NCBI GenBank assembly: GCA_024637015.1
Contig: JAGXGE010000004.1
Coordinates: 372,001 to 436,000, forward strand
Direction of reading: 5' to 3'
DNA from: Aequorivita sp.
Lineage (GTDB): Bacteria > Bacteroidota > Bacteroidia > Flavobacteriales > Flavobacteriaceae
Length of the DNA stretch: 64,000 nt
In this document: one piece after another, positions 1-64,000 of the stretch
Layout: each line of letters opens with the position of its first letter
Position numbering within the stretch: position 1 is the first letter of the stretch
The notes under the pieces: model-generated
The model's database searches: none
Seen by the model: only the letters and a program-made list of their open reading frames with translations
Told to the model about the DNA's origin: nothing
Made by a program: the position numbers and the translations under genes

Positions 1-269
1 CAGGAATGACTTTTTATGTTATTACCAAAAAAATAATGGAGGAGAGCGGAAATATAAAAGAGTTTAAAGTGGTTCAAACAAAGATTGATACTTTTGAAAT
101 AAGTTATGTGAGTGAGGAAGAATTGACTGAAGAAAAGAAGAACTTTATTACAAAAACACTTGAACAATTTTTGGAGACTGGGTTGACTTTTATATTCAGA
201 CGAAAAGAACAGTTGGACAGGTCTGAAAGCGGTAAATTGAAACAATTTGTTTCTTTGGTTGAAAATTAA
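1..269 (+). CDS. C-terminal end of a CapK/phenylacetate-CoA ligase-like adenylating enzyme (5' truncated)
   Basis: The frame is open from the left edge of the window to a TAA at 267-269, so only about the last 88 residues are present. The end of the protein, an R-x-E-x-L-D-R-S-x-S-G-K-L-K-Q-F pattern, resembles the C-terminal domain of PaaK/CapK-type adenylate-forming enzymes, whose lysine in a similar S-G-K motif takes part in catalysis. Such genes are common inside capsule and O-antigen loci, where their substrate is usually unknown. It lies 13 bp before wecB on the same strand and probably shares its transcript. The family call rests on a short tail, so it is moderate; the ATG at position 6 is internal and should not be taken as the start. 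Confidence 0.55.
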   Translation, partial: GMTFYVITKKIMEESGNIKEFKVVQTKIDTFEISYVSEEELTEEKKNFITKTLEQFLETGLTFIFRRKEQLDRSESGKLKQFVSLVEN

Positions 270-282
270 ACATATTTATAAA

Positions 283-1377
283 ATGAAGATAACAATTGTT
301 GCAGGCGCTAGACCAAATTTTATGAAGATATCGCCAATTATAAAGGCAATAGAGAAGCTTCAAACCATTCAGAATCCAATTAGTTATAGGTTAATTCATA
401 CAGGGCAACATTACAATCCTAATTTGAGTGATACATTTTTTGAAGAATTGCAAATACCGCAGCCCAACTTGAATCTAAATATAAAAAGTGGCTCACAAGC
501 TGAGCAAACGGCTGGTATTATGATTGCTTTCGAAAAAGAATTGACAGAAAATCGACCTGATTTTGTTATAGTTGTTGGTGATGTAACCTCAACGATGGCA
601 TGTGCAATTGTTACAAAAAAGGCCAATATTTCCTTGATACACGTGGAGGCAGGTATTAGAAGCGGAGATAAAACAATGCCAGAGGAGATAAACCGAATGG
701 TGACGGATAGTATTACAGATTACTTTTTTACCACTTCTGAGAAGGCATCTCAAAATTTAATTCATTCTGGAAATTCAAAGGAGAATATCTTCTTTGTAGG
801 GAATGTTATGATAGATACACTTCTGCAAAATCTTACCCGTATCAAAAAACCTCTATTTTGGAATGATATAAATTTAGTGCCAAAAGAATATTATCTTTTA
901 ACGCTCCACAGGCCATCAAACGTAGATGAAAGTTCTTTATTTATTGAATTATTAAAACAAATTACGGAGCACGCTGCTGGGGTTCCTATTATCTTTCCAG
1001 TTCATCCAAGAACGCAGCATATTTTAGCACAAACAAAAAATGTATTTAAAAATTTACACTTTGTGGAACCACAAGGGTATTTAAATTTTATCTATTTATT
1101 GAAAAATTGCAAAGCTATTTTGACCGATTCTGGAGGCATTACCGAAGAAGCCTCAATACTAAATGTTCCCTGTATTACATTTAGAGATTCTACGGAACGG
1201 CCCGAAACCTATGTTTTAGGGACAAACATTTTGGTAGGTAATAATAAAAAAAAGATTTCCGATGCTTTTCAAAAATTGAAAAATAATAGATGGAAAAATA
1301 CTGAAAGTATACCACTTTGGGATGGAAAAGCTTCAGAGAGAACCATCTCGCATTTACTGAAAATTCATTATGAGTAA
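283..1377 (+). CDS. wecB: UDP-N-acetylglucosamine 2-epimerase (non-hydrolysing)
   Basis: Predicted to interconvert UDP-GlcNAc and UDP-ManNAc in the cytoplasm, supplying an N-acetylmannosamine unit to the glycan. The 364-residue length is normal. Visible family signatures are the N-terminal GARPNFMK, HTGQHY near residue 40, HVEAGIRSGD with PEEINR around residue 120, LLTLHRP near 205, and TDSGGITEEAS near 280, which binds the nucleotide sugar. The ATG at 283 is chosen because the protein then begins MKITIVAGARP, as in the family; the upstream in-frame TTG at 247 would overlap the preceding gene. No wecC (UDP-ManNAc dehydrogenase) lies beside it, so the product is more likely ManNAc or a derivative than ManNAcA. 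It overlaps the next gene by 8 bp. Confidence 0.93.
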   Translation: MKITIVAGARPNFMKISPIIKAIEKLQTIQNPISYRLIHTGQHYNPNLSDTFFEELQIPQPNLNLNIKSGSQAEQTAGIMIAFEKELTENRPDFVIVVGDVTSTMACAIVTKKANISLIHVEAGIRSGDKTMPEEINRMVTDSITDYFFTTSEKASQNLIHSGNSKENIFFVGNVMIDTLLQNLTRIKKPLFWNDINLVPKEYYLLTLHRPSNVDESSLFIELLKQITEHAAGVPIIFPVHPRTQHILAQTKNVFKNLHFVEPQGYLNFIYLLKNCKAILTDSGGITEEASILNVPCITFRDSTERPETYVLGTNILVGNNKKKISDAFQKLKNNRWKNTESIPLWDGKASERTISHLLKIHYE

Positions 1378-2533
1378 GGAAATTCTACTCATAACAAACT
1401 ATTTCCCTCCAGAAAAAGGAGCGGCACCAAATCGAATATTCAGCTTGGCAGAAGGACTGGGAAATGTAGGCTTTAAAGTTAACGTTGTTTGTCCTTTACC
1501 CAATTACCCCACTGGGAAAATTTTTAAGGATTATAGCGGAAAAATATCCTCATCAGAAAATGTCTCTTTTGGAAGAATAACCCGATTGTGGTTATGGCCC
1601 AGCAATTCTGCCAATAAGTTTGTGCGGTTACTGTCTATGGTTTCTTTTTCAATTAGCTTGGTTTTGTTCTTCATTTTTACTAAAACCCCAAAAAAGATAT
1701 TTATTCAATATTCACCCGTTTTTATAGGGTTTACTGCAGTTTGCCTAGGATGTTTGTTTTCTAAAAAAATTATTCTAAATGTTTCAGACCTTTGGCCTTT
1801 AGCAGGTTTAGAGATGGGTATTTTAAAGAAAGGCAGCTATTATTCCCTTTTGGTTAAAATGGAGCGCTACTGCTATCGGAATTCAGATTTAATAGTTGGA
1901 CAATCTGAAGAAATATTAGAGCATATTTCAAATTTTGAAAAAGAAAAACCTTTCTTTTTATATCGAAATATTCCAAACTTTGAAGCACCCCCAGTAACAC
2001 AGCTATCATCTTCTAAAGAAATAAAAATAGTATATGCAGGCTTATTGGGGGTTGCGCAAGGAATTTTTGAAATCTGTAAACGAATTACTTTTCCCGAGAA
2101 TGTGAGTCTTCATATATATGGAGCTGGTCCAGAAGCGGAAAAAATCGAAGCTTTAGGGAAGCAGGATATCCACTTTTATGGTGAATTAGACAGAGAAGAA
2201 TTGCATCGAGAATTGCAGGATTATGATGTTGCCTTTATTCCTTTGATAAAACGAATTTATGGGTCTGTACCGTCAAAAATATTTGAATATACACGTTTGG
2301 GGCTTCCCGTACTTTATTTTGCAGGTGGAGAGGGCGGAGATATTGTTGAAAAAGAATCATTGGGATGGGTAGTTCCGGTAAACGATTTTAGGGCTCTGCA
2401 AGATTTTATAAATACAATTTGTTCAGCGCAATTAAACCGTTTTCCGAAAGAAGCTGTTCAGAAGAACTCCGTTTCGGCTTTTGATTTCAAAAAGCAATTT
2501 GAAGCATTTACTACTTCAATTGAAAATATTTAA
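1370..2533 (+). CDS. Glycosyltransferase family 4 (WbuB-like)
   Basis: A GT-B glycosyltransferase of 387 residues expected to add one sugar to a lipid-linked oligosaccharide at the inner face of the membrane. The start ILLITNYFPPEKGAAP is characteristic of the WbuB-like GT4 group, and the C-terminal half carries YAGLLG, a GAGPE motif and the PSKIFEY/GLPVLYF donor-site region. A hydrophobic stretch near residues 90-130 may dock the enzyme to the membrane. It overlaps wecB by 8 bp, suggesting coupled translation and perhaps transfer of the WecB product. Its stop codon is interleaved with that of the oppositely oriented sugar transferase (shared TTAA at 2530-2533). Donor and acceptor cannot be read from the sequence. 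Confidence 0.85.
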   Translation: MSKEILLITNYFPPEKGAAPNRIFSLAEGLGNVGFKVNVVCPLPNYPTGKIFKDYSGKISSSENVSFGRITRLWLWPSNSANKFVRLLSMVSFSISLVLFFIFTKTPKKIFIQYSPVFIGFTAVCLGCLFSKKIILNVSDLWPLAGLEMGILKKGSYYSLLVKMERYCYRNSDLIVGQSEEILEHISNFEKEKPFFLYRNIPNFEAPPVTQLSSSKEIKIVYAGLLGVAQGIFEICKRITFPENVSLHIYGAGPEAEKIEALGKQDIHFYGELDREELHRELQDYDVAFIPLIKRIYGSVPSKIFEYTRLGLPVLYFAGGEGGDIVEKESLGWVVPVNDFRALQDFINTICSAQLNRFPKEAVQKNSVSAFDFKKQFEAFTTSIENI

Positions 2534-3882
2534 TAGGCTTTATCTTCTCCACGTAATGCATTAAATATAGTTTGGAACACTATTTTAATATCTAGAAAAA
2601 GGCTCCAATTTTCAAGATAAAAAATATCGTATTTAACCCTGTTGATAATATGATTGTCATCTTCTACCTCTCCACGATATCCACTTACTTGAGCTAGTCC
2701 AGTAATTCCTGGTTTTATAAAGTGGCGAACCATAAATTTATCTATCCGTTCTGCATACATATGTGTGTGACTAACCATATGTGGTCTTGGCCCAACTACA
2801 GACATATCTCCTTTAAGCACATTAATAAACTGTGGTAGTTCATCAATACTTGTTTTTCGGATTATTCTTCCAACCCTGGTGACGCGTATATCTCCTTTTG
2901 AAATTTGATGAAGATGGGCCATAGGGTTTGGTTTCATAGATCTAAATTTGTAGCAAAAGAACTCTTTATAGTCCAAACCATTTCTTTTTTGTTTAAAGAA
3001 CACTGGGCCTTTTGATTCTAGTTTGATTAGCAATCCAAGTAAAGGTGTGAGCCAAGACAGTAAGCCCACAATAATTACAAGCGAAAGCACTATATCAAAA
3101 CTTCTTTTCAGAAACTTGTTAAATGGTTCGTCCATGGGTATTTTGCGCATAGACAAAATAGGAAGCACGCCATAATATGTAAAATCCAGCTTCTTGCTAT
3201 AAATCTCTTTATTGTCTGGAAGAAATTTTAGAATCTTGAGATTGTTATCCACAAAATCAATAAGTTTTATTAGATCCTTGTTTCCAATTTCGGCCACCGA
3301 AGAATAAACCTCATCTATCTCTTCCTTTATAATATAATCCATACAATCTTCAATAGAAACCTTATTAGTTCCTTTTAGATCAAAGGTTCTGTAAAGTTTG
3401 TAGCCATAAACCGGATTGTTGGTGAAAAACTTACGGAGTTGATCTGTTTTTTGATTAAGTCCAAGAATAACCACTTTACGCACATTCCCTCCTAGGTACA
3501 GCCGGTATTTTTTTAGCAAAAAATAAATACCCAGTTTTACAACTGTAATGCACAACCATACCAAAAGAATGTATTTAAATATTATTGAGGCTGAAGTATT
3601 TAATTCATTATAAAAACCAAAGAAAGAAAAAACAACTAATAAGAAAACCACACCTTGTTTTCCGAGCAAAGAGATAATTTTTGCTAAATGTGTAAAACGA
3701 TATATCTCGTAAAAGCCAGAACGTAATGAAAGCAAGAGCCAAGCAATTGTTAAATATACAACATAGTTGAAATAGGGGAAAGGCTCTCCAAAAAATTCAA
3801 AAGCAAAAAAATGGATAAAGAAAAGATCTATTCCATAAGAAATAGGCCTTAAAAATCCAGAATATCTTCCACTTTTAAACAT
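2530..3882 (-). CDS. Undecaprenyl-phosphate sugar-1-phosphate transferase (WbaP/WcaJ-like initiating enzyme)
   Basis: Predicted to start the repeat unit by moving a sugar-1-phosphate from a nucleotide sugar to undecaprenyl phosphate. The 450-residue protein has about four N-terminal membrane segments (residues 10-125), a nucleotide-binding-like central domain (VVILGLNQKTDQLRKFF near 138), and the C-terminal Bac_transf domain starting at KRSFDIVLS near 265, with KFRSM, TSIDELPQ and GDMSVVGPRP. This is the full polyisoprenyl glycosylphosphotransferase layout, so the transferred sugar is likely glucose, galactose or a related hexose. It is the last gene of the leftward polysaccharide array, 6 bp after the UDP-xylose synthase gene. 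Confidence 0.9.
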   Translation of the reverse strand: MFKSGRYSGFLRPISYGIDLFFIHFFAFEFFGEPFPYFNYVVYLTIAWLLLSLRSGFYEIYRFTHLAKIISLLGKQGVVFLLVVFSFFGFYNELNTSASIIFKYILLVWLCITVVKLGIYFLLKKYRLYLGGNVRKVVILGLNQKTDQLRKFFTNNPVYGYKLYRTFDLKGTNKVSIEDCMDYIIKEEIDEVYSSVAEIGNKDLIKLIDFVDNNLKILKFLPDNKEIYSKKLDFTYYGVLPILSMRKIPMDEPFNKFLKRSFDIVLSLVIIVGLLSWLTPLLGLLIKLESKGPVFFKQKRNGLDYKEFFCYKFRSMKPNPMAHLHQISKGDIRVTRVGRIIRKTSIDELPQFINVLKGDMSVVGPRPHMVSHTHMYAERIDKFMVRHFIKPGITGLAQVSGYRGEVEDDNHIINRVKYDIFYLENWSLFLDIKIVFQTIFNALRGEDKAY

Positions 3883-3888
3883 CTATTT

Positions 3889-4875
3889 TCATCTATTATG
3901 TTTTGAAAAATCTTTGTGTTCACTTTTAAAAAGTTCTTCTTTTGAAAGATTTTTAAAATATTCAAAGGTTTTCCTCATTCCTTCTTCTCTAGATACTTTT
4001 GGTTCCCAGCCCAATATTTCTTTTGCTTTGGAAATATCTGGTTCGCGTTGCATAGGATCGTCTTGCGGCAAAGGTTTGAAAATAATTTTCTGCTCCGTTC
4101 CTGTCAGCTTGATAATTTCCTTCGCAAAATCAAGAATAGTTATTTCTTCAGGATTTCCAATGTTTACCGGTAATGGATAATCGCTCATTAACAGTCGGTA
4201 GAGGCCTTCAACCTCATCATCAACGTAACAAAACGAACGTGTTTGTGATCCATCGCCAAAAACCGTTAAATCTTCTCCCCGCAATGCCTGCCCAATAAAA
4301 GCAGGAATCACTCGTCCATCATTAAGGCGCATCCGTGGACCGTAAGTATTAAAAATACGAGCGATACGTGTTTCAAGTCCGTGGAATCTGTGATAGGCCA
4401 TCGTTATGGATTCTTGAAAGCGCTTTGCCTCATCATAAACCCCACGAGGGCCAATGGTGTTTACATTTCCATAATATTCTTCTGTTTGTGGATGAACCAA
4501 GGGATCTCCATAAACTTCAGAAGTGGATGCTATAAGAATTCGCGCATTTTTTTCTCTTGCCAAACCGAGAAGATTGTGAGTGCCCAATGATCCTACTTTC
4601 AAAGTTTGGATGGGTATTTTTAAATAATCTATGGGGCTAGCAGGCGAAGCGAAATGAAGAATATAATCCACTTTTCCAGGAACATGTACAAACTTTGTTA
4701 TATCATGATGATAGAATTCAAATTGACTCAATTTAAAAAGATGCTTAATGTTCTTTAAATCTCCTGTAATCAGATTATCCATTGCAATAACCTCAAAATC
4801 TTCAGCAATAAATTTATCACAAAGGTGCGAGCCTAAAAATCCAGCTGCACCTGTAATCAATACACGTTTTTTCAT
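3889..4875 (-). CDS. UDP-glucuronate decarboxylase (UDP-xylose synthase), SDR family
   Basis: Extended SDR of 328 residues with the [13 protein letters not shown]-binding motif at the N terminus, an STSEVYGDP segment near residue 115 and the YDEAK active-site tyrosine/lysine near 147. The [10 protein letters not shown] and DGRVIPAFI stretches match UDP-glucuronate decarboxylases, which convert UDP-GlcA to UDP-xylose. The gene directly downstream of ugd, the enzyme that makes UDP-GlcA, supports this reading. Some relatives stop at UDP-4-keto-pentose or act as 4-epimerases, so the exact product is an inference. It lies 82 bp after ugd and 6 bp before the initiating transferase in the same leftward array. 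Confidence 0.85.
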
Positions 4876-4957
4876 CTATATTTAATATTTGAGAAATAGG
4901 AGGATAGAGTACCCCAGTATATGTTTTCAGTTAGTTTATAATCTGTAATTGGGTATT

Positions 4958-6271
4958 TCATACATGGGTTGCTTTTCTTCCTATCGAAACATAGGTAAAT
5001 CCTTCTGCTTCCATATCATTAACATTGTATAAATTTCTTCCGTCGAAAACTACAGGATTGTTAAGGAGCTGATTCAATTTCGAAAAATCCGGAGTTCTAA
5101 ATATGCTCCATTCCGTGCAAATAAGCAAGCCATCTGCTCCTTCGGCTGCTGCGTACATAGAATCTGAATAATTCAATTTGTTGCCAAAACGTTTTTTAAT
5201 ATTTGGCATCGCTTCAGGATCAAAAACTTGAAGTTTTGCACCCTTGTCCAACAAAGCTTCCATCATATCTATTGAAGGGGCTTCGCGGATGTCATCGGTT
5301 TCGGGCTTAAAGGCCAATCCCCAGATGGCAATTGTTTTTCCTTTTAAATCATTTTTAAAATACTTCTCAATTTTAGGAAGTAAGATTGTTTTTTGAGCTG
5401 AATTGATTTCTATTACTGAATTTAAAATCTTAAAATCATAGTTTTCATTCTTTCCTGCTTTCTGAAGTGCTTTTACATCTTTTGGAAAACAAGAGCCACC
5501 ATAACCAATTCCTGGGAAAAGGAAGCGCTTGCCAATTCTACTATCGGTTCCCATTCCGGCACGAACCATATCTACATCGGCACCTACCTTTTCACAATAA
5601 TTGGCTATCTCATTCATAAAAGTGATTTTGGTAGCCAAAAATGAGTTTGCAGCATATTTTGTAAGCTCGGCGGACTTTTCATCCATAACGATGATTGGAT
5701 TGCCAGATCGTACAAACGGCCCGTAAAGCTTTTGCATTAATGCTGTGGCTCTTTCACTACTGGAACCAACAACTATTCGCTCGGGCTTTAAAAAATCGTC
5801 TACGGCAAAGCCTTCTCGAAGAAACTCTGGATTGGAAACTACATCAAATTCGCAGGAAGCATTTTTTGATATTACTCCATGCACTTTTTCCGCCGTACCC
5901 ACAGGTACGGTACTTTTATCCACGATTACTTTGTATTGTTTGATTTTCTTTCCTATTTCTTCCGAAACGTTCAGAACATAGGATAGGTCTGCAGAGCCAT
6001 CTTCATCTTCTGGGGTGGGAAGCGCAAGAAAAATAATATCACCATGTTCCAAGCCTTCATCAAGCGATGTTGTAAATTTTAAACGGTTTGCCTTGATATT
6101 TCTTTCAAAAAGTACGTCCAAATGCGGCTCATAGATAGGCACTTCTCCATTACGCATTTTTTCGACTTTAGCTTTGTCTATATCAACACATACCACTTCA
6201 TTTCCGGTTTCTGCTAAGCAGGTTCCTGTTACCAAACCTACATATCCTGTTCCTATTACTGAAATTTTCAT
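4958..6271 (-). CDS. ugd: UDP-glucose 6-dehydrogenase
   Basis: Predicted to oxidise UDP-glucose twice, with NAD, to UDP-glucuronate. The 437-residue protein shows the GTGYVGLVTG Rossmann motif at the start, the VDKSTVPVGTA segment near 120, and the catalytic cysteine in GGSCFPKD near residue 260, followed by the C-terminal UDP-binding domain with DGRNLY near 410. Lengths and motifs are standard for the UDP-glucose/GDP-mannose dehydrogenase family. It feeds the adjacent UDP-GlcA decarboxylase. A perfect TACTTTTG promoter element lies 35 bp upstream, so it may be transcribed on its own as well as from upstream promoters of the array. Confidence 0.95.
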   Translation of the reverse strand: MKISVIGTGYVGLVTGTCLAETGNEVVCVDIDKAKVEKMRNGEVPIYEPHLDVLFERNIKANRLKFTTSLDEGLEHGDIIFLALPTPEDEDGSADLSYVLNVSEEIGKKIKQYKVIVDKSTVPVGTAEKVHGVISKNASCEFDVVSNPEFLREGFAVDDFLKPERIVVGSSSERATALMQKLYGPFVRSGNPIIVMDEKSAELTKYAANSFLATKITFMNEIANYCEKVGADVDMVRAGMGTDSRIGKRFLFPGIGYGGSCFPKDVKALQKAGKNENYDFKILNSVIEINSAQKTILLPKIEKYFKNDLKGKTIAIWGLAFKPETDDIREAPSIDMMEALLDKGAKLQVFDPEAMPNIKKRFGNKLNYSDSMYAAAEGADGLLICTEWSIFRTPDFSKLNQLLNNPVVFDGRNLYNVNDMEAEGFTYVSIGRKATHV

Positions 6272-6305
6272 CTATTGTTTTTCTATCTTTCAATTTAACA
6301 ATGTG

Positions 6306-6313
6306 CAAAAGTA
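6306..6313 (-). promoter_or_regulatory. Bacteroidota -7 promoter element of ugd
   Basis: On the minus strand TACTTTTG matches the TAnnTTTG consensus exactly. It sits 35 bp upstream of the ugd start and would give a leader of about 30 nt. No clear TTTG -33 element is seen at the expected distance. Confidence 0.5.
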
Positions 6314-6329
6314 CAATTTGCAATTCTTT

Positions 6330-7553
6330 TTATAAGTTTTTTATTCTGTTGTTTTCTGGCACTTCAGTCCTTGTTATTAGCACTATCAAAATGAAGCCAA
6401 TATAATAAGCCCCAATCTGTCTGTGGAACATGTTTTCCATAAAACAATACATTATCAATATTGCTAACATAGCCATAGGGAAAAATTGTTTTTTTATTGA
6501 AAGAAAACTAATCCCAATAAAAGCCAAAAAAAGTAACAAAGCAATAAAACCCGCACTTAAATAGAAATCTAAAAATTGGTTATGGGTATTGTACCGTTCG
6601 GAAACGAAATTTTCTCTTTTTTGGGAATTTGTTATATCGCTTTTGTAACATGACACAAGTCTATTCTTCGTTTCGTCAAAACCAATTCCCGATAGATTAA
6701 AACCTTCTTCGCTTATAACAGCTGCAGCACACTCCCATACTACGGCCCTTAGTTCGTAAGTCAATGAATTTTCAATAAAGGCTGGTGGATCATTATGGCT
6801 TGTAACCGGGTTGTGCTTACTACTCATTTCACTTTTAATTATAAAGAACAATCCTACCACCGCAGCAATGGCAGCTATAGCAATTACTATTTTCCAGATT
6901 TTTCGTTGGCCATAAAACTGACGCAGGAGTAATAAAACAAACAAAGAAATGATAGCAATTTTTGAAGCAATCAACACTATAAAAAGTAGGTTAATAATAA
7001 TATTTGCCAAATGATAGTTGTTATTTGGGTGATACTTTTTTTGAATTGCTTGAAAGGAAATCACAATACTGAAAGTGCAAAGCAGTCCTAAATAGAGCCT
7101 GTCAACCAAGAGAGATTCAACCACCTGTGGAGAATCTCCTAGGGCAAAACTGCCCGTCGCATCTGTTATAAGCACAAAATTATATATAGAAAAAACAATT
7201 GCAGCTAAGGCTGAAAGGATTATGGCGTTGTTAATTTTTTTTATATCGTTTACAGGAATATAAAGAATAGCCAATCCAGCAGCAATCATAACTTTTTTTA
7301 GAATGTTGAAATCCTCATAAAATCTTCCGCTAAAAAATGAATTGATACAGAGATAAAGAAAAAGACATAAAAAAAACGCAATTGGAAGTGATTTTAGTTT
7401 TCTAAAATCCTCTTTTTTTACAATAAAAGGAAATGCAATGACTAAAATGGCTACAAGAATATTGGGCAATGCCCTTATATAATTGTCAAAAGGAATAATG
7501 AGGTAGAGCAGTAAGAAAGCATAGGGGTATATGGCGGAAAGCAGTATCCTCAT
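6330..7553 (-). CDS. O-antigen ligase/polymerase family membrane protein (first of three)
   Basis: Polytopic membrane protein of 407 residues with about ten hydrophobic segments and one large periplasmic loop near residues 245-310. The loop contains ELRAVVWECA and a GIGFDETKN segment, followed by RYNTHNQFLDFYLSAG; this H-N-x-F/Y motif after a G-x-G loop is typical of the Wzy_C superfamily, which joins undecaprenol-linked glycans either to each other (Wzy) or to lipid A core or protein (WaaL/PglL). Which role it has cannot be told from sequence alone. It stands between ugd and a glycosyltransferase, with a 107-bp gap upstream. Confidence 0.8.
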   Translation of the reverse strand: MRILLSAIYPYAFLLLYLIIPFDNYIRALPNILVAILVIAFPFIVKKEDFRKLKSLPIAFFLCLFLYLCINSFFSGRFYEDFNILKKVMIAAGLAILYIPVNDIKKINNAIILSALAAIVFSIYNFVLITDATGSFALGDSPQVVESLLVDRLYLGLLCTFSIVISFQAIQKKYHPNNNYHLANIIINLLFIVLIASKIAIISLFVLLLLRQFYGQRKIWKIVIAIAAIAAVVGLFFIIKSEMSSKHNPVTSHNDPPAFIENSLTYELRAVVWECAAAVISEEGFNLSGIGFDETKNRLVSCYKSDITNSQKRENFVSERYNTHNQFLDFYLSAGFIALLLFLAFIGISFLSIKKQFFPMAMLAILIMYCFMENMFHRQIGAYYIGFILIVLITRTEVPENNRIKNL

Positions 7554-7660
7554 AATTATAAGTAAAAAGCTGAATATTTCAGGGAAAGATAAAAAACTAT
7601 CCCTTAAAAACCTTGTTGGTTAGCTCTTTTCTATTTTATGTTTTTTTAACTTCTTAGAAG

Positions 7661-8794
7661 CTAAGATTTCCTTTGTGCCTCAGCCTTATATATGTTTTCT
7701 AGTTTGTGAATTGTATTTTTAATATTGAAATGCTCATTGAAAAACTTTAATGAGTTTTCTTCAAACTGCTTACGCTTTTTATCATCGCGCAACAATTCCA
7801 AAACTGCATTGGCAAACTGGCCAATGTTTTCGTTTTTAATAACGAATCCATTTTCATTATCGACAATGAGATCACGGTTTCCGTCGGCATCCGATACAAC
7901 ACAAGCTTTTTCAAGGGCCAAAGCTTCAATCACCGAGTATGGCAAACCTTCATAACGAGCAGTAGATATATATAGTTTTGAGTTTTTGATGATGTTGAAA
8001 ATGTCATCTCGCTTAGTCCATTCCAATAAAGTTATATTAGAGTCTAAGTTGTATTTTTTTATTAGCGATTTAACATGGTCTAAATTTGGAGCGTGATACC
8101 CCACACCCATTAGAACCAAGTGTACATTTGGACTTTTTTCCTTGATTTGTCTCAAAACCTCAATCATCATTTCAATATTTTTTTGAAATGATGGACGTCC
8201 TACGGAGCAGATATATTCATCTGGCCATGTCTTTTCAATGCTCAAATTCGGAATAGTTTCTATTGCGTTAATAGAGTTATTGAAAAGTAAAACTCGCTCA
8301 TTTTTATATCCCACTTCGTTTAAAGCTCGATTTTTTTCCGAAGTGGAAGAAGCTAGAATTTTATTATCCCATTTAGAAAGAAATTTTTCCAATCCAAGAA
8401 AAACATTCTTCTTCAATTTATTATCTGCACTTAAAAACGAATAAGCTTGAGGTGTGTGCAGCACGGGAATACTATTCATTTTACCAACAATTTTACCAAT
8501 AACCCCTCCCTTGGCGCTGTGTGCATGAATTAAGTCTGGCTTTTCACTTTTAATAATTTTGCTTGTGGCATTTATTGCTTTATAATCTTTTGATGGTTTG
8601 ATATTCCGAATGATGGAAATGGGATAGTTCTTTACAGGATCATCTTTATCATTAAGAAAAGATTCGTTTTTATCTGAGTCGCCATGTATTACTATTGATT
8701 CAAATTTTTCTGAATCGATATTCGCCAATATTAATCTTAATGAAACATCTACACCACCTACCGCGTGAAGTATATGGACAATTTTAATTTTCAA
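7661..8794 (-). CDS. Glycosyltransferase family 4 (TTG start)
   Basis: GT-B glycosyltransferase of 377 residues. The N terminus (VHILHAVGGVD) and IHAHSAKGGVIG near residue 92 are typical of GT4 acceptor domains; the C-terminal donor domain carries VGRPSFQKNIEMMIE near 197, LMGVGYH near 228 and YISTARYEGLPYSVIEAL near 275, with the E-x7-E retaining motif. Only a TTG is available at the family-expected start; the next ATG is far inside. A TACTTTTG promoter element lies 34-41 bp upstream. The preceding 137-bp spacer is one of the larger gaps in the array. Sugar specificity is unknown. Confidence 0.87.
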   Translation of the reverse strand: MKIKIVHILHAVGGVDVSLRLILANIDSEKFESIVIHGDSDKNESFLNDKDDPVKNYPISIIRNIKPSKDYKAINATSKIIKSEKPDLIHAHSAKGGVIGKIVGKMNSIPVLHTPQAYSFLSADNKLKKNVFLGLEKFLSKWDNKILASSTSEKNRALNEVGYKNERVLLFNNSINAIETIPNLSIEKTWPDEYICSVGRPSFQKNIEMMIEVLRQIKEKSPNVHLVLMGVGYHAPNLDHVKSLIKKYNLDSNITLLEWTKRDDIFNIIKNSKLYISTARYEGLPYSVIEALALEKACVVSDADGNRDLIVDNENGFVIKNENIGQFANAVLELLRDDKKRKQFEENSLKFFNEHFNIKNTIHKLENIYKAEAQRKS

Positions 8795-8827
8795 GGTGTA
8801 TAGATGTTAAGGTTTTTAATAAAGGCT

Positions 8828-8835
8828 CAAAAGTA
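8828..8835 (-). promoter_or_regulatory. -7 promoter element before the GT4 gene
   Basis: TACTTTTG on the minus strand matches TAnnTTTG exactly and sits in the 137-bp gap between two polysaccharide genes, predicting a leader of about 28 nt before the TTG start at 8794. The -33 element is not clear. Confidence 0.45.
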
Positions 8836-8931
8836 AAAAAACAAAGCTGAAAAAGATAAAATTTTCAACTTTAAACTGATATAAACAAATAATCTTAATT
8901 ATATAATCCCGATTAAAGATATAGAGAATAT

Positions 8932-10164
8932 TTAAAGATTTGTAGGTTGATTATGGTTTTTAAATATAGGTTTCCATATTAAAAGTGAGGTGAAAACACA
9001 AAAATAAAAAACCCCTTGTTGCAATTCCAGATAACTTTCGGTAGTCATTGAAATTAACATAACCGCTAAAATTAAAATCCACGCCATGCTTTTCATTCTT
9101 GCGGCTATCGTAAAGAGCAAAACAAAAGCCACCGATAGCCACATGATGCCAACTATTCCATACTGGACCATAACTGAAAGAAATTGATTGTGTGAATTGT
9201 AAGTGAGTGGGATATTAAATTCCTTTTGTTCGTTGATTTTGCCGAGGGGTTTTTTTTCGACTCCGGCTCCGTATCCCAAAATCGGTCTTTCCTTAATTAA
9301 ATAAATACTAGAAGACCATATTTTTTCCCTCAATCCTATTTTATGATATTTTGCTCCAATTTCTGATACTTGATCTCCGGTGTTAAAACCTATTTTTTGA
9401 AGTGTGTCATAAAATTTATCATTTGCATACCTACTTTGATTTATCAAAGCCACGGAAAAAAGAACAATGCCAATTAAAACAATAGCACTTTTGAAGTTGA
9501 GTAAAGTTTTGATATTCGAAACAAAATATACCGCTATTAATAATAGATATACAAACAGCCCCAAGCGAACAGCGAACAATACAATTACCGTGAGAAAGAG
9601 TATAGCAACAGAAAGTTTAAAATTTTTAGAATAATTTCCGAATAATAAAAAAACTAATCCTGTATTTAAATACATGGCATCTTCCGGCATGTATTTATGG
9701 TACATCGAGTTTTGAACAAAATTGTACCAGTGGCTAATCTCGAAGTTAACAATATAATTATATCCAAGTTTAGCCAATGAAAAAAAACAAAATGCTATAA
9801 GGGAGTATAGGAAAACCTTTTTTGCGATTTCAATCAATTCCTTAGAAGGGTTCACTAATAAAAAAGTCAATGGAATTAAAACAAAAGCAATGAGCTTGGA
9901 AATCTTTTTTAAGCTTTCAGGAAAGTCGTCTGTATATAATAGACTTACAATTGCAAGAAGGAGATAGAAAAACAGAATATGAAACCCCTTAATTTCTATT
10001 ACGTTTTTTAAAAAGTTCTTTTTATTTCTAAATAAAAGAGCCAAAACTAATGTCATACCTAAAATTATTGGAGATAATACATCTACAAAAGGCAGGACAG
10101 CGAAGAAAGTCAAAAAACTATAATCTACAATTTTAACTTTGAAGCTCTGGAAGTTGTGAGTCAT
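8932..10164 (-). CDS. O-antigen ligase/polymerase family membrane protein (second of three)
   Basis: About 410 residues with ten or more hydrophobic segments and a long loop near residues 245-315. The loop ends in ERPILGYGAGVEKKPLG followed by LTYNSHNQFLSVMVQYG, the H-N-x-F motif of the Wzy_C/O-antigen ligase superfamily (residue numbers from the chosen start). The ATG at 10164 is preferred over the one at 10197, because it shortens the overlap with the preceding gene from 65 to 32 bp and still leaves the full first membrane segment. Its strong Wzy_C signature next to a further polymerase-like gene suggests a division of labour between polymerisation and ligation. Confidence 0.8.
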   Translation of the reverse strand: MTHNFQSFKVKIVDYSFLTFFAVLPFVDVLSPIILGMTLVLALLFRNKKNFLKNVIEIKGFHILFFYLLLAIVSLLYTDDFPESLKKISKLIAFVLIPLTFLLVNPSKELIEIAKKVFLYSLIAFCFFSLAKLGYNYIVNFEISHWYNFVQNSMYHKYMPEDAMYLNTGLVFLLFGNYSKNFKLSVAILFLTVIVLFAVRLGLFVYLLLIAVYFVSNIKTLLNFKSAIVLIGIVLFSVALINQSRYANDKFYDTLQKIGFNTGDQVSEIGAKYHKIGLREKIWSSSIYLIKERPILGYGAGVEKKPLGKINEQKEFNIPLTYNSHNQFLSVMVQYGIVGIMWLSVAFVLLFTIAARMKSMAWILILAVMLISMTTESYLELQQGVFYFCVFTSLLIWKPIFKNHNQPTNL

Positions 10165-11416
10165 TTTTTCTTTTTCTGAAATACACATAAAACCCATATA
10201 CTATAAAAAAGAATATGGTAAAGTAAAGCTTATAAAAGTAGCCCATTACAAATGCATATAGTATCCAGTTAAATAACTGGTATGCAATTACTGATAAAAA
10301 CAAAGCTCCTTGAACCATAAATTCTTTTAACATCCAGCCCATCAATGCTAAGAAACAAATTGTTAGAAATGTATGAAATATCAAGGCCACCGAAAGTGGA
10401 AAGATTTGAAGAAGAATACCCGGATAAGCATTTGTAAAATTATACCCTCCTTCAGCATTAGCATTCAAAACCATCTTTTTATCTTTTGCAAACTCTTTCA
10501 TCATAACCGGCATGCCATATAGCAAATCAGTTGGATTAAAAGATCTTGGGTTATCATTTATAACAAATCTGTCAGTTGCGCCCCACAAAAGATGTCCTTG
10601 CAAGCCAAAAATTCTATAGACCATTGCTTCATTGGGGTCATAAATTTTAATATTGGCAAAAGGCCGAGTTTCTTCATACTTTGTATATGTTATTTGGTAC
10701 ATTATTCCAATCATAACGACAAAGATTAGAAACAAAGGAAGTAAAGCCTTTTTAATATAGGTTGATAGATTTTTTCGATAATAAAAAACAAGCGGTAATA
10801 GGAAGGAATAAGTTCCAGCTAAAATTGGAGAGAATTTCTGTCCAATCAAAAAATTATAACCATAAAAAAGGAATAACATAAAGACTGAAAATTTCTTATA
10901 TTTTGGAAACAGCACTCCCAAAGCAAATGGTATAAAAATTCCAGTATTTCCGAAGATTGAATTTAAAACTGGAAGTCTAGAATTAGACCAATAAGTAAAG
11001 CGGTCTACAGATGGATTAAACATAGGTAAGGGAGATAATGCTGCATTAAGCAGCAACAATCCCATCGAGACTATAACTATGGCAATAAGAAGGGAGTTGT
11101 CAATTTCTCTTCCGTGAAATATAAAATTAAATGTTGGTAATTTTTTTTTATTAAAACTCTTAAAAGCCATTGCAATAATTATCAGAGTAAAAATGAAATA
11201 CAGAACGGATAAAATTGTTGCACCAGTAAAAAAGCTAAATCTTCCTTGTTCATTTATATATATACCTTGTTCCAAGTAAATTAATGATGGTATTGTGCTG
11301 AAGGCCTGATAAAAAATTAAGCCATACAAAAATGATAACGTAAAGCTATTCTTTGCATAATAATAGGCAAAAACTCCGAAAAGCACTGCAAATAGTATGT
11401 TTATAAAGAGTCCCAT
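10133..11416 (-). CDS. O-antigen polymerase-like polytopic membrane protein (Wzy candidate, third of three)
   Basis: A 427-residue protein with about eleven hydrophobic segments and a periplasmic loop around residues 245-330 containing YRIFGLQGHLLWGATDRFV. It lacks the H-N-x-F loop motif of the two neighbouring ligase-like proteins and looks more like the oligosaccharide repeat-unit polymerase family. Position directly after the flippase and a glycosyltransferase favours a Wzy role: joining repeat units on undecaprenyl diphosphate at the periplasmic face. Polymerases diverge strongly, so this call depends on topology and context. The reading frame overlaps the next gene. Confidence 0.65.
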   Translation of the reverse strand: MGLFINILFAVLFGVFAYYYAKNSFTLSFLYGLIFYQAFSTIPSLIYLEQGIYINEQGRFSFFTGATILSVLYFIFTLIIIAMAFKSFNKKKLPTFNFIFHGREIDNSLLIAIVIVSMGLLLLNAALSPLPMFNPSVDRFTYWSNSRLPVLNSIFGNTGIFIPFALGVLFPKYKKFSVFMLFLFYGYNFLIGQKFSPILAGTYSFLLPLVFYYRKNLSTYIKKALLPLFLIFVVMIGIMYQITYTKYEETRPFANIKIYDPNEAMVYRIFGLQGHLLWGATDRFVINDNPRSFNPTDLLYGMPVMMKEFAKDKKMVLNANAEGGYNFTNAYPGILLQIFPLSVALIFHTFLTICFLALMGWMLKEFMVQGALFLSVIAYQLFNWILYAFVMGYFYKLYFTIFFFIVYGFYVYFRKRKNDSQLPELQS

Positions 11417-11432
11417 TAATAGGTTTTATTTT

Positions 11433-12446
11433 TCAATTTAAAAATGTAAAATTAAGCTTTTTAAACAGGGGAGAGAGTTCATCATCTCTTAGCGGATACA
11501 CATAAAATTCAAACAAATCTCGATCTTCATTTCTCAATTTTGAAAAGATATTAATCAGAGTACTTGAATTAAAACTTGAAATATATGCACACTGAATTTC
11601 TTCAAAATATACTTCTTCGGATGTTTTTGTAGTATTTAAGAATACAACTTCTTTCTCGGGAAAGAAATCGGCTATATATTTTTCACTTAACCTAATTCCA
11701 TTCCTGTGAGGCTTATAATAAACTTTAGAAATCGTATTATAAAAATTTCTTTTTCGCAGTTCCGAAAAGTATTTTGCTAATTCTTTTAAAAAGAACTCAT
11801 TTCCCACCACGGCACCAAAGGCTTCTTGACCAATAATATATAATTCTGGAACTGGAGTTTCAATGGTTTCTTTAATGATTGGGAGCTGCTTTGCGTTTTT
11901 GGATACATAAGCCTCTTCTGGAAAGGTTAAGTATTGTGCAACTACTTTTGAATATGCTGCTCCGGAAGAATGACCTTCATATTCCTGAAAACGTAAACCA
12001 TGCATTAAGGCAATCATTTTTTTTAGTTTGAATTTCAGCCCATCTATATTCGCCATCGTATGATTATAATAGTTTAAAGTCCCATCTTCAACAACTATTA
12101 TTTTAGCTTGCTTATTAAAATTAAAAAATAAATAATTGCTTAAAACATCTTCTATATAAGCCAGATATATTATGCACGGTTGATTTCTATAAGAATCCAG
12201 ATCTTTAACAATACTTGAATATTCCTTAACCTTTGAATGCATTGTTTGCAATTGTCTATACATAGAAACTGCATTGTTATTAAATGAAACTTTTGAAATT
12301 ATTGTACGAGTCCATAGTTTTGAATTAAAAGTAGTTCCGCTGCCACTTATTAAAACGTATTCTTCCCCATTGACAACCTTATTTATAAGAAGAGCTTCAA
12401 AGTTGTTAACGTGATTTTGTCCCAATGCAAAAAATATGTGTATCAT
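11433..12446 (-). CDS. Putative GT52/polysialyltransferase-like glycosyltransferase
   Basis: A soluble 337-residue protein without signal peptide. It starts MIHIFFALGQNHVNN, has VVEDGTLNYYNH near residue 122, VYYKPHRNGIRLSE near 242 and ECAYISSFNSSTL-like residues (CAYISSFNSSTLINIF) near 285. A D/E-D-G motif, a K-P-H motif and an S-S followed by S/T motif in this order are features of the sialyltransferase families GT52 and GT38. The location next to pseudaminic-acid genes fits transfer of a nonulosonic acid from its CMP form. Overall similarity cannot be measured here, so the family call is tentative. It starts in an ATGA overlap with the flippase stop, indicating coupled translation. Confidence 0.5.
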   Translation of the reverse strand: MIHIFFALGQNHVNNFEALLINKVVNGEEYVLISGSGTTFNSKLWTRTIISKVSFNNNAVSMYRQLQTMHSKVKEYSSIVKDLDSYRNQPCIIYLAYIEDVLSNYLFFNFNKQAKIIVVEDGTLNYYNHTMANIDGLKFKLKKMIALMHGLRFQEYEGHSSGAAYSKVVAQYLTFPEEAYVSKNAKQLPIIKETIETPVPELYIIGQEAFGAVVGNEFFLKELAKYFSELRKRNFYNTISKVYYKPHRNGIRLSEKYIADFFPEKEVVFLNTTKTSEEVYFEEIQCAYISSFNSSTLINIFSKLRNEDRDLFEFYVYPLRDDELSPLFKKLNFTFLN

Positions 12447-13684
12447 ATACTCATTGCTTTTCTTGATGCCGCATTTTTTCGCAAAAAATACATTAATATA
12501 GCGGTTATTAAAAATGCCCCTGCTGCACCGTAAAGACCGTAAAACTTACACAGTCCATAGGTTATAACCACATTTACAATTCCTGAAATAATTACTATTT
12601 CAAGTAGTTTTTTTTCTTTGTGCAGAATGTATAGATAAGAATGATAAACTAAAGAAATGTTCATTAAGCACATGCCAAATGTAAATAAAATAATCAATGG
12701 CCAATAGGATATAAACTCTGGTTTTCCCTGCCAAATTAGAACTGGGTACATAAAAATAATTACCGCAAGGGATGCTATAAAAGAATGAATGAGCAATAAT
12801 TTCTTGAAATTTTTCAATTTGAATTCAAAGTTTTCACTCCTGTTACTTTCAATTAAATCAGGCAGTTCATATGAAACAACTATCGTGCTCACATATATTC
12901 CTATTACCATAGCGAAATTTGAATAAAAAGAGAAAATACCAGCAGCCGCTTCCCCTAAAACACCTTCAACTATATAACGGTTGGAATATTCGATGATTTT
13001 TAAAAATATAGTCGCCAAATAAAATATTATACTAATTCGAATCCCTTTTAAAAGCCAATCTTTTTTAAAATGGACTGAACTTAACCCACTTGAAATGATT
13101 TTCCAGAAAATAATGAATGTTAGCAGAAGCGTTATCACATTAAACGACATCCAAGTAAATAGAACGTCTCTGATGGTAACTTCAATTGACAGACCATAAA
13201 TTTGATATAGTACAAATAACGTCCACCCCGCTACTCTTATAAACAATAATAAATTCGCAATCAACACTTTTTTAAAAGCTAGAAGAAGTCTATAGATTTC
13301 TTGATTTAAGTGTTCTGTAATACATATAAGTATAAGTGAAAACGTAAATTCAGCAAAATAGTCAATGCTTTTAAATACAAAATACCCAATAATAATGAAG
13401 ATTAAATAGCTAGTAACATAAAGTAACAATGAGTTAAAAACTTTCGATGAAGTATCTTCCTTGTTTATTAATATATCTCTAATAGCATAATTATAAAAAT
13501 CGAAACCCAATATAAAAATTGCAATGGTAATTGTGGTTGCTTGAAGAGAATAAACCCCATAAGTCGTCGTATCGAAATGTTTAGAAAGAATAGTAAAAAT
13601 GATAAATTTTGAAGCCATTGCCGATACCCTCAAAAAGAAAGATAATAATTTATTTAAGGGCAAACTTCCAATTTTAATAGCCAT
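12443..13684 (-). CDS. Wzx-type oligosaccharide flippase (MOP superfamily)
   Basis: A 413-residue protein with about twelve hydrophobic segments spread over its whole length and charged short loops, beginning MAIKIGSLPLNKLLSFFLRV with LSKHFDTTTYGVYSLQ soon after, a pattern typical of polysaccharide exporters of the MOP flippase group. It should flip the undecaprenyl-linked repeat unit from the cytoplasmic to the periplasmic face. It sits between pseI and a candidate sialyltransferase-like gene, with a 61-bp gap upstream and a 4-bp overlap downstream. Base composition is strongly AT-rich, as for much of 7-21 kb. Confidence 0.85.
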   Translation of the reverse strand: MAIKIGSLPLNKLLSFFLRVSAMASKFIIFTILSKHFDTTTYGVYSLQATTITIAIFILGFDFYNYAIRDILINKEDTSSKVFNSLLLYVTSYLIFIIIGYFVFKSIDYFAEFTFSLILICITEHLNQEIYRLLLAFKKVLIANLLLFIRVAGWTLFVLYQIYGLSIEVTIRDVLFTWMSFNVITLLLTFIIFWKIISSGLSSVHFKKDWLLKGIRISIIFYLATIFLKIIEYSNRYIVEGVLGEAAAGIFSFYSNFAMVIGIYVSTIVVSYELPDLIESNRSENFEFKLKNFKKLLLIHSFIASLAVIIFMYPVLIWQGKPEFISYWPLIILFTFGMCLMNISLVYHSYLYILHKEKKLLEIVIISGIVNVVITYGLCKFYGLYGAAGAFLITAILMYFLRKNAASRKAMSI

Positions 13685-13745
13685 TGTTTAGACTTTCGAT
13701 CTTATTTTCTCATTTTGTAATTAATAAATTTATTAAGATAAGTTA

Positions 13746-14786
13746 TTAATTATCAAAAATTTTATTAGATATTCTATCTCCTTTTTTTACATCACTGCTA
13801 AATCTCTTTCCCAATGCTTCTTGATAATATTTTGGGTGCATTCCAAAACCAGGTCGTATTATTCTGATATTTTCTTCCGTAATTAATTCCCCAGCTTTAC
13901 TGTCTTTTACAACATAAATAGATCTGCTGAACTCTCTTCCCTTTTCTTGCTTTTTTGTTAAAGAATAATCTATTTTTCCAATCGCCATTTCAGCTTCACG
14001 CACCGCTTTTACCATTTCGAAAAATTCGTCTTGATTCATTGAAAATGAGGCGTCGGGACCTCCAATTTCGCGATCTATTATGAAATGTTTTTCAATGATT
14101 TTAGCTCCAAAACATGTTGCTACAACCGGCACGGTGCTACCCATTGTATGATCAGATAAACCAGAAATTACATTATATCGTTCTGCCAAATCTTTTACCA
14201 TAATCATATTTGCTTCTTCTATAGGAGCAGGATAAGATGATGTACATTTAAGTAATGCAATATTTTTATTTCCCATTTTATAACAGGCTTCTAGGGCTAA
14301 CTCAATATCTTCTGTAGTAGCAATGCCCGTAGAAATTATAACAGGTTTCCCTTTTGAGGCAACATATTCTATTAGAGGAATATCCGTGATTTCAAAAGAA
14401 GCTATTTTATAAGCTGGGACATCCAGTTCTTCCAGAAAATCTACAGCGGTTTTATCAAAAGGAGATGAAAAGCAAATGAGCCCTTCATCTTCAGCAACTT
14501 TAAAAAGTTCCTTGTGCCATTCCCATGGAGTATAAGCTTCTTTGTAAAGATCATACAAGTAACTTCCATCCCATACAGTGCCCTGTTTAAGCAAAAAATC
14601 GTCAGATTTTGCATCTATGGTCATAGTATCTGCGGTATAGGTTTGCAGTTTTATTGCGTCTGCTCCAGCTTTTTTGGCAGCTCTAATGGTTTCAATTGCT
14701 GTTTTGATACTTCCATTATGGTTCGCAGATAATTCAGCTATTATAAAAACGTGGTTTCCAGAAAGGTCAAAATCTTTAATTTTCAT
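13746..14786 (-). CDS. pseI: Pseudaminic acid synthase
   Basis: Condenses 2,4-diacylamino-2,4,6-trideoxy-L-altrose with phosphoenolpyruvate to give the nine-carbon pseudaminic acid. The 346-residue protein has the NeuB TIM barrel with IAELSANHNGS at residue 15, DAIKLQTYTADTMTID near 40, the CFSSPFDKTAVDFLE segment near 110, KCTSSYPAP near 183 and HFIIDREIGGPDASFS near 238, ending in a SAF domain from about residue 285. The ELSANHNGS, PFDKTAVDFLE and GGPDASFS variants favour PseI over NeuB or LegI, consistent with pseB/C/F/G in the same cluster. It lies 4 bp after the PIG-L deacetylase gene. Confidence 0.9.
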   Translation of the reverse strand: MKIKDFDLSGNHVFIIAELSANHNGSIKTAIETIRAAKKAGADAIKLQTYTADTMTIDAKSDDFLLKQGTVWDGSYLYDLYKEAYTPWEWHKELFKVAEDEGLICFSSPFDKTAVDFLEELDVPAYKIASFEITDIPLIEYVASKGKPVIISTGIATTEDIELALEACYKMGNKNIALLKCTSSYPAPIEEANMIMVKDLAERYNVISGLSDHTMGSTVPVVATCFGAKIIEKHFIIDREIGGPDASFSMNQDEFFEMVKAVREAEMAIGKIDYSLTKKQEKGREFSRSIYVVKDSKAGELITEENIRIIRPGFGMHPKYYQEALGKRFSSDVKKGDRISNKIFDN

Positions 14787-14790
14787 TGTT

Positions 14791-15501
14791 CTAATTTATA
14801 ATTCGCACTACAGAAAAGGCTTCAGCATATTTTTTCCCAACAACAATTCCCCATCGTTGAGCTTGGATTTTCAAAGCTTCTGGAGATCGGGGATGTGGAT
14901 ATACTCTTTTTTCAAATTCATAAGATTCCATTCCTTTATTTTTTGCATCTACATCATCTTCGTCCACTTCCACAAAAAAATTGGGAATAAAATGCTTTGG
15001 ATCTGTTGCGGCACGCCATTCTGTACCCGAAGGAGTTTCAAATGATATTATTGTAGTCACACTTTCATGTTCCAAAGGGCGCGTTGCCGTAATAACCGCT
15101 TCAAAAGTACGCTGATGGTCTATGTTAACATCGCCTCCGTGATGTGTAAATATTATTGAAGGTTTGAAATCTTCCTTCTCTTTTTCTATAATTTTTATAA
15201 TATCCAATAAAGCAACCGTATCAAATCGATTATCCGGAAAATCATAAACTCCAACAGACGAATAGCCGATAGCCTTTCTTGCAGTCTCAATATTTTCTTT
15301 ATGGATTTTTAGGGTATCTGCCCACTTCTCGGTATCTCTTTCATCAGACCGTGAAGTAATTCCCTCTCCTAAAATTACAGCCCTTATTTGGCACGAATAG
15401 GATTTGATCAATTTGTGCATCGTGGCACCGAGACCCAATAACTCATCATCGGGGTGTGCAACAACAACAAGTATTCTCTTATTTCTTAATGATTCTAACA
15501 T
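14791..15501 (-). CDS. PIG-L/LmbE family N-deacetylase
   Basis: A 236-residue zinc-dependent deacetylase-like protein. The metal motif A-H-P-D-D-E appears at residues 15-20 and the second site HHGGDVNIDHQRTFEAV at about 120-135, both intact. Family members remove acetyl groups from N-acetyl sugars such as GlcNAc-PI and mycothiol precursors. Its start overlaps the end of the formyltransferase frame by 23 bp and it precedes pseI by 4 bp, so all three should be made together. A reasonable inference is that it uncovers an amine on the pseudaminic-acid intermediate, or on the finished sugar, which the formyltransferase then acylates. Substrate and step are not proven by sequence. Confidence 0.8.
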   Translation of the reverse strand: MLESLRNKRILVVVAHPDDELLGLGATMHKLIKSYSCQIRAVILGEGITSRSDERDTEKWADTLKIHKENIETARKAIGYSSVGVYDFPDNRFDTVALLDIIKIIEKEKEDFKPSIIFTHHGGDVNIDHQRTFEAVITATRPLEHESVTTIISFETPSGTEWRAATDPKHFIPNFFVEVDEDDVDAKNKGMESYEFEKRVYPHPRSPEALKIQAQRWGIVVGKKYAEAFSVVRIIN

Positions 15502-16162
15502 TCGCTATTATTTCATTTTTTGAGGACTCTGTGGCATTGAAAAATTCGAACTTGAAATGTTTATTTTCAATATAAGCATTTGGATAGCCTTCGCAGTCCA
15601 ACATTCTAATATAATCATAAACCTCACTTGTTTCATTTATGAACTCAATATTACCATCCTCAGGTTTTCGTCTTTGAAACAATACTACTTCACCTTTTTG
15701 CTTTTTTGGGAATGGATTTTCTAAAATTATTTCTTCTATCATTTGCTGTATAACGCTTGAACTGCGTATAAAAATATCTTTTGCTGTTCCAGATAGGCTT
15801 AAAGACTTCTTTAAATATATTTCGCCAGTATCCAACCCCTTTTTAACCTTTAAAGCAGATATTTTGGTTTTGGTTTTTCCCCTAACAATAAGATTTTGAA
15901 GCGGGCTTCCTCCTCTTCCATATGGCAAATCTGTCATATGAAAAACGATACATTCATAATTTTCATATATAGAGGCTGGAATTATATATGACCAATGAGG
16001 TATAAAAATTTTATTAGGTTTCAATTCTTTAAGTTGCACAAGATTAAAATCTTCCTGTTGATCTATCAAGACCCAATTAAACTCGCTAAAATTTATTTTT
16101 AGTGATGCATATACCTGCTTATGCCATTCCTTTTCAGAAAGTATTATGAACGTTTTTCCCAT
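15479..16162 (-). CDS. Sugar N-formyltransferase-like protein (PseJ-type candidate)
   Basis: A 227-residue protein of the formyltransferase fold that is far shorter than methionyl-tRNA formyltransferase. It keeps the catalytic His in FHMTDLPYGRGGSPLQN (residues 76-92) and the catalytic Asp in KKGLDTGEIYLKK near 108. The Asn that usually stands two residues before the His is a Val here. Such enzymes use N10-formyl-tetrahydrofolate to formylate amino sugars; PseJ enzymes do this on the 4-amino intermediate of pseudaminic acid synthesis. The frame overlaps the PseG-PseH gene by 19 bp and the deacetylase gene by 23 bp. The exact acceptor is inferred from context. Confidence 0.72.
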   Translation of the reverse strand: MGKTFIILSEKEWHKQVYASLKINFSEFNWVLIDQQEDFNLVQLKELKPNKIFIPHWSYIIPASIYENYECIVFHMTDLPYGRGGSPLQNLIVRGKTKTKISALKVKKGLDTGEIYLKKSLSLSGTAKDIFIRSSSVIQQMIEEIILENPFPKKQKGEVVLFQRRKPEDGNIEFINETSEVYDYIRMLDCEGYPNAYIENKHFKFEFFNATESSKNEIIANVRIIKK

Positions 16163-17559
16163 TTTTTTTGATATACGTTTATATTTCCTTCATTTTTAAT
16201 TGCTTTGGTAAAGCCAAGATTCTCGAAAACCTTGCATGAACTTACGTTTTCAATTTTTACGATCGCCTTTAAGTTTTCCTTTAATTGTTCCATCCCGAGT
16301 TCAATAATTGTTCCTCCTAAACCTAATCCTCTATATTTTTTATCGATGGAATAATCTATGTTCCAATTTTCATCAGTCTTGTCAAATCTAATTTGACCTA
16401 AAGGAAAATCGTCTTTTTCCAAAATATAAATTTTGGAATTTAGATCTTTGATTTTATCTAAATACCATTTTTTATGGTTTTCTAGTTCTATTTTTTCAGA
16501 GTTAAGGGCATTTTTACGCACGTCTGAATCATTTGCCCAATTAAATAATAATAGCATGTCTTTTTCATTTGCTGGTCGTAAACTAACAGCATATTTAAAA
16601 AAAATAGATTTAATACGTTTTCCCGACAATCCGTCAATTACTACTTTTTTATTCTTGGTTTTAGTTTTAAAAAAACTTTTAACAGCTTCTTGTAGTTCAT
16701 TCTCACCAAAATGTTTGGCATCTATTATCAAATCGGATTTTTTGAAGCCTTCATATAAAATGTGTTGATTATCTGCATAAGTACCCGCAATTACAGATAA
16801 TTTTAAAGCTAATGCTTCTAACAAGATTCCGCTACAAGGTACGACTGCCAACTGTGACATTGTCATTAATGCAATCATCTTTTCTGCACTTAGAGATTGG
16901 TGTATTTTTACATTAATATGAGCTTTGCTTATTAACTCTAAATTCTTTTTATAATCATAGGATGAACCGATTACTACATTAATATCATTAAAATGATTAA
17001 AATTTAATATCACATTTAATGTTCTTTCGGTTAGATTATTTATATCACTTCCTCCAAAACAAATAAAGACTGAGTTTTCCTTTTTTGGAAGTTTTGTTTT
17101 TTTAGCAGCCTTAAGAAAAGGATTTCTTAATAGCACGTAATCGAGCCCAAGAGCAAATTTAGTGAAGGGTTGAGCCTTATACATCGCTTTAGTAATGCTT
17201 GGAGCATGATTTATTATTAAATCAGCATAGAATTCTTTATCAAAAACATCATCAATACAAATTAGCTTATTTCCTTTTGATTTAATCCTTTTTTGAAAAT
17301 CAGTATTTAAACCATAATGATCCAAAACTACAATTTCTTGACCAGTAAGTATCTCTATAAAATCATCGTTGTTTTCTATATCCTTAACAATAAATCCTTT
17401 AGAATAAAAGCTGTTAGATATTCCTTCAGGAATATCAATGCAATAAAAGGTAGTCTCAAAATATATGGAAAGCATTTCGGCTAAGGCAGAACTTCTTATA
17501 AGGTGTCCTAATCCTATTTCTGCGTTTCCGTCTGCCCTAAAAAATAACTTCCTCTTCAT
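16144..17559 (-). CDS. pseG: PseG-PseH fusion: UDP-sugar hydrolase with C-terminal GNAT acetyltransferase
   Basis: The first about 325 residues form PseG, a GT-B fold hydrolase that removes UDP from UDP-2,4-diacylamino-2,4,6-trideoxy-L-altrose; it starts with FRADGNAEIGLGHLIRSSAL and shows ICFGGSD near 170 and a C-S-G-x-x-x-E-A-L motif near 240. Residues about 326-471 form a GNAT domain (LRPANEKDMLLLFNWAND, then KKYRGLGLGGTIIELGM acetyl-CoA loop, and VENVSSCKVFENLGF-like end), which resembles PseH, the N-acetyltransferase of the same pathway. The order PseG then PseH in one 471-residue chain would channel consecutive steps. PseH acts before PseG in the pathway. The frame overlaps the formyltransferase by 19 bp. 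Confidence 0.88.
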   Translation of the reverse strand: MKRKLFFRADGNAEIGLGHLIRSSALAEMLSIYFETTFYCIDIPEGISNSFYSKGFIVKDIENNDDFIEILTGQEIVVLDHYGLNTDFQKRIKSKGNKLICIDDVFDKEFYADLIINHAPSITKAMYKAQPFTKFALGLDYVLLRNPFLKAAKKTKLPKKENSVFICFGGSDINNLTERTLNVILNFNHFNDINVVIGSSYDYKKNLELISKAHINVKIHQSLSAEKMIALMTMSQLAVVPCSGILLEALALKLSVIAGTYADNQHILYEGFKKSDLIIDAKHFGENELQEAVKSFFKTKTKNKKVVIDGLSGKRIKSIFFKYAVSLRPANEKDMLLLFNWANDSDVRKNALNSEKIELENHKKWYLDKIKDLNSKIYILEKDDFPLGQIRFDKTDENWNIDYSIDKKYRGLGLGGTIIELGMEQLKENLKAIVKIENVSSCKVFENLGFTKAIKNEGNINVYQKKWEKRS

Positions 17560-17595
17560 TTTCTACATTAAAGTTTAAATTGATGATAGTTTCTA

Positions 17596-18309
17596 TTAAC
17601 CACCCTGCTTTTGATCTATTTTTTTAAGCATTTGAGCCAATTCGATATCTTCATAATTATCAATATCAACTGCTCGTTTCCAATCTATTGGATGAAATCT
17701 ATGTCCAGAACCATAGAAGGTTCCTTCACTCTTTAATTTGTCAACATTGGCAATCCAAATTGCCCCTGTTGGTGAATAAAGTTGCGGCAGGTCTTGAGAC
17801 CTTTTATTGACTGTGTCAAATATCCATTCTGGCTTGCCACTATTATCGAGTTCAATAGCCCACCATGGGTTCATCCAAGTGAATTTATAGCAAGAAATTT
17901 GCAATTTTAAGTCATTATCTTTAAAATTCGAATAAGCTTCAACTATGTCTAGAGCATTTCTAAGGGGACAAACGGCAAACAATTGGATTACCTCATCAAA
18001 ATACAAACCTTTGTCCTCAAGTTGTCTAATTGTTGAGAGAGTTCCTTCACTAACAGGACTGTAATCATCTGCGTGCTGATCTCTTAAGAATGGTACTTCT
18101 GCCCCATAATCCCTACTAATCTTTGCAATTATTTCATCATCTGTACTTACAACGACTTTATCAAATATTCCGCTTTTAAATGCAGCTTCAATAGTCCAAG
18201 CTATTAAAGGTTTTCCATCAAAATCTATAATATTTTTATGTGGGATTCTTTTAGATCCTCCTCTTGCTGGGATTATTGCAACTATTTTCTTTTTTACCAA
18301 ATCGTCCAT
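17596..18309 (-). CDS. pseF: Pseudaminic acid cytidylyltransferase (CMP-Pse synthetase)
   Basis: Activates the nonulosonic acid with CTP to give the CMP donor used by glycosyltransferases. The 237-residue protein has the acylneuraminate cytidylyltransferase signature IPARGGSKRIPHKNI at residues 13-27 and VVSTDDEIIAKISRDYGAEVPFLR near 53-77. NeuA and LegF share these motifs; assignment to pseudaminic acid comes from the surrounding pseB/C/G/I. It starts inside the last 16 bp of the SDR frame and is followed by a 36-bp gap. Confidence 0.88.
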   Translation of the reverse strand: MDDLVKKKIVAIIPARGGSKRIPHKNIIDFDGKPLIAWTIEAAFKSGIFDKVVVSTDDEIIAKISRDYGAEVPFLRDQHADDYSPVSEGTLSTIRQLEDKGLYFDEVIQLFAVCPLRNALDIVEAYSNFKDNDLKLQISCYKFTWMNPWWAIELDNSGKPEWIFDTVNKRSQDLPQLYSPTGAIWIANVDKLKSEGTFYGSGHRFHPIDWKRAVDIDNYEDIELAQMLKKIDQKQGG

Positions 18310-19037
18310 CCTCCATCAATTTTTATGTTTTCACCTGTAATAGGTAATTCTGCATTTTCAAGAAGCAGTTTTATGGGTGGATATATATCTTCCAGTTTTA
18401 GCATTCGGGACAACGGTGATAAACTAGCGTATTTTTTTTTAAATGCTGAATCTACACGTCCTTCAATCCCTCCATAAGATATGGTATTACACCTGATCTT
18501 TGAAGGAGCTAACCTTACTGCAAGTTCTTTTGACAAATGAATTTGAGCTGCTTTCGCAGTGCCATAATTTATTGGGGATTGATTTTCAAAATTGTCATAA
18601 AGCTTTGGATTTGGAGCCACAGACCCATACATAGAACCTATAAAAATGATATCTCGGACTTTATGTCCTTCATCAATAATCTTATTCGTTATAAGATAAG
18701 GGATGGTAACTGCCATTGCAAATTCATCTTGAAATTGTTTAGCGCTAACTTTTCCTTTATTGTCTATTTTTAGATTATCCAAATTTCTGGCATTAAAGAC
18801 TAAAACATCAAATTGAAAAGAGATTTGTTTCAAGAATTCATTTTCAAAATTTTCTGAATCAAAATCTATCTCAATAACACTAATGTTATCGCGATTAAGA
18901 TAATTTTCATCGATTAAGTTTTCTGCCTTCTCTCTGCTTCTTGTAGTAAAAGCAACTTTATGGCCCTCCTTAAGCATAGATTTAACCATCTGAAAACCCA
19001 ATAACCCTGTTCCACCTGTAATCAAAATATTAGCCAT
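18294..19037 (-). CDS. Short-chain dehydrogenase/reductase of the nonulosonic-acid cluster
   Basis: Classical SDR of 247 residues: TGGTGLLGFQM cofactor motif at residues 7-17, an IGSMYGSVAP active-site serine segment near 130, and YGTAKAAQIH (Tyr and Lys of the catalytic triad) near 158. The C terminus ITGENIKIDGGWTIW is that of FabG-like enzymes. It may resemble the PtmA-type SDR of flagellin glycosylation loci, but no specific reaction can be assigned. It overlaps the Gfo/Idh/MocA gene by 8 bp upstream and pseF by 16 bp downstream, so it is translated together with the pathway although the standard route to CMP-Pse does not need it. Confidence 0.82.
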   Translation of the reverse strand: MANILITGGTGLLGFQMVKSMLKEGHKVAFTTRSREKAENLIDENYLNRDNISVIEIDFDSENFENEFLKQISFQFDVLVFNARNLDNLKIDNKGKVSAKQFQDEFAMAVTIPYLITNKIIDEGHKVRDIIFIGSMYGSVAPNPKLYDNFENQSPINYGTAKAAQIHLSKELAVRLAPSKIRCNTISYGGIEGRVDSAFKKKYASLSPLSRMLKLEDIYPPIKLLLENAELPITGENIKIDGGWTIW

Positions 19038-19932
19038 TGGTTCCTCTTTCTATAATATTAATAATTTCAAGTGTTTCCTTCCTCGGGATTGGCATATTCT
19101 TCTTCCTAATATTTAATACAAAAGTCTCTAAAGATTTTTTAAATGACGGAAAAGCTGATGTAAACCTATTTTTGTGTTCCTGGCCATTTGAGCCAAAATA
19201 CTTAATTTCAATAGGTGTCGAATAAATACCGTATGCGCTAATAATAGCAGTAAGATTTTCCCATTCAACCAAAACCTTTATTAAATCTCTATTTTTATAT
19301 ATAACCTCAACCTGAGCCAAATTTCCTCTATTGGGATTTCCAGCAATAATAGGTTCAATAACATGTATAGAATACTTTTCCCAACTTTTAGGCACTTTGG
19401 CCTCAATAAAAGAAATACCTCCCAGAAACTTGATTTGCTCTTCACTTAGTAAAAGCTCATTAGAGTATCTTAAAGAAGAGCACGTGAAAAGCTGTCCTTC
19501 ATAAGTTTGATGGTTTAGTATTTCTCTTGCTGTTTCCAAGACAAAAGCCAATGGCTTATCAATAAATATTGGGATTCCAGCCTGAAGAAATGATTTTGAA
19601 ATTTCTAAATGATTTTCAGCATCATCGCGCGCCAAAAGAACTGCATCAACATGTCCAATCATATCTTCCATTTTGTCTACGATATATGGAATCTTTGCTG
19701 ATTTCGCAATTTTATGCGATTCTTCAGCCTTCTGAGTCCATACATGGGTCACATTGGCTAAATGTCCTAGAAAGTCCTTTGGATAGTTTTCTTCGGAAAG
19801 ATATTGTGGTATTACAGGAAATGGACAGTTTGACATCTCATTATGGTCATAACCATTAAAAATAGCAGCCCAAGAATACGGATGTCCATTCCCTTCACTA
19901 ATTCCAATAATTCCTAAATTTAATTTTCTCAT
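19030..19932 (-). CDS. Gfo/Idh/MocA family oxidoreductase
   Basis: Predicted NAD(P)-dependent sugar oxidoreductase of 300 residues with a Rossmann start LGIIGISEGNGHPYSW (a variant, the usual G-x-G-x-x-G being changed) and the family hallmark PIFIDKPLAF (E-K-P-like) near residue 120. The chosen ATG at 19932 gives an ATGA overlap with the aldo/keto reductase stop; the in-frame ATG at 19944 would only add four residues. The canonical Pse pathway has no such step. Together with the neighbouring aldo/keto reductase and SDR it could modify the sugar before or after CMP activation. Substrate unknown. Confidence 0.8.
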   Translation of the reverse strand: MRKLNLGIIGISEGNGHPYSWAAIFNGYDHNEMSNCPFPVIPQYLSEENYPKDFLGHLANVTHVWTQKAEESHKIAKSAKIPYIVDKMEDMIGHVDAVLLARDDAENHLEISKSFLQAGIPIFIDKPLAFVLETAREILNHQTYEGQLFTCSSLRYSNELLLSEEQIKFLGGISFIEAKVPKSWEKYSIHVIEPIIAGNPNRGNLAQVEVIYKNRDLIKVLVEWENLTAIISAYGIYSTPIEIKYFGSNGQEHKNRFTSAFPSFKKSLETFVLNIRKKNMPIPRKETLEIINIIERGTNG

Positions 19933-20777
19933 GCGTTGGGCCACTTTGAGGGTGTTAAAATTTCTTGATTGAATTTAATGTTCTTTGGCCTTGTAAGAAT
20001 TTGAGCATTCTCAATACCTTCAATATTGGCTTTTAATTGGGTAAAGCTATTTATTCCTAAAACCACACAGTCTATATTCTTATTATTCAGTGCATATTTA
20101 AGGAGTGCACTTGGAAGAGAGGAGCCCAATTTTTGAATTTGTTGAATTTCAGCTTTTACTGGTTCAAAGAATGAATGAAGTTGATTGCAATTCATAAAAA
20201 ACAAACCCTGTAAAAAAACTGATCTTGTATGTATTTCGCAGTTATACTTTTCCTTAAGTTCCAAAAAGAAAGTGTCAAATCGATTATCAAAAAAGTTATA
20301 CGGCACCTGGATTAAATCTGGAATCATTTTCTTCTTTAATATATCTTTTAATTCTCGTGGATCATTAAATGAAAATCCTATTTTTTTTATTAATCCAATA
20401 GTTTTCAATCTATTAAGCTCTTCCCATTGTTCACGATTTTCACAAACATCTAAAGGTCTGTGAGCTAAATATCCATAAAGTGAATTTTGGTCTAAATCGG
20501 TCAGAGACTTCATTAATTGTTGTTCAATATTTAGCTTTGTAGTAGTAGGTGGTAGAAATTTAGAAACAATTTTAAAAGATTCTAAATTATTCTTTCCTAA
20601 TTTAAATTCGCTTTCTCCATAACCAAAAGCGGTATCTAAAATATTTATTTTTTTTTTAGCGCAGTATTTTAAAATTTTACTTATTTCATTCAGTGGTGTA
20701 ACACCGGCTGTATTTGAAATTCCATATTTTAATCCAAATTGTACTGTACCTAAACCTATTTTGTTTAATAGATTCAT
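19929..20777 (-). CDS. Aldo/keto reductase family protein
   Basis: A 282-residue (alpha/beta)8 barrel reductase: IGLGTVQFGLKYGISN at the start, ILDTAFGYGESE near residue 46 with the catalytic Asp and Tyr, KFLPPT near 72 at the position of the active-site Lys, and GYLAHRPLD near 98, where the family usually has a histidine. This set is found in AKRs of sugar-modification loci. It begins in an ATGA overlap with pseC and ends in an ATGA overlap with the Gfo/Idh/MocA gene, which argues for a shared task with both. A reaction on the nonulosonic acid or its precursor is an inference from this arrangement. Confidence 0.82.
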   Translation of the reverse strand: MNLLNKIGLGTVQFGLKYGISNTAGVTPLNEISKILKYCAKKKINILDTAFGYGESEFKLGKNNLESFKIVSKFLPPTTTKLNIEQQLMKSLTDLDQNSLYGYLAHRPLDVCENREQWEELNRLKTIGLIKKIGFSFNDPRELKDILKKKMIPDLIQVPYNFFDNRFDTFFLELKEKYNCEIHTRSVFLQGLFFMNCNQLHSFFEPVKAEIQQIQKLGSSLPSALLKYALNNKNIDCVVLGINSFTQLKANIEGIENAQILTRPKNIKFNQEILTPSKWPNA

Positions 20778-21937
20778 ACAAAACTTTTTACTTTTTCAAT
20801 CACATAATCCTGCTCACTGTCTGTAAGAGTAGGATACATAGGTAGGCTTATACATTTTTCATAATAATTTTCAGCATTGGGGAAATCTCCTTCCTTCCAT
20901 CCAAATTTTTTATAAAAAGGCATTAAATGTACCGGAATGTAGTGAACTTGGGCATAAATGTTATTAGCCTTCAAATGATCATACAGTCCTTTTCTATCAT
21001 CGATTTCAATTACAAAAAGATGGTAAGCGTTATAATTATTGGGGCTTCTTTTTTGGAGTTTTATATTTTTGTTTTCTGAAAAAGCGGCATAGTATTTTTC
21101 TGCTATTTCCTGTCGTCTTTTTAATCCTTCATCCGCTCTTTTTAATTGACTGTTGCCAAGAGCGGCTTGAAAATCTGTAATTCTATAGTTATACCCCAGC
21201 TCTTGCATTTCATAATACCATCCACCCTGCAATTCGGGATTCGGAAAATCTTTGATAAGATTTTCTCTTGTAATACCATGAGTCCGCAAAACAAGAAGTT
21301 TTTCATATACTTCTCTATTATTAGTAGTAATCATTCCACCTTCACCTGAAGCAATATGTTTAACTGGATGAAAGGAAAAAATAGCAGCATCTGCAAAGTT
21401 TGAATTACCACAAAGTTGATTTTTATCTTTGCTATCAATAAAATAACCGCCGGGTGCATGGCATGCATCTTCTAAAATCCACATTCCATGTTCGATAGCC
21501 AGTTTTCTTAAATCCTCAAGATTAACAGGGTAACCAGTAAAATCAACAGGGATTATGCCTTTAAAATATCCTTTCGGATGAGACCTTAATAGCTTTTCTA
21601 TTGAGTTTAATGAAATTGTATATGTTTCTGAATCTATATCGGCAAAATAAACCTCACCCCCACAATAAAGTATACAATTAGCAGAAGCTGCAAATGTAAT
21701 GGGTGTGGTAATAATCCTATCACCAGGTTCAATTCCTAAGGCCATAGCAGCTAAATGTAAGGCCGCAGTGCCATTCGATACGGCCACAGCATACCTCGAG
21801 CCAATATAATTAGCAAAATTTTCTTCGAACTCTGAAATTTTTGGGCCTTGTGTTAAAAAGTCAGCCTTAAGCACTTCAATTACAGCTTCTATATCTTCTT
21901 GGGTAATATTTTGTTTCCCGTAAGGTATTGATCTCAT
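20774..21937 (-). CDS. pseC: UDP-4-amino-4,6-dideoxy-N-acetyl-L-altrosamine transaminase
   Basis: PLP-dependent aminotransferase of the DegT/DnrJ/EryC1 family, 387 residues, second step of pseudaminic acid synthesis: it puts an amine on C4 of the PseB product, using glutamate. Visible are the LTQGPKISEFEENFANYIG start, AVSNGTAALHLAAMALG near 48, the DACHAPGG cofactor segment near 158 and the lysine that holds PLP in SFHPVKHIASGEGG near 188. The ATG at 21937 is used because it forms ATGA with the pseB stop and the protein then starts MRSIPYGKQNI; the in-frame start at 22003 would lie inside pseB. Confidence 0.92.
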   Translation of the reverse strand: MRSIPYGKQNITQEDIEAVIEVLKADFLTQGPKISEFEENFANYIGSRYAVAVSNGTAALHLAAMALGIEPGDRIITTPITFAASANCILYCGGEVYFADIDSETYTISLNSIEKLLRSHPKGYFKGIIPVDFTGYPVNLEDLRKLAIEHGMWILEDACHAPGGYFIDSKDKNQLCGNSNFADAAIFSFHPVKHIASGEGGMITTNNREVYEKLLVLRTHGITRENLIKDFPNPELQGGWYYEMQELGYNYRITDFQAALGNSQLKRADEGLKRRQEIAEKYYAAFSENKNIKLQKRSPNNYNAYHLFVIEIDDRKGLYDHLKANNIYAQVHYIPVHLMPFYKKFGWKEGDFPNAENYYEKCISLPMYPTLTDSEQDYVIEKVKSFV

Positions 21938-22953
21938 GATACGGTAAATGTTGGATCTACATGGTTTTTTATGTGTTCGCGTAAAGACTCTATTGTTTCC
22001 CATTCTGAGTTTGAGCCAGAATTATAACAAAATCCTTCTTCAACACTTTTTGCATTGAAATAAGAAATATATTCTTCTAAATTGAAAATAGGTTTTTGTG
22101 GTAAGATAGCATAATATCTGCCTAAATCCCATGTATTAAAAGAATCTGATGAAGTTATCATTTCTTCATGTAATTTTTCCCCAGGACGAATACCCACAAT
22201 TTCCAATTTACAATTTGGAGCTATAGCTTCGGCTACATCTACAATTTTATAAGAAGGTATTTTTGGAACAAAAATTTCGCCTCCCCAAGCATTTTGTAAA
22301 GCGTAAAACACCATTTCGCAACCATCTTCAAGACTAATGTTAAACCTTGTCATGCGCTCATCTGTAATTGGCAAGACTCCTTCTATTTTTTTATTTAAGA
22401 AGAAAGGCATAACTGAACCATTAGATCCCATCACATTTCCATAGCGTACTACAGAAAATTTTAATTTTCTTTTGCCTTTTATATTATTTGCTGCCACAAA
22501 AAGCTTGTCAGATGCTAATTTTGTTGCCCCATAGAGATTTATCGGCGCAGCAGCTTTATCTGTTGATAGCGCAACAACATTTGAAACTCCACAAGCAATA
22601 GCTGCGTTGATGACGTTTTCAGCTCCAAGTATATTAGTTTTTATACATTCCATAGGATTATATTCGGCAATATGAACATGTTTCATTGCTGCAGCGTGTA
22701 TAACGATATCAATACCTTCAAAAGCACTAAACAGCCTCTCCTTATCTCTTACGTCCCCAACGAAATATCTTATTGAAGGATATTTTGATTCAGGAAACTC
22801 CATCGCCATTTGATAATGCTTCTGTTCATCTCTAGATAATATTACTAATCGTTTTATATTAGGAAATCTCTTGAATATTAATCGAGTAAACTCTTTCCCA
22901 AAAGATCCAGTACCTCCCGTAATTAATACGGTCTTATCATTTAAATCTAACAT
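21934..22953 (-). CDS. pseB: UDP-N-acetylglucosamine 4,6-dehydratase (inverting)
   Basis: First step of the pseudaminic acid pathway, turning UDP-GlcNAc into UDP-2-acetamido-2,6-dideoxy-L-arabino-hexos-4-ulose. The 339-residue extended SDR has TGGTGSFGKEF at residues 12-22, the MKHVHIAEYNPMECIKTN stretch near 94-111 and the reaction-centre YGATK near 141, all typical of FlaA1/PseB enzymes rather than the retaining dehydratases of bacillosamine or legionaminic acid pathways. Its stop overlaps the pseC start as ATGA. It is separated by 29 bp from the Wzz-like gene upstream. Confidence 0.94.
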   Translation of the reverse strand: MLDLNDKTVLITGGTGSFGKEFTRLIFKRFPNIKRLVILSRDEQKHYQMAMEFPESKYPSIRYFVGDVRDKERLFSAFEGIDIVIHAAAMKHVHIAEYNPMECIKTNILGAENVINAAIACGVSNVVALSTDKAAAPINLYGATKLASDKLFVAANNIKGKRKLKFSVVRYGNVMGSNGSVMPFFLNKKIEGVLPITDERMTRFNISLEDGCEMVFYALQNAWGGEIFVPKIPSYKIVDVAEAIAPNCKLEIVGIRPGEKLHEEMITSSDSFNTWDLGRYYAILPQKPIFNLEEYISYFNAKSVEEGFCYNSGSNSEWETIESLREHIKNHVDPTFTVS

Positions 22954-22982
22954 TTAATTTATTTTTGAATAGTCTTTTAGTT

Positions 22983-23954
22983 TTAGTCGTCGCCTTCTGC
23001 TATCTTTCTTAATTGCAAATAAATAAATCGAAAAAAGAAAATAATTGAAAACAAAAGGATAAGTAGAATTGGTATTTTAACTAAATTCTTCATCGAAGCA
23101 AATCCACCTTCTAAAATATTATAATTTATACTTACAGGTTTAATAATAGCTGTCTCATCCTTACTCTTTTTTAACAATTCTAATTGATCTGTAAGCAATA
23201 CTTGTTTATAACGAAATATACTGTAAAAATCATTGTTGAAACTTGCATAAACTGGGGGGTTAGTTAAACTGCCTTCAGTTGTCGAAGTGATTGATTTAAT
23301 TACTGAATCCGCTTGAATAATCATTTTATCAGTTTCAGATAATCTTTTTAAAGTATTCTGAACATAAACTTCTTGATATTGTTTAAAGTGTTCATTCTCA
23401 TTTAAAAATTCCAATAAACTATTCAATAGTTTTTCCGAATCCTTTCCAATGATGAAAACCTTAAGTTTTTGATACTTATATTGCTTGCTAGTGGTCATAT
23501 CATCAACAAACTCTTTCATGTCTTGATTTTCAAAAAGTATTCTGAAAACATCGATATTTTCTCTTGATTTTGTAGTGAAATTATATATATCAACAATTGG
23601 CTCAATCTCTATTTTTTTTACTGAATTATAATTATCTCCAAAAATGTTTTTTAAATAAAGTGAATCCCCAGACTCTATTTTAAAATTAACTTCATCTGTT
23701 TTGTCATATAGATATTCTACACTTTCAAAGTTTGGAATTACGATCAATCTATTTTCGTATACTCTTTTTGAATTTCGATCTAGAAAGTATCCTAAAATAA
23801 TGCCGAGTATAATTAAACCAATGATTAAGAGTAGAAATTTTTTGAAAAAAGAAATTACAAGAAATAACAACTTAACTAACTTCCTTAAAAAGTCGCCAAT
23901 TGATTTAAACAGATACCCCAAATCAACCTCTTCCGATGAATTCTGCTGTGCCAT
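22983..23954 (-). CDS. Wzz-like chain-length or envelope protein, two membrane segments
   Basis: A 323-residue protein with a hydrophobic segment near residues 32-62, a mainly charged periplasmic region of about 220 residues with predicted helices, and a second membrane segment near 288-312. This N-in/C-in two-helix plan is that of polysaccharide co-polymerases (Wzz), which set the length of O-antigen chains. No tyrosine-kinase domain follows, so it would be the Wzz rather than the Wzc type. Sequence motifs of Wzz (proline-rich segment before the second helix) are not obvious, so the function is a context-based inference. Confidence 0.6.
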   Translation of the reverse strand: MAQQNSSEEVDLGYLFKSIGDFLRKLVKLLFLVISFFKKFLLLIIGLIILGIILGYFLDRNSKRVYENRLIVIPNFESVEYLYDKTDEVNFKIESGDSLYLKNIFGDNYNSVKKIEIEPIVDIYNFTTKSRENIDVFRILFENQDMKEFVDDMTTSKQYKYQKLKVFIIGKDSEKLLNSLLEFLNENEHFKQYQEVYVQNTLKRLSETDKMIIQADSVIKSITSTTEGSLTNPPVYASFNNDFYSIFRYKQVLLTDQLELLKKSKDETAIIKPVSINYNILEGGFASMKNLVKIPILLILLFSIIFFFRFIYLQLRKIAEGDD

Positions 23955-23965
23955 AACAACTATTA

Positions 23966-24829
23966 TTATAAATTAATGACTGTCTTTTTTAATACAGATT
24001 TCAGGCTTTCCTGCCAATCTATCTGCTTTAAATTTAGTTTATTGAAAGCCTTTGCGTTATCCAAAACACTATATTCAGGCCGTGCGGCAAAAGTACGGTA
24101 ATGGTTGGTTTTTGCAAGATTTGTATCTTTTAATTTTTCAGTCTGCCTAAGTATCTCTTCTGCAAAACCAAACCAAGTGGTTTCGCCGCGGTTGCTGTAA
24201 TGGTAAACGCCGTAATCTGTTGAATCTTGTGTAATTACCTGTAATAGTGCGTTTGATAAATCATTAGCGTTTGTGGGCGTTCCTGTTTGCTCTGTTGTAA
24301 TTGTGAGTGGCTTGCCTTCCTCTGAATATTTTAAAATAGTTTTTAAAAAATTATGCCCGTATTGCGAATACAACCACGAAGTACGAAAAATAAAGAATTT
24401 ACTACAGGTTTCTTGAATATAACTTTCCCCTTTTAGTTTTGAAGCACCGTAAACATTGATGGGGTTTGTTGAATCGGTTTCCAAATAAGGAGATTCCTTT
24501 TTTCCATCAAAAACGTAGTCAGTGGATATTTGAAACAGAACAACGTCATTTTCCTTACAGGTTTCAGCCAAACTTTTCACTGCTTCGGCGTTGATTGCAA
24601 ATGCGCTATCAGATTCGCTTTCTGCTTTCTCAACATTCGTATATGCCGCTGTATTGATGCAGTAATTAAAAGTGTTTTTTCTGAAAAAATCCTTTAGCAA
24701 CTCCACGTTTTCAATATCAAGCTCTTCTTTTGAAACGAAGACAAATTCAAGGTCGGGAAAATCGGGCACAGCATCTTTTATGCACCTTCCCAATTGTCCG
24801 TTTGCGCCTGTAACCAGTATTTTTTTCAT
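23966..24829 (-). CDS. rfbD: dTDP-4-dehydrorhamnose reductase
   Basis: Last step of dTDP-L-rhamnose synthesis, reducing the 4-keto group with NADPH. The 287-residue SDR starts VTGANGQLGRCI and has NTAAYTNVEKAE near 60, STDYVFDG near 103 and the catalytic YGASKLKGE near 128, as in RmlD. Its start forms an ATGA overlap with the rfbC stop. Confidence 0.94.
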   Translation of the reverse strand: MKKILVTGANGQLGRCIKDAVPDFPDLEFVFVSKEELDIENVELLKDFFRKNTFNYCINTAAYTNVEKAESESDSAFAINAEAVKSLAETCKENDVVLFQISTDYVFDGKKESPYLETDSTNPINVYGASKLKGESYIQETCSKFFIFRTSWLYSQYGHNFLKTILKYSEEGKPLTITTEQTGTPTNANDLSNALLQVITQDSTDYGVYHYSNRGETTWFGFAEEILRQTEKLKDTNLAKTNHYRTFAARPEYSVLDNAKAFNKLNLKQIDWQESLKSVLKKTVINL

Positions 24830-25371
24830 GAAACCGCTTCCTCAAAAGTGGGAAGTTCCAAATCTTTTGCTGAAATAATGAATTCTTCCTTTGGAAGATG
24901 CCAATCTAACGCTAAGGTTGCGTCATTATAGATGATTCCACTTTCTGAAGTCTTATCGTAATAATTATCACATTTATAGGAAAAAATAGATTTTTCTGAA
25001 AGTGTTATAAAACCGTGTGCAAAACCCCTTGGAACAAACAATTGCAGATGCTCCACGTCATCCAAAACGATGGAAAAAGATTTTCCAAAGGTTTCAGAAC
25101 CCTTCCGAATATCCACCACAATATCCAAAACCTTTCCTTTCACAACCCGAACTAGTTTGGCCTGCGCCATTCCCCCAAACTGAAAATGAAGCCCTCGCAA
25201 TACGCCCTTTGATGAAATAGACTGATTGTCTTGAACAAAATCAATGGACATCCCTGTGGTTTTTTTGAACACTTTTTGGTTATAAGTTTCATAAAATAAA
25301 CCTCGTTCGTCCCGAAAAACGTTCGGTTTCAAAATAAAGCAATCTTTTAAGGGTGTTTTTTGTAGTTCCAA
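24826..25371 (-). CDS. rfbC: dTDP-4-dehydrorhamnose 3,5-epimerase (TTG start)
   Basis: Cupin-fold epimerase of 181 residues that inverts C3 and C5 of the 4-keto sugar. Motifs are FRDERGLFYETYN near 20, NQSISSKGVLRGLHFQ near 47-62, where the His is catalytic, KLVRVVKGKVLDIVVDIRKGS near 72 and FVPRGFAHGF near 113 containing a conserved His; together these are standard for RmlC. The first codon is TTG, two bases after the rfbA stop; no ATG is available, so coupled initiation from rfbA is likely. Confidence 0.93.
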   Translation of the reverse strand: MELQKTPLKDCFILKPNVFRDERGLFYETYNQKVFKKTTGMSIDFVQDNQSISSKGVLRGLHFQFGGMAQAKLVRVVKGKVLDIVVDIRKGSETFGKSFSIVLDDVEHLQLFVPRGFAHGFITLSEKSIFSYKCDNYYDKTSESGIIYNDATLALDWHLPKEEFIISAKDLELPTFEEAVS

Positions 25372-25373
25372 AT

Positions 25374-26231
25374 CTAGTCTAATTGTAGTAAATGTTTTCC
25401 ATAGCCACTTTTCAGCAATGGTTCCGCCAAAGCCACTAATTGTTCTTTTGAAATATAACCCATTTCATAAGCGGCCTCTTCAATGGCGCCAATTTTTAAA
25501 CCTTGCCGTTCTTCAATTACCTCAACAAATTGTGCTGCCTGCATTAAGGAAGCAAAAGTACCTGTGTCTAGCCATGCTGTACCTTTATCAAGAATGCTGA
25601 CATTAAGTTTTCCTTGTTTCAAATACATATTGTTTACATCGGTTATTTCCAGTTCGCCACGGGCGCTGGGCTTAATGTTGGCTGCAATTTCAACTACAGT
25701 GTTGTCGTAAAAATAGATACCAGGAACGGCATAATTTGATTTTGGGTTTGTCGGCTTTTCTTCTATTGAAAGTGCTTTTCCGTTTTTGTCGAAGTCTACA
25801 ACGCCATACCTTTCGGGGTCTAACACGTGATAAGCATAAATGACTCCTCCTTCGGGGTTGTTATTTGATTGCAATAATTCTTTCAATCCGGAGCCGTAAA
25901 AAATGTTATCGCCAAGAATTAAAGCTACTTTATCATTTCCTATAAAATCCTTTCCGATGATAAATGCTTCTGCGAGCCCATTTGGATGTGCTTGTTCGGC
26001 ATATTGAAAATTGCAACCCAGCTTTTTTCCATCACCTAAGAGTTGTTTAAAAAGTGGAAGATCCTGCGGTGTGGAAATAATCAAAATATCCCGAATACCA
26101 GCATACATAAGTGTTGAAAGCGGATAATAGATCATCGGTTTGTCATAAACCGGCATTAACTGCTTACTGACTGCCAACGTTATAGGGTGCAAACGTGTGC
26201 CTGAACCTCCTGCTAAAATTATTCCTTTCAT
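25374..26231 (-). CDS. rfbA: Glucose-1-phosphate thymidylyltransferase
   Basis: First step of dTDP-L-rhamnose synthesis, making dTDP-glucose from Glc-1-P and dTTP. The 285-residue protein has the nucleotidyltransferase signature [18 protein letters not shown] at residues 8-25, [10 protein letters not shown] near 107 and [21 protein letters not shown] near 160-180. Part of a complete rfbBACD block. Confidence 0.96.
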
Positions 26232-26244
26232 ATGTGGCTTAAAA

Positions 26245-27255
26245 TTATAATCTATCTCTATTCTTTAAATACCAAGCAATAGTTTTCTGGATACCTGTTT
26301 CGAAATTCTCCTTCGCCTTCCAGCCCAAATCGCCTTCTATTTTTGAAGCGTCAATGGCATATCTAAAATCATGGCCTGGACGGTCTTTTACAAAAGTTAT
26401 CTGCTTTTTATATGAAGCATCTTTGGGAAGCATTTCGTCCAACAATTCACAGATAACATTCGCAATATAAAGATTTTCACGTTCGTTACGGCCACCGATA
26501 TTGTAGGTTTCTCCCAACTTACCTTTTTCCAAAGCTAAATAAATACCACTGCAATGGTCCATAACGTAAAGCCAATCACGAACGTTCTTTCCGTCGCCAT
26601 AAATTGGAATTGCTTCTCCTGAAATTGCTTTGCGGATAATCGTTGGAATCAATTTTTCTTTATGTTGATTGGGACCGTAATTGTTGGAACAGTTAGTTGT
26701 AACAACAGGCATTCCGTAGGTATGAAAATAACTACGAACTATAAAATCTGACGAAGCTTTTGAAGCGCTATACGGACTATTCGGCGCGTAAGATGTTTCC
26801 TCCGTAAAAAGCCCAGTTTCCCCCAATGTTCCATAAACCTCGTCGGTAGAAATATGTAGAAAGCGTGCATTCTTGAATTCATCTTTTAAATCATTCGGGC
26901 CATTCATCCAATTTTTATAGGCACTGTGAAGCAAATTGAAAGTTCCGACGATGTTTGTTTGAATAAACTCCGAAGGGCCCGAAATGGAATTGTCCACGTG
27001 GCTCTCGGCAGCAAAATGAACTACTTTTTGGAACTGATGTTCTGCAAATAGTTTTTGAACCATATCCAAATCACAAATATCTCCTTTTATGAAAGTGATT
27101 TTGTCTGAAACAGTTTCCAAATTCTTCAGGTTTCCAGCATAGGTAAGTTTGTCCAGAACGAAAATTTCGTCTTCTGAATTTTTAAGGACGTATTCCACAT
27201 AATTGGAACCAATGAATCCTGCCCCTCCGGTAACCAGTACTTTATCGTTTTTCAA
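26245..27255 (-). CDS. rfbB: dTDP-glucose 4,6-dehydratase (TTG start)
   Basis: Second step of dTDP-L-rhamnose synthesis, 336 residues. Extended-SDR features: [11 protein letters not shown] at residues 8-18, [11 protein letters not shown] near 81, the dehydratase catalytic pair in STDEVYG near 134 and YSASKAS near 161, and [10 protein letters not shown] near 189. The first codon is TTG, two bases after the stop of the DUF6909-like gene; the only in-frame codon between is ATT. This suggests reinitiation from the upstream gene. Confidence 0.95.
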
Positions 27256-27257
27256 AA

Positions 27258-28958
27258 TTAATTTTTAGAAGTGTCTAAAATCTGTTTTAACATCTTTTCG
27301 GTAATTAAATAGGTTGGTTTTACGCCTGTTGTTCCCAATCCGCCGGAAGCCAAAGTACTTCCAGTTTCCAATGGATTATCAGAAGCATAATACGCATATC
27401 TAACCTTCACTTTTGAACTTATACTCCGGCGAATCTTGGATGCGGATTGTATCGCTTTTTGATAATGCGCACCTTCCATTTCAAGACCTATTACATTCCA
27501 CGTGGAATTGTGGAAAAACTTGAGGACATCACGATTTTGAAGCGAGGTTCCCAGAACTGAAATCATGGTCCCTGTGCAAACTTTTACGTCATCATCTTTA
27601 AAAAGGGACTTCTCTAGTTTATTTTTAAAGGGGTAATTATCCCCAGTACCTTCAAAAACATGGGCCGATGGTATCATGATATCTCCCTTTCCACCTTCCA
27701 AAATTCCTGCTTTTCCCATTATGGAAACCGAAGCAACATTTAAAAAATGTCTTTCTTTATTAGCATCCACAAAAGGCTTTAAAAGCTCATCCATTGTTTC
27801 ATAGGCCTGTTCCCCAAAAGCATAGTCCATTACAAGAATTACAGGCACTTTTGAGTTTTCAACGTCCTTTAGTCCTTCACCATAAGGACTTTCCATTATC
27901 TTGGAAGTGTCTATTATTTGAACGTCAATATTGGTTCCGCTTTGGTCTTCAATAAAAATCATTCCTTCAGCCAATGCGGTTTTGGTTACTCTTTCGCGCA
28001 ATTTTAAATTGGTAGAAATGCTCAATGCTTCAAAAACTTCCATTGGCTTTTTCTTTGAAAATTCGGAAGCCAAGGCTTTTGGTGCATACAGACTGTTCAT
28101 CACACTGTGCATGTTGGCGCTGATAATATGTAACGGACGCTCCAATAAACCCTTTTGTTGCAATGTCTGTTTTATTTGATAAGCCCACTGTTCGCCGTGA
28201 ATATGGTGGCCTAAACTTTCACGCAGCACAGGGCTGAAGGTGATAATCCGTTTATTGTCTTCAATGATTTCCTCTATCGCTATTTTGCCCAGAAAATAAA
28301 TAATGTTGAAGAACCTGTTTTCGTTCTTTTCACTTGCAAAAAAAGGATATACACTTTTAACCTCTTCAAAGGTTCTGCCAAGGAAATTAGCAGTGTGCGT
28401 AAGTGCAATTTCTTTTTCTTCCTGTGTTAATTTGCCTTTTTTCAATACAGCTTGTTCAAGCTTTTTCCAATCGCGGATCACCTCGCCATTCTCGTTTATG
28501 AGCACTTGCTTCATAATCTTGTGCGACTCGATAAAAAGAAATGTCAAATGTGTTAAAATATCATAGATTTCTGAACGTCCACGGGTTATTTCAATATTCA
28601 TTTGCTCGGCATCTATCCGGTAGCAGTTTCGGCGGCGTTTCAGTGGAATTATAGGCTCGAAATGTGAATTTTTGTAACCCTCATCACTCGTCAAATTTAT
28701 AAACCTACATTCCTCTATTCCGTAAGGCAAACGGTCCATTACGTATAACAAACCTTGTAATTCAATTTTGTCTTCCTTTATAGAGCCATAAATCTCGGGG
28801 CGAAGGGTTAATAATGATTCACGAAGCGTTTCCCCAGAAATGCCCATAGGTTTGTAAAACCCACGGTTAAAAAGATGGCGCATAGTGATATAAAGTCGCT
28901 CAATTGCTTGGGTGCTTTCCTGCGCTCGTGTTCTTGTATGTGTTTTCAATTTGTTCAT
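27258..28958 (-). CDS. Conserved Flavobacteriia protein (DUF6909-like)
   Basis: A soluble protein of 566 residues that I recognise only as a lineage-conserved family, probably DUF6909. The N-terminal half is mainly helical and charged. The C-terminal third carries GKAGILEGGKGDIMIPSAHVFEG and VIGLEMEGAHYQKAIQ, the latter like the E-M-E-G substrate loop of nucleoside phosphorylase/nucleosidase proteins; this hints at a purine-nucleoside-like fold but is not proof. The ATG at 28958 is chosen over the GTG at 28976 because a perfect -7 promoter element lies between them. It lies upstream of rfbB and could share transcription with the rhamnose genes. Confidence 0.7.
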   Translation of the reverse strand: MNKLKTHTRTRAQESTQAIERLYITMRHLFNRGFYKPMGISGETLRESLLTLRPEIYGSIKEDKIELQGLLYVMDRLPYGIEECRFINLTSDEGYKNSHFEPIIPLKRRRNCYRIDAEQMNIEITRGRSEIYDILTHLTFLFIESHKIMKQVLINENGEVIRDWKKLEQAVLKKGKLTQEEKEIALTHTANFLGRTFEEVKSVYPFFASEKNENRFFNIIYFLGKIAIEEIIEDNKRIITFSPVLRESLGHHIHGEQWAYQIKQTLQQKGLLERPLHIISANMHSVMNSLYAPKALASEFSKKKPMEVFEALSISTNLKLRERVTKTALAEGMIFIEDQSGTNIDVQIIDTSKIMESPYGEGLKDVENSKVPVILVMDYAFGEQAYETMDELLKPFVDANKERHFLNVASVSIMGKAGILEGGKGDIMIPSAHVFEGTGDNYPFKNKLEKSLFKDDDVKVCTGTMISVLGTSLQNRDVLKFFHNSTWNVIGLEMEGAHYQKAIQSASKIRRSISSKVKVRYAYYASDNPLETGSTLASGGLGTTGVKPTYLITEKMLKQILDTSKN

Positions 28959-28964
28959 TGGATG

Positions 28965-28972
28965 CAAAGATA
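28965..28972 (-). promoter_or_regulatory. -7 promoter element of the DUF6909-like gene (possibly leaderless)
   Basis: TATCTTTG on the minus strand matches the Bacteroidota consensus exactly. The G lies only 6 bp before the ATG at 28958, so transcription should begin at or beside the start codon. No good -33 TTTG is visible upstream. It may be the main promoter feeding rfbB and the array beyond. Confidence 0.5.
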
Positions 28973-28975
28973 ACA

Positions 28976-30478
28976 CTAATTTTGGGGCTGAATTTGTATT
29001 AAAGCATCAGCAATTTTGCGGTCGTTGGAAAGACGTGCCACTTTGTTTTGACCGCCTAACTTCCCTTGAGATTTCATATAATGCTGAAAACTGTCTTTTT
29101 TAAGGGAATTGATTTTCAAGGGCTGCAGTACTTTTCCTTTAATTAAATCGAAGTAGTACGAGTTTTGTTGCTGCATTTCTAAGTCTAGAAATTCAACTAT
29201 TTTTTGAAGGTTTTCCGGAGCATTATCAAACTCAACAAGCCATTCGTGATAGGGAAGATTTTCTTCGGAAGGAGTTATTTGCGGAGCAACGGTGAATTCA
29301 GTAATTGAAAAATTGAATTTTGAAATGGCTTTTTTCATCGCTTCCTCCACTTCCTTTCCAATTACGTGTTCTCCAAAGGCGGAAATAAAATGTTTTATTC
29401 TTCCAGAAACAATTACTCGATATGGTTTGGTTGAAGTAAACTGCACGGTATCTCCCAGATTGTATGCCCAAAGTCCTGCGTTTGTTGAAATAATCATCAC
29501 ATAATTAACACCTATTTCTACTTCCCCAATGGTTAGTCGTTTTGCGTTTTCATCAAAAAAAGTTGAAGCCTCAACAAATTCATAAAAAATTCCCGAATTC
29601 AAAAGTAGTAACATTCCCTTTTCCTTTTGACTGTCCTGAAAGGCGAAAAAGCCTTCACTGGCCGGAAACAGCTCGATGCTGTCAACTTTTCTTCCTATTA
29701 AATTTTCAAATTTGGCGCGATAGGGTTCAAAATTTACTCCGCCATAAATGAAGAGATTGAAGTTTTTGAAAAGATCGCCAACTTTTTTTCCAGTATTTTT
29801 TTTAAGCTTTTCAAAATACATTTGCACCCACGAAGGAATGCCGCTAATTACGGTCATATTTTCGTCTTTGGTTTCTTCTACAACGGCGTCCACTTTAGTT
29901 TCCCAGTCGTCAATACAGTTTGTTTCCCAACTGGGTAAACGGTTTTTTTGAAGATAGCCGGGAACATAATGGGCAACGATTCCCGAAAGCCTACCTATCT
30001 TAATGCCGTTCTTTTCGCTCATTTCTGGGCTTCCTTGAAGAAAAATCATTTTGCCATTCACAAAATCTGCTTTTCCCGTTTCATTTATATAGCATAGAAT
30101 TGCATTTCGGGCTGCTTCAATATGGTGTGGCATAGATTCCTTTGTTAACGGAATGTATTTTGCTCCCGAAGTTGTTCCAGAGGTTTTGGCAAAGTAGAGT
30201 GGTTTTCCGGGCCACAGGATGTTTTCTTCCCCAGAAACCACACGATCAACATAGGGCTTCAATTCTTCGTAATCGCGAATTGGAACGTGTTGGGCAAATT
30301 CTTCAAAGGAATTAATATTATGGAAATTGTGGTCCTTTCCGAAGGCTGTATTTTTTGCATCGAAAATTAGCTTTTCGAAAACTTTCTGCTGCGTTTCAAT
30401 AGGATTAGTAGACCATTTTTGAATTCGATTTACAACAATTTTGGCAAATACTTTTGCGCCGAAGGATTTTAAGGACAT
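28976..30478 (-). CDS. GH3-family acyl-acid amido synthetase-like protein
   Basis: A 500-residue protein of the GH3 family, named after plant enzymes that join amino acids to jasmonate or auxin via an acyl-adenylate. The ATP-binding motif TSGTTSGAKYIPLT is at residues 99-112, with LFPASEGFFAFQDS near 275 and YNLGDTVQFT near 345, which holds the conserved Y-x-x-G-D. All three adenylation motifs seem intact. GH3-like proteins are common in Bacteroidota but their substrates are not known. It ends next to the DUF6909-like gene with an 18-bp gap and is preceded by M23 peptidase at 8 bp. Confidence 0.85.
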   Translation of the reverse strand: MSLKSFGAKVFAKIVVNRIQKWSTNPIETQQKVFEKLIFDAKNTAFGKDHNFHNINSFEEFAQHVPIRDYEELKPYVDRVVSGEENILWPGKPLYFAKTSGTTSGAKYIPLTKESMPHHIEAARNAILCYINETGKADFVNGKMIFLQGSPEMSEKNGIKIGRLSGIVAHYVPGYLQKNRLPSWETNCIDDWETKVDAVVEETKDENMTVISGIPSWVQMYFEKLKKNTGKKVGDLFKNFNLFIYGGVNFEPYRAKFENLIGRKVDSIELFPASEGFFAFQDSQKEKGMLLLLNSGIFYEFVEASTFFDENAKRLTIGEVEIGVNYVMIISTNAGLWAYNLGDTVQFTSTKPYRVIVSGRIKHFISAFGEHVIGKEVEEAMKKAISKFNFSITEFTVAPQITPSEENLPYHEWLVEFDNAPENLQKIVEFLDLEMQQQNSYYFDLIKGKVLQPLKINSLKKDSFQHYMKSQGKLGGQNKVARLSNDRKIADALIQIQPQN

Positions 30479-30486
30479 ATGCTAAA

Positions 30487-31350
30487 TCAATTAAAATCTA
30501 TGAAACTTGTTGGGTTGACCGGATAACCATCACGCCACAACTCAAAATGCAAATGTGGACCAGTGGTTAGCTCGCCTGTATTGCCAACCGTGCCAATTAC
30601 CTCACCGGCTTTTACAATCTCGCCCTGTTCTTTGGTAAGCATTGCATTGTGTTTATAAACAGAAATCAAATTATTGTCGTGTTTCAAAATAATAACATAA
30701 CCCGTAGCAGCGGTCCATTCTGCAAAAATAACCGTACCATCGGCCATGGCCTTTACTGGGGTGTCTTTAGCCGTTACCACATCAACTGCATAGTGTTTAG
30801 TTTTTGAGTCATAGGTTTCTGAAATGACTCCTTTTACGGGTGCAAAGAGTGCGTATTGCTGAACTTGGGGCGCCATAAGGGGATTGTATTTATCTTCCTT
30901 TGCAACCGCCTCACGAAGAAGGGAATCTTTTCTGGAAGTTCGTATCAAAACGGAAGGATCCGTTTTGGCAACCTCAATAATAGAATCTTTGTTAAAATTT
31001 ACGGTTTTAACGTCGCCTGTTAGTACTTTTTTAATTGAAGAGAGGTATTGCTCATTTACGTCCAGAATTTTCTGTAGCGAGTCTGTTTCGTAGGCTAAGC
31101 GAGTGGCTTTCTTTTTTAAAGTGGTGGATGAATATCCAGGAATATATTCCCTAAGTGGGGTAAAGGCAATAATAAAGGTAGTTGCTAGAATAAGAAACAA
31201 GGCAAATAGCGTACTGAAAACAAATACGTTCAACCTATTCAACTTAAATGAAAACCGTTCTTCAAAGGTTTCTTCATTAAGTATTACCAATCGGTATTTA
31301 TGCAACAGCTTTCTTTTTAAGCGCTTGCTCCCTTTTTCTTTCTTTGTCAT
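30487..31350 (-). CDS. M23 family murein endopeptidase (membrane-anchored)
   Basis: A 287-residue protein with an N-terminal cytoplasmic tail of about 40 basic residues, one membrane segment (VFVFSTLFALFLILATTFII, near 42-61), a coiled-coil-like linker, and a C-terminal LytM/M23 domain from about 190. Zinc ligands are visible in HYAVDVV (H, D) and GPHLHFELW (second H of the HxH). It should cut peptidoglycan cross-links in the periplasm, probably under control of partners. The ATG at 31350 is preferred over upstream ATG 31398 because the TATATTTG promoter element lies between the two. Confidence 0.92.
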   Translation of the reverse strand: MTKKEKGSKRLKRKLLHKYRLVILNEETFEERFSFKLNRLNVFVFSTLFALFLILATTFIIAFTPLREYIPGYSSTTLKKKATRLAYETDSLQKILDVNEQYLSSIKKVLTGDVKTVNFNKDSIIEVAKTDPSVLIRTSRKDSLLREAVAKEDKYNPLMAPQVQQYALFAPVKGVISETYDSKTKHYAVDVVTAKDTPVKAMADGTVIFAEWTAATGYVIILKHDNNLISVYKHNAMLTKEQGEIVKAGEVIGTVGNTGELTTGPHLHFELWRDGYPVNPTSFIDFN

Positions 31351-31369
31351 ACTATCCAATAGCTTTTTA

Positions 31370-31377
31370 CAAATATA
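31370..31377 (-). promoter_or_regulatory. -7 promoter element of the M23 peptidase gene
   Basis: TATATTTG on the minus strand, exact TAnnTTTG match, 20 bp before the ATG at 31350. It also decides the start of the gene. Divergent from the tatA promoter at 31441-31448. Confidence 0.55.
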
Positions 31378-31419
31378 AAATAAACTATAGCCCCACACGC
31401 TAAAGTTACCCTCAAAACG

Positions 31420-31448
31420 TTGTATCTAAACATTTCTTGTTACCTTTG
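31420..31448 (+). promoter_or_regulatory. tatA promoter (-33 TTG and -7 TACCTTTG)
   Basis: TTG at 31420-31422, an 18-bp spacer and TACCTTTG at 31441-31448 give the best complete Bacteroidota promoter in the window. The ATG of tatA follows 22 bp after the -7 element. Confidence 0.6.
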
Positions 31449-31469
31449 CTTAATTAAATTTTCAAAATT

Positions 31470-31661
31470 ATGAGTGCATTGTTTATTCCTTTAGGTGTTG
31501 TTGGCCCTTGGCAGATTGTATTGATTGTGGTTATTGTGCTATTATTGTTCGGCGGAAAGAAAATTCCAGAACTTATGCGCGGTTTGGGTAGTGGTCTTAA
31601 AGAATTCAAGGACGCTTCCAAAGACGATTCAAACGAGAAAAAGATTGACGAGAAAAAATAA
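31470..31661 (+). CDS. tatA: Sec-independent translocase subunit TatA
   Basis: A 63-residue protein with a short N-terminal stretch, a hydrophobic helix (residues 9-27, [16 protein letters not shown] with G before K), the [14 protein letters not shown] hinge and amphipathic helix, and an acidic/basic tail. It is the pore-forming subunit of the twin-arginine export system. No tatC is in the window. Flanked by its own promoter and a long hairpin terminator, so it is a single-gene unit, divergent from M23 and convergent with the DUF4837 lipoprotein. Confidence 0.93.
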
Positions 31662-31680
31662 TTTCGTTTTATATTCTTAA

Positions 31681-31720
31681 CAAAAGACCCTTTCAATTTA
31701 AAAATTGAAAGGGTCTTTTG
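31681..31720. terminator. Bidirectional terminator, tatA / DUF4837 gene
   Basis: A perfect 19-bp inverted repeat (arms 31681-31699 and 31702-31720) with an A-run on the left arm and T-run on the right, lying between two convergent genes, 20 bp from each stop. It can stop transcription from both sides. Confidence 0.85.
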
Positions 31721-31742
31721 TTTTAGTGATGTTTGTGGAAAT

Positions 31743-32720
31743 CTATTCTATTTTAGCCGAATTCAGAATGGATTCCAACTCAAATTGAAGATCTCTTTTT
31801 GATACTGCGGGTGCATATGTGAATCCTTCCAATATCAAATAGCGGTTATTTTTCTCGTCGCGAACGGCATAATTTACAAAGGGCCCTCCCATCCAGTCAT
31901 CCTTTACTTCCCAGGTACCTTTGGTTTCGTAAGCAAACTTACCGTCAATTTTAGTTTTGAAAAGGTAGGGGGCGTAAGCATCTTCAGTAATAAACTGACC
32001 ATCATCCTCAACTGGTAAGAGTCTGCTTCCAATGGAATCGCGAATTTTTATAATGTCGCCAACAGCAGTGCTATCGTTTTTAATCATATCCAATGGTACT
32101 TGATATACCAGTATATTGGTAGTTCCATCCTTTAAATCTTTTCGCATCCAGAAAAAACTATCGGTTGCTTTAGCAATTCTGTAAGCGCTTGGTATTTGTA
32201 AACTCACACCCATTACATTTTTAAGAGAATCTGTTTTCATCAATGAAATAGAGGTTCTTCGCTGTCTTTCCTTTATTTCGGAAGCGTGAAAAGCTTCAAT
32301 GATCTTGGCTGAATTTTTATTGATGAGCTCCACCAGTTTTTCTTCGGAAGTTGCTTTTATAACTGCCCCAGACTGTGGTTTGGCATATTCGTTTGTGGCA
32401 ATGGTTGCCTTATTTTCATCGCTAAGCACAACATAGAGAAAAAGCCGATTGCTGCGAGCAAAGCCAGTAAACGCCTCTGGTGGCATTTGGTTCATGGAAA
32501 ATAAAGGCTCGTCTTGAGGAAGACCATCTGTGGGAGCGGCAAAATTATTGCGGATTGCTTCGCCCACAATCCCGTTCCACAAATCGTTGGGAGTAATAAT
32601 TTGAAGGGCGTTAATATTTCCTACAGAATTTGGAAGAAGTGATTTGTCCTTTTTCCCTCCTTCATTACAAGAGGTAAATGCAATAAAAAACGAAAATAAT
32701 ACAATGTAAAAAGATCTCAT
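31743..32720 (-). CDS. DUF4837-family lipoprotein
   Basis: Lipoprotein of 325 residues with signal MRSFYIVLFSFFIAFTSC and the lipobox cysteine at residue 18, so it should sit in the inner or outer membrane facing the periplasm. The rest is soluble and has no recognisable catalytic motif; the family name DUF4837 is from memory of flavobacterial genomes. It follows the LysM transglycosylase gene (20 bp gap), hinting at an envelope role. Confidence 0.75.
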   Translation of the reverse strand: MRSFYIVLFSFFIAFTSCNEGGKKDKSLLPNSVGNINALQIITPNDLWNGIVGEAIRNNFAAPTDGLPQDEPLFSMNQMPPEAFTGFARSNRLFLYVVLSDENKATIATNEYAKPQSGAVIKATSEEKLVELINKNSAKIIEAFHASEIKERQRRTSISLMKTDSLKNVMGVSLQIPSAYRIAKATDSFFWMRKDLKDGTTNILVYQVPLDMIKNDSTAVGDIIKIRDSIGSRLLPVEDDGQFITEDAYAPYLFKTKIDGKFAYETKGTWEVKDDWMGGPFVNYAVRDEKNNRYLILEGFTYAPAVSKRDLQFELESILNSAKIE

Positions 32721-32740
32721 TTAAAGGATGTGTTTGGGAA

Positions 32741-34315
32741 CTATCCTTTATAAATTTTCAGTTTAGTTCCAGGTTTCAAGTTGTCACCACTAATATCGTT
32801 CCATTTTTGGATATTCTGTACTGAAACACCAGGAAATTTTTGAGAAATGCTCCATAATGAATCCCCGTTGCGCACTGTATATGTTTTTTCCGAAGAATTT
32901 GATGTATTGGTTTGCGCGACAGGCTTGTTACTAGCTATGTCTTGAGTACTCTTTTTGGGGTAAATAATCAAATTTTGACCTACCTTAACAGTATTGCTTC
33001 GCATACCGTTCCAGCTTCTTATTTGACTAACTCCCACGCCATATCTTTCTGCAATTCTACCTAAATAATCGCCTCTTTTTACGCGGTAGCGTATTTTGCC
33101 CGGTTGTTCAAATAATTCTGGCAATGGCTTCTCTGCTTCTTCCTGCTCTTCTTGGGCGAATGCATAAATAGCATTTTCGTTATTGACAAAAGTTCCCACG
33201 GAAGTTAGTGGAAGGCGCAACATATAGTTTTCATCCTTAATTACGGGAATAATTCCAAGTTTATAGGAAGGGTTCAAAAATTCAAGTTCTTCTTTATCCA
33301 GATTTGTAAGTTTTGCAACTTGATCTAGCGTAATCTGTTGTTTTACTTTAATAGTGTCTGTAGCTACATATGGAATACGGGTTCCTTGTTTCTTAAAACC
33401 ATGCTCTTCTGCATATTCAAAAATATACATAGTGGCTAAAAATGCAGGCACATATCCAGCAGTTTCACGTGGAAGATAATTGCGAAGATTCCAATAATTC
33501 GTTTTTCCTCCAGAACGACGGATCGCTTTGGAAACATTTCCTGGCCCTGAATTATATGCCGCAAGTGCTAAATCCCAGTCATTAAAACTGTTGTTCAGAC
33601 TTTTCAAATATTTGCAGGCTGCTTCTGTGGCCATAATGGGGTCAGAACGTTCATCTACGTATGAACTTACATCCAAACCAAACATTTTGCCGGTGGTAAA
33701 CATAAATTGCCAAAGACCGGTTGCACCAACCCTTGATTGTGCACGTGGGTTTAAAGCTGATTCAATTACTGCTAAATATTTTAATTCTAAAGGAAGATTA
33801 TTTTTATCGAGCTCCTGTTCAAACATTGGGAAATAATATTCGCTTAAGCCCATCAATCTCTCAAGCGTCCCTCTTCGGTTCTTTAAATATTGCTTGATCA
33901 CACTTTCCAAAGAAGCGTTGTATTCAACCTTAAAAGGTGTACGTGCATCAAGCTCTTTAAGGCGCTGTTTTAAAACTTCCGTTGGAAGTTCCTCATAATC
34001 AATAGCTTCGTATTCTTGATTTGCTACACTGCTATATATATCTTCAAAAAGATCAGATTTATATAATTCCTTTAACCAAAGGCTATCCTTTTTTCTGGCA
34101 AGAGCCATATCTTTTAAATCATATATGGTGGTGTCTTTAAGGGAAGTAGCAACAACTGTGGAAGGAAGTTCTTCAGCAATTTTGGAAACTTTAATGGAAT
34201 CAACAACTTGAACTTTTTTGGTGTTCAGTTTTTTGTCATTTTTTTTACCCTGTTGGGCAAAACCTATACTGAAGACCAATAACAGCATTAGGGAGAGGAT
34301 TTTGTTTAGTTTCAT
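32741..34315 (-). CDS. Membrane-bound lytic transglycosylase with two LysM domains (MltD-like)
   Basis: A 524-residue exported protein: signal peptide MKLNKILSLMLLLVFSIGFA, a linker, an SLT domain near residues 155-290 (YLAVIESALNPRAQSRVGA, catalytic Glu in AVIES; GLWQFMFTTGKMFG; LALAAYNSGPGNV), and two LysM repeats, about 405-455 (YRVKRGDYLGRIAERYGV) and 478-524 (YTVRNGDSLWSISQKF). It cleaves glycan strands of peptidoglycan non-hydrolytically and binds them through LysM. Architecture matches MltD. Confidence 0.92.
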   Translation of the reverse strand: MKLNKILSLMLLLVFSIGFAQQGKKNDKKLNTKKVQVVDSIKVSKIAEELPSTVVATSLKDTTIYDLKDMALARKKDSLWLKELYKSDLFEDIYSSVANQEYEAIDYEELPTEVLKQRLKELDARTPFKVEYNASLESVIKQYLKNRRGTLERLMGLSEYYFPMFEQELDKNNLPLELKYLAVIESALNPRAQSRVGATGLWQFMFTTGKMFGLDVSSYVDERSDPIMATEAACKYLKSLNNSFNDWDLALAAYNSGPGNVSKAIRRSGGKTNYWNLRNYLPRETAGYVPAFLATMYIFEYAEEHGFKKQGTRIPYVATDTIKVKQQITLDQVAKLTNLDKEELEFLNPSYKLGIIPVIKDENYMLRLPLTSVGTFVNNENAIYAFAQEEQEEAEKPLPELFEQPGKIRYRVKRGDYLGRIAERYGVGVSQIRSWNGMRSNTVKVGQNLIIYPKKSTQDIASNKPVAQTNTSNSSEKTYTVRNGDSLWSISQKFPGVSVQNIQKWNDISGDNLKPGTKLKIYKG

Positions 34316-34496
34316 CAGCTTGTTTATTGCATTTGGGGATTATGGCAAATTCGCCTGATTAATACATTTAAAAAAAACAGTTAAATTTCCTAAAAACTGT
34401 AACGCATTTTTAAATAGAAAATTTTATCAAAAATAGCAATTCTGCGAAATTACGCAAATTTTTATATCCAAATACCTAAAACACTGATATTTAACA

Positions 34497-35684
34497 CTAG
34501 TCCAACAATGCTTTAATGCCAGGCAAGGTCTTTCCTTCCAGCATTTCCAGCATTGCACCACCGCCAGTAGATACATAACTTACTTTATCAGTGAGATTAA
34601 ATTTGTGTACAGCTGCTACGGAATCGCCCCCACCAACCAATGAAAATGCTCCATTCTGTGTGGCTTTAGCGATATTTTCACCTAAAATTTTTGTTCCTTC
34701 AGCAAATTTTTCCATCTCAAAAACGCCAACTGGGCCGTTCCATAAAATGGTTTTGGATTCGGCGATTACATCACCGAAAATTTCGTTTGTTCTTGGTCCA
34801 ACGTCTAGTCCCATCCAACCGTCTGGTATATTATTTATTACAGAGATTTGGGTATTGGCAGTTTCGGAAAAACTATCGGCAATCACCGCATCAACTGGCA
34901 AATGAACAGTAACGTTTTTCTTTTTTGCTTCCTCCAAAATTTCTAACGCCAGTTTCTGTTTATCTTCTTCAACCAGAGAATTTCCTGTTTTTCCGCCTTG
35001 TGCTTTTATAAAAGTAAAAGCCATTCCTCCGCCAATAATTAAATGATCAATCTTGTCGAGAATGTTTTCAATAATGGTGATTTTTGAAGAAACCTTTGCA
35101 CCGCCAATAATCGCTGTAACAGGTTTTTTACTAGCTTCCAATACTTTTTTTACATTTTCAATTTCTGAAGCTAGCAACAATCCAAAGCATTTATTTTTTG
35201 GGAAAAACTCAGCAATAATTGCTGTGGAAGCGTGTGCACGATGTGCTGTTCCGAAAGCGTCATTGACATAAACATCACCAAATTTTGATAGTTTTTCAGC
35301 AAAATCACGATCCCCTTTTGTTTCTTCTTCATAATAGCGAAGATTTTCAAGTAAAAGAATTTCTCCAAAATTTAAATTTGAAACAGCTTCTGCAACCTTT
35401 GGGCCAATGCAATCATCTACAAATTTCACCTGCACATCAAGAATATCAGATAAGGACTTTACAATATGTTGCAAAGAAAATTTAGCTTCTTTGTTCTTCG
35501 GCCTTCCAAGATGAGATATCAAAACACAGCTGCCGCCGTCTTCCAAAATTTTTAAAATAGTCGGTTTGGCAGCACGTATTCGCGTATCATCAGTCACATT
35601 AAAATCAGCATCCAGTGGAACATTAAAATCTACGCGTATTAAAGCCTTTTTTTCCTTAAAATCTATATCGTTTACCGTTTTCAT
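34497..35684 (-). CDS. pgk: Phosphoglycerate kinase
   Basis: Glycolytic enzyme, 395 residues, making ATP from 1,3-bisphosphoglycerate. RVDFNVPLD at residues 15-23, SHLGRPK near 60, LLLENLRYY near 112, GGAKVSSKI near 197 and the C-terminal GGGDSVAAV near 350 are standard. The ATG at 35684 starts [20 protein letters not shown], as in the family; the extension to 35768 is 5' of a promoter element at 35703-35710 and is not real. Confidence 0.97.
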
Positions 35685-35702
35685 ATCAAAAATATTATCC
35701 TG

Positions 35703-35710
35703 CAAATATA
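35703..35710 (-). promoter_or_regulatory. -7 promoter element of pgk
   Basis: TATATTTG on the minus strand, exact match, 19 bp before the pgk start. A TTTA at about 18 bp upstream may act as a weak -33. Confidence 0.5.
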
Positions 35711-35822
35711 GTTTTTTGGACAATAATAAAGAGGTGATTTTATGGACAAAAGCCAATAGAGTGATCAAGTTTAATAAAAGTCATTTCAAAGATTTGTTCA
35801 AAAAATAACCCGTAAAATTGTT

Positions 35823-35830
35823 TAGATTTG
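35823..35830 (+). promoter_or_regulatory. -7 promoter element of holB, 3 bp from ATG (possibly leaderless)
   Basis: TAGATTTG, exact match. Its last base is only 3 bp before the ATG at 35834, so transcription would start at or inside the first codons. The TTG at 35828 (in-frame) is part of this element and is not the start. Confidence 0.5.
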
Positions 35831-35833
35831 CGA

Positions 35834-36988
35834 ATGGATTTTTCAGAAGTAATCGGTCACCAATACATAAAATCACACCTTTTAAAAACCATTGAAAACG
35901 GTCGTATTCCTCACGCGCAGCTATTTTCTGGGGTTAATGGAAGCGGGTTGTTGCCGCTAGCCATTACTTACGCTTCAGAATTATTGTGCAGCAAATATGA
36001 AAAAGGAAGTTCCGAATATCTTTCCTGCAAAAACAAAGTCTCAAAATTAATCCATCCTGATTTGCATTTTGTTTACCCAGTAAATACTAGTGATGATGTA
36101 AAAAAGAATGCGATTTCAGATAATTATGCGGAAGGGTGGCGCAATTTTGTTTTGAACAATCCCTACGCTTCACTTTTTGAATGGCTCCAAAGCATTGGAA
36201 TTGAAAAAAAACAAGGAAACATTAGCAAATTTGAAGCTGAAAATATTTCGAAAAAACTTTCCCTTAAAGCATTTGAAGGAGGGTATAAAGTGATGATTAT
36301 TTGGATGGCCGATAATATGAACGGCGAATGTGCCAACAAAATCCTCAAATTAATTGAAGAACCTTCAGACAAAACTGTACTTCTTTTATTGACCGAAAAA
36401 GAGCAGCAAATAATTACAACCATCCGCTCACGCTGCCAAAAACTGGATATTCCGTTACTTTCTGAAGCTGATATTGCTGAAAGTTTAATTAAACACCAGC
36501 AAATAAAGGAATCACTGGCGTTTCAAACTGCTCGCAGATCAAGGGGTGATTATAACAAAGCCTTACAATTACTGGAAGAAACAGGGGAAGATGAAGTTTT
36601 TGAAAAATGGTTTATAAGTTGGGTGCGGACGGCTTTTAGAGCTAAGGGAAATAAAGCTGCAATCAATAATTTATTGGATTGGAGTGACGAACTTGCTGGG
36701 CAAGGGCGCGAAACCCAAAAGAAATTTCTTTTTTATTGTATCGAAGTTTTTAGACAAGCACTTTTAAAAAACTACAACGCAGACACTCTTTTATTTTTTG
36801 AAGCAAATGATAAATCTTTTTCATTGCCGAAATTTGCGCCTTTTGTGCATCAAAATAACATTTTTGAAATAAATTCTGCCTTGGAAGATGCTTCTTATCA
36901 TATTGAGCGAAATGGAAATGCAAAAATAATTTTTACGGATCTTTCTATAAAATTAACACGGCTAATTCATAAACCCGAAAAAGCATAG
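35834..36988 (+). CDS. holB: DNA polymerase III delta-prime subunit
   Basis: Clamp-loader subunit of 384 residues. It starts MDFSEVIGHQYIKSHL, the AAA+ region holds GVNGSGLLPLA at about 34-44 (Walker A without its lysine, as known for non-ATPase delta-prime proteins), KVMIIWMADNMN near 150 (Walker B-like) and KLIEEPSDKTVLLLLTE with TIRSRCQ (SRC motif) near 172-200. It is transcribed alone, between pgk and a methyltransferase gene in convergent orientation. Confidence 0.9.
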   Translation: MDFSEVIGHQYIKSHLLKTIENGRIPHAQLFSGVNGSGLLPLAITYASELLCSKYEKGSSEYLSCKNKVSKLIHPDLHFVYPVNTSDDVKKNAISDNYAEGWRNFVLNNPYASLFEWLQSIGIEKKQGNISKFEAENISKKLSLKAFEGGYKVMIIWMADNMNGECANKILKLIEEPSDKTVLLLLTEKEQQIITTIRSRCQKLDIPLLSEADIAESLIKHQQIKESLAFQTARRSRGDYNKALQLLEETGEDEVFEKWFISWVRTAFRAKGNKAAINNLLDWSDELAGQGRETQKKFLFYCIEVFRQALLKNYNADTLLFFEANDKSFSLPKFAPFVHQNNIFEINSALEDASYHIERNGNAKIIFTDLSIKLTRLIHKPEKA

Positions 36989-37010
36989 TAAATTCTTATG
37001 ATGTTGGATT

Positions 37011-37033
37011 TAAAATAGATATAATCTATTTTA
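37011..37033. repeat. AT-rich perfect inverted repeat between convergent genes (weak terminator candidate)
   Basis: A 10-bp perfect stem with a 3-nt loop, made almost only of A-T pairs, lies between holB and the methyltransferase gene. A terminator role is plausible by position, but the stem is weak. Confidence 0.35.
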
Positions 37034-37130
37034 GGCTGCGCGTTTTCCGCTCTTTTTAAAGATAATTTTAAAAAAGACAGCGCTGTAACTCTTTTTAAGT
37101 AGAAAATAGCACAGTGGTGCTAAAAACGCC

Positions 37131-37976
37131 TTATTTCACTTTTCTAAAGCAATAAATATGTGAAGAGTATTCTTTTGTGCTTTTTGCTTTTAAATTTGAT
37201 AGAAGTCCGATCCAAATCGCTTTTAAAGAAAATTTACTTCCTTTTTTATATTTTTCAGAAAGTAGGCTCACGTAAAAAGAATCAAAAATCATAGGTTCGA
37301 TTTTTTCAAGTTCAAAATTTTCGGAAAAAAGTTTTTGAATAGATTTTTTCGAAAAATGCCAAAGATGTCGAGGTACATCAAAAGCTGCCCAAAATTTTCC
37401 GTAATGTTTCGCATCAAAGCTTTTAAAGTTTGGAACAGCAATAATTAATGTTCCGTTTGGTTTTACCAGTTTTGATAATTTTATAATTGTTTCTTCTAAG
37501 TTTGGAATATGTTCTAAAACATGCCAAAGTGTAATAACATCAAACTGCTTTCCGTCAAAATCATTTAAAGAACATTTTAATTCAATCCCTTTTTCCGAAG
37601 CTAATTTTACGGCATTTTTATTTGGCTCCATTCCTTGAACCTGCCATCCGATTTCTTTTGCAACTTTTAAAAAATCTCCTGTTCCAGCTCCTATATCAAG
37701 CAAAGAACCAATTCCATTATTTTGACTAAAAATTAATTTGGATTTTTTCTGAAATGACCATTTTTTTACTAATTGATATAAGCTCGAAAACAATCCGCGC
37801 TTTTCATCTGTATGTGAAATATAGTCCTGACTTTCGTAATACTTTGGAAGATCCTCGGTCTTTGGTTGGGGGGAAGTTTTCAGAAAATCTAAACCTGAAT
37901 CATAAATCAAATCAAAAGTTTCGCCAGAAACCAAATAATCCTTTACTAATAAATATTTTTTTTCGTGGTTTTGCAA
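37131..37976 (-). CDS. Class I SAM-dependent methyltransferase (TTG start)
   Basis: A 281-residue methyltransferase with SAM motif I LLDIGAGTGDFLKVAKEIG near residue 92, QGMEPNKNAV near 113 (motif II) and FDVITLWHVLEHIPNLEETI near 145 (motif III; the HVLEH is typical of the Methyltransf_23/11 group). The only possible start of family length is TTG at 37976, since a stop closes the frame 18 bp further up and no ATG occurs until residue ~115. Likely lipid, quinone or sugar methylation; substrate unknown. Its upstream spacer holds parS site 1. Confidence 0.8.
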   Translation of the reverse strand: MQNHEKKYLLVKDYLVSGETFDLIYDSGLDFLKTSPQPKTEDLPKYYESQDYISHTDEKRGLFSSLYQLVKKWSFQKKSKLIFSQNNGIGSLLDIGAGTGDFLKVAKEIGWQVQGMEPNKNAVKLASEKGIELKCSLNDFDGKQFDVITLWHVLEHIPNLEETIIKLSKLVKPNGTLIIAVPNFKSFDAKHYGKFWAAFDVPRHLWHFSKKSIQKLFSENFELEKIEPMIFDSFYVSLLSEKYKKGSKFSLKAIWIGLLSNLKAKSTKEYSSHIYCFRKVK

Positions 37977-38033
37977 GAATAAAGCTTTAGTATATTAAAA
38001 GAATTTAATTGGTGTGCCTAAGCGCAGTTGAAG

Positions 38034-38049
38034 TGTTCCACGTGAAACA
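38034..38049. promoter_or_regulatory. parS site 1 (ParB-binding, candidate)
   Basis: TGTTCCACGTGAAACA matches the consensus TGTTNCACGTGAAACA at all defined positions. It lies in the 79-bp spacer between the mnmG 3' end (stop at 38056-38058) and the methyltransferase start (37976). This sequence is the bacterial centromere motif bound by ParB/Spo0J. Confidence 0.8.
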
Positions 38050-38055
38050 ATGATG

Positions 38056-39927
38056 CTAACGTCCCATATAAACTAAGAGAACCGAAACATCATTTGGAGA
38101 AACCCCGCTTATTCGTGACGCTTGTGAAACCGTAGCGGGTTTAATTTTTGTAAGTTTTTCGCGGGCTTCATAAGACAGTGATTTCAACTTTGAATAATCA
38201 AAAGAGGACGGAATTTTTAAACCTTCTAACCTATTTAATTTATCAGCATTATTTTTTTCCTTGTTGATATATCCCGAGTATTTAACTTGTATTTCCGCTT
38301 GCTCAATCATTTCAGTATCCAAATTATTTTCCTCAATATAGTTTTTCACTGAAGCTATTCCCTTCATGTCTTCCATGGTTACTTCGGGACGAGAAAAGAA
38401 TTTAAACATCTTATCGCTTTGTTCAACTAAAGCAGATTCTCTCGCTTCAAAAATGGGATTGATTTCTTCGGGAACAGCACTTGTTTCTTTAAAAAACTGA
38501 ACAAAAGCTTCTGATTTTTCTTTCTTCTCTTCCATCTTCCGCAGACGTTTTTCACCTGCCAAACCAATCTCAAATGCTTTAGGCGTAAGTCTAAAATCAG
38601 CATTATCTTGGCGCAATAAAGTTCTGTACTCTGCGCGTGAAGTAAACATTCTGTATGGCTCCTCGGTTCCTTTTGTGATAAGGTCGTCTATCAAAACCCC
38701 AATATAAGCCTCATTTCTTTGAAGAATAAAAGATTCTTTTTCTTGAACTTTTAAATGTGCATTTATGCCTGCCATTAATCCTTGCGAGGCAGCTTCTTCA
38801 TAACCTGTAGTTCCATTAATCTGTCCAGCGAAATATAACCCGGAAACCAATTTGGTTTCAAGAGTGTGTTTCAATTGTGTTGGTGGAAAATAATCGTATT
38901 CGATAGCATAACCAGGACGGAAAAACTTTACATTTTCAAATCCTGCAACTTGGCGCAAAGCTTTAAACTGAATATCTTCTGGTAAAGAAGTAGAAAACCC
39001 ATTTATATAATATTCAACAGTGTCCCAACCTTCAGGTTCAACAAAAAGTTGGTGTCTATCTTTATCAGCAAAACGATTAATTTTATCTTCAATTGATGGG
39101 CAATATCTAGGCCCAAGACTTTGGATTGAACCGTTGAACATTGGAGATCTGTCAAAGCCTTCACGCAAAATGTTATGTACCTCCAAGCTTGTGTAGCTCA
39201 TGTGGCAAGAACGTTGATGCTTTAATGGAGCAGTTTGATCAGAATAGGAAAATTTCTCTGGAATTTCATCGCCAGGTTGTTCAATCATTTTGGAAAAATC
39301 TAAAGAACGGCCATCCACTCTAGGTGGGGTTCCGGTTTTCATTCTTCCTGATTCGAACCCTAAATCAAGTAAATCTTGAGTGATTCCAGTTGAAGCTCTT
39401 TCGCCAGCTCGTCCTCCCCCAAATTGTTTTTCCCCAATATGAATTAATCCATTCAAAAAAGTTCCATTAGTAAGAACAACGCTCTTTCCTTTTATTTCTA
39501 AACCAAGCGAAGTTTTAACCCCCTTAATAATACCATTTTTAACAATAATTCCAGAAATCATTTCTTGATAAAAATCAAGATTTGGTGTTTGTTCGAGCAT
39601 TAACCTCCAAGTTTCAGCAAAACGCATTCGGTCACTCTGAACCCTAGGACTCCACATTGCTGGTCCTTTTGATTTATTAAGCATTTTAAACTGAATTGCC
39701 GTCTTGTCGGATACAATCCCACTGTATCCGCCCATTGCATCAATTTCGCGTACAATCTGTCCTTTAGCAATTCCTCCCATAGCAGGATTACAACTCATTT
39801 GTGCAATATTTTGGAGATTCATTGTAACCAACAAGGTTTTTGAACCCATATTGGCAGCCGCAGCGGCAGCTTCAGATCCCGCATGACCAGCACCAACAAC
39901 AATCACATCATACTCGTTTAGAAACAT
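38056..39927 (-). CDS. mnmG: tRNA uridine 5-carboxymethylaminomethyl modification enzyme MnmG
   Basis: FAD-dependent protein of 623 residues that with MnmE modifies U34 of several tRNAs. It shows VVGAGHAGSEAAAAAANMG (FAD motif) at residues 10-28, MSCNPAMGGIAKGQIVREIDA near 43-63, RSCHMSYT near 240 with the catalytic Cys, GYIGVLI-like and PYRMFTSRAEYR near 410 and the C-terminal helical domain with GVSPNDVSVLLVYM. The two parS sites flank it: one 14 bp upstream of its start, the other 7 bp beyond its stop. In many bacteria mnmG is near the replication origin. Confidence 0.97.
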   Translation of the reverse strand: MFLNEYDVIVVGAGHAGSEAAAAAANMGSKTLLVTMNLQNIAQMSCNPAMGGIAKGQIVREIDAMGGYSGIVSDKTAIQFKMLNKSKGPAMWSPRVQSDRMRFAETWRLMLEQTPNLDFYQEMISGIIVKNGIIKGVKTSLGLEIKGKSVVLTNGTFLNGLIHIGEKQFGGGRAGERASTGITQDLLDLGFESGRMKTGTPPRVDGRSLDFSKMIEQPGDEIPEKFSYSDQTAPLKHQRSCHMSYTSLEVHNILREGFDRSPMFNGSIQSLGPRYCPSIEDKINRFADKDRHQLFVEPEGWDTVEYYINGFSTSLPEDIQFKALRQVAGFENVKFFRPGYAIEYDYFPPTQLKHTLETKLVSGLYFAGQINGTTGYEEAASQGLMAGINAHLKVQEKESFILQRNEAYIGVLIDDLITKGTEEPYRMFTSRAEYRTLLRQDNADFRLTPKAFEIGLAGEKRLRKMEEKKEKSEAFVQFFKETSAVPEEINPIFEARESALVEQSDKMFKFFSRPEVTMEDMKGIASVKNYIEENNLDTEMIEQAEIQVKYSGYINKEKNNADKLNRLEGLKIPSSFDYSKLKSLSYEAREKLTKIKPATVSQASRISGVSPNDVSVLLVYMGR

Positions 39928-39940
39928 ATATTATTTTAAT

Positions 39941-39956
39941 TGTTCCACGTGGAACA
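39941..39956. promoter_or_regulatory. parS site 2 (perfect 16-bp palindrome, candidate)
   Basis: TGTTCCACGTGGAACA is the fully palindromic parS variant and matches the parS consensus at 15 of 16 positions or better depending on the lineage. It lies in the 5' leader of mnmG between the -7 element at 39986-39993 and the ATG at 39927, so ParB binding could also affect mnmG expression. Confidence 0.8.
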
Positions 39957-39985
39957 TTTTATTAATTGATTTTTTAAAAGGGGTG

Positions 39986-39993
39986 CAAAATTA
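39986..39993 (-). promoter_or_regulatory. -7 promoter element of mnmG
   Basis: TAATTTTG on the minus strand, exact TAnnTTTG match, giving a leader of about 50 nt that contains parS site 2. No good -33 element is seen. Confidence 0.4.
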
Positions 39994-40036
39994 CAATATT
40001 ATACTAACATTAAGGCAATTAGCTTTTGGAAAAAAA

Positions 40037-40453
40037 TTACATCTTTGACAACCTCTGAAGAGCATCATCTTCTTTCTTACGCATCAAAATTTCATCGTTC
40101 TTGCCCTTGTCTTTATATCCACAGAAATGGAGAATTCCGTGAATCATAACACGGTGTAATTCATCATCAAAATTTGTCTTGAAATCATTGGCATTCTCTA
40201 AAACGCGTTCAACAGAAATATAAATTTCTCCGTTTATTTGCTTTCCAACTTTATAATCAAAACTAATTATATCGGTTAAGGTATCGTGATTCAAAAATTC
40301 CACGTTCAATTTATGAAGTAATGCATCATCACAAAAAACATAAACAATTTCACCCAGCTCAAATCCTTCTGAAACGATAGAATCAGAAATCCATTTTTTT
40401 AAATAAGCTTCGTTTTTAAGCTCAAAACCTGTTTCAAAATTAAAGTCAATCAT
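40037..40453 (-). CDS. ybeY: Endoribonuclease YbeY (rRNA maturation)
   Basis: Single-strand RNA nuclease of 138 residues, implicated in 16S rRNA 3' end processing and 70S quality control. Motifs HDTLTDIISFDY near 53 and HGILHFCGYKDK at 108-119 contain two of three zinc-binding His. The third His of the usual YDH is absent (YKDK), a feature of Bacteroidota YbeY as I know them. Its start overlaps the end of the DUF4175-like gene by 8 bp. Confidence 0.92.
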   Translation of the reverse strand: MIDFNFETGFELKNEAYLKKWISDSIVSEGFELGEIVYVFCDDALLHKLNVEFLNHDTLTDIISFDYKVGKQINGEIYISVERVLENANDFKTNFDDELHRVMIHGILHFCGYKDKGKNDEILMRKKEDDALQRLSKM

Positions 40454-43400
40454 TGCTTTCCTTAAAATATTCCTGTACTTTATTTTTGTAATCCTGGCGT
40501 AAAGGTAATGCCTCGCGGTTCAAAATTTCGGTGGTGTTGAAGTATTTTTTTATCTCTTCGGGCGACAATCTTGTATTGTTTTGAAAATCCCTTTTGTTAG
40601 TTTGTGATTCTCTTCTACTTTCCTGTCCTTGTTCAAGATCTGCTTTGTCTAGTTTTAATAATTCATATTTAAGATTGAGCATTTGCTGCAGTGTATTTTG
40701 ATTAAATCCCTTATCCAGCAATTGTTGTTCAATTCCTTCCATCTTCTTCAATAAATTACCGCCATTTCCCTTTAAACCTTCCTTACTTAATCGATCCTGA
40801 AGTTGATTGCGCAATTCTTGCTGTTGTTTGTATATTTCAAAAATCTCGCCGTTAATGTCCTCGCTATCCCCATTTCCTTCTTTATCACCTCCTTTTTCAT
40901 TTCCTTTTTGCCCATCTCTTCCATTTTCTCCATTCTGACCATCACCGCTCCCTTCGCCTTCGCCTTCTCCTTTTCCTTCACCCTCTCCTTTTTTACCTTT
41001 CTTTCCCTTCTTCATCCCCTCTTTCATTTTTTCACCAAGACTTTCCTGTTTTTGAATAATATCTGGAAGTTGAAATCCACTACCACTACCTTGTCCTGGG
41101 CTTGGCTTTCCCTTTCCAGAACCAGTGCCCATAGCCATGGACATCTGCATTTGCATATTACCCAATATATCACTCAATAAAACAGCCAAATCATTAGCCC
41201 CTGTTATTGTATATTGCTGATTACTAATACCTTGCCTTGATTCGTTTTGCGCTAATCGCTCTAAAGACTTATCAATGTTATATTGAATTTCTGTAAGTGA
41301 AGTGTTTATTTGTGAACCGATTAGTGGTTGGCGAAGCGATAAAGCAAATATGCTGTCGTCAATATGTTCAAAATTAGTTTTAAGGTCATTTTGAGTATTT
41401 AGTTTCTTGCCAAAAATTGGATTGCCATATTCAATTTTTTTGAAAATTTCCATCAAATCTTCTTGTTGAAATGAAAAAACCACCAAATTGTCTACAATCT
41501 GACGGAGCATCTTAACGTCCTCTTCTATTGTTTCAGATTGACCAGATTGCATTTGCATCTGCATGCTTTTACTCATCTCTTTCATTTTCTGGCCAGCCTT
41601 TTTTTGGTTTTTACCAGCTTCGTTAGGTTTTTGTTCCTCTAGTTTATCCGTAGCCTTTTGTTGCTCTTCATCAATCTGCTGTTCGGTTGGTTTGTCTTCA
41701 GGAATATCCATGGGTTTCTTTAAACCTTCATTTTCCCTTTGAAGTTCGTCCATTTGCTTTTTGTAATCTTCAAACTTTTTGTTAAGCTCTTCCTGAGCTT
41801 CTTTGGTATTTTCATCCTCAGGCATATCAGCAAGTTCTTCTTGCTCTTCCCCTAATTCAAAAAGTTCTTCTGCAAGTTTTTCAGCTTTCTTTTCTACATA
41901 ATATCTTTTTGTCAACTCGAGCAACTGTTCAAGATTCTTCTCTTGATTTTTGTTCTGTTTTGAAAGCTTTTCAAGTTTTTCAGTCAACTCCTCCTTTTCT
42001 ATTTTATCCTGCAGTTTTTCAAGTTCGTCAAGCAATTTTTCATTTTCCTTCAAACGTTCCTCGTTTTCGTCCAATCGTTTTTCAAGTTCTTCTTTAAAAG
42101 GATCTTTCTCTTTGTTTTCTGGCTGAAAATTTTCCAACTCCTCCTTCATTTCCTTTGAAAAATTCTTCATCATTTCCTCCTGCTTCTGTTGGCGTTGGAT
42201 GTAATTTTCAAGTTTCTTTTTATCGTTGTAATTAAGTTCGTTCTTTTCTTTTTGAGTTCTAGACAGTTCTTCCAGCGTTTGTTTTCGGTCTTTTAATTCT
42301 TCCAAAGATTTGTCAAGACCCTTTATAGCGTTTTGCTGATTTTGAAGTTGCTCATCCTCCAATTCGTCCTTCGTAAATTTTCTGAAGGAATAAATTCCAG
42401 ATTTAGAGGATTTGAAATTGTGAATGGCATCGTTATCAAAAACCTCAAAATAATACACATAAGAAATGCCTTCTTCCAAAGAAATGTTTCCTGGAAAAGT
42501 ATATGTGAATTGATCGAAATTAGTCTTGTTAAGCGGCAAACTCTGTGTTTTAGCTTGCTTTTCTTCACCTTCGGGAAAATAGACCAATCGAAGCTTTGTA
42601 AGCCCGTAATCGTCCGAAATTTGACCCAAAAAGAAAAACCGCTGTGTATCTATACTGTCTTGTTTAGATTGCACTTCTATTTCAGGGAATTGGTCTTTAA
42701 CAACATTTAATCTGAAGGCAAGATTTTCATAATCCTTCAATTTTTCATTGGAAGTGGTAATGGCGTAATCCAACTTATTATAGACACCTTTTTCAAAATT
42801 GAAGTTTTCACCTTTTGAAGCAAAGGAAAAAGAAGTATCTGCCGTTTTTAAAGTAACTGCGTCTGTATTTTTTGTAGCTACGTTCCATTTAACACGTGTT
42901 CCCTCGGGAATGGTAGCGTTTCCAGTGCTTTTCAAAGCTTCACCCCTTTTCCCTGTATAGGAAGGATAGTCCAGAATCATTTCAAAATTGAGCAGCGAAG
43001 GCGTTTTTAAAACATCCAATGTATATCCACGGGATGTTACTTTATTCGCCCTTAAGCTAAAATCAATAGATTCCAACGGTTGTTGAAATGTATATTCAAA
43101 TAACCCTGGGGCTGTTTGTTGCAAATAGTAAGTTTCGCCGTTATAATTAATGCTGGCATTTTCGGGAATTGCGGTCCCCTTGGTTCTAATTTTTAAGTTG
43201 AAAGGTTTGTTTTCAATAGCGTTCAAATCTTTGTTCATTACAATAAAAGAGAACGGTGCGGGGGGTTCAAAAGCAGTGTCATAATGCACCACCCGTTTGT
43301 AACTGCTGGAAAATATATCTGTTCCACCCAAAACGCTGAAAAGCAAAAACACTAAAACCGGAATGGCTGCGTATTTCAAATATTTCGCATTCTTTTTAAA

Positions 43401-43835
43401 GTTTACGGCACTTTTGAAGGGAACTGGTTGCAGCTCGGTAGCTTTTTGGTCAATACTTGCGACAAGCAATTCACTTTCGCGTTGGTTTTGGTTAAGTTGA
43501 ATTACGTTTAGTAATTTATCACTTACCTGCGGAAAATGTTTGCCGATTATTCTTGAAGCTTCTTCGTAATTAATTCCTTTTTGAAGTTTGAAAAGTTTTG
43601 CAAGCGGGAAGGCAATAAACCGAACAAATAAACCTACTTCAACAATTACAAACGCCCAGAACAGTATGCGTCTTCCCAGTGGATTGAGCCATAGAAAGTA
43701 TTCTACGAGCAACGTTATCAACAAATACAGCAACCCAATGGCGAAAAAAAGGATAGCTCCTTTTATAAGCTCATTGGTGTAGTATTTCTTTATAAATTCC
43801 TCCAGTTTTTGCTGGATGATGCTAAAGGTGCTCAT
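40446..43835 (-). CDS. DUF4175-family giant membrane-anchored coiled-coil protein
   Basis: A 1129-residue protein. Residues 1-70 hold two membrane helices, another hydrophobic helix is near 150-170, and about 190-490 forms beta-rich segments of unclear fold (possibly immunoglobulin-like). From 490 to about 770 there is a very long Lys/Glu-rich coiled coil; 835-930 is more ordered; around 935-990 is a low-complexity G-E-K-G-D-N-rich tract; the tail to 1129 is helical. The family DUF4175 name is recalled, not searched. Function unknown; a periplasmic scaffold or mechanical role is possible. Located between gltX (divergent) and ybeY (co-transcribed, 8-bp overlap). Confidence 0.8.
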   Translation of the reverse strand: MSTFSIIQQKLEEFIKKYYTNELIKGAILFFAIGLLYLLITLLVEYFLWLNPLGRRILFWAFVIVEVGLFVRFIAFPLAKLFKLQKGINYEEASRIIGKHFPQVSDKLLNVIQLNQNQRESELLVASIDQKATELQPVPFKSAVNFKKNAKYLKYAAIPVLVFLLFSVLGGTDIFSSSYKRVVHYDTAFEPPAPFSFIVMNKDLNAIENKPFNLKIRTKGTAIPENASINYNGETYYLQQTAPGLFEYTFQQPLESIDFSLRANKVTSRGYTLDVLKTPSLLNFEMILDYPSYTGKRGEALKSTGNATIPEGTRVKWNVATKNTDAVTLKTADTSFSFASKGENFNFEKGVYNKLDYAITTSNEKLKDYENLAFRLNVVKDQFPEIEVQSKQDSIDTQRFFFLGQISDDYGLTKLRLVYFPEGEEKQAKTQSLPLNKTNFDQFTYTFPGNISLEEGISYVYYFEVFDNDAIHNFKSSKSGIYSFRKFTKDELEDEQLQNQQNAIKGLDKSLEELKDRKQTLEELSRTQKEKNELNYNDKKKLENYIQRQQKQEEMMKNFSKEMKEELENFQPENKEKDPFKEELEKRLDENEERLKENEKLLDELEKLQDKIEKEELTEKLEKLSKQNKNQEKNLEQLLELTKRYYVEKKAEKLAEELFELGEEQEELADMPEDENTKEAQEELNKKFEDYKKQMDELQRENEGLKKPMDIPEDKPTEQQIDEEQQKATDKLEEQKPNEAGKNQKKAGQKMKEMSKSMQMQMQSGQSETIEEDVKMLRQIVDNLVVFSFQQEDLMEIFKKIEYGNPIFGKKLNTQNDLKTNFEHIDDSIFALSLRQPLIGSQINTSLTEIQYNIDKSLERLAQNESRQGISNQQYTITGANDLAVLLSDILGNMQMQMSMAMGTGSGKGKPSPGQGSGSGFQLPDIIQKQESLGEKMKEGMKKGKKGKKGEGEGKGEGEGEGSGDGQNGENGRDGQKGNEKGGDKEGNGDSEDINGEIFEIYKQQQELRNQLQDRLSKEGLKGNGGNLLKKMEGIEQQLLDKGFNQNTLQQMLNLKYELLKLDKADLEQGQESRRESQTNKRDFQNNTRLSPEEIKKYFNTTEILNREALPLRQDYKNKVQEYFKESND
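40860..41030 (-). repeat. Low-complexity coding tract in the DUF4175-like gene
   Basis: Codons for Gly, Glu, Lys, Asp and Asn alternate (GKKGKKGEGEGKGEGEGE and following), giving a purine-rich minus-strand tract with short imperfect G-A repeats. It encodes a flexible, highly charged linker. Confidence 0.7.
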
Positions 43836-43964
43836 AGTTTTGTTTCCCTGTATTCAAAACTTCTAAAATACAATAATATTTTGTGCTAACCACGCCGCAA
43901 ATATTGCTCCAAAAAAAGAAAAAACCACACTGTGCAATAACTTTAAAATGCGATTACAGAATTG

Positions 43965-43972
43965 TACCTTTG
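43965..43972 (+). promoter_or_regulatory. -7 promoter element of gltX
   Basis: TACCTTTG, exact match, with a TTTA at 43942-43945 about 19 bp upstream as a weak -33. It lies inside the longest possible gltX frame (from 43962), which is why the ATG at 43998 is taken as start. Confidence 0.5.
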
Positions 43973-43997
43973 CCAATTAATAAAAAGAATACAGATT

Positions 43998-45509
43998 ATG
44001 TCTCAAAAAGTTCGGGTGCGTTTTGCCCCAAGTCCAACAGGGCCTTTACATATTGGTGGTGTTCGCACCGCTTTGTTCAATTATTTATTCGCAAAAAAAC
44101 ACGGTGGTGATTTTCTATTGAGAATCGAGGATACCGACCAAAACCGTTATGTGGAAGGTGCCGAGGCATATATTATTGAAGCATTGAATTGGTTAAACAT
44201 CCCATATGATGAAGGTCCAGGAAAAGAGGCTGAATGCGGTCCATATCGACAAAGCGAGCGAAAAGATCTTTACAAACAATACGCAGATGCATTAATTGAA
44301 TCTGGAAACGCATATTACGCTTTCGATACCGCCGAAGAACTTGACGCACACAGAAAAGACCACGAAGAAAAGGGAAAGACCTTTATTTATAACTGGCACA
44401 ACCGTTTAAAACTGAAAAATTCCTTGACTATTTCTGCAGAGGAAACGCAGCAGAAAATAGCCAATGGTGAGGAATATGTAATCCGTTTTAAAACCCCAGT
44501 GGATGAAACACTTCATTTAAACGACATTATCCGTGGCGGAATGCAGGTGGAAACCAACATTCTGGACGACAAAGTTTTGTTTAAAAGCGACGGCATGCCA
44601 ACCTACCATTTGGCAAATATCGTGGACGACCACTTGATGAAAATAACGCACGTTATCCGTGGGGAAGAATGGTTGCCTTCGTTGGCTCTGCACGTTTTGT
44701 TGTATCGTGCCTTTGGTTGGGATGCGCCACAATTTGCGCATTTGCCACTAATTTTAAAACCAACCGGTAACGGAAAACTAAGCAAACGCGACGGTGATAA
44801 AATGGGCTTTCCAGTATTTCCGTTGGAATGGAAAACTGCAGAAGGCGATCTGTTCTCAGGATATCGCGAAGATGGTTATCTACCCGAAGCTGTTGTAAAT
44901 ATGCTGGCCTTTTTAGGTTGGAACCCAGGAACGGAACAGGAAATTTTCAGTTTAGATGAATTAATTGACGCATTTGAATTGGATCGCGTACACAAAGCCG
45001 GAGCAAAATTCGATCCTGAAAAAACGAAATGGTTTCAGCATCAATATCTGCAAGAGGTTGACGATGAAAAACTGTCTTACACGTTTTCGAGATTTTTAAA
45101 AGAAAAAGACATCTCGAGTCCTCTCGATGTGACAAAAATAGTTTCACTTTTAAAAGAACGCGCCACCTTTGTAAGCGATCTTTGGGAGCAGGGAAGTTTC
45201 TTCTTTGAAGCGCCCAAAACTTACGATGCAAAAGCTGCTGAAAAAGCTTTTAAACCTGAAACTCCAGGGCTTTTACAAAAAGTAGTTTCTATCTTACAAG
45301 CTTCTGAAGACTTTTCAGTAGAAAACCTTTCAGAAAAAGTGAAAGGGTGGATTACTGAAGAAAATATCGGTTTCGGAAAAGTAATGATGCCCTTGCGATT
45401 GGCTTTGGTTGGAGAAATGAAGGGTCCAGATGTTTTTGATATTCTTTCAATTTTAGGAAAAGAAGAAAGCATTTCCCGCATTGAAAAAGCGATTGATATT
45501 ATAGGCTAA
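43998..45509 (+). CDS. gltX: Glutamyl-tRNA synthetase
   Basis: Class I aminoacyl-tRNA synthetase of 503 residues. RFAPSPTGPLHIGGVRTALF near residue 7-26 includes the HIGH-type motif, LLRIEDTDQNRYV follows near 41, and the KMSKS-type loop is GKLSKRDGDKMGFPVFPLEW near 255. Length and order are those of standard bacterial GluRS. The stop (TAA) interleaves with the TAG stop of the convergent beta-barrel gene at 45506-45509. Confidence 0.97.
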   Translation: MSQKVRVRFAPSPTGPLHIGGVRTALFNYLFAKKHGGDFLLRIEDTDQNRYVEGAEAYIIEALNWLNIPYDEGPGKEAECGPYRQSERKDLYKQYADALIESGNAYYAFDTAEELDAHRKDHEEKGKTFIYNWHNRLKLKNSLTISAEETQQKIANGEEYVIRFKTPVDETLHLNDIIRGGMQVETNILDDKVLFKSDGMPTYHLANIVDDHLMKITHVIRGEEWLPSLALHVLLYRAFGWDAPQFAHLPLILKPTGNGKLSKRDGDKMGFPVFPLEWKTAEGDLFSGYREDGYLPEAVVNMLAFLGWNPGTEQEIFSLDELIDAFELDRVHKAGAKFDPEKTKWFQHQYLQEVDDEKLSYTFSRFLKEKDISSPLDVTKIVSLLKERATFVSDLWEQGSFFFEAPKTYDAKAAEKAFKPETPGLLQKVVSILQASEDFSVENLSEKVKGWITEENIGFGKVMMPLRLALVGEMKGPDVFDILSILGKEESISRIEKAIDIIG

Positions 45510-46165
45510 AAGTAAATCACACCCGCCAAAATAATGGTGGAACTGTGCCCTTTAAAATCTTCATTTTCCAAATTTTTTCCATTCAATCCGCCAAGCATAT
45601 TTGTTAGGCCATATTGGTACTGTGCGCTTATACGAAAATGTTCTAATCCTGCAGTAAGTCCGCCCGCGAGACGAGCATTGAACCTGGAAATTTCTTGGAT
45701 ATCTTTTGCAGTAAGTGTATTATAACCTGTTAGAACATAGTTTTCATATTCATCTTTGTCCAATTTCATTTTCCCATTTATGTTGAAAACAGGCCCAAAC
45801 TCAATGCTCAAATGTTTTACAATAATGTTATAGCTTCCCAAAAAATTTATCTGTGCGCCCTGAATGGTATACCCAATATCTTGTGTATCTGTCCCTAAAA
45901 GACTGCTTCCTTCCACTCCCAGAGAAGAACTGTGAAAACTTATACCATATACCAAATCAAAATCATTTCTGAATGCACCACGTGTTGTAAATCCAGCTGT
46001 AAAACCTTCTTTTTGTTTGGTAACCAAATCATCGGTTTGAATGTCAAAAAATGTTATTCCTCCTTGAATTCCCAAAAAGTTATAGCCTTTATAATTACGT
46101 TGAGCGAAGGTTTGCTGAAAAAAGAAAAGGCAAAAAGAAACAAAAATTAATTGTTTAAAATTCAT
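45506..46165 (-). CDS. PorT-like outer-membrane beta-barrel protein
   Basis: A 219-residue exported protein: signal MNFKQLIFVSFCLFFFQQTFA, then alternating amphipathic strands (FLGIQGGITFF; FTAGFTTRGAFRNDFDLVYGISF) and terminal aromatic FILAGVIYF-like end, typical of an eight-stranded outer-membrane barrel. The PorT/OmpW-like class name is tentative; PorT itself is a secretion (T9SS) component, but identity is not established here. The ATG at 46165 is used, giving a normal signal peptide; the frame continues up to 46219. Confidence 0.72.
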   Translation of the reverse strand: MNFKQLIFVSFCLFFFQQTFAQRNYKGYNFLGIQGGITFFDIQTDDLVTKQKEGFTAGFTTRGAFRNDFDLVYGISFHSSSLGVEGSSLLGTDTQDIGYTIQGAQINFLGSYNIIVKHLSIEFGPVFNINGKMKLDKDEYENYVLTGYNTLTAKDIQEISRFNARLAGGLTAGLEHFRISAQYQYGLTNMLGGLNGKNLENEDFKGHSSTIILAGVIYF

Positions 46166-46247
46166 AGCTGGGGATATTTTGAGGGCGTGAAAATAGCTTT
46201 TATTTTTTGTATCTTCCACAGCGTTTAATAATTAATATTTAAAAATT

Positions 46248-47240
46248 ATGGGTGGATTTATTTTTGTGCCACTGCTTATTATTGGTTTTTTTATTCTATT
46301 GGCAGGGTTTTTTACCGTAAAGCAACAAACCGCAGCCATAGTGGAACGCTTCGGAAAGTTTCACAGTATAAGACATTCTGGATTACAGTTAAAGATTCCT
46401 TTAATAGACCGTATTGCTGGGCGTATTAATTTAAAAATCCAGCAATTGGATGTAATTGTTGAAACAAAAACCAAAGATGACGTTTTTGTTCGTCTGAAAA
46501 TTTCGGTACAGTTCCAGGTATTGGAACAGAAGGTTTATGACGCCTTTTATAAATTGGAAAATCCACACGATCAGATTACCTCATATGTTTTTGATGTAGT
46601 GCGTGCAGAAGTGCCTAAAATGAAACTCGATGATGTTTTTGAAAGAAAAGACGACGTTGCAATAGCCGTGAAAGCAGAATTGAACGAAGCAATGAGCACC
46701 TATGGTTATGACATTATTAAAACTTTGGTAACCGACATTGATCCTGACATACAAGTAAAGGCTGCAATGAACCGAATAAACGCAGCAGAACGTGAAAAAG
46801 TAGCTGCTGAGTTTGAAGCAGAAGCGGAAAGAATAAAAATTGTGGCCAAAGCCCGTGCCGAAGCCGAAAGCAAGCGTTTGCAAGGTCAAGGTATTGCAGA
46901 TCAGCGACGTGAAATTGCACGTGGTTTGGAGGAAAGTGTGGATGTTTTAAACAATGTGGGGATTAATTCTCAAGAGGCTTCTGCACTGATTGTGGTTACA
47001 CAACATTACGATACCCTACAGTCTATTGGCGAAGCAACTAACACCAACCTTATTCTTCTGCCAAACTCACCACAAGCGGGGAGCGAAATGCTTAATAATA
47101 TGATTGCTTCTTTTGTAGCCAGCAATCAGATTGGCGAGGAAATGAAGAAAAAAAATATTGAAAATGGAATTATCCTAAAAAAGAAACCTAAACGTCAATC
47201 TCCACCGCGACAAGAGGAAGGCGATGACCTAAATTATTAA
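46248..47240 (+). CDS. SPFH/Band 7 family protein (slipin/stomatin-like)
   Basis: 330 residues: hydrophobic helix at residues 3-22, SPFH domain about 24-200 (TVKQQTAAIVERFGKF; IAGRINLKIQQLDVIVETK) and a helical AEREKVAAEFEAEAERIKI coiled coil near 180-215 for oligomer formation. Membrane-associated proteins of this kind form microdomain scaffolds and may regulate proteases. C-terminal tail is basic and Pro-rich. Ends with a perfect terminator palindrome. No protease partner (NfeD/HtpX) is next to it. Confidence 0.87.
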   Translation: MGGFIFVPLLIIGFFILLAGFFTVKQQTAAIVERFGKFHSIRHSGLQLKIPLIDRIAGRINLKIQQLDVIVETKTKDDVFVRLKISVQFQVLEQKVYDAFYKLENPHDQITSYVFDVVRAEVPKMKLDDVFERKDDVAIAVKAELNEAMSTYGYDIIKTLVTDIDPDIQVKAAMNRINAAEREKVAAEFEAEAERIKIVAKARAEAESKRLQGQGIADQRREIARGLEESVDVLNNVGINSQEASALIVVTQHYDTLQSIGEATNTNLILLPNSPQAGSEMLNNMIASFVASNQIGEEMKKKNIENGIILKKKPKRQSPPRQEEGDDLNY

Positions 47241-47254
47241 ACCGCGAAACCTTT

Positions 47255-47298
47255 AAAAAACCAGCGCCCTTCCAAATTTGGAAGGGCGCTGGTTTTTT
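47255..47298. terminator. Bidirectional terminator, perfect 44-bp palindrome
   Basis: Two 22-nt arms (47255-47276, 47277-47298) are perfectly complementary, with A-run and T-run ends and a GC-rich stem. It sits between convergent slipin and DUF6327-like genes. Confidence 0.9.
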
Positions 47299-47320
47299 AT
47301 TACGTTCTAAGTGTTTTTAC

Positions 47321-47569
47321 TCAACTTTCGTAATCTTCGTTCTTAACCTTTTTTATACCTATTAATTTATCTACTATCTTGTAAACAAAAGCTTTTTTAA
47401 GTATTGAACCTAATGTACTTACAATTATATTGATGGGGGAAAAGGCTTCACTGATTGTCTCCTTACCTTCGTTGAGCCCCAATTTTACCTCTTCAAGGTC
47501 AATCTGCGACTTTAGGCGAAGATATTTCAAATCTCTATCTATTTCTTTAAAAGTAGTATATCGCTTCAT
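47321..47569 (-). CDS. Small conserved protein (DUF6327-like)
   Basis: An 82-residue basic/acidic helical protein, no signal peptide, with EIDRDLKYLRLKSQIDLEEVKLGLN near 8-32 and a hydrophobic patch NIIVSTLGSILKKAFVYKIV near 47. Third gene of a YtxH / holin-like / small-protein cluster, 5 bp after the holin-like gene. The DUF name is from memory; function unknown, likely an envelope-associated helper. Confidence 0.65.
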   Translation of the reverse strand: MKRYTTFKEIDRDLKYLRLKSQIDLEEVKLGLNEGKETISEAFSPINIIVSTLGSILKKAFVYKIVDKLIGIKKVKNEDYES

Positions 47570-47574
47570 AGATA

Positions 47575-48021
47575 CTATTTTGAGGTTTTTGAATTGCTAA
47601 TGGCTTCTTCTTCCAGCGTTTCTTCATATTCATTTATTGCTTTTTCAGCAAGCGCTTTTGGATCTAAATCATCTTCATCATATAATAATCTAGAGAATTC
47701 AAAGAGCATATTGCGCTCTATAATTTTTCTTCCGAAAATAAACATGAATATCAAAATGACTCCATAAAATGCTCCTATTAATAGGAAACCAATATAAGGT
47801 TCTTCAAATAAAGTACCTAACCAAAAGGCTGCGCCAATAGAGAGAAAAAGCAAAACGAAGAGCGAAAGACTGCCATAAACTAAAAGGTTTACCAGTGATA
47901 CTGAACCTTTCATGGCAGATTTAAACAGGCGAAGTTTGTAATACTCCGCCATGCTTAAACCATAATCTTCTATTCTATCCGTTACCTTGTGAAGGCTGTC
48001 TTTAAGGCCTTTAAATGCCAT
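47575..48021 (-). CDS. Phage-holin-like (DUF1469 type) membrane protein
   Basis: 148 residues with two central hydrophobic helices (about 38-65 and 72-95) and charged ends, LFKSAMKGSVSLVNLLVYGSL to IGAAFWLGTLFEEPYIGFLLIGAFYGVILIFM. The pattern is the Phage_holin_3_6 / DUF1469 family, which despite the name is a chromosomal envelope protein. No lysis gene is adjacent. Located 2 bp after the YtxH gene, so same operon. Confidence 0.75.
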   Translation of the reverse strand: MAFKGLKDSLHKVTDRIEDYGLSMAEYYKLRLFKSAMKGSVSLVNLLVYGSLSLFVLLFLSIGAAFWLGTLFEEPYIGFLLIGAFYGVILIFMFIFGRKIIERNMLFEFSRLLYDEDDLDPKALAEKAINEYEETLEEEAISNSKTSK

Positions 48022-48023
48022 CT

Positions 48024-48401
48024 TTATACAGTTAATTTATTGGCCGTAGCTTTTGCTTTGTCAACCGTGGAATCAATTTTAAGTTTTGCGTTTTGTCTTC
48101 TTAAAGCTTCTAATTTATCTTCCATTGCCAACAAAATATCATCAGCTTTGTAACTAGCAGAAGATAATGTATCGTTCAGTTTCTGCTCAAAGCTGTATTT
48201 AGCACGTTGCGCTTTCTCGGTTAAAGTATGACTAGTTTCTTGAATTTGTCGGTTCAATTTTTTCTGAGCTTTCTTAGCTTCTTTACTAAGTTTATCTCTA
48301 GTGTTTGAACCTTTATCAGGTGCATAAAGTATTCCCAATCCCGCTCCAATTGCGGCTCCTGTTAATAATGCGATGAGTGTTTGACCAGTATTTGATGCCA
48401 T
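48024..48401 (-). CDS. YtxH domain protein
   Basis: 125 residues; residues 6-28 are a Gly/Ala-rich membrane or surface helix (LIALLTGAAIGAGLGILYAP), followed by the DKGSNTRDKLSKEAKKAQKKL helix of the YtxH family and further coiled-coil. These proteins are general-stress responsive in other bacteria. First gene of the three-gene operon behind the -7 element at 48431-48438. Confidence 0.82.
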   Translation of the reverse strand: MASNTGQTLIALLTGAAIGAGLGILYAPDKGSNTRDKLSKEAKKAQKKLNRQIQETSHTLTEKAQRAKYSFEQKLNDTLSSASYKADDILLAMEDKLEALRRQNAKLKIDSTVDKAKATANKLTV

Positions 48402-48430
48402 TGTTATATATTTTTATTAGTTAATGATAT

Positions 48431-48438
48431 CAAAGGTA
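48431..48438 (-). promoter_or_regulatory. -7 promoter element of the YtxH operon
   Basis: TACCTTTG on the minus strand, exact consensus, about 30 bp before the YtxH ATG. The area upstream carries an AACCGGTT-centred inverted repeat (48462-48483). Confidence 0.5.
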
Positions 48439-48461
48439 GGCAACGCTATTTCGGTTACCTG

Positions 48462-48483
48462 TTAATAACCGGTTAATAGTTAA
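48462..48483. repeat. Inverted repeat centred on AACCGGTT upstream of the YtxH promoter
   Basis: The half sites TTAATAACC and GGTTAATAG meet in an 8-bp palindrome (48467-48474). It lies 24-45 bp upstream of the -7 element, partly in the -33 region, where a regulator could bind. An operator role is a guess. Confidence 0.3.
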
Positions 48484-48572
48484 TTTTTAATCTATAAATC
48501 TATGTTAAAAAGAAGGAGTTTTAGCCAAATTCTCTTAAAAAATGAATTATATTTTAGTAAAAGTGTTAATAA

Positions 48573-50249
48573 TTAAGCCAATTTAGTCCAAGAGTCACGC
48601 AATGGAACAGTGCGATTGAAAATAATTTTTTCTGAAGTAGAATCCCTATCAACAACGAAATACCCCAAACGTTGAAACTGAAACTTATCTTCTGCTTTTG
48701 AATCTTTTACACTTGGTTCAGCATAACCTCTAATTACCTGTAAAGAATCAGGGTTTATGAATTCCATAAAATCTTTTTCTTTGTTGGTATCTGGTGAAGC
48801 TTCTGTAAAAAGGCGATCGTAAAGACGTACTTCAACAGGAAGTGCGTGTTCTGCAGAAACCCAATGTAGCGTTCCTTTTACTTTTCGCAACGAAGCTTCG
48901 GAGCCACTTCCACTTTTGCTTTCTGGATCGTAGGTGCAATGAATTTCAGTAATATTTCCTTCTGAATCTTTAACCACGCTTTCACCTTTGATGATGTATG
49001 CGTTTTTTAAACGAACTTCTTTTCCTATAGTCAATCGAAAAAACTTACGGTTTGCTTCTTCCAGAAAATCTTCTCTTTCAATTAATAATTCTTTTGAAAA
49101 TGGCACTTCTCGGCTTCCTGCACTCTCATCTTCCTGATTGTTTTCGGCCTCAAGCATTTCTGTTTTACCTTCGGGATAATTATCTATTATCAATTTCACT
49201 GGATCCAAAACCACCATTATTCGTGGTGCAATTTTGTTTAGATCTTCACGAACATTGAATTCCAAATGAGAAACATCTATCAAATTCTCGCGTTTTCCAA
49301 CACCTATGCTGTCTGCAAAGTTTTTGATTGAATCTGGTGTGTACCCTCTTCGGCGTAAACCTGAAATTGTGGGCATTCGCGGGTCATCCCATCCTGTAAC
49401 TACTCCATTATTTACCAATTGTGCAAGTTTACGTTTGCTAACAACGGCATGGCTTAAGTTTCTACGAGCAAATTCGCGTTGTTTAGGGCGTAATTTTTCT
49501 GAATCGTAGACTTGGTCCAAAAACCAATCGTAAAGCTCTCTATGGGGTAGGAATTCAAGCGTACAGAAAGAATGTGATACTTGTTCTATATAATCGCTTT
49601 CACCGTGAGTCCAATCGTACATTGGGAAGATTTTCCAATCAGTTCCGGTACGGTGATGGTGTTTGTTGATGGTTCTGTACATAACTGGGTCGCGCATCAA
49701 CATATTGGGAGATTCCATATTTATTTTCGCGCGAAGTACGTGTTCTCCTTCTTTAGTTTCGCCATTTTTCATCTTTTCAAGCAAATCCAAATTTTCTTCT
49801 ACGGAACGATCTCTAAAAGGACTCGGTTTTCCTGGAGTATTCGGAGTTCCTTTTTGTTCTGCAATGGCTTCTGAGGTTTGGGAATCTACATACGCTTTTC
49901 CATCTTTTATAAGCTGAACAGCCCAATCATACAATTGTTGAAAATAATCAGAAGCATATCTTTCTTCAGCCCATTCATAACCCAACCAAGAGATATCTCG
50001 CTTTATTGCATCCACAAATTCCTGCTCTTCTTTTGCAGGGTTTGTATCGTCAAAACGAAGGTTTACTGGTGCATTATACCTTTCGCCCAAACCAAAATTC
50101 AAGCAAATTGAAGAGGCGTGGCCAATGTGAAGATAACCATTGGGTTCTGGTGGAAAACGGAAACACAATTGTTCCTTTTTATAACCTTTGGTGAGATCTT
50201 CTTCAATAATATGCTCAATAAAATTCAGCGGCGCGGCTTCGTTTGTCAT
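48573..50249 (-). CDS. glnS: Glutaminyl-tRNA synthetase
   Basis: Class I synthetase of 558 residues: CFRFPPEPNGYLHIGHASSICLNF at residues 28-51 has the HIGH motif, the second half carries VVSKRKLAQLV near 268 (KMSKS-type) and DDPRMPTISGLRRRGYTP near 288. The presence of both GlnRS and GluRS shows direct Gln-tRNA charging. Divergent from folB; both promoters lie in the 107-bp spacer. Confidence 0.96.
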   Translation of the reverse strand: MTNEAAPLNFIEHIIEEDLTKGYKKEQLCFRFPPEPNGYLHIGHASSICLNFGLGERYNAPVNLRFDDTNPAKEEQEFVDAIKRDISWLGYEWAEERYASDYFQQLYDWAVQLIKDGKAYVDSQTSEAIAEQKGTPNTPGKPSPFRDRSVEENLDLLEKMKNGETKEGEHVLRAKINMESPNMLMRDPVMYRTINKHHHRTGTDWKIFPMYDWTHGESDYIEQVSHSFCTLEFLPHRELYDWFLDQVYDSEKLRPKQREFARRNLSHAVVSKRKLAQLVNNGVVTGWDDPRMPTISGLRRRGYTPDSIKNFADSIGVGKRENLIDVSHLEFNVREDLNKIAPRIMVVLDPVKLIIDNYPEGKTEMLEAENNQEDESAGSREVPFSKELLIEREDFLEEANRKFFRLTIGKEVRLKNAYIIKGESVVKDSEGNITEIHCTYDPESKSGSGSEASLRKVKGTLHWVSAEHALPVEVRLYDRLFTEASPDTNKEKDFMEFINPDSLQVIRGYAEPSVKDSKAEDKFQFQRLGYFVVDRDSTSEKIIFNRTVPLRDSWTKLA

Positions 50250-50307
50250 ATATTTTTAGTTTAAAAGACGGGTGCGTCCTATAATAATGCTTTAGTTTTA
50301 AGTGATA

Positions 50308-50315
50308 CAAAGGTA
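50308..50315 (-). promoter_or_regulatory. -7 promoter element of glnS
   Basis: TACCTTTG on the minus strand, exact match, 58 bp before the glnS ATG. Forms a back-to-back pair with the folB promoter 20 bp away. Confidence 0.5.
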
Positions 50316-50334
50316 ACCAAATAACATAAAAAAG

Positions 50335-50342
50335 TATCTTTG
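50335..50342 (+). promoter_or_regulatory. -7 promoter element of folB
   Basis: TATCTTTG, exact match, ending 14 bp before the folB ATG. A clear -33 is not seen. Confidence 0.5.
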
Positions 50343-50356
50343 CCAAAACTAATTCC

Positions 50357-50713
50357 ATGGGAACCATTCGTTTAAAAAATATAAAGATTTACGCCTTTCA
50401 CGGGTGCCTGACTGAGGAAGGACAAATAGGCTCTGACTATTTGGTGAATCTTTCCGTAAAGGCAGATTTAAAAAAAGCTTCCAATACTGATGAGCTTGCC
50501 GATACTATTGATTATGTGATGCTTCAAAAAATTGTGGTAGAAGAAATGGCGATGCGCGCGAAGCTTTTAGAACACGTAGCAAAACGCATTATCGACACTA
50601 TTTTATCGAAGGTTGAAATGGTTAATGAAGTGAAGGTTACTGTTGCTAAAAGGAATCCTCCCATTGGCGGTGATGTAGCAGAAGTTAGTGTAACAATGAA
50701 GGGGAAAAGGTAA
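50357..50713 (+). CDS. folB: Dihydroneopterin aldolase
   Basis: 118 residues, folate pathway: splits 7,8-dihydroneopterin into 6-hydroxymethyl-dihydropterin and glycolaldehyde. Motifs IKIYAFHGCLTEEGQIGSDYLVNLSV near 9-33, DTIDYVMLQKIVVEE near 46 and the final V-K-R-N-P-P-I-G segment (KVTVAKRNPPIGGDVAEVSV) are typical. Confidence 0.93.
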   Translation: MGTIRLKNIKIYAFHGCLTEEGQIGSDYLVNLSVKADLKKASNTDELADTIDYVMLQKIVVEEMAMRAKLLEHVAKRIIDTILSKVEMVNEVKVTVAKRNPPIGGDVAEVSVTMKGKR

Positions 50714-50750
50714 TTTGTTTTTTAAGTAGGAATTTTAAGTTTAATTTTTT

Positions 50751-50758
50751 TACATTTG
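50751..50758 (+). promoter_or_regulatory. -7 promoter element of tRNA-Cys
   Basis: TACATTTG, exact match, ending 12 bp before the mature 5' end of the tRNA. Confidence 0.4.
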
Positions 50759-50770
50759 CAAGCATAATAG

Positions 50771-50841
50771 GGCATCGTGGCCGAGTGGCTAGGCTCAGCT
50801 CTGCAAAAGCTGCTACAGCGGTTCGAATCCGCTCGATGCCT
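50771..50841 (+). tRNA. tRNA-Cys (GCA)
   Basis: A 71-nt cloverleaf: acceptor arm GGCATCG/CGATGCC (50771-50777 with 50834-50840), 3-bp D stem GCC/GGC, anticodon stem CAGCT/AGCTG around loop CTGCAAA with anticodon GCA (50803-50805), 4-nt variable loop, T arm AGCGG/CCGCT with loop TTCGAAT, and discriminator T, as expected for Cys. CCA is not encoded. Confidence 0.95.
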
Positions 50842-50849
50842 CAACAAAA

Positions 50850-50876
50850 CCTTCAGTTCAAACTGAGGGTTTTTTA
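50850..50876 (+). terminator. Rho-independent terminator of tRNA-Cys
   Basis: Stem CCTTCAGT/ACTGAGGG with a 4-nt TCAA loop (one G-T pair), followed by a T run, just downstream of the tRNA and before the lipoprotein gene. Confidence 0.8.
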
Positions 50877-50894
50877 TTTATTAATTTTCAAAAT

Positions 50895-51314
50895 ATGAAG
50901 AATTTAAAAAACAGATTGTTAGCATTTGGAGCCTTATTATTGATTATCTCTTGCAAAACCTATACTATTCCAGTGGAGAGTTTTCGTGAGCAAATGATTA
51001 ATGAAACTTCAGAAAATATGAAAAAGGTTAAGGCTAACAACCCTTTTTTCTATTCTGATATTAAATATACTTCTAACAATATTAAGCGAATAATTGTAAC
51101 AGATAAAGACGGAAAAAGAACGTATTTGGACAATTCTCCGTCAATAGAAATGCAGGTGACGCATGTAAATGGGAAAAAATATACTTTCTATTTCGATACA
51201 GTTGTCTTAGAAAATGATACTTTAAAAGGAGGCCGTGCACGTTTGATTCAAGGATTTACAAGGGAAATACCATTGGATAGTGTTGTAAGAATAGAATTGC
51301 AGGACGGGGGGTAA
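50895..51314 (+). CDS. Small lipoprotein of unknown function
   Basis: 139 residues with signal MKNLKNRLLAFGALLLIISC and lipobox cysteine at 20. The remainder is soluble, with KRIIVTDKDGKRTYLDNSPSIE and a beta-rich end, GFTREIPLDSVVRIEL. No family recognised. It follows the tRNA-Cys terminator and has a terminator-like hairpin at 51375, so it is a single-gene unit. Confidence 0.7.
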   Translation: MKNLKNRLLAFGALLLIISCKTYTIPVESFREQMINETSENMKKVKANNPFFYSDIKYTSNNIKRIIVTDKDGKRTYLDNSPSIEMQVTHVNGKKYTFYFDTVVLENDTLKGGRARLIQGFTREIPLDSVVRIELQDGG

Positions 51315-51374
51315 AAACTATAATTACACAAACTAGTTATCCACTAAAAAGACAATAATTTTATTAAAGTTCCT

Positions 51375-51397
51375 AAACCAGTTGAACTGGTTTTTTT
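51375..51397 (+). terminator. Terminator between lipoprotein and LysE genes
   Basis: Palindrome AAACCAGT/ACTGGTTT with a 3-nt loop followed by a T run on the plus strand. The A run on the left end could also serve the convergent LysE gene. Confidence 0.7.
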
Positions 51398-51419
51398 AAG
51401 GGATGGGCTGTATAGGAAT

Positions 51420-52151
51420 TTATTTATTTGGGAGGGGTTTTAATGAAGCATCTACAGGAGGAATTGGATTTTCGTTTAGCTGTTGCTGACTGGGGATCCT
51501 GTCCAACCCAGCTTCTACTCCCTTTGGGAAAATACCTTGGATGAGTAGTAAGATTCCAAAGCCTAATATTAAAATACTAACCCATTTTTTAGTTTTAAAA
51601 ATAAAACGCGGAGTCATTTTATTTTTTAGTCTTTTTGCTAAAAGCATTTTTAAAAGGTCTGTAATAAAGAAGCTAGCGAGTACCGTAGCTATAAAAAGCA
51701 ATACTCCGTTATGTGAAGTGGTTAAGGCATTTGCCATTATTAGTGTACCTATCCAACCTGCCAAGACGCCAAAGTTTACAAAATTTAAAAGAAAACCTTT
51801 TAAAAACAATCCACCGAGATTTTTCTTCACTTTTACGGCGTAGTGTTCTCTTACAATTTTAAAAATCGATTTATTGGTACGTATGTATGAAATAATTCCG
51901 TAGGCTATAAGGATGGCGCCTCCAAAGATGAGTAGACCAGGATCATGTTTTACTTTTTCAAGAATTCTATTGGTACTGAAAAAAGCGATCAATATGAAAA
52001 TTAAATCTGCAAAGAGCGCTCCTAGATCAAAGAATATAGCGGCTTTAATTCCTTTGGTAATGGCAGTTTCAATCAAAGTGAAAAACACTGGACCGACTGC
52101 AAATGCCAATAAAAATCCGTAGAATACCGCGTAGAGTAAGCCGTCAAACAT
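51420..52151 (-). CDS. LysE family translocator
   Basis: 243 residues, about six membrane helices. LLAFAVGPVFFTLIETAITKG near residues 15-35 is the family pattern (G-P-V/G motif at the N-terminal end, seen in LysE/RhtB exporters). It should export an amino acid or related compound. The ATG at 52151 was chosen (starting MFDGLLYAVFY); the ATG at 52184 would add a polar N-tail. The C-terminal 20 residues are Pro-rich. Confidence 0.82.
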   Translation of the reverse strand: MFDGLLYAVFYGFLLAFAVGPVFFTLIETAITKGIKAAIFFDLGALFADLIFILIAFFSTNRILEKVKHDPGLLIFGGAILIAYGIISYIRTNKSIFKIVREHYAVKVKKNLGGLFLKGFLLNFVNFGVLAGWIGTLIMANALTTSHNGVLLFIATVLASFFITDLLKMLLAKRLKNKMTPRFIFKTKKWVSILILGFGILLLIQGIFPKGVEAGLDRIPSQQQLNENPIPPVDASLKPLPNK

Positions 52152-52197
52152 AGTAGGGTAAAAATACAAATTACTTTTACCCAATTACGGTAAAATT

Positions 52198-52875
52198 TTA
52201 ATTTTTACCTTGTATTATTTCAATATTCCCGCCGGCGAATTTCTTTTTCTTTACATCCTTCGGGTTACCGTAAACAGTAATGTATCCTCCAGCTGTAACT
52301 TTTGCTTCAACTTTATTTGTTGCGTAAACAATTGCAGAACCACCAGCAGTTACAGTAACATAAGCTTCAGAAGATATTAGATCTTTTGCTTCATAAGAAC
52401 CACCAGAATTAATGTTTACATCTTGTTTTGTTGTTGTTCCTTTAGTTTTTATAACACCTCCAGAAACCGATTTAACCTCAAGACTTTCAGTAGCTATCAC
52501 AACATTAATTTTTCCACCTTCTTGGGTTTTAAGTTCTAATGAAGGCTCTTTTATTTCCGATTCAGAATATATTTCAGAACCCTCATTTGCATCAATGATT
52601 GAAATATTTTTACAGTAAACAGTTACTGTAGTGGCATTCCCATCAAAACGTTCTTCCAATTCCATGCGTATTTTTAAAACGCCATTATCATTGATTGTTT
52701 TTACAAATTCCGTATTCTCACCAGCCACAACAACACTATTCTCATCAGATGGAACAAGTTTTACGGTGATAAGGTCATATACTTTTAGTTCGCTAAAATC
52801 GCCAACTTCTAAGCTTCCCTGAGAAAATGAAATGGCGGAGATACAAAGTATGGCTATAAAAATTAGTTTTTTCAT
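52198..52875 (-). CDS. GIN/DUF2807-domain secreted protein
   Basis: 225 residues with signal MKKLIFIAILCISAISFSQG. The rest is a repetitive all-beta domain with Gly/Asn turns (GGKINVVI, SGGVIKTKG, AGGSAIVYA, AGGYITVYG), typical of head-GIN (DUF2807) proteins, which form a right-handed beta-helix-like surface. Function unknown, likely outer-membrane or extracellular. Between LysE and rnr genes, 10 bp after the rnr stop, so perhaps same transcript. Confidence 0.82.
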   Translation of the reverse strand: MKKLIFIAILCISAISFSQGSLEVGDFSELKVYDLITVKLVPSDENSVVVAGENTEFVKTINDNGVLKIRMELEERFDGNATTVTVYCKNISIIDANEGSEIYSESEIKEPSLELKTQEGGKINVVIATESLEVKSVSGGVIKTKGTTTKQDVNINSGGSYEAKDLISSEAYVTVTAGGSAIVYATNKVEAKVTAGGYITVYGNPKDVKKKKFAGGNIEIIQGKN

Positions 52876-52885
52876 CTATATAAAT

Positions 52886-55093
52886 TTAATTTTTATAATC
52901 TTTTTGATGCCCCAACATTGTAAAATCCAAATGCTTTTTCACTAAATCAGCATTCTTCACTTTTACATATACTTCATCACCTAGTCTGTAAACATTTTTT
53001 GTTCTTTGACCAATTACAGCATATTCATCGCGGTCAAATTCGTAACGGTCGTCCTGCAAATCTTGCAAACGGACCATACCTTCGCATTTATTCGAGATAA
53101 TTTCTATATAGATTCCCCATTCGGTAACACCGGAAATTACTCCTAAAAAGTCTTGATCCTGATGATCCTGCATGTATTTTACCTGCATATACTTGATGCT
53201 ATCGCGTTCGGCGTTGGTAGCAAGATTTTCCATGTCGCTACTGTGTCCGCATTTTTCTTCATATTCTTCTTCTTTAGCTGACTTTCCGCCATCTAAATAA
53301 TGCTGTAGTAAACGGTGTACCATCACATCTGGATAACGACGAATTGGTGAAGTAAAATGTGTGTAATAATCAAACGCCAGTCCATAGTGACCGATGTTAT
53401 GTGTGGTGTACATTGCCTTGCTCATACTGCGTATGGTCAGGGTATCTATTAAATTTTGTTCTTTTTTACCGTGAACATCTTTTAAAAGTTGGTTCATTGA
53501 AGTTGCGGTGGTATGACGGTCTTTTGTGTTCAGTTTATAACCAAAACGTTTAATTATATTTTCCAACGCGGCAATCTTTTCATCATCTGGTTCGTCGTGA
53601 ATACGGTAAACAAAGGTCTTTTTTGGTTCTTGTTTTCCTATGAATTCAGCAACACTTCTGTTTGCCAAAAGCATAAATTCCTCAATCAGTTTGTTAGCTT
53701 CTTTACTTTCTTTAAAATAGACACCTTCTGGATTGCTTTGTTCATCCAAAATAAATTTCACTTCCACTTTATCGAAAGAAATAGCACCAGCACGCATTCT
53801 TTTTGTGCGTAATATTTTTGCTAAACGATCCATTTCAAGAATGGCTTCTGCAATTTCTGGTTTAACAGTATATTCCTTATCTGTGATTGAAATATTAGAA
53901 GGAATTGTGTGAGTTTCGTCTTTAGGATTTTCAATAATATGTTGAGCTTCTTCATAAGCAAAACGGGCATCGCTATAAGTTACCGTTCTTCCGAACCATT
54001 GTTTAACTACTTCCGCTTTTTGATTTATTTCAAACACTGCAGAAAACGTATATTTTTCTTCGTTTGGACGAAGTGAACAAGCATTGTTTGAAAGAATCTC
54101 AGGAAGCATCGGGACTACTCTATCTACCAAATAAACTGAAGTTGCGCGTTCATAAGCTTCATCATCCAGTTCGTTTCCTGGTGTGAGGTAATGTGAAACG
54201 TCTGCAATATGAATTCCTATTTCGTAATTTCCGTTGTCTAATTTTTCAAAAGAAAGAGCGTCATCAAAATCTTTTGCATCTTTTGGATCTATCGTGAATG
54301 TTAAAACATTACGCATATCGCGGCGTTTTTTTATTTCTGAAGCTTGTATTGAAGTGTTAATGTTATTGGCATAATCTTCCACTTCCTTTGGAAATTCATA
54401 AGGAAGACCGTATTGTGCCAGTATTGAGTGGATTTCAGTATTATGTTCTCCAGGCATTCCAAGAACTTTTATAACACTTCCAAAAGGAGAATCAGCTTTT
54501 TCAGGCCAGTCTTCCATTGCTACCAAGACTTTTTCACCGTTTTTAGCGCCGTTTATTTTATTCTTAGGAACAAAAATATCGGTGTACATTTTATAATCGG
54601 TAACATCAACAAATGCAAAATTTTCTTGCACTTGAATGGTACCTACAAATTCAGTTCGCTTGCGCTCTATAATTTTTGTGATTTCACCTTCGGTTTTACC
54701 ACCTTTTTTGCGTTTAAAAACGTAAACTTCAACAATATCGCCATTCAAGGCTTTGTTTAAGTTTTTGTTACTTACATAAATATCGTCTTCTAAATCCTCA
54801 ACAATAATATAACCTTGGCCACGCCCTGCTATATCAACTTTTCCAGTATAATAATTTTGTGAAGGAGTAAGTATATATTTGCCGCGTTCAATTTCCTGTA
54901 TGGTTCCTTTACTTTGCAAATCCTTTAGTTTTTTAACTATTTGGTTTCTGCTGCTGGGGTCGTCTAATTGAAGTTTTGCGGCAATCTGTTTATAATTAAA
55001 TGCTTGTGAATGATCCTTCCGAAGAATGTTTAATATAGTTTGGGAAAGATTTTCAATTTTATTGTTTTTCTTTTTTCTTTTTTGTTTTGGCAT
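52886..55093 (-). CDS. rnr: Ribonuclease R (RNB family exoribonuclease)
   Basis: 3'-5' exoribonuclease of 735 residues. It has an N-terminal winged-helix-like region (about 25-85), cold-shock-type domains, the RNB domain near 270-600 with the acidic active-site motif DPKDAKDFDDALSFEKL and IHIADVSHYL, and a C-terminal S1 domain (LGVISGVTEWGIYIEI near 655). The ATG at 55093, MPKQKRKKKNNK, fits the family; the ORF extends to 55132. Confidence 0.96.
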   Translation of the reverse strand: MPKQKRKKKNNKIENLSQTILNILRKDHSQAFNYKQIAAKLQLDDPSSRNQIVKKLKDLQSKGTIQEIERGKYILTPSQNYYTGKVDIAGRGQGYIIVEDLEDDIYVSNKNLNKALNGDIVEVYVFKRKKGGKTEGEITKIIERKRTEFVGTIQVQENFAFVDVTDYKMYTDIFVPKNKINGAKNGEKVLVAMEDWPEKADSPFGSVIKVLGMPGEHNTEIHSILAQYGLPYEFPKEVEDYANNINTSIQASEIKKRRDMRNVLTFTIDPKDAKDFDDALSFEKLDNGNYEIGIHIADVSHYLTPGNELDDEAYERATSVYLVDRVVPMLPEILSNNACSLRPNEEKYTFSAVFEINQKAEVVKQWFGRTVTYSDARFAYEEAQHIIENPKDETHTIPSNISITDKEYTVKPEIAEAILEMDRLAKILRTKRMRAGAISFDKVEVKFILDEQSNPEGVYFKESKEANKLIEEFMLLANRSVAEFIGKQEPKKTFVYRIHDEPDDEKIAALENIIKRFGYKLNTKDRHTTATSMNQLLKDVHGKKEQNLIDTLTIRSMSKAMYTTHNIGHYGLAFDYYTHFTSPIRRYPDVMVHRLLQHYLDGGKSAKEEEYEEKCGHSSDMENLATNAERDSIKYMQVKYMQDHQDQDFLGVISGVTEWGIYIEIISNKCEGMVRLQDLQDDRYEFDRDEYAVIGQRTKNVYRLGDEVYVKVKNADLVKKHLDFTMLGHQKDYKN

Positions 55094-55163
55094 AGTTTGT
55101 TTTGTAATAAACGTAAAAGTACTACTTCTCAAGGAATGACGTGTTTACATTAGGAAAGATTTA

Positions 55164-55171
55164 GTACCTTA
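55164..55171 (+). promoter_or_regulatory. Possible -7 promoter element of the DUF2007 gene
   Basis: TACCTTAG, one base off TAnnTTTG. A TTT at 55143 lies about 17 bp upstream. Starts a leader of 30 nt before the ATG at 55204. Confidence 0.35.
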
Positions 55172-55203
55172 GTAAGGGTCTCTTATATCCATAAAAATCT
55201 AAA

Positions 55204-55443
55204 ATGAAGCATTTTAAAACCATAGCAATATTTTCTTACCCTGCAGAATATGCGGTACTTCAGCTTTTGTTTGACCAAGAGGAAATTCGATACTTTTTTC
55301 AGAATGAAACAATGATAAGTGTTTTTCCTTTTTATTCTAACGCTATAGGTGGAATTAGACTACAAGTGCATATTGAAGACATAGCCCAAGCAGAAGAGAT
55401 TATCAAAAATCTGGATCATCCTTCTAATCTTAAAATAGTTTAA
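55204..55443 (+). CDS. DUF2007-family signal-transducing-like protein
   Basis: 79 residues. F-P-A-E-x-x-V-L-Q-x-L-F-D near 13-26 and a short C-terminal domain with V-H-x-E-D-x-x-x-A (DIAQAEEII), typical of DUF2007 proteins, a small alpha/beta fold that resembles PII-like ligand-binding proteins. Function unknown. It borders the candidate oriC region on the left. Confidence 0.7.
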   Translation: MKHFKTIAIFSYPAEYAVLQLLFDQEEIRYFFQNETMISVFPFYSNAIGGIRLQVHIEDIAQAEEIIKNLDHPSNLKIV

Positions 55444-56003
55444 GCAACTTTCAAAAATTCATTTTACTTACTTTTATTGTTATCAACATATATTTATACA
55501 TCATTTCTTTTTTTTGAAATTTTAAAATAAAAAATGGTGATGATTATAGGGTGTTAATATGTACAATAACTTTTTGAAAATTTACTTTGAAATAAATTTA
55601 TCGCCTTTTAGTAAGAGGTTATTAACATATATTTAAGATTTAAAATCCTTTATAATAATGGAATAGCACACGTAGTTAACAACTGTGAATAACCTATTTT
55701 GACAAGTGAAAACTTATAAGTTTATATGGAAATGTTGTTTGAAACAGAAGAAATTTTGCTTACAAGTAATATGTAAATAAAGACTTAAATTTTTGGTGTT
55801 CCAAAAATATTAAGCCTATTGTAAATAAACTTTACACTCGCAATTTTAGTTGTCGTAATTCCGCAAACAAATATCAACAATGTTGTTAACCAAATAATGA
55901 AGTGTTCGTTAAGAAATCGTTATCATTTGATTTTCAATTGGTATTGAACACAAACGTTGGGATAATTAAATTTCTAATTCTACTTAAATAAAAAACGATG
56001 TTT
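55444..56003. other. Gene-free AT-rich region with DnaA-box-like repeats (candidate oriC)
   Basis: A 560-bp stretch with no plausible gene, between DUF2007 gene and rpiB, strongly AT-rich. DnaA-box-like 9-mers: TTATCAACA at 55480-55488, TGTTAATAT at 55552-55560 (reverse), TTATTAACA at 55619-55627, TGTGAATAA at 55684-55692 (reverse; the complement TTATTCACA matches TTATNCACA exactly) and ATATCAACA at 55871-55879. Spacing is irregular, about 60-190 bp. Nothing else in the region was recognised apart from the rpiB promoter at its right end. That it is an origin of replication is inferred from the boxes, AT-richness and the two parS sites 16-18 kb away. Confidence 0.5.
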
Positions 56004-56011
56004 TATCTTTG
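56004..56011 (+). promoter_or_regulatory. -7 promoter element of rpiB
   Basis: TATCTTTG, exact match, 15 bp before the ATG at 56027. It also excludes the in-frame TTG at 56009 as start. Confidence 0.5.
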
Positions 56012-56026
56012 AAAAAATTTACAGTT

Positions 56027-56458
56027 ATGAAAATTTCCATCGGTAACGATCACGCAGGTACAGAGTATAAGTTTGAAATCATTTCTTTTTTGGAAAGGGA
56101 AGGTCATACAGTTATTAACCATGGTACGGACTCTGAAGCAAGTGTGGATTATCCAGATTTTGTGCATCCCGTTGCTAATGATGTTGAAAACGGAAAAGTA
56201 GATTTTGGAATCATAATCTGCGGTAGTGGAAATGGTGCTAATATGACTGCAAACAAACACCAAAAAGTACGTTCTGCGCTTTGCTGGACTAAAGAAATTA
56301 CTGAACTGGCCCGTCAACACAACGACGCTAATATTTTAAGCATTCCCGCCCGTTTCACCAGCAAACCTCAAGCTGTTGAAATGGTAAAAACTTTTCTAAA
56401 TACAAAGTTTGAAGGTGGCCGCCACCAAAACCGCGTTGAAAAAATAGTGTGTTCATAA
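56027..56458 (+). CDS. rpiB: Ribose-5-phosphate isomerase B
   Basis: 143 residues, interconverts ribose 5-phosphate and ribulose 5-phosphate. IGNDHAGTEYKFEII at residues 5-19, VDYPDFVHPVA near 42-52 and the CGSGNGANMTANK loop near 65-77, with the catalytic Cys, are typical. Start ATG 56027 starts MKISIGNDHAG. Followed by the CDF exporter after a 9-bp gap. Confidence 0.9.
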   Translation: MKISIGNDHAGTEYKFEIISFLEREGHTVINHGTDSEASVDYPDFVHPVANDVENGKVDFGIIICGSGNGANMTANKHQKVRSALCWTKEITELARQHNDANILSIPARFTSKPQAVEMVKTFLNTKFEGGRHQNRVEKIVCS

Positions 56459-56467
56459 TCTTATACA

Positions 56468-57385
56468 ATGCCACATAACCACGCAAATTCCCATGACCAT
56501 TCTCACCCTGATTTGAAAGGAAGGAAGCTTTTGCTTTCCATTCTTTTAAATATTGTTATTACCGTTGCTCAAGTAATTGGTGGATTTATTTCGGGGAGTT
56601 TGTCTTTACTTTCGGATGCACTTCATAATTTTAGTGATGTACTTTCTTTAATAGTAAGTTATATAGCCGATAGATATTCAAAAAAAGATGCTTCCGTTAC
56701 CAAAACCTTCGGTTATAAACGTGCTGAAATAATTGCTGCTTTCGTGAATTCCGCTACTTTGATTGTGGTTGCAATTTACCTTATTTATGAGGCAATCCAT
56801 CGTTTTATGAATCCACACTTCATTGAAAGTGGTTTGGTAATCTGGTTGGCTATTTTAGGGATTGTCGTCAATGGTTTTAGTGTATTACTGCTTTTTAAAG
56901 ACTCAAAAAGCAATATGAATATGCGTTCAGCATACCTTCATTTGTTTACTGATATGGCTGCATCGGTAGCTGTTTTGATTGGTGGACTTTTGATGAAATA
57001 TTTTGAATGGTTTTGGGTCGATAGCGTTTTGACGGTTTTAATAGCACTTTACTTATTGATTATGGGGTATGATCTATTGAAACGCTCTTTTAAAGTGTTG
57101 ATGCTTTTTACCCCAGATGACATAAGTTTGGAAGTAATTCACGATGCGGTTTGTAAAATTCCAGAGATAAAAAATATACACCACATGCATATTTGGCAAC
57201 TCAATGAACAAGAAACACATTTGGAAGCTCATGTAGATTTTTATAAAGACGTTACGCTTTCACAATTTGATTCAGTGCTGATCAAAGTTGAAGAGGTGCT
57301 TTTTCACGATTTTGGAATTAACCACGTAACAATTCAGCCCGAACACCAAAAGGACGATCCAAAGGATATTATTGTCCAAGATTGA
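56468..57385 (+). CDS. Cation diffusion facilitator (ZnT/CzcD-type zinc exporter)
   Basis: 305 residues: His-rich N-terminus (HNHANSHDHSHPD), six membrane helices and a C-terminal cytoplasmic ferredoxin-like domain (about 205-300). Metal sites of the family are visible in helix 2 SLLSDALHNFSDVLSL (H-x3-D) and helix 5 HLFTDMAASVAVL (H-x3-D). It should move Zn2+ (or related metals) out of the cytoplasm in exchange for protons. Same strand as rpiB and ElaA-like GNAT. Confidence 0.92.
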   Translation: MPHNHANSHDHSHPDLKGRKLLLSILLNIVITVAQVIGGFISGSLSLLSDALHNFSDVLSLIVSYIADRYSKKDASVTKTFGYKRAEIIAAFVNSATLIVVAIYLIYEAIHRFMNPHFIESGLVIWLAILGIVVNGFSVLLLFKDSKSNMNMRSAYLHLFTDMAASVAVLIGGLLMKYFEWFWVDSVLTVLIALYLLIMGYDLLKRSFKVLMLFTPDDISLEVIHDAVCKIPEIKNIHHMHIWQLNEQETHLEAHVDFYKDVTLSQFDSVLIKVEEVLFHDFGINHVTIQPEHQKDDPKDIIVQD

Positions 57386-57401
57386 TTTTATTTAAAAAGC
57401 T

Positions 57402-57842
57402 ATGGAAATTGAAGTAAAGAATTTTGAGGAATTAAACACGAAAGAACTTTATGAGCTATTACAATTGCGTAGTGAGGTTTTTGTAGTGGAACAAGATTGC
57501 GTCTATCAAGATATTGATGGAAAAGATGAACGCGCCCTGCATATTTTGGGTTGGGAAGATGGAAAACTTGTTGCATACACCCGCTGTTTTCAGGCAGGTG
57601 ATTATTTTGATGAAGCAGCGATAGGAAGAATTTTGGTGCACGAAAACTACCGAAAACTTGGCTATGGGCATGAAATTACCAAAGCGTCCATAAAAGCGAT
57701 TAAAACAAAATATAAAGCCGATAAAATAAAAATATCGGCTCAAACTTATTTAGTTATTTTCTACGAAAGCCATGGTTTCAAAACCACTGGCGACCGCTAT
57801 TTGGAAGATGGCATTCCGCACATCGCGATGGTTAGAGCTTAA
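57402..57842 (+). CDS. elaA: GNAT family N-acetyltransferase (ElaA-like)
   Basis: 146 residues. RSEVFVVEQDCVYQDIDGKDERALHILGW near 26-50 is the ElaA-family start; the acetyl-CoA loop is RKLGYGHEITKASIKAI near 86. Substrate unknown. Its stop lies inside the 3' end of the gene on the minus strand (11-bp overlap). Confidence 0.83.
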   Translation: MEIEVKNFEELNTKELYELLQLRSEVFVVEQDCVYQDIDGKDERALHILGWEDGKLVAYTRCFQAGDYFDEAAIGRILVHENYRKLGYGHEITKASIKAIKTKYKADKIKISAQTYLVIFYESHGFKTTGDRYLEDGIPHIAMVRA

Positions 57843-58203
57843 TAAGGTTCTTTTCCAAATTAAGATCTTTCAACATTTCATCAGTGAATTTGTAATGCCC
57901 TCTTCGGGTTATGATTTTAAAACGTTGGTTTCGCATTCGTGTCAACGTATCCAAAAACTGCCACTTAGATTTTAATAATCGTGGTTTTTCGGACTTTAAA
58001 CTAATTTCAAAATAATGCTTTATTCCAGCTCTGTCAGCTACAATATCTGGAGTAATTACTACATCGCTATCTTTTTTGTGATAGGATTTTGGAGTTTCAT
58101 AACCTTCCACATCAGCCTGAATGTGTTCAAAACCCCGGTTCTCTAAATAGGCCACAGATTCCTTAAGAATCTCCATGTTTTCGTCTCTATCTATTTTTAT
58201 CAT
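57832..58203 (-). CDS. Hypothetical protein, possible PD-(D/E)XK-like fold
   Basis: 123 residues, no signal. The sequence SDVVITPDIVADRAGIKHYFEISLKSEKPRLLK near 49-75 shows a P-D ... E-x-x-x-K order reminiscent of nuclease or restriction-like proteins, but the spacing (E-I-S-L-K) is not the strict D/E-x-K. The start ATG at 58203 is favoured over the one at 58212. Expression probably comes from a TATCTTGA-like element (58209-58216), one or two bases off consensus. Convergent with elaA by an 11-bp overlap. Family not recognised; the nuclease link is only a hint. Confidence 0.6.
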   Translation of the reverse strand: MIKIDRDENMEILKESVAYLENRGFEHIQADVEGYETPKSYHKKDSDVVITPDIVADRAGIKHYFEISLKSEKPRLLKSKWQFLDTLTRMRNQRFKIITRRGHYKFTDEMLKDLNLEKNLIKL

Positions 58204-58250
58204 AATTGTCAAGATACAATATAATTGATAAACAGGCGGTTAAGGTTTTG

Positions 58251-59081
58251 TTAACTGTCAAATTTCTTCTTGTAACGAACTGTTTTATTGAAAGGTAAAT
58301 ACAGTTGGTTCCAGATATTTTCATCATTTATATGATTGGCAATATCCAAACCATATCTGATATCTGAAGTATTGGCATAAACAAACGTTCCGAAAAGACG
58401 ATCCCAAATGGAAAGCATATTTCCGAAATTGCTGTCCGTCCAGGGCATTTGATAATGGTGATGGAATTTGTGCATATTCGGCGTGACAATTAAATAGCTG
58501 AGCGCTTTGTCCAATTGTATTGGAAGGGAAATATTAGCGTGTGTGAAGTACGTGAAGAGCACACTTAAAACTCTATAAAAAAGATAGAAAGCTATCGGCA
58601 TTCCCATAATAACAACAGCAATCAAAGCGAAGGTTTCCCTAATAATAAAGTCGAAGGGATGGTGGCGTGTGCCTGTTGTTACATCCACATTTTTATCGGA
58701 ATGGTGCACGGTGTGCAGCCGCCACATCCAGTTTACTTTATGAAGGAGATAATGCACAAAATACTGTGCAATTAAATCTAAAACTAGAATGGAAAACAGT
58801 AATTCCAACCAAATCGGCGCATTAATGAGCTGAAGCAAACCAAAGTTTGAATCGCTTAACCAAAAAAATATTCCAACGGTTGCCATCCCGAAAACCACGT
58901 TTATCAACATTACAAAAGCCAGCAAAATTAAATTGGTTTTTGCGTGCCGCCATTTGTTGTATTTGGTAAAAACAAGTTTGTAATAACCTTCAAAAATCCA
59001 AAAAATAGTAAGGACAAAGAAAATCCAACCGGCTTTCATCCAAACGGGCATTGTTTCGAAGAAATTGAGGAAAGATGGCAT
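58251..59081 (-). CDS. Sterol desaturase/fatty-acid hydroxylase superfamily membrane protein
   Basis: 276 residues with about four membrane helices and three histidine clusters: HYLLHKV near 112 (HxxxH), LHTVHHSDK near 122 (HxxHH), and HKFHHHY near 207 (HxxHH). These bind a di-iron centre that hydroxylates or desaturates a lipid. Substrate unknown; could be a fatty acid, carotenoid or other membrane lipid. Its start shares a base with the stop of the upstream 128-residue gene (TAATG overlap), so coupled translation. Confidence 0.87.
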   Translation of the reverse strand: MPSFLNFFETMPVWMKAGWIFFVLTIFWIFEGYYKLVFTKYNKWRHAKTNLILLAFVMLINVVFGMATVGIFFWLSDSNFGLLQLINAPIWLELLFSILVLDLIAQYFVHYLLHKVNWMWRLHTVHHSDKNVDVTTGTRHHPFDFIIRETFALIAVVIMGMPIAFYLFYRVLSVLFTYFTHANISLPIQLDKALSYLIVTPNMHKFHHHYQMPWTDSNFGNMLSIWDRLFGTFVYANTSDIRYGLDIANHINDENIWNQLYLPFNKTVRYKKKFDS

Positions 59082-59467
59082 TACTTTATATTATATGGTT
59101 TTAATAATATTTGAATTTCATGATTATCTTTAATCAACAAAATAGTGTCATTATTTTCTTTTTTCAGAATTTCAAATGGAGCTGATATATCATCTATACA
59201 TGGGATGAATTCAAATAGTCGCCAAATTGCAGGATCTTTGGCAAGACCAAAATCCTTTCCTATAATATTACTCGAACCATTAAGAAAGTATTTACTATTT
59301 AAAATATAAATTCCGTGTTCATTATAAGCATATTCTACTTTTAAGCTTATAGTTTTTTCTTTTACAATTGGAGTTAAATTTGAAATGAATTTAGAATGGT
59401 GTGAAGAAACAAATGTGGTAAAAATTATACCAGCAATAATTATTACAACTACTATCCAAATGGGCAT
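59081..59467 (-). CDS. Small membrane-anchored protein of unknown function
   Basis: 128 residues from the ATG at 59467, MPIWIVVVIIIAGIIFTTF, a single N-terminal membrane helix followed by a soluble domain with KEKTISLKVEYAYNEHGIYILNS. The in-frame TTG at 59485 was not used. Sits between the S41 protease and the hydroxylase gene on the same strand (TAATG overlap), suggesting a partner. No family recognised. Confidence 0.6.
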   Translation of the reverse strand: MPIWIVVVIIIAGIIFTTFVSSHHSKFISNLTPIVKEKTISLKVEYAYNEHGIYILNSKYFLNGSSNIIGKDFGLAKDPAIWRLFEFIPCIDDISAPFEILKKENNDTILLIKDNHEIQILLKPYNIK

Positions 59468-59503
59468 TAAATTATAAAATTTCAAAATCTATGTTTTTAA
59501 TTT

Positions 59504-61126
59504 TTACTTCAAAATCTTATTATATCGCCCAGCATCATTCAAAACAGCAACCGCCTCCAAAATCTCTGGATTATGCTCAATTTGGTAATTATATAATCCT
59601 TCACGATAAAAATAACGTTTCAAAATTTCGTCTGTTAACAAGGATTCTATTTCCACCTTTTTCTCAAAAATGGCTTTGTCTTTGGCAGTATCAATTGCTG
59701 CCATAAGTAGGTTGTAGCTGGCGGAAATTTCTTTACCCAAATCATCATCTTCGGAAGTTTTTAAACCTTCAGCGAATTTCTTTTCAGTTTCGGTTTCGTA
59801 TTCAAAATTATTGTCTTTTAAGAACTTTTGAAAATCCTGAAAATCGGCCTCTCCGAATTTAAAATTTTTCGAATCTGTCATTTGATGGCTGTAATAATAC
59901 TTCGTGGCGTAATCAAAAATGGCGTTGTCCTTTAGCAAAGCTGTTGTAATCGGACTATAAACGGCAGATTCTAATTCCACATCAGGAAGAATCCCGCCGC
60001 CGTCATAAACCGTTCTTCCACCTTTTGTTTTGAAAGCGTTGTATTCTTTAGCGTCTTTCCGAACGGGATCACCATTTTCGTCACGGTGCCAGTAATCCAA
60101 AGCTTGGATGCAACGACCACTAGGGGTATAATAGCGGGAAATGGTAACTTTTAGCTGTGTTCCGTACGTCAACTTTTTTGGACGCTGCACAAGTCCTTTT
60201 CCGAAACTGCGTGCACCCACAATCACAGCGCGATCCAAATCTTGCAAACCGCCGGAAACAATTTCGCTGGCAGAAGCACTTCTTCCATTTACTAAAACCA
60301 CCAAAGGGATTTCGGTATCTACAGGATCGTTTTTGGTTTTATAGATTTGGTTGTACTTTTCAATAACTGATTTTGTGGTAGTGATCACTTCGCCTTTATC
60401 TACAAAAAGGTTTACAACACTAATAGCTTCATTCAAAAGCCCGCCAGGGTTTCCGCGCAAATCCAGGATGATTTTCTTTGCCCCCTGCGATTTCAAATCT
60501 ACCAAAGCAGCTTTCGTTTCAACTGTTGTTCTGCCGTTGAATTGGCTCAAAACAATGTAGCCGATATCATTATTTATCAGTTTATAAAAAGGGACGGCCT
60601 TAATTTCCACAGCATCACGTGTGATGGTAGTAGTAACAGTTTCCCCCTGTCTTTTGTATGTTACATCAACTGTTGATCCTGGTGCACCTTTCAGCAATTC
60701 ACCCGCATCGTCCTGCATATCTGCAATATTGATGTCGCCTATTTTGATTATTTCGTCACCAGCTTTCAATCCGGCTTTGTCTGCCGGATAACCTTTATAA
60801 GGTTCAACGATAATAATTTTGTCTTTTTTGCTTTGGGCAGAAGCACCAATGCCTGTGTAAATACCGGAATTGTTGATTTTAGCGTCTTCCACTTGTTGTT
60901 CGTTCCAATAAACAGTGTATGGATCCAAATCTTCCAACATACCTTTTATGGCTTTGTCCATAAGCGTTGCCGGCGTTACCTCATCCACATAATTCATATT
61001 CAATTCCTTGAAAAGTGTGGTGAAGATTTCAATCTGTTTTGCAATTTCAAAAAAATCACTCTTAAAACTGACAGTTGTAAAAAATATGCCAATTGCTACT
61101 ATGGGTATTAGGATTCTTTTTTTCAT
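59504..61126 (-). CDS. S41 family C-terminal processing peptidase
   Basis: 540 residues: signal-anchor MKKRILIPIVAIGIFFTTVSF, then a helical region, a PDZ domain near 85-165 (GIYTGIGASAQSKKDKIIIVEP, GLKAGDEIIKIGDIN), and the S41 protease core with FNGRTTVETKAAL..LDLRGNPGGLL near 205-230, the catalytic Ser in GRSASASEIVSGG near 285 and Lys in SFGKGLVQ near 310. Periplasmic, truncating target proteins at their C terminus. Downstream of DUF4349 and rnpA in the same operon. Confidence 0.93.
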   Translation of the reverse strand: MKKRILIPIVAIGIFFTTVSFKSDFFEIAKQIEIFTTLFKELNMNYVDEVTPATLMDKAIKGMLEDLDPYTVYWNEQQVEDAKINNSGIYTGIGASAQSKKDKIIIVEPYKGYPADKAGLKAGDEIIKIGDINIADMQDDAGELLKGAPGSTVDVTYKRQGETVTTTITRDAVEIKAVPFYKLINNDIGYIVLSQFNGRTTVETKAALVDLKSQGAKKIILDLRGNPGGLLNEAISVVNLFVDKGEVITTTKSVIEKYNQIYKTKNDPVDTEIPLVVLVNGRSASASEIVSGGLQDLDRAVIVGARSFGKGLVQRPKKLTYGTQLKVTISRYYTPSGRCIQALDYWHRDENGDPVRKDAKEYNAFKTKGGRTVYDGGGILPDVELESAVYSPITTALLKDNAIFDYATKYYYSHQMTDSKNFKFGEADFQDFQKFLKDNNFEYETETEKKFAEGLKTSEDDDLGKEISASYNLLMAAIDTAKDKAIFEKKVEIESLLTDEILKRYFYREGLYNYQIEHNPEILEAVAVLNDAGRYNKILK

Positions 61127-61136
61127 TTTCTGAAAT

Positions 61137-61949
61137 TTAATGTGTTTTCTTTCTCTTCTTCAAAAATATACGAAGAACAAAAACTGTAATTATTGCAACG
61201 AGGAATAAAGGCCAAAGGTATAAAATGCCTAAGAAAAACACCGAAATTCCGTTCCAGCCACCCTGAAATGCATTTTTCATTTTTTGTCCGTAGGACTGGG
61301 TAATACCAGTTTCAGCGGTAGTTTTATAGAATTCAATGTTTACGGTACTCATTGAAACTTGATTTCGAAGATACTGCAAGCGGCCCTGTTTCGCTTCTAT
61401 TTCTTCGCGAATAATGGAAAGTTCACGTTCAATTTCTAGCATATCCTTTACATTGTTTGCTTTTTTCAGCAGCTCAAGATAACGTTCTTCAAGTAAGCGC
61501 TTTGCTTTTAAACGGGCTTCTAGATCTATAAATTCTTCCGAAACATCCTGTCTTGAAATATCGCGTTGGTCAAAATAATCTACCCCTTCAGAAATACCGT
61601 TCACAAATAGTTGAAAGTTTTCTGAGGGAACGCGAACAATCAAATTTCTAAAAATTCGATTATAAGATTTCCCACTATTGTCACTTTGAACCAAACCTTT
61701 GTATTGTGAAGCGAGCTGAATTATCTTTTTATGAGTTGCTTCCACATTTTTGGTTTCAAAAACCAAATGCGCGGTTTTGATAATTTTTTGTTCTTCCACT
61801 TTAGCGGAAGGCATAAGCTGCTGTCTTACCTCTGTTTCTCCCGCTGGTTCCATTCGAACTAATTTGGAATCTGCTGCGTAATTTTTGTCGGAACTTCCGT
61901 TTGAACACCCTAAAACGAACAATAAAAGTAAAGCGCTAACTATTTTCAT
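61137..61949 (-). CDS. DUF4349-family lipoprotein
   Basis: 270 residues with lipobox cysteine near 15 (MKIVSALLLLFVLGCSNGSS), a soluble domain, a long coiled coil near 150-185 (RLLEERYLELLKKANNVKDM) and a C-terminal membrane helix (VFFLGILYLWPLFLVAIITVFVLRIF near 235-260). The pattern fits DUF4349. Function unknown. It begins within the last 14 bp of rnpA. Confidence 0.78.
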   Translation of the reverse strand: MKIVSALLLLFVLGCSNGSSDKNYAADSKLVRMEPAGETEVRQQLMPSAKVEEQKIIKTAHLVFETKNVEATHKKIIQLASQYKGLVQSDNSGKSYNRIFRNLIVRVPSENFQLFVNGISEGVDYFDQRDISRQDVSEEFIDLEARLKAKRLLEERYLELLKKANNVKDMLEIERELSIIREEIEAKQGRLQYLRNQVSMSTVNIEFYKTTAETGITQSYGQKMKNAFQGGWNGISVFFLGILYLWPLFLVAIITVFVLRIFLKKRKKTH

Positions 61950-62301
61950 CGTGTAATTTTTTAAGCAGTTTTACCATTACTTTTTCCAGTTCGGCGTACT
62001 GCGGTTTGACTTTTCCTAAAAAAAGAAAGAGCATCACAAATTTCTTGCCGTGAATTTCGTCAAGCATTTGTTTGTTAAGCCGATATGCTTCGCGAAGTTG
62101 CCTTTTTACACGGTTTCGATCGACAGCAGATTTAAAATTTCGTTTCGGAACAGCGAAAGCAGCGAGGTTGGTTTCAATATTTTCCTTCGGAAGAAAAAAA
62201 ACTTTTATAGGAAATTTGGAATGGGTTTTTCCCTCCAAAAACAAATTTTCAATTGTTTTGGAACTTTTTAGTTTTTCTTTTTTTGGAAATTTTTGATTCA
62301 C
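61936..62301 (-). CDS. rnpA: Ribonuclease P protein component (GTG start)
   Basis: 121 residues, protein subunit that helps RNase P RNA process the 5' ends of tRNAs. The RNR signature AVDRNRVKRQLREAYRL at residues 58-74 is complete, and KLKSSKTIENLF and FAVPKRNFKSA precede it. The start is GTG; no ATG is available upstream. In many bacteria it follows rpmH near the origin, but no rpmH is visible here. Overlaps DUF4349 by 14 bp. Confidence 0.93.
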   Translation of the reverse strand: MNQKFPKKEKLKSSKTIENLFLEGKTHSKFPIKVFFLPKENIETNLAAFAVPKRNFKSAVDRNRVKRQLREAYRLNKQMLDEIHGKKFVMLFLFLGKVKPQYAELEKVMVKLLKKLHDENS

Positions 62302-62314
62302 AATGTAAATATAT

Positions 62315-62350
62315 AAAAAGACCCCGCAGTAATTAGTACTTGCGAGGTCT
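62315..62350 (-). terminator. Terminator of the M1 aminopeptidase gene
   Basis: On the minus strand AGACCTCGCA/TGCGGGGTCT forms a 10-bp stem (one G-T pair) followed by TTTTT, 24 bp after the stop and upstream of rnpA. Confidence 0.8.
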
Positions 62351-62373
62351 CTTTGAAAAAAGGAAAGTAAAGA

Positions 62374-64000
62374 TTATTTGTTTTCGTAAATATTGTTATT
62401 AGGATTAATATCTGCCATTCTTTGTGTGGCGTCAATCATCATATTTTTTACTTTTTTTCCGTTCTTTATTTCAAAAGTATAGGTTGGGTATGCCCACGGC
62501 CAATCCTCTAAAACCGTTCGTTTTAATTCGCTAAACGGATTGGGTTTTTCGCCCCACATCATTCGCAAGGGAATGTAGAAAAGTTCTTGTGAACCATCTT
62601 CATAGGTTACGTAAAGATCTATAGGCATTGGCATCAAACCAATTCTTTCTAAAGTTACATTAGTTTTTTCGCCATCTATTTCAACTGCTTTAATTCCATA
62701 GTCAATGGTATTTGTAGTTTGTGTCCAATCCATTAAATACCAATCAAGTTCAAAACCAGAAACTTTTTCCGCTGTGCGGATAAAATCGTTTGGCGTTGGA
62801 TGCTTGAATTTGAAATCTGAATAATAACGTTTCAATGTTTTTGAAAGGTTTACTGGACCAACAACATATGCCAACTGTGATAAAAATACTGAGCCTTTGC
62901 TGTAAGCATTTACTCCATAAGCGCGATTGGTTGCATAACGATCTGCATGTGTGGTTTGCGGTTGCTCTTTGCCGCTATTAGCCGTAAGAAGATAACCTCT
63001 GTAAGAACCAGCATGCGGATTTGGTTTTTTCTCATTCATCACATAATTCATTGCTTCGCTGGAAATGTAAGAAGTGAAACCTTCGTCCATCCATTCGTGC
63101 TTGCTTTCATTAGTAGCCAAAACAAACTGAAACCAAGAATGTGCAAGCTCGTGTGCGGTTACGCCAACCAAACTTCCGAAATTTCGTTCGCCGGTAATCA
63201 TGGTGCACATGGCGTATTCCATTCCGCCGTCACCACCTTGGATTACGGAGTATTGCTCGTAAGGATATTGCCCCACATTTTCATTGTAAAACTCCATCAA
63301 CTCAGCAGTTTTTGGCTGTAGGTTTTTCCAGTTTTCAGCAATTTCGGGATCGTTTTTATAAAAGAAATGAAGTGTAACGCCGTTGGGTCCTGGATATGTA
63401 TCGTGAACGTAATTATCATCTGCCGCCCACGCAAAATCGTGAACATCTGGTGCCAAGAAGTGCCAAGTGTATTTTCCTTTTATGGGGTGCATTGGTTTCT
63501 GACCAGGAACGGTATAGCCATGACCTACTTCAGCGGGATTTTGAAGATAGCCAGTACCACCAATCGTGTAACTTTCATCAATACTTATAGTAACATCAAA
63601 ATCGCCCCAAACACCGTGAAACTCTCGGGCAATGTATGGATCGGCATGCCAACCTTCAAAGTCGTATTCAGCAAGTTTTGGGTACCATTGAGTCATTGTA
63701 AGGGCAACGCCGTCCGCATTGTTTCTTCCGGAACGACGGATTTGCAATGGCACTTGTGCATCCCAATTCATATTAAAAACCGTGTTTTCACCTGGAAGAA
63801 TTGGCTTGTTAAGCATTACTTCCATCACCGTCCCTTTAATTACATACTTTGCCGCAACATTATCTTGTGTGAAAAGTGTTGGCTTGATATAACCAATTTC
63901 CGAAGGGGAAAGTTTGGAAATTCTGTCCATAATACGGCTGTCGGGATCTGCAATAGTTCGCGAACGCACATCCATTTCACTACCTGGTTGAAAAGCATTG
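62374..64000 (-). CDS. M1 family metallopeptidase (5' truncated at window edge)
   Basis: The frame remains open to the right edge, so the N-terminus is missing; at least 541 residues are present. The HELAHSWFQ zinc motif near residue 285 (of the visible part), the second Glu in WMDEGFTSYISSEA about 20 residues later, and GGMEYAM near 260, the aminopeptidase substrate motif, are all intact. A secreted or periplasmic aminopeptidase of the Bacteroidota M1 class is expected. The ATG at 63975 is internal and should not be used as start. Confidence 0.9.
   Translation of the reverse strand, partial: NAFQPGSEMDVRSRTIADPDSRIMDRISKLSPSEIGYIKPTLFTQDNVAAKYVIKGTVMEVMLNKPILPGENTVFNMNWDAQVPLQIRRSGRNNADGVALTMTQWYPKLAEYDFEGWHADPYIAREFHGVWGDFDVTISIDESYTIGGTGYLQNPAEVGHGYTVPGQKPMHPIKGKYTWHFLAPDVHDFAWAADDNYVHDTYPGPNGVTLHFFYKNDPEIAENWKNLQPKTAELMEFYNENVGQYPYEQYSVIQGGDGGMEYAMCTMITGERNFGSLVGVTAHELAHSWFQFVLATNESKHEWMDEGFTSYISSEAMNYVMNEKKPNPHAGSYRGYLLTANSGKEQPQTTHADRYATNRAYGVNAYSKGSVFLSQLAYVVGPVNLSKTLKRYYSDFKFKHPTPNDFIRTAEKVSGFELDWYLMDWTQTTNTIDYGIKAVEIDGEKTNVTLERIGLMPMPIDLYVTYEDGSQELFYIPLRMMWGEKPNPFSELKRTVLEDWPWAYPTYTFEIKNGKKVKNMMIDATQRMADINPNNNIYENK

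Follow-up and report, generated by a model that had tools for sequence, protein, structure and literature searches.

In many well-studied bacteria the parS sites lie within or next to the parAB genes, and in Bacillus and Pseudomonas an origin cluster is formed by gidA, gidB, parA and parB. parS normally marks the origin region. The chromosomal ParABS systems (Spo0J/Soj and parS) have been reviewed (PMC7333895, available in part).

In two Flavobacteriaceae genomes, oriC was placed at mnmG (gidA) from Ori-Finder and GC skew, according to the available sections of PMC12843772 and PMC11278836. The same sections of PMC11278836 give a dnaA position out of line with the GC skew, and a figure legend there swaps the oriC and ter labels relative to the paper's own text. 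Since Ori-Finder, as described in the accessible text, relies on indicator genes, the published support for an origin at mnmG may be partly circular. The accessible portion of PMC12843772 does not mention parS, its lone text match to 'pars' being 'parsimony'. In contrast, for Melioribacter roseus (Bacteroidetes/Chlorobi group) the excerpted text of PMC3534657 gives an origin that lies between dnaA and dnaN. For twelve gut bacteria, of which two are Bacteroidetes, parS was described as clustering at origins that had been assigned partly from parS, and dnaA as no constant marker of the origin (PMC10197239, partial text). A literature search of openly accessible papers listed no title or abstract opening that reports linkage of parS to mnmG.

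The two 16-mers described below are very probably the chromosomal parS (centromere) of this flavobacterium, predicted ParB-loading sites that probably lie near the origin, in an arrangement at mnmG that has presumably been inherited across most of the Bacteroidota sampled.

The mnmG locus

The window analysed (the whole 64-kb stretch of DNA, G000:C15:372001-436000) carries mnmG with a parS 16-mer close to each of its ends. The relevant features are:

37131–37976, minus strand: SAM-dependent methyltransferase-like gene, downstream neighbour of mnmG (UbiG/MetW-type models, all matches below cut-off)
38034–38049, no strand assigned: parS site TGTTCCACGTGAAACA, exact match, 6 nt past the mnmG stop codon
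38056–39927, minus strand: mnmG (gidA), tRNA uridine-5-carboxymethylaminomethyl(34) synthesis enzyme (TIGR00136, 834.9 bits; cut-off 524.85)
39941–39956, no strand assigned: parS site TGTTCCACGTGGAACA, perfect palindrome, exact match, 13 nt before the mnmG ATG (leader)
39986–39993, minus strand: TAATTTTG, putative -7 box of an mnmG promoter of the Bacteroidetes type, read by hand from the sequence
40016–40018, minus strand: putative -33 TTG element, 22 nt from the -7 box, weak and read by hand
40037–40453, minus strand: ybeY, upstream neighbour of mnmG (TIGR00043, 97.3 bits; cut-off 45)

Both 16-mers had been picked out in a sequence-only reading, and both are exact at the positions given there; the 39941 copy, described as fully palindromic, is indeed so. 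That reading also held that the sites are outside coding sequence, and no overlap of either site with mnmG, ybeY or the methyltransferase ORF is seen. Its placement of one site in the mnmG leader is correct for the 39941 copy, the 38034 copy being downstream of the gene. The promoter-like TAATTTTG begins 37 nt upstream of the 39941 site, so that this parS would fall inside the transcribed mnmG leader.

Within the window the exact parS pattern occurs at these two sites and nowhere else. Allowing up to three mismatches gives 5 matches against 2.74 expected, and it is therefore the exact matches alone that stand out. The draft genome (3,220,656 bases, 39 contigs) likewise has no exact match to TGTTNCACGTGNAACA other than the two flanking mnmG, which are about 1.9 kb apart in 3.22 Mb. 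One further place has one mismatch and 16 have two, and up to two mismatches the pattern is found 19 times compared with 8 for the pattern read backwards. The genome-wide search thus shows sites clustered at mnmG and not many copies spread evenly over the chromosome. The closest named MnmG proteins, among the best 80 of more than 580 relatives, are from Aequorivita species (92 and 90 percent identity), which places the source genome in the Flavobacteriaceae.

Recurrence at mnmG within the family

At least one exact parS site is present in 132 of 149 Flavobacteriaceae genomes, the source genome included, and absent from the other 17, while the reversed-pattern control was found in none of the 149. 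This bears out the earlier judgement that the two sites are far beyond chance.

For closer comparison, named mnmG loci were taken from the best 80 of more than 580 MnmG relatives, and so represent the closest relatives and no random sample. Sites with no more than one mismatch, and sites whose GTTNCACGTGNAAC core is intact, were counted as parS-like. Comparison of mnmG flanks in relatives had been proposed from the sequence, and such a site was found no more than 400 nt from mnmG in 79 of these best 80 loci (both sides in 72, upstream only in 6, downstream only in 1, none in 1). Upstream sites (78/80) have a median distance of 15 nt from the start codon, and downstream sites (73/80) of 8 nt past the stop. 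Counting exact sites only, 63 of the 80 loci qualify within the same 400 nt (39 on both sides, 20 upstream only, 4 downstream only), leaving 17 with none. The density of sites at these loci is 186 per 63,551 nt of mnmG flank against 23 per 1,526,674 nt elsewhere. Because the sites were picked by motif, the information content within them is inflated, and the informative part is the poor conservation of the bases flanking the 16-mers (mean 0.28–0.42 bits). A chance origin of parS at mnmG is ruled out by the reversed-pattern controls in the family and in the phylum sample (below) and by the difference in density between flanks and other sequence.

In nine further family genomes where mnmG was located, an exact site lies within 400 nt of it in eight. 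The ninth, G023, has three exact parS sites at 997–999 kb and mnmG at 1277 kb, about 280 kb apart; one exception in nine fits the rate already stated, and the odds of the main reading are unchanged by it.

Some named loci depart from the standard sequence or number of sites. In Polaribacter, Tenacibaculum and Kordia or Kordia-like loci (L066, L068, L069, L071, L044, L060), variant palindromes with altered cores (CCTCGTGG, CCATGTGG, CCACATGG) occupy the same places flanking mnmG, possibly reflecting drift of ParB specificity. Two Flavobacterium loci, L035 and L032, carry arrays of ten and six parS-like sites (at most one mismatch), respectively, upstream of mnmG.

The neighbouring ybeY was considered as the anchor in place of mnmG. 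It is near mnmG in many class-level relatives too, as judged by tblastn, and went undetected by tblastn in the short flanks of most of the more distant mnmG loci. As the sites remain at mnmG where no ybeY is found, this candidate was rejected, the short flanks limiting the test.

Recurrence across the phylum

All 118 genomes of the phylum sample have mnmG (117 above the cut-off). The phylum test set comprised 60 genera outside the family, one genome each, for which a full-length mnmG was required. Exact parS sites were present in 37 of the 60 (12, 15 and 10 in three batches of 20), and the reversed-pattern control gave 0, 0 and 1 per batch, G220 being the sole positive. By a scripted recount from coordinates, 31 of the 37 have an exact site no further than 400 nt from mnmG. 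The remaining exact-site genera are G176, with a near-variant at mnmG, G169 and G218, with exact sites 504 nt and 25.5 kb away, and G210, G161 and G253, in which the exact sites are on contigs other than that of mnmG. The 23 genera without exact sites include 20 with a near-variant within 400 nt of mnmG, the other three being G183, G201 and G237.

A parS-like site, exact or near-variant, is thus found within 400 nt of mnmG in 52 of the 60 out-of-family genera, three of which (G150, G181, G149) qualify solely because the 14-base core is intact, both outer bases being changed. The eight genera without such a site in this interval are G183, G201, G237, G210, G218, G169, G161 and G253. In the sampled Bacteroidota (in the GTDB sense), parS lies mostly within a few tens to hundreds of bp of mnmG; parB is elsewhere in every single-contig genome examined, and in many, this family included, dnaA is far off.

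For one member of the set, G158, the best structure match of the MnmG is 3cp8 (917.7 bits, compared with 614 for the next chain), which we take to be the GidA of Chlorobium tepidum, and on this protein match the genome probably belongs to Chlorobia.

At exact sites distant from mnmG, other neighbours were seen. In three distantly related genomes (G161, G253, G176), murQ (N-acetylmuramic acid 6-phosphate etherase) adjoins such a site or is not more than about 350 nt from it (sites at L278:8234-8295, L279:8642-8657 and L281:8475-8490), and recF is among the neighbours in G218 and G176.

Position of the sites and mnmG expression

The closeness of the sites to mnmG, with the medians given above for the named loci, might suggest another function, namely that the palindromes are primarily operators through which ParB or another dimeric regulator controls mnmG and its neighbours, and so links the wobble modification of tRNA with segregation or with the cell cycle. 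The promoter-like TAATTTTG is in keeping with this, as ParB bound at the leader site could block transcription. The box corresponds to TAnnTTTG, presumably the Bacteroidetes-type -7 promoter consensus, which is found within 160 nt upstream of mnmG in 24 of 77 named loci, where shuffled sequence predicts 5.6; in the other 53 it is absent from this interval, which speaks against a general operator arrangement.

The side occupied by the sites is also variable. Among 30 mnmG loci from the phylum search, sites are downstream only in 19, upstream only in 4, on both sides in 6 and on neither in 1, and such switching between lineages is unlike the behaviour of an operator. Moreover, some sites are not at mnmG boundaries at all; a gidB-like gene contains some, and others have murQ or recF close by. 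In one phylum family (f21), a second parS occurs about 150 nt beyond the first, 147–160 nt past the mnmG stop in 12 of 14 loci; in L236 of this family it is inside a gidB/rsmG-like gene (3377–4015) directly after mnmG, where it encodes V-S-R-E-T. The predicted product of this gene scores 90.4 bits against the RsmG/GidB model, just under the cut-off of 99.5. As the sequence is also that of a standard parS, and the ParB of the genome carries parS-type residues (see below), a primarily operator function is considered very unlikely. A regulatory role of parS at mnmG is possible in view of the promoter-like box upstream of the leader site, but the switching of sides tells against it, and the effect of ParB spreading on mnmG that the sequence-only reading put forward is not supported.

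That the 16-mers are instead RNA hairpins, serving the mnmG transcript as a terminator or as a structured leader, is brought to mind by the perfect inverted repeat at 39941 and by the 38034 site just after the stop codon. However, the facing positions 5 and 12 are C-A (no pairing) in 41 and T-G (wobble at best) in 22 of 186 flank sites, and parS sites occur within coding sequence as well. A pattern unpaired at these positions, yet fixed in core and arms, is what a DNA-binding dimer demands, and the hairpin explanation is hardly tenable.

Partition proteins of the genome

The preferred reading of the 16-mers, as chromosomal parS, agrees with the proteins encoded. On contig C23 parB sits next to a ParA-like gene, mnmG being on contig C15. 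The ParA-like ATPase (256 aa), directly before parB, is below the cut-off of every model that it matched (best 125.1 against 400, and 116.3 against 180). The ParB (G000:C23) exceeds the cut-off of the general model TIGR00180 (169.9 bits against 58.45) and can be aligned with known structures of ParB and Spo0J. In its motif, GKNRSTIANYLRLLKL...SMGHGRAL, the positions corresponding to R173 and G201 (numbering of PMC7383237, placed by hand) are R and G; the part of that paper available describes these residues as conserved among ParB proteins, with Q and R in their place in Noc. Nine distinct family ParBs that were aligned, G023 not among them, have the same R and G. The original identification of the sites as parS is hence upheld by their fit to the consensus, their recurrence at mnmG, and a genome that encodes a ParA-like protein together with a ParB bearing the R173/G201 residues as given in the accessible text of PMC7383237. 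Nucleoid occlusion sites of the Noc type are a far-fetched alternative, for while the Noc model TIGR04285 gives this ParB 238.9 bits and the general ParB model 169.9, the former value is under the Noc cut-off of 315 and the latter above its own, the two switch positions are R and G and not Q and R, and the sites are few, clustered and of parS sequence.

A second ParB-domain protein of this genome (G000:C17:2410-2850), with an open frame of 602 aa, is perhaps from a mobile element.

The conventional arrangement, parS beside parAB, was ruled out. In addition to the separate contigs in the source genome, the fetched mnmG flanks (up to 10 kb) of the 80 named loci, the best 80 of more than 580, have no ParA or ParB match, and all 23 single-contig genomes have parB 300 kb or more away from mnmG, G150 showing the smallest distance (300 kb). 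In G023 the mnmG-parB distance, taken by hand, is about 590 kb.

Replication origin and dnaA

A position near the chromosome partition centre had been claimed for the locus, and this finds support in relatives, from the skew fit in five of five and from the published oriC at mnmG (available sections of PMC12843772 and PMC11278836), but not by the source contig itself, which lacks a clean flip. The five family chromosomes analysed were the single-contig ones among ten genomes, and skew was computed in twenty 20-kb windows per chromosome at fourfold sites, corrected for gene strand. In all five the best-fit origin is 0.007–0.085 L from parS, compared with 0.37–0.47 L from dnaA and 0.26–0.35 L from parB. 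Two of the fits are strong (0/200 permutations as good), and the other three are not significant alone (permutation values 0.075, 0.12 and 0.245). The windows are denser near parS, and when those within 60 kb of it are omitted the combined p changes from 0.0018 to 0.012, a weaker result that is nonetheless kept; as the five genomes are related, these p-values are optimistic.

The largest origin-parS distance (0.085 L) is that of G023, a weak fit, where the best-fit origin is at 1219 kb, mnmG at 1277 kb and parS at 998 kb. The origin is closer here to mnmG than to parS, which may mean that parS moved away and the origin remained at mnmG.

Base skew and gene orientation along the source contig (274 kb) are ambiguous, with no clean skew flip at parS, and DnaA-box patterns do not cluster beside mnmG. 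The claim of an origin near mnmG in the source draft genome, which we infer, consequently rests on the relatives.

Of the 23 single-contig genomes, 7 have dnaA no more than 30 kb from mnmG, six of them outside the class and the seventh being G150. In eight family genomes the mnmG-dnaA distance is 0.22–0.47 of the genome. In four of the five skew genomes the parS position stood in for that of mnmG, rightly so as locating mnmG confirmed; for G023 the true mnmG position was used, and the distance, calculated by hand, is about 0.40 of the genome.

Proposed function and origin of the arrangement

As chromosomal parS sites, both 16-mers would be loaded with ParB encoded beside the ParA-like gene on the other contig; ParB would then slide onto the adjoining DNA, across mnmG and its flanks, and with ParA would move the origin region apart after replication. 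Binding, spreading and a role in segregation in this strain are what we infer from the sites and the encoded proteins. Common descent presumably underlies the parS-mnmG arrangement, the simplest account being that the link goes back to an ancestral origin cluster that included gidA and gidB. Given sites to either side of mnmG or very near it, rearrangement would seldom separate the gene from all of them.

A wider proposal is that across Bacteroidota, apparently including Chlorobia-like classes, parS sites bracketing or abutting mnmG trap it as the fixed core of the segregation region, about which parAB and dnaA wander, and that ParB at the leader site ties mnmG expression to segregation; in this full form it is regarded as unlikely.

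As dnaA can be misleading in this large phylum, parS at mnmG offers a simple, testable marker of the origin region. The arrangement suggests that the centromere has kept its genomic neighbour over very long evolution, with the genes of its own binding protein elsewhere. There are a few natural exceptions, such as G023, in which parS and mnmG have separated, and why parS rarely leaves mnmG is a question directly testable by relocating a site.

Comparison with known partition systems

The system resembles chromosomal ParABS as reviewed in the available part of PMC7333895, with the same 16-mer, the same ParB specificity residues, parB next to a parA-like gene, and few sites. It differs in the remoteness of parB from mnmG, at least 300 kb in every one of the 23 single-contig genomes. 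The sites themselves are ordinary parS, and the point of interest is how widely and specifically they accompany mnmG at a distance from parAB, some exceptions apart.

Compared with the gidA-gidB-parA-parB cluster, the locus shares the combination of mnmG (gidA) with parS, and family f21 has in addition a gidB-like gene right after mnmG, with the second parS inside it. It is unlike that cluster in that the flanks of the named loci (best 80 of more than 580) give no ParA or ParB match in up to 10 kb, and in that the upstream neighbour of mnmG here is ybeY. There is also a parallel with the Flavobacteriaceae in which the accessible text of PMC12843772 and PMC11278836 puts oriC at mnmG, these being of the same family, with the same gene and with the origin assigned to it. 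What is new is that parS mostly keeps to mnmG while parAB, and in this family also dnaA, lie elsewhere.
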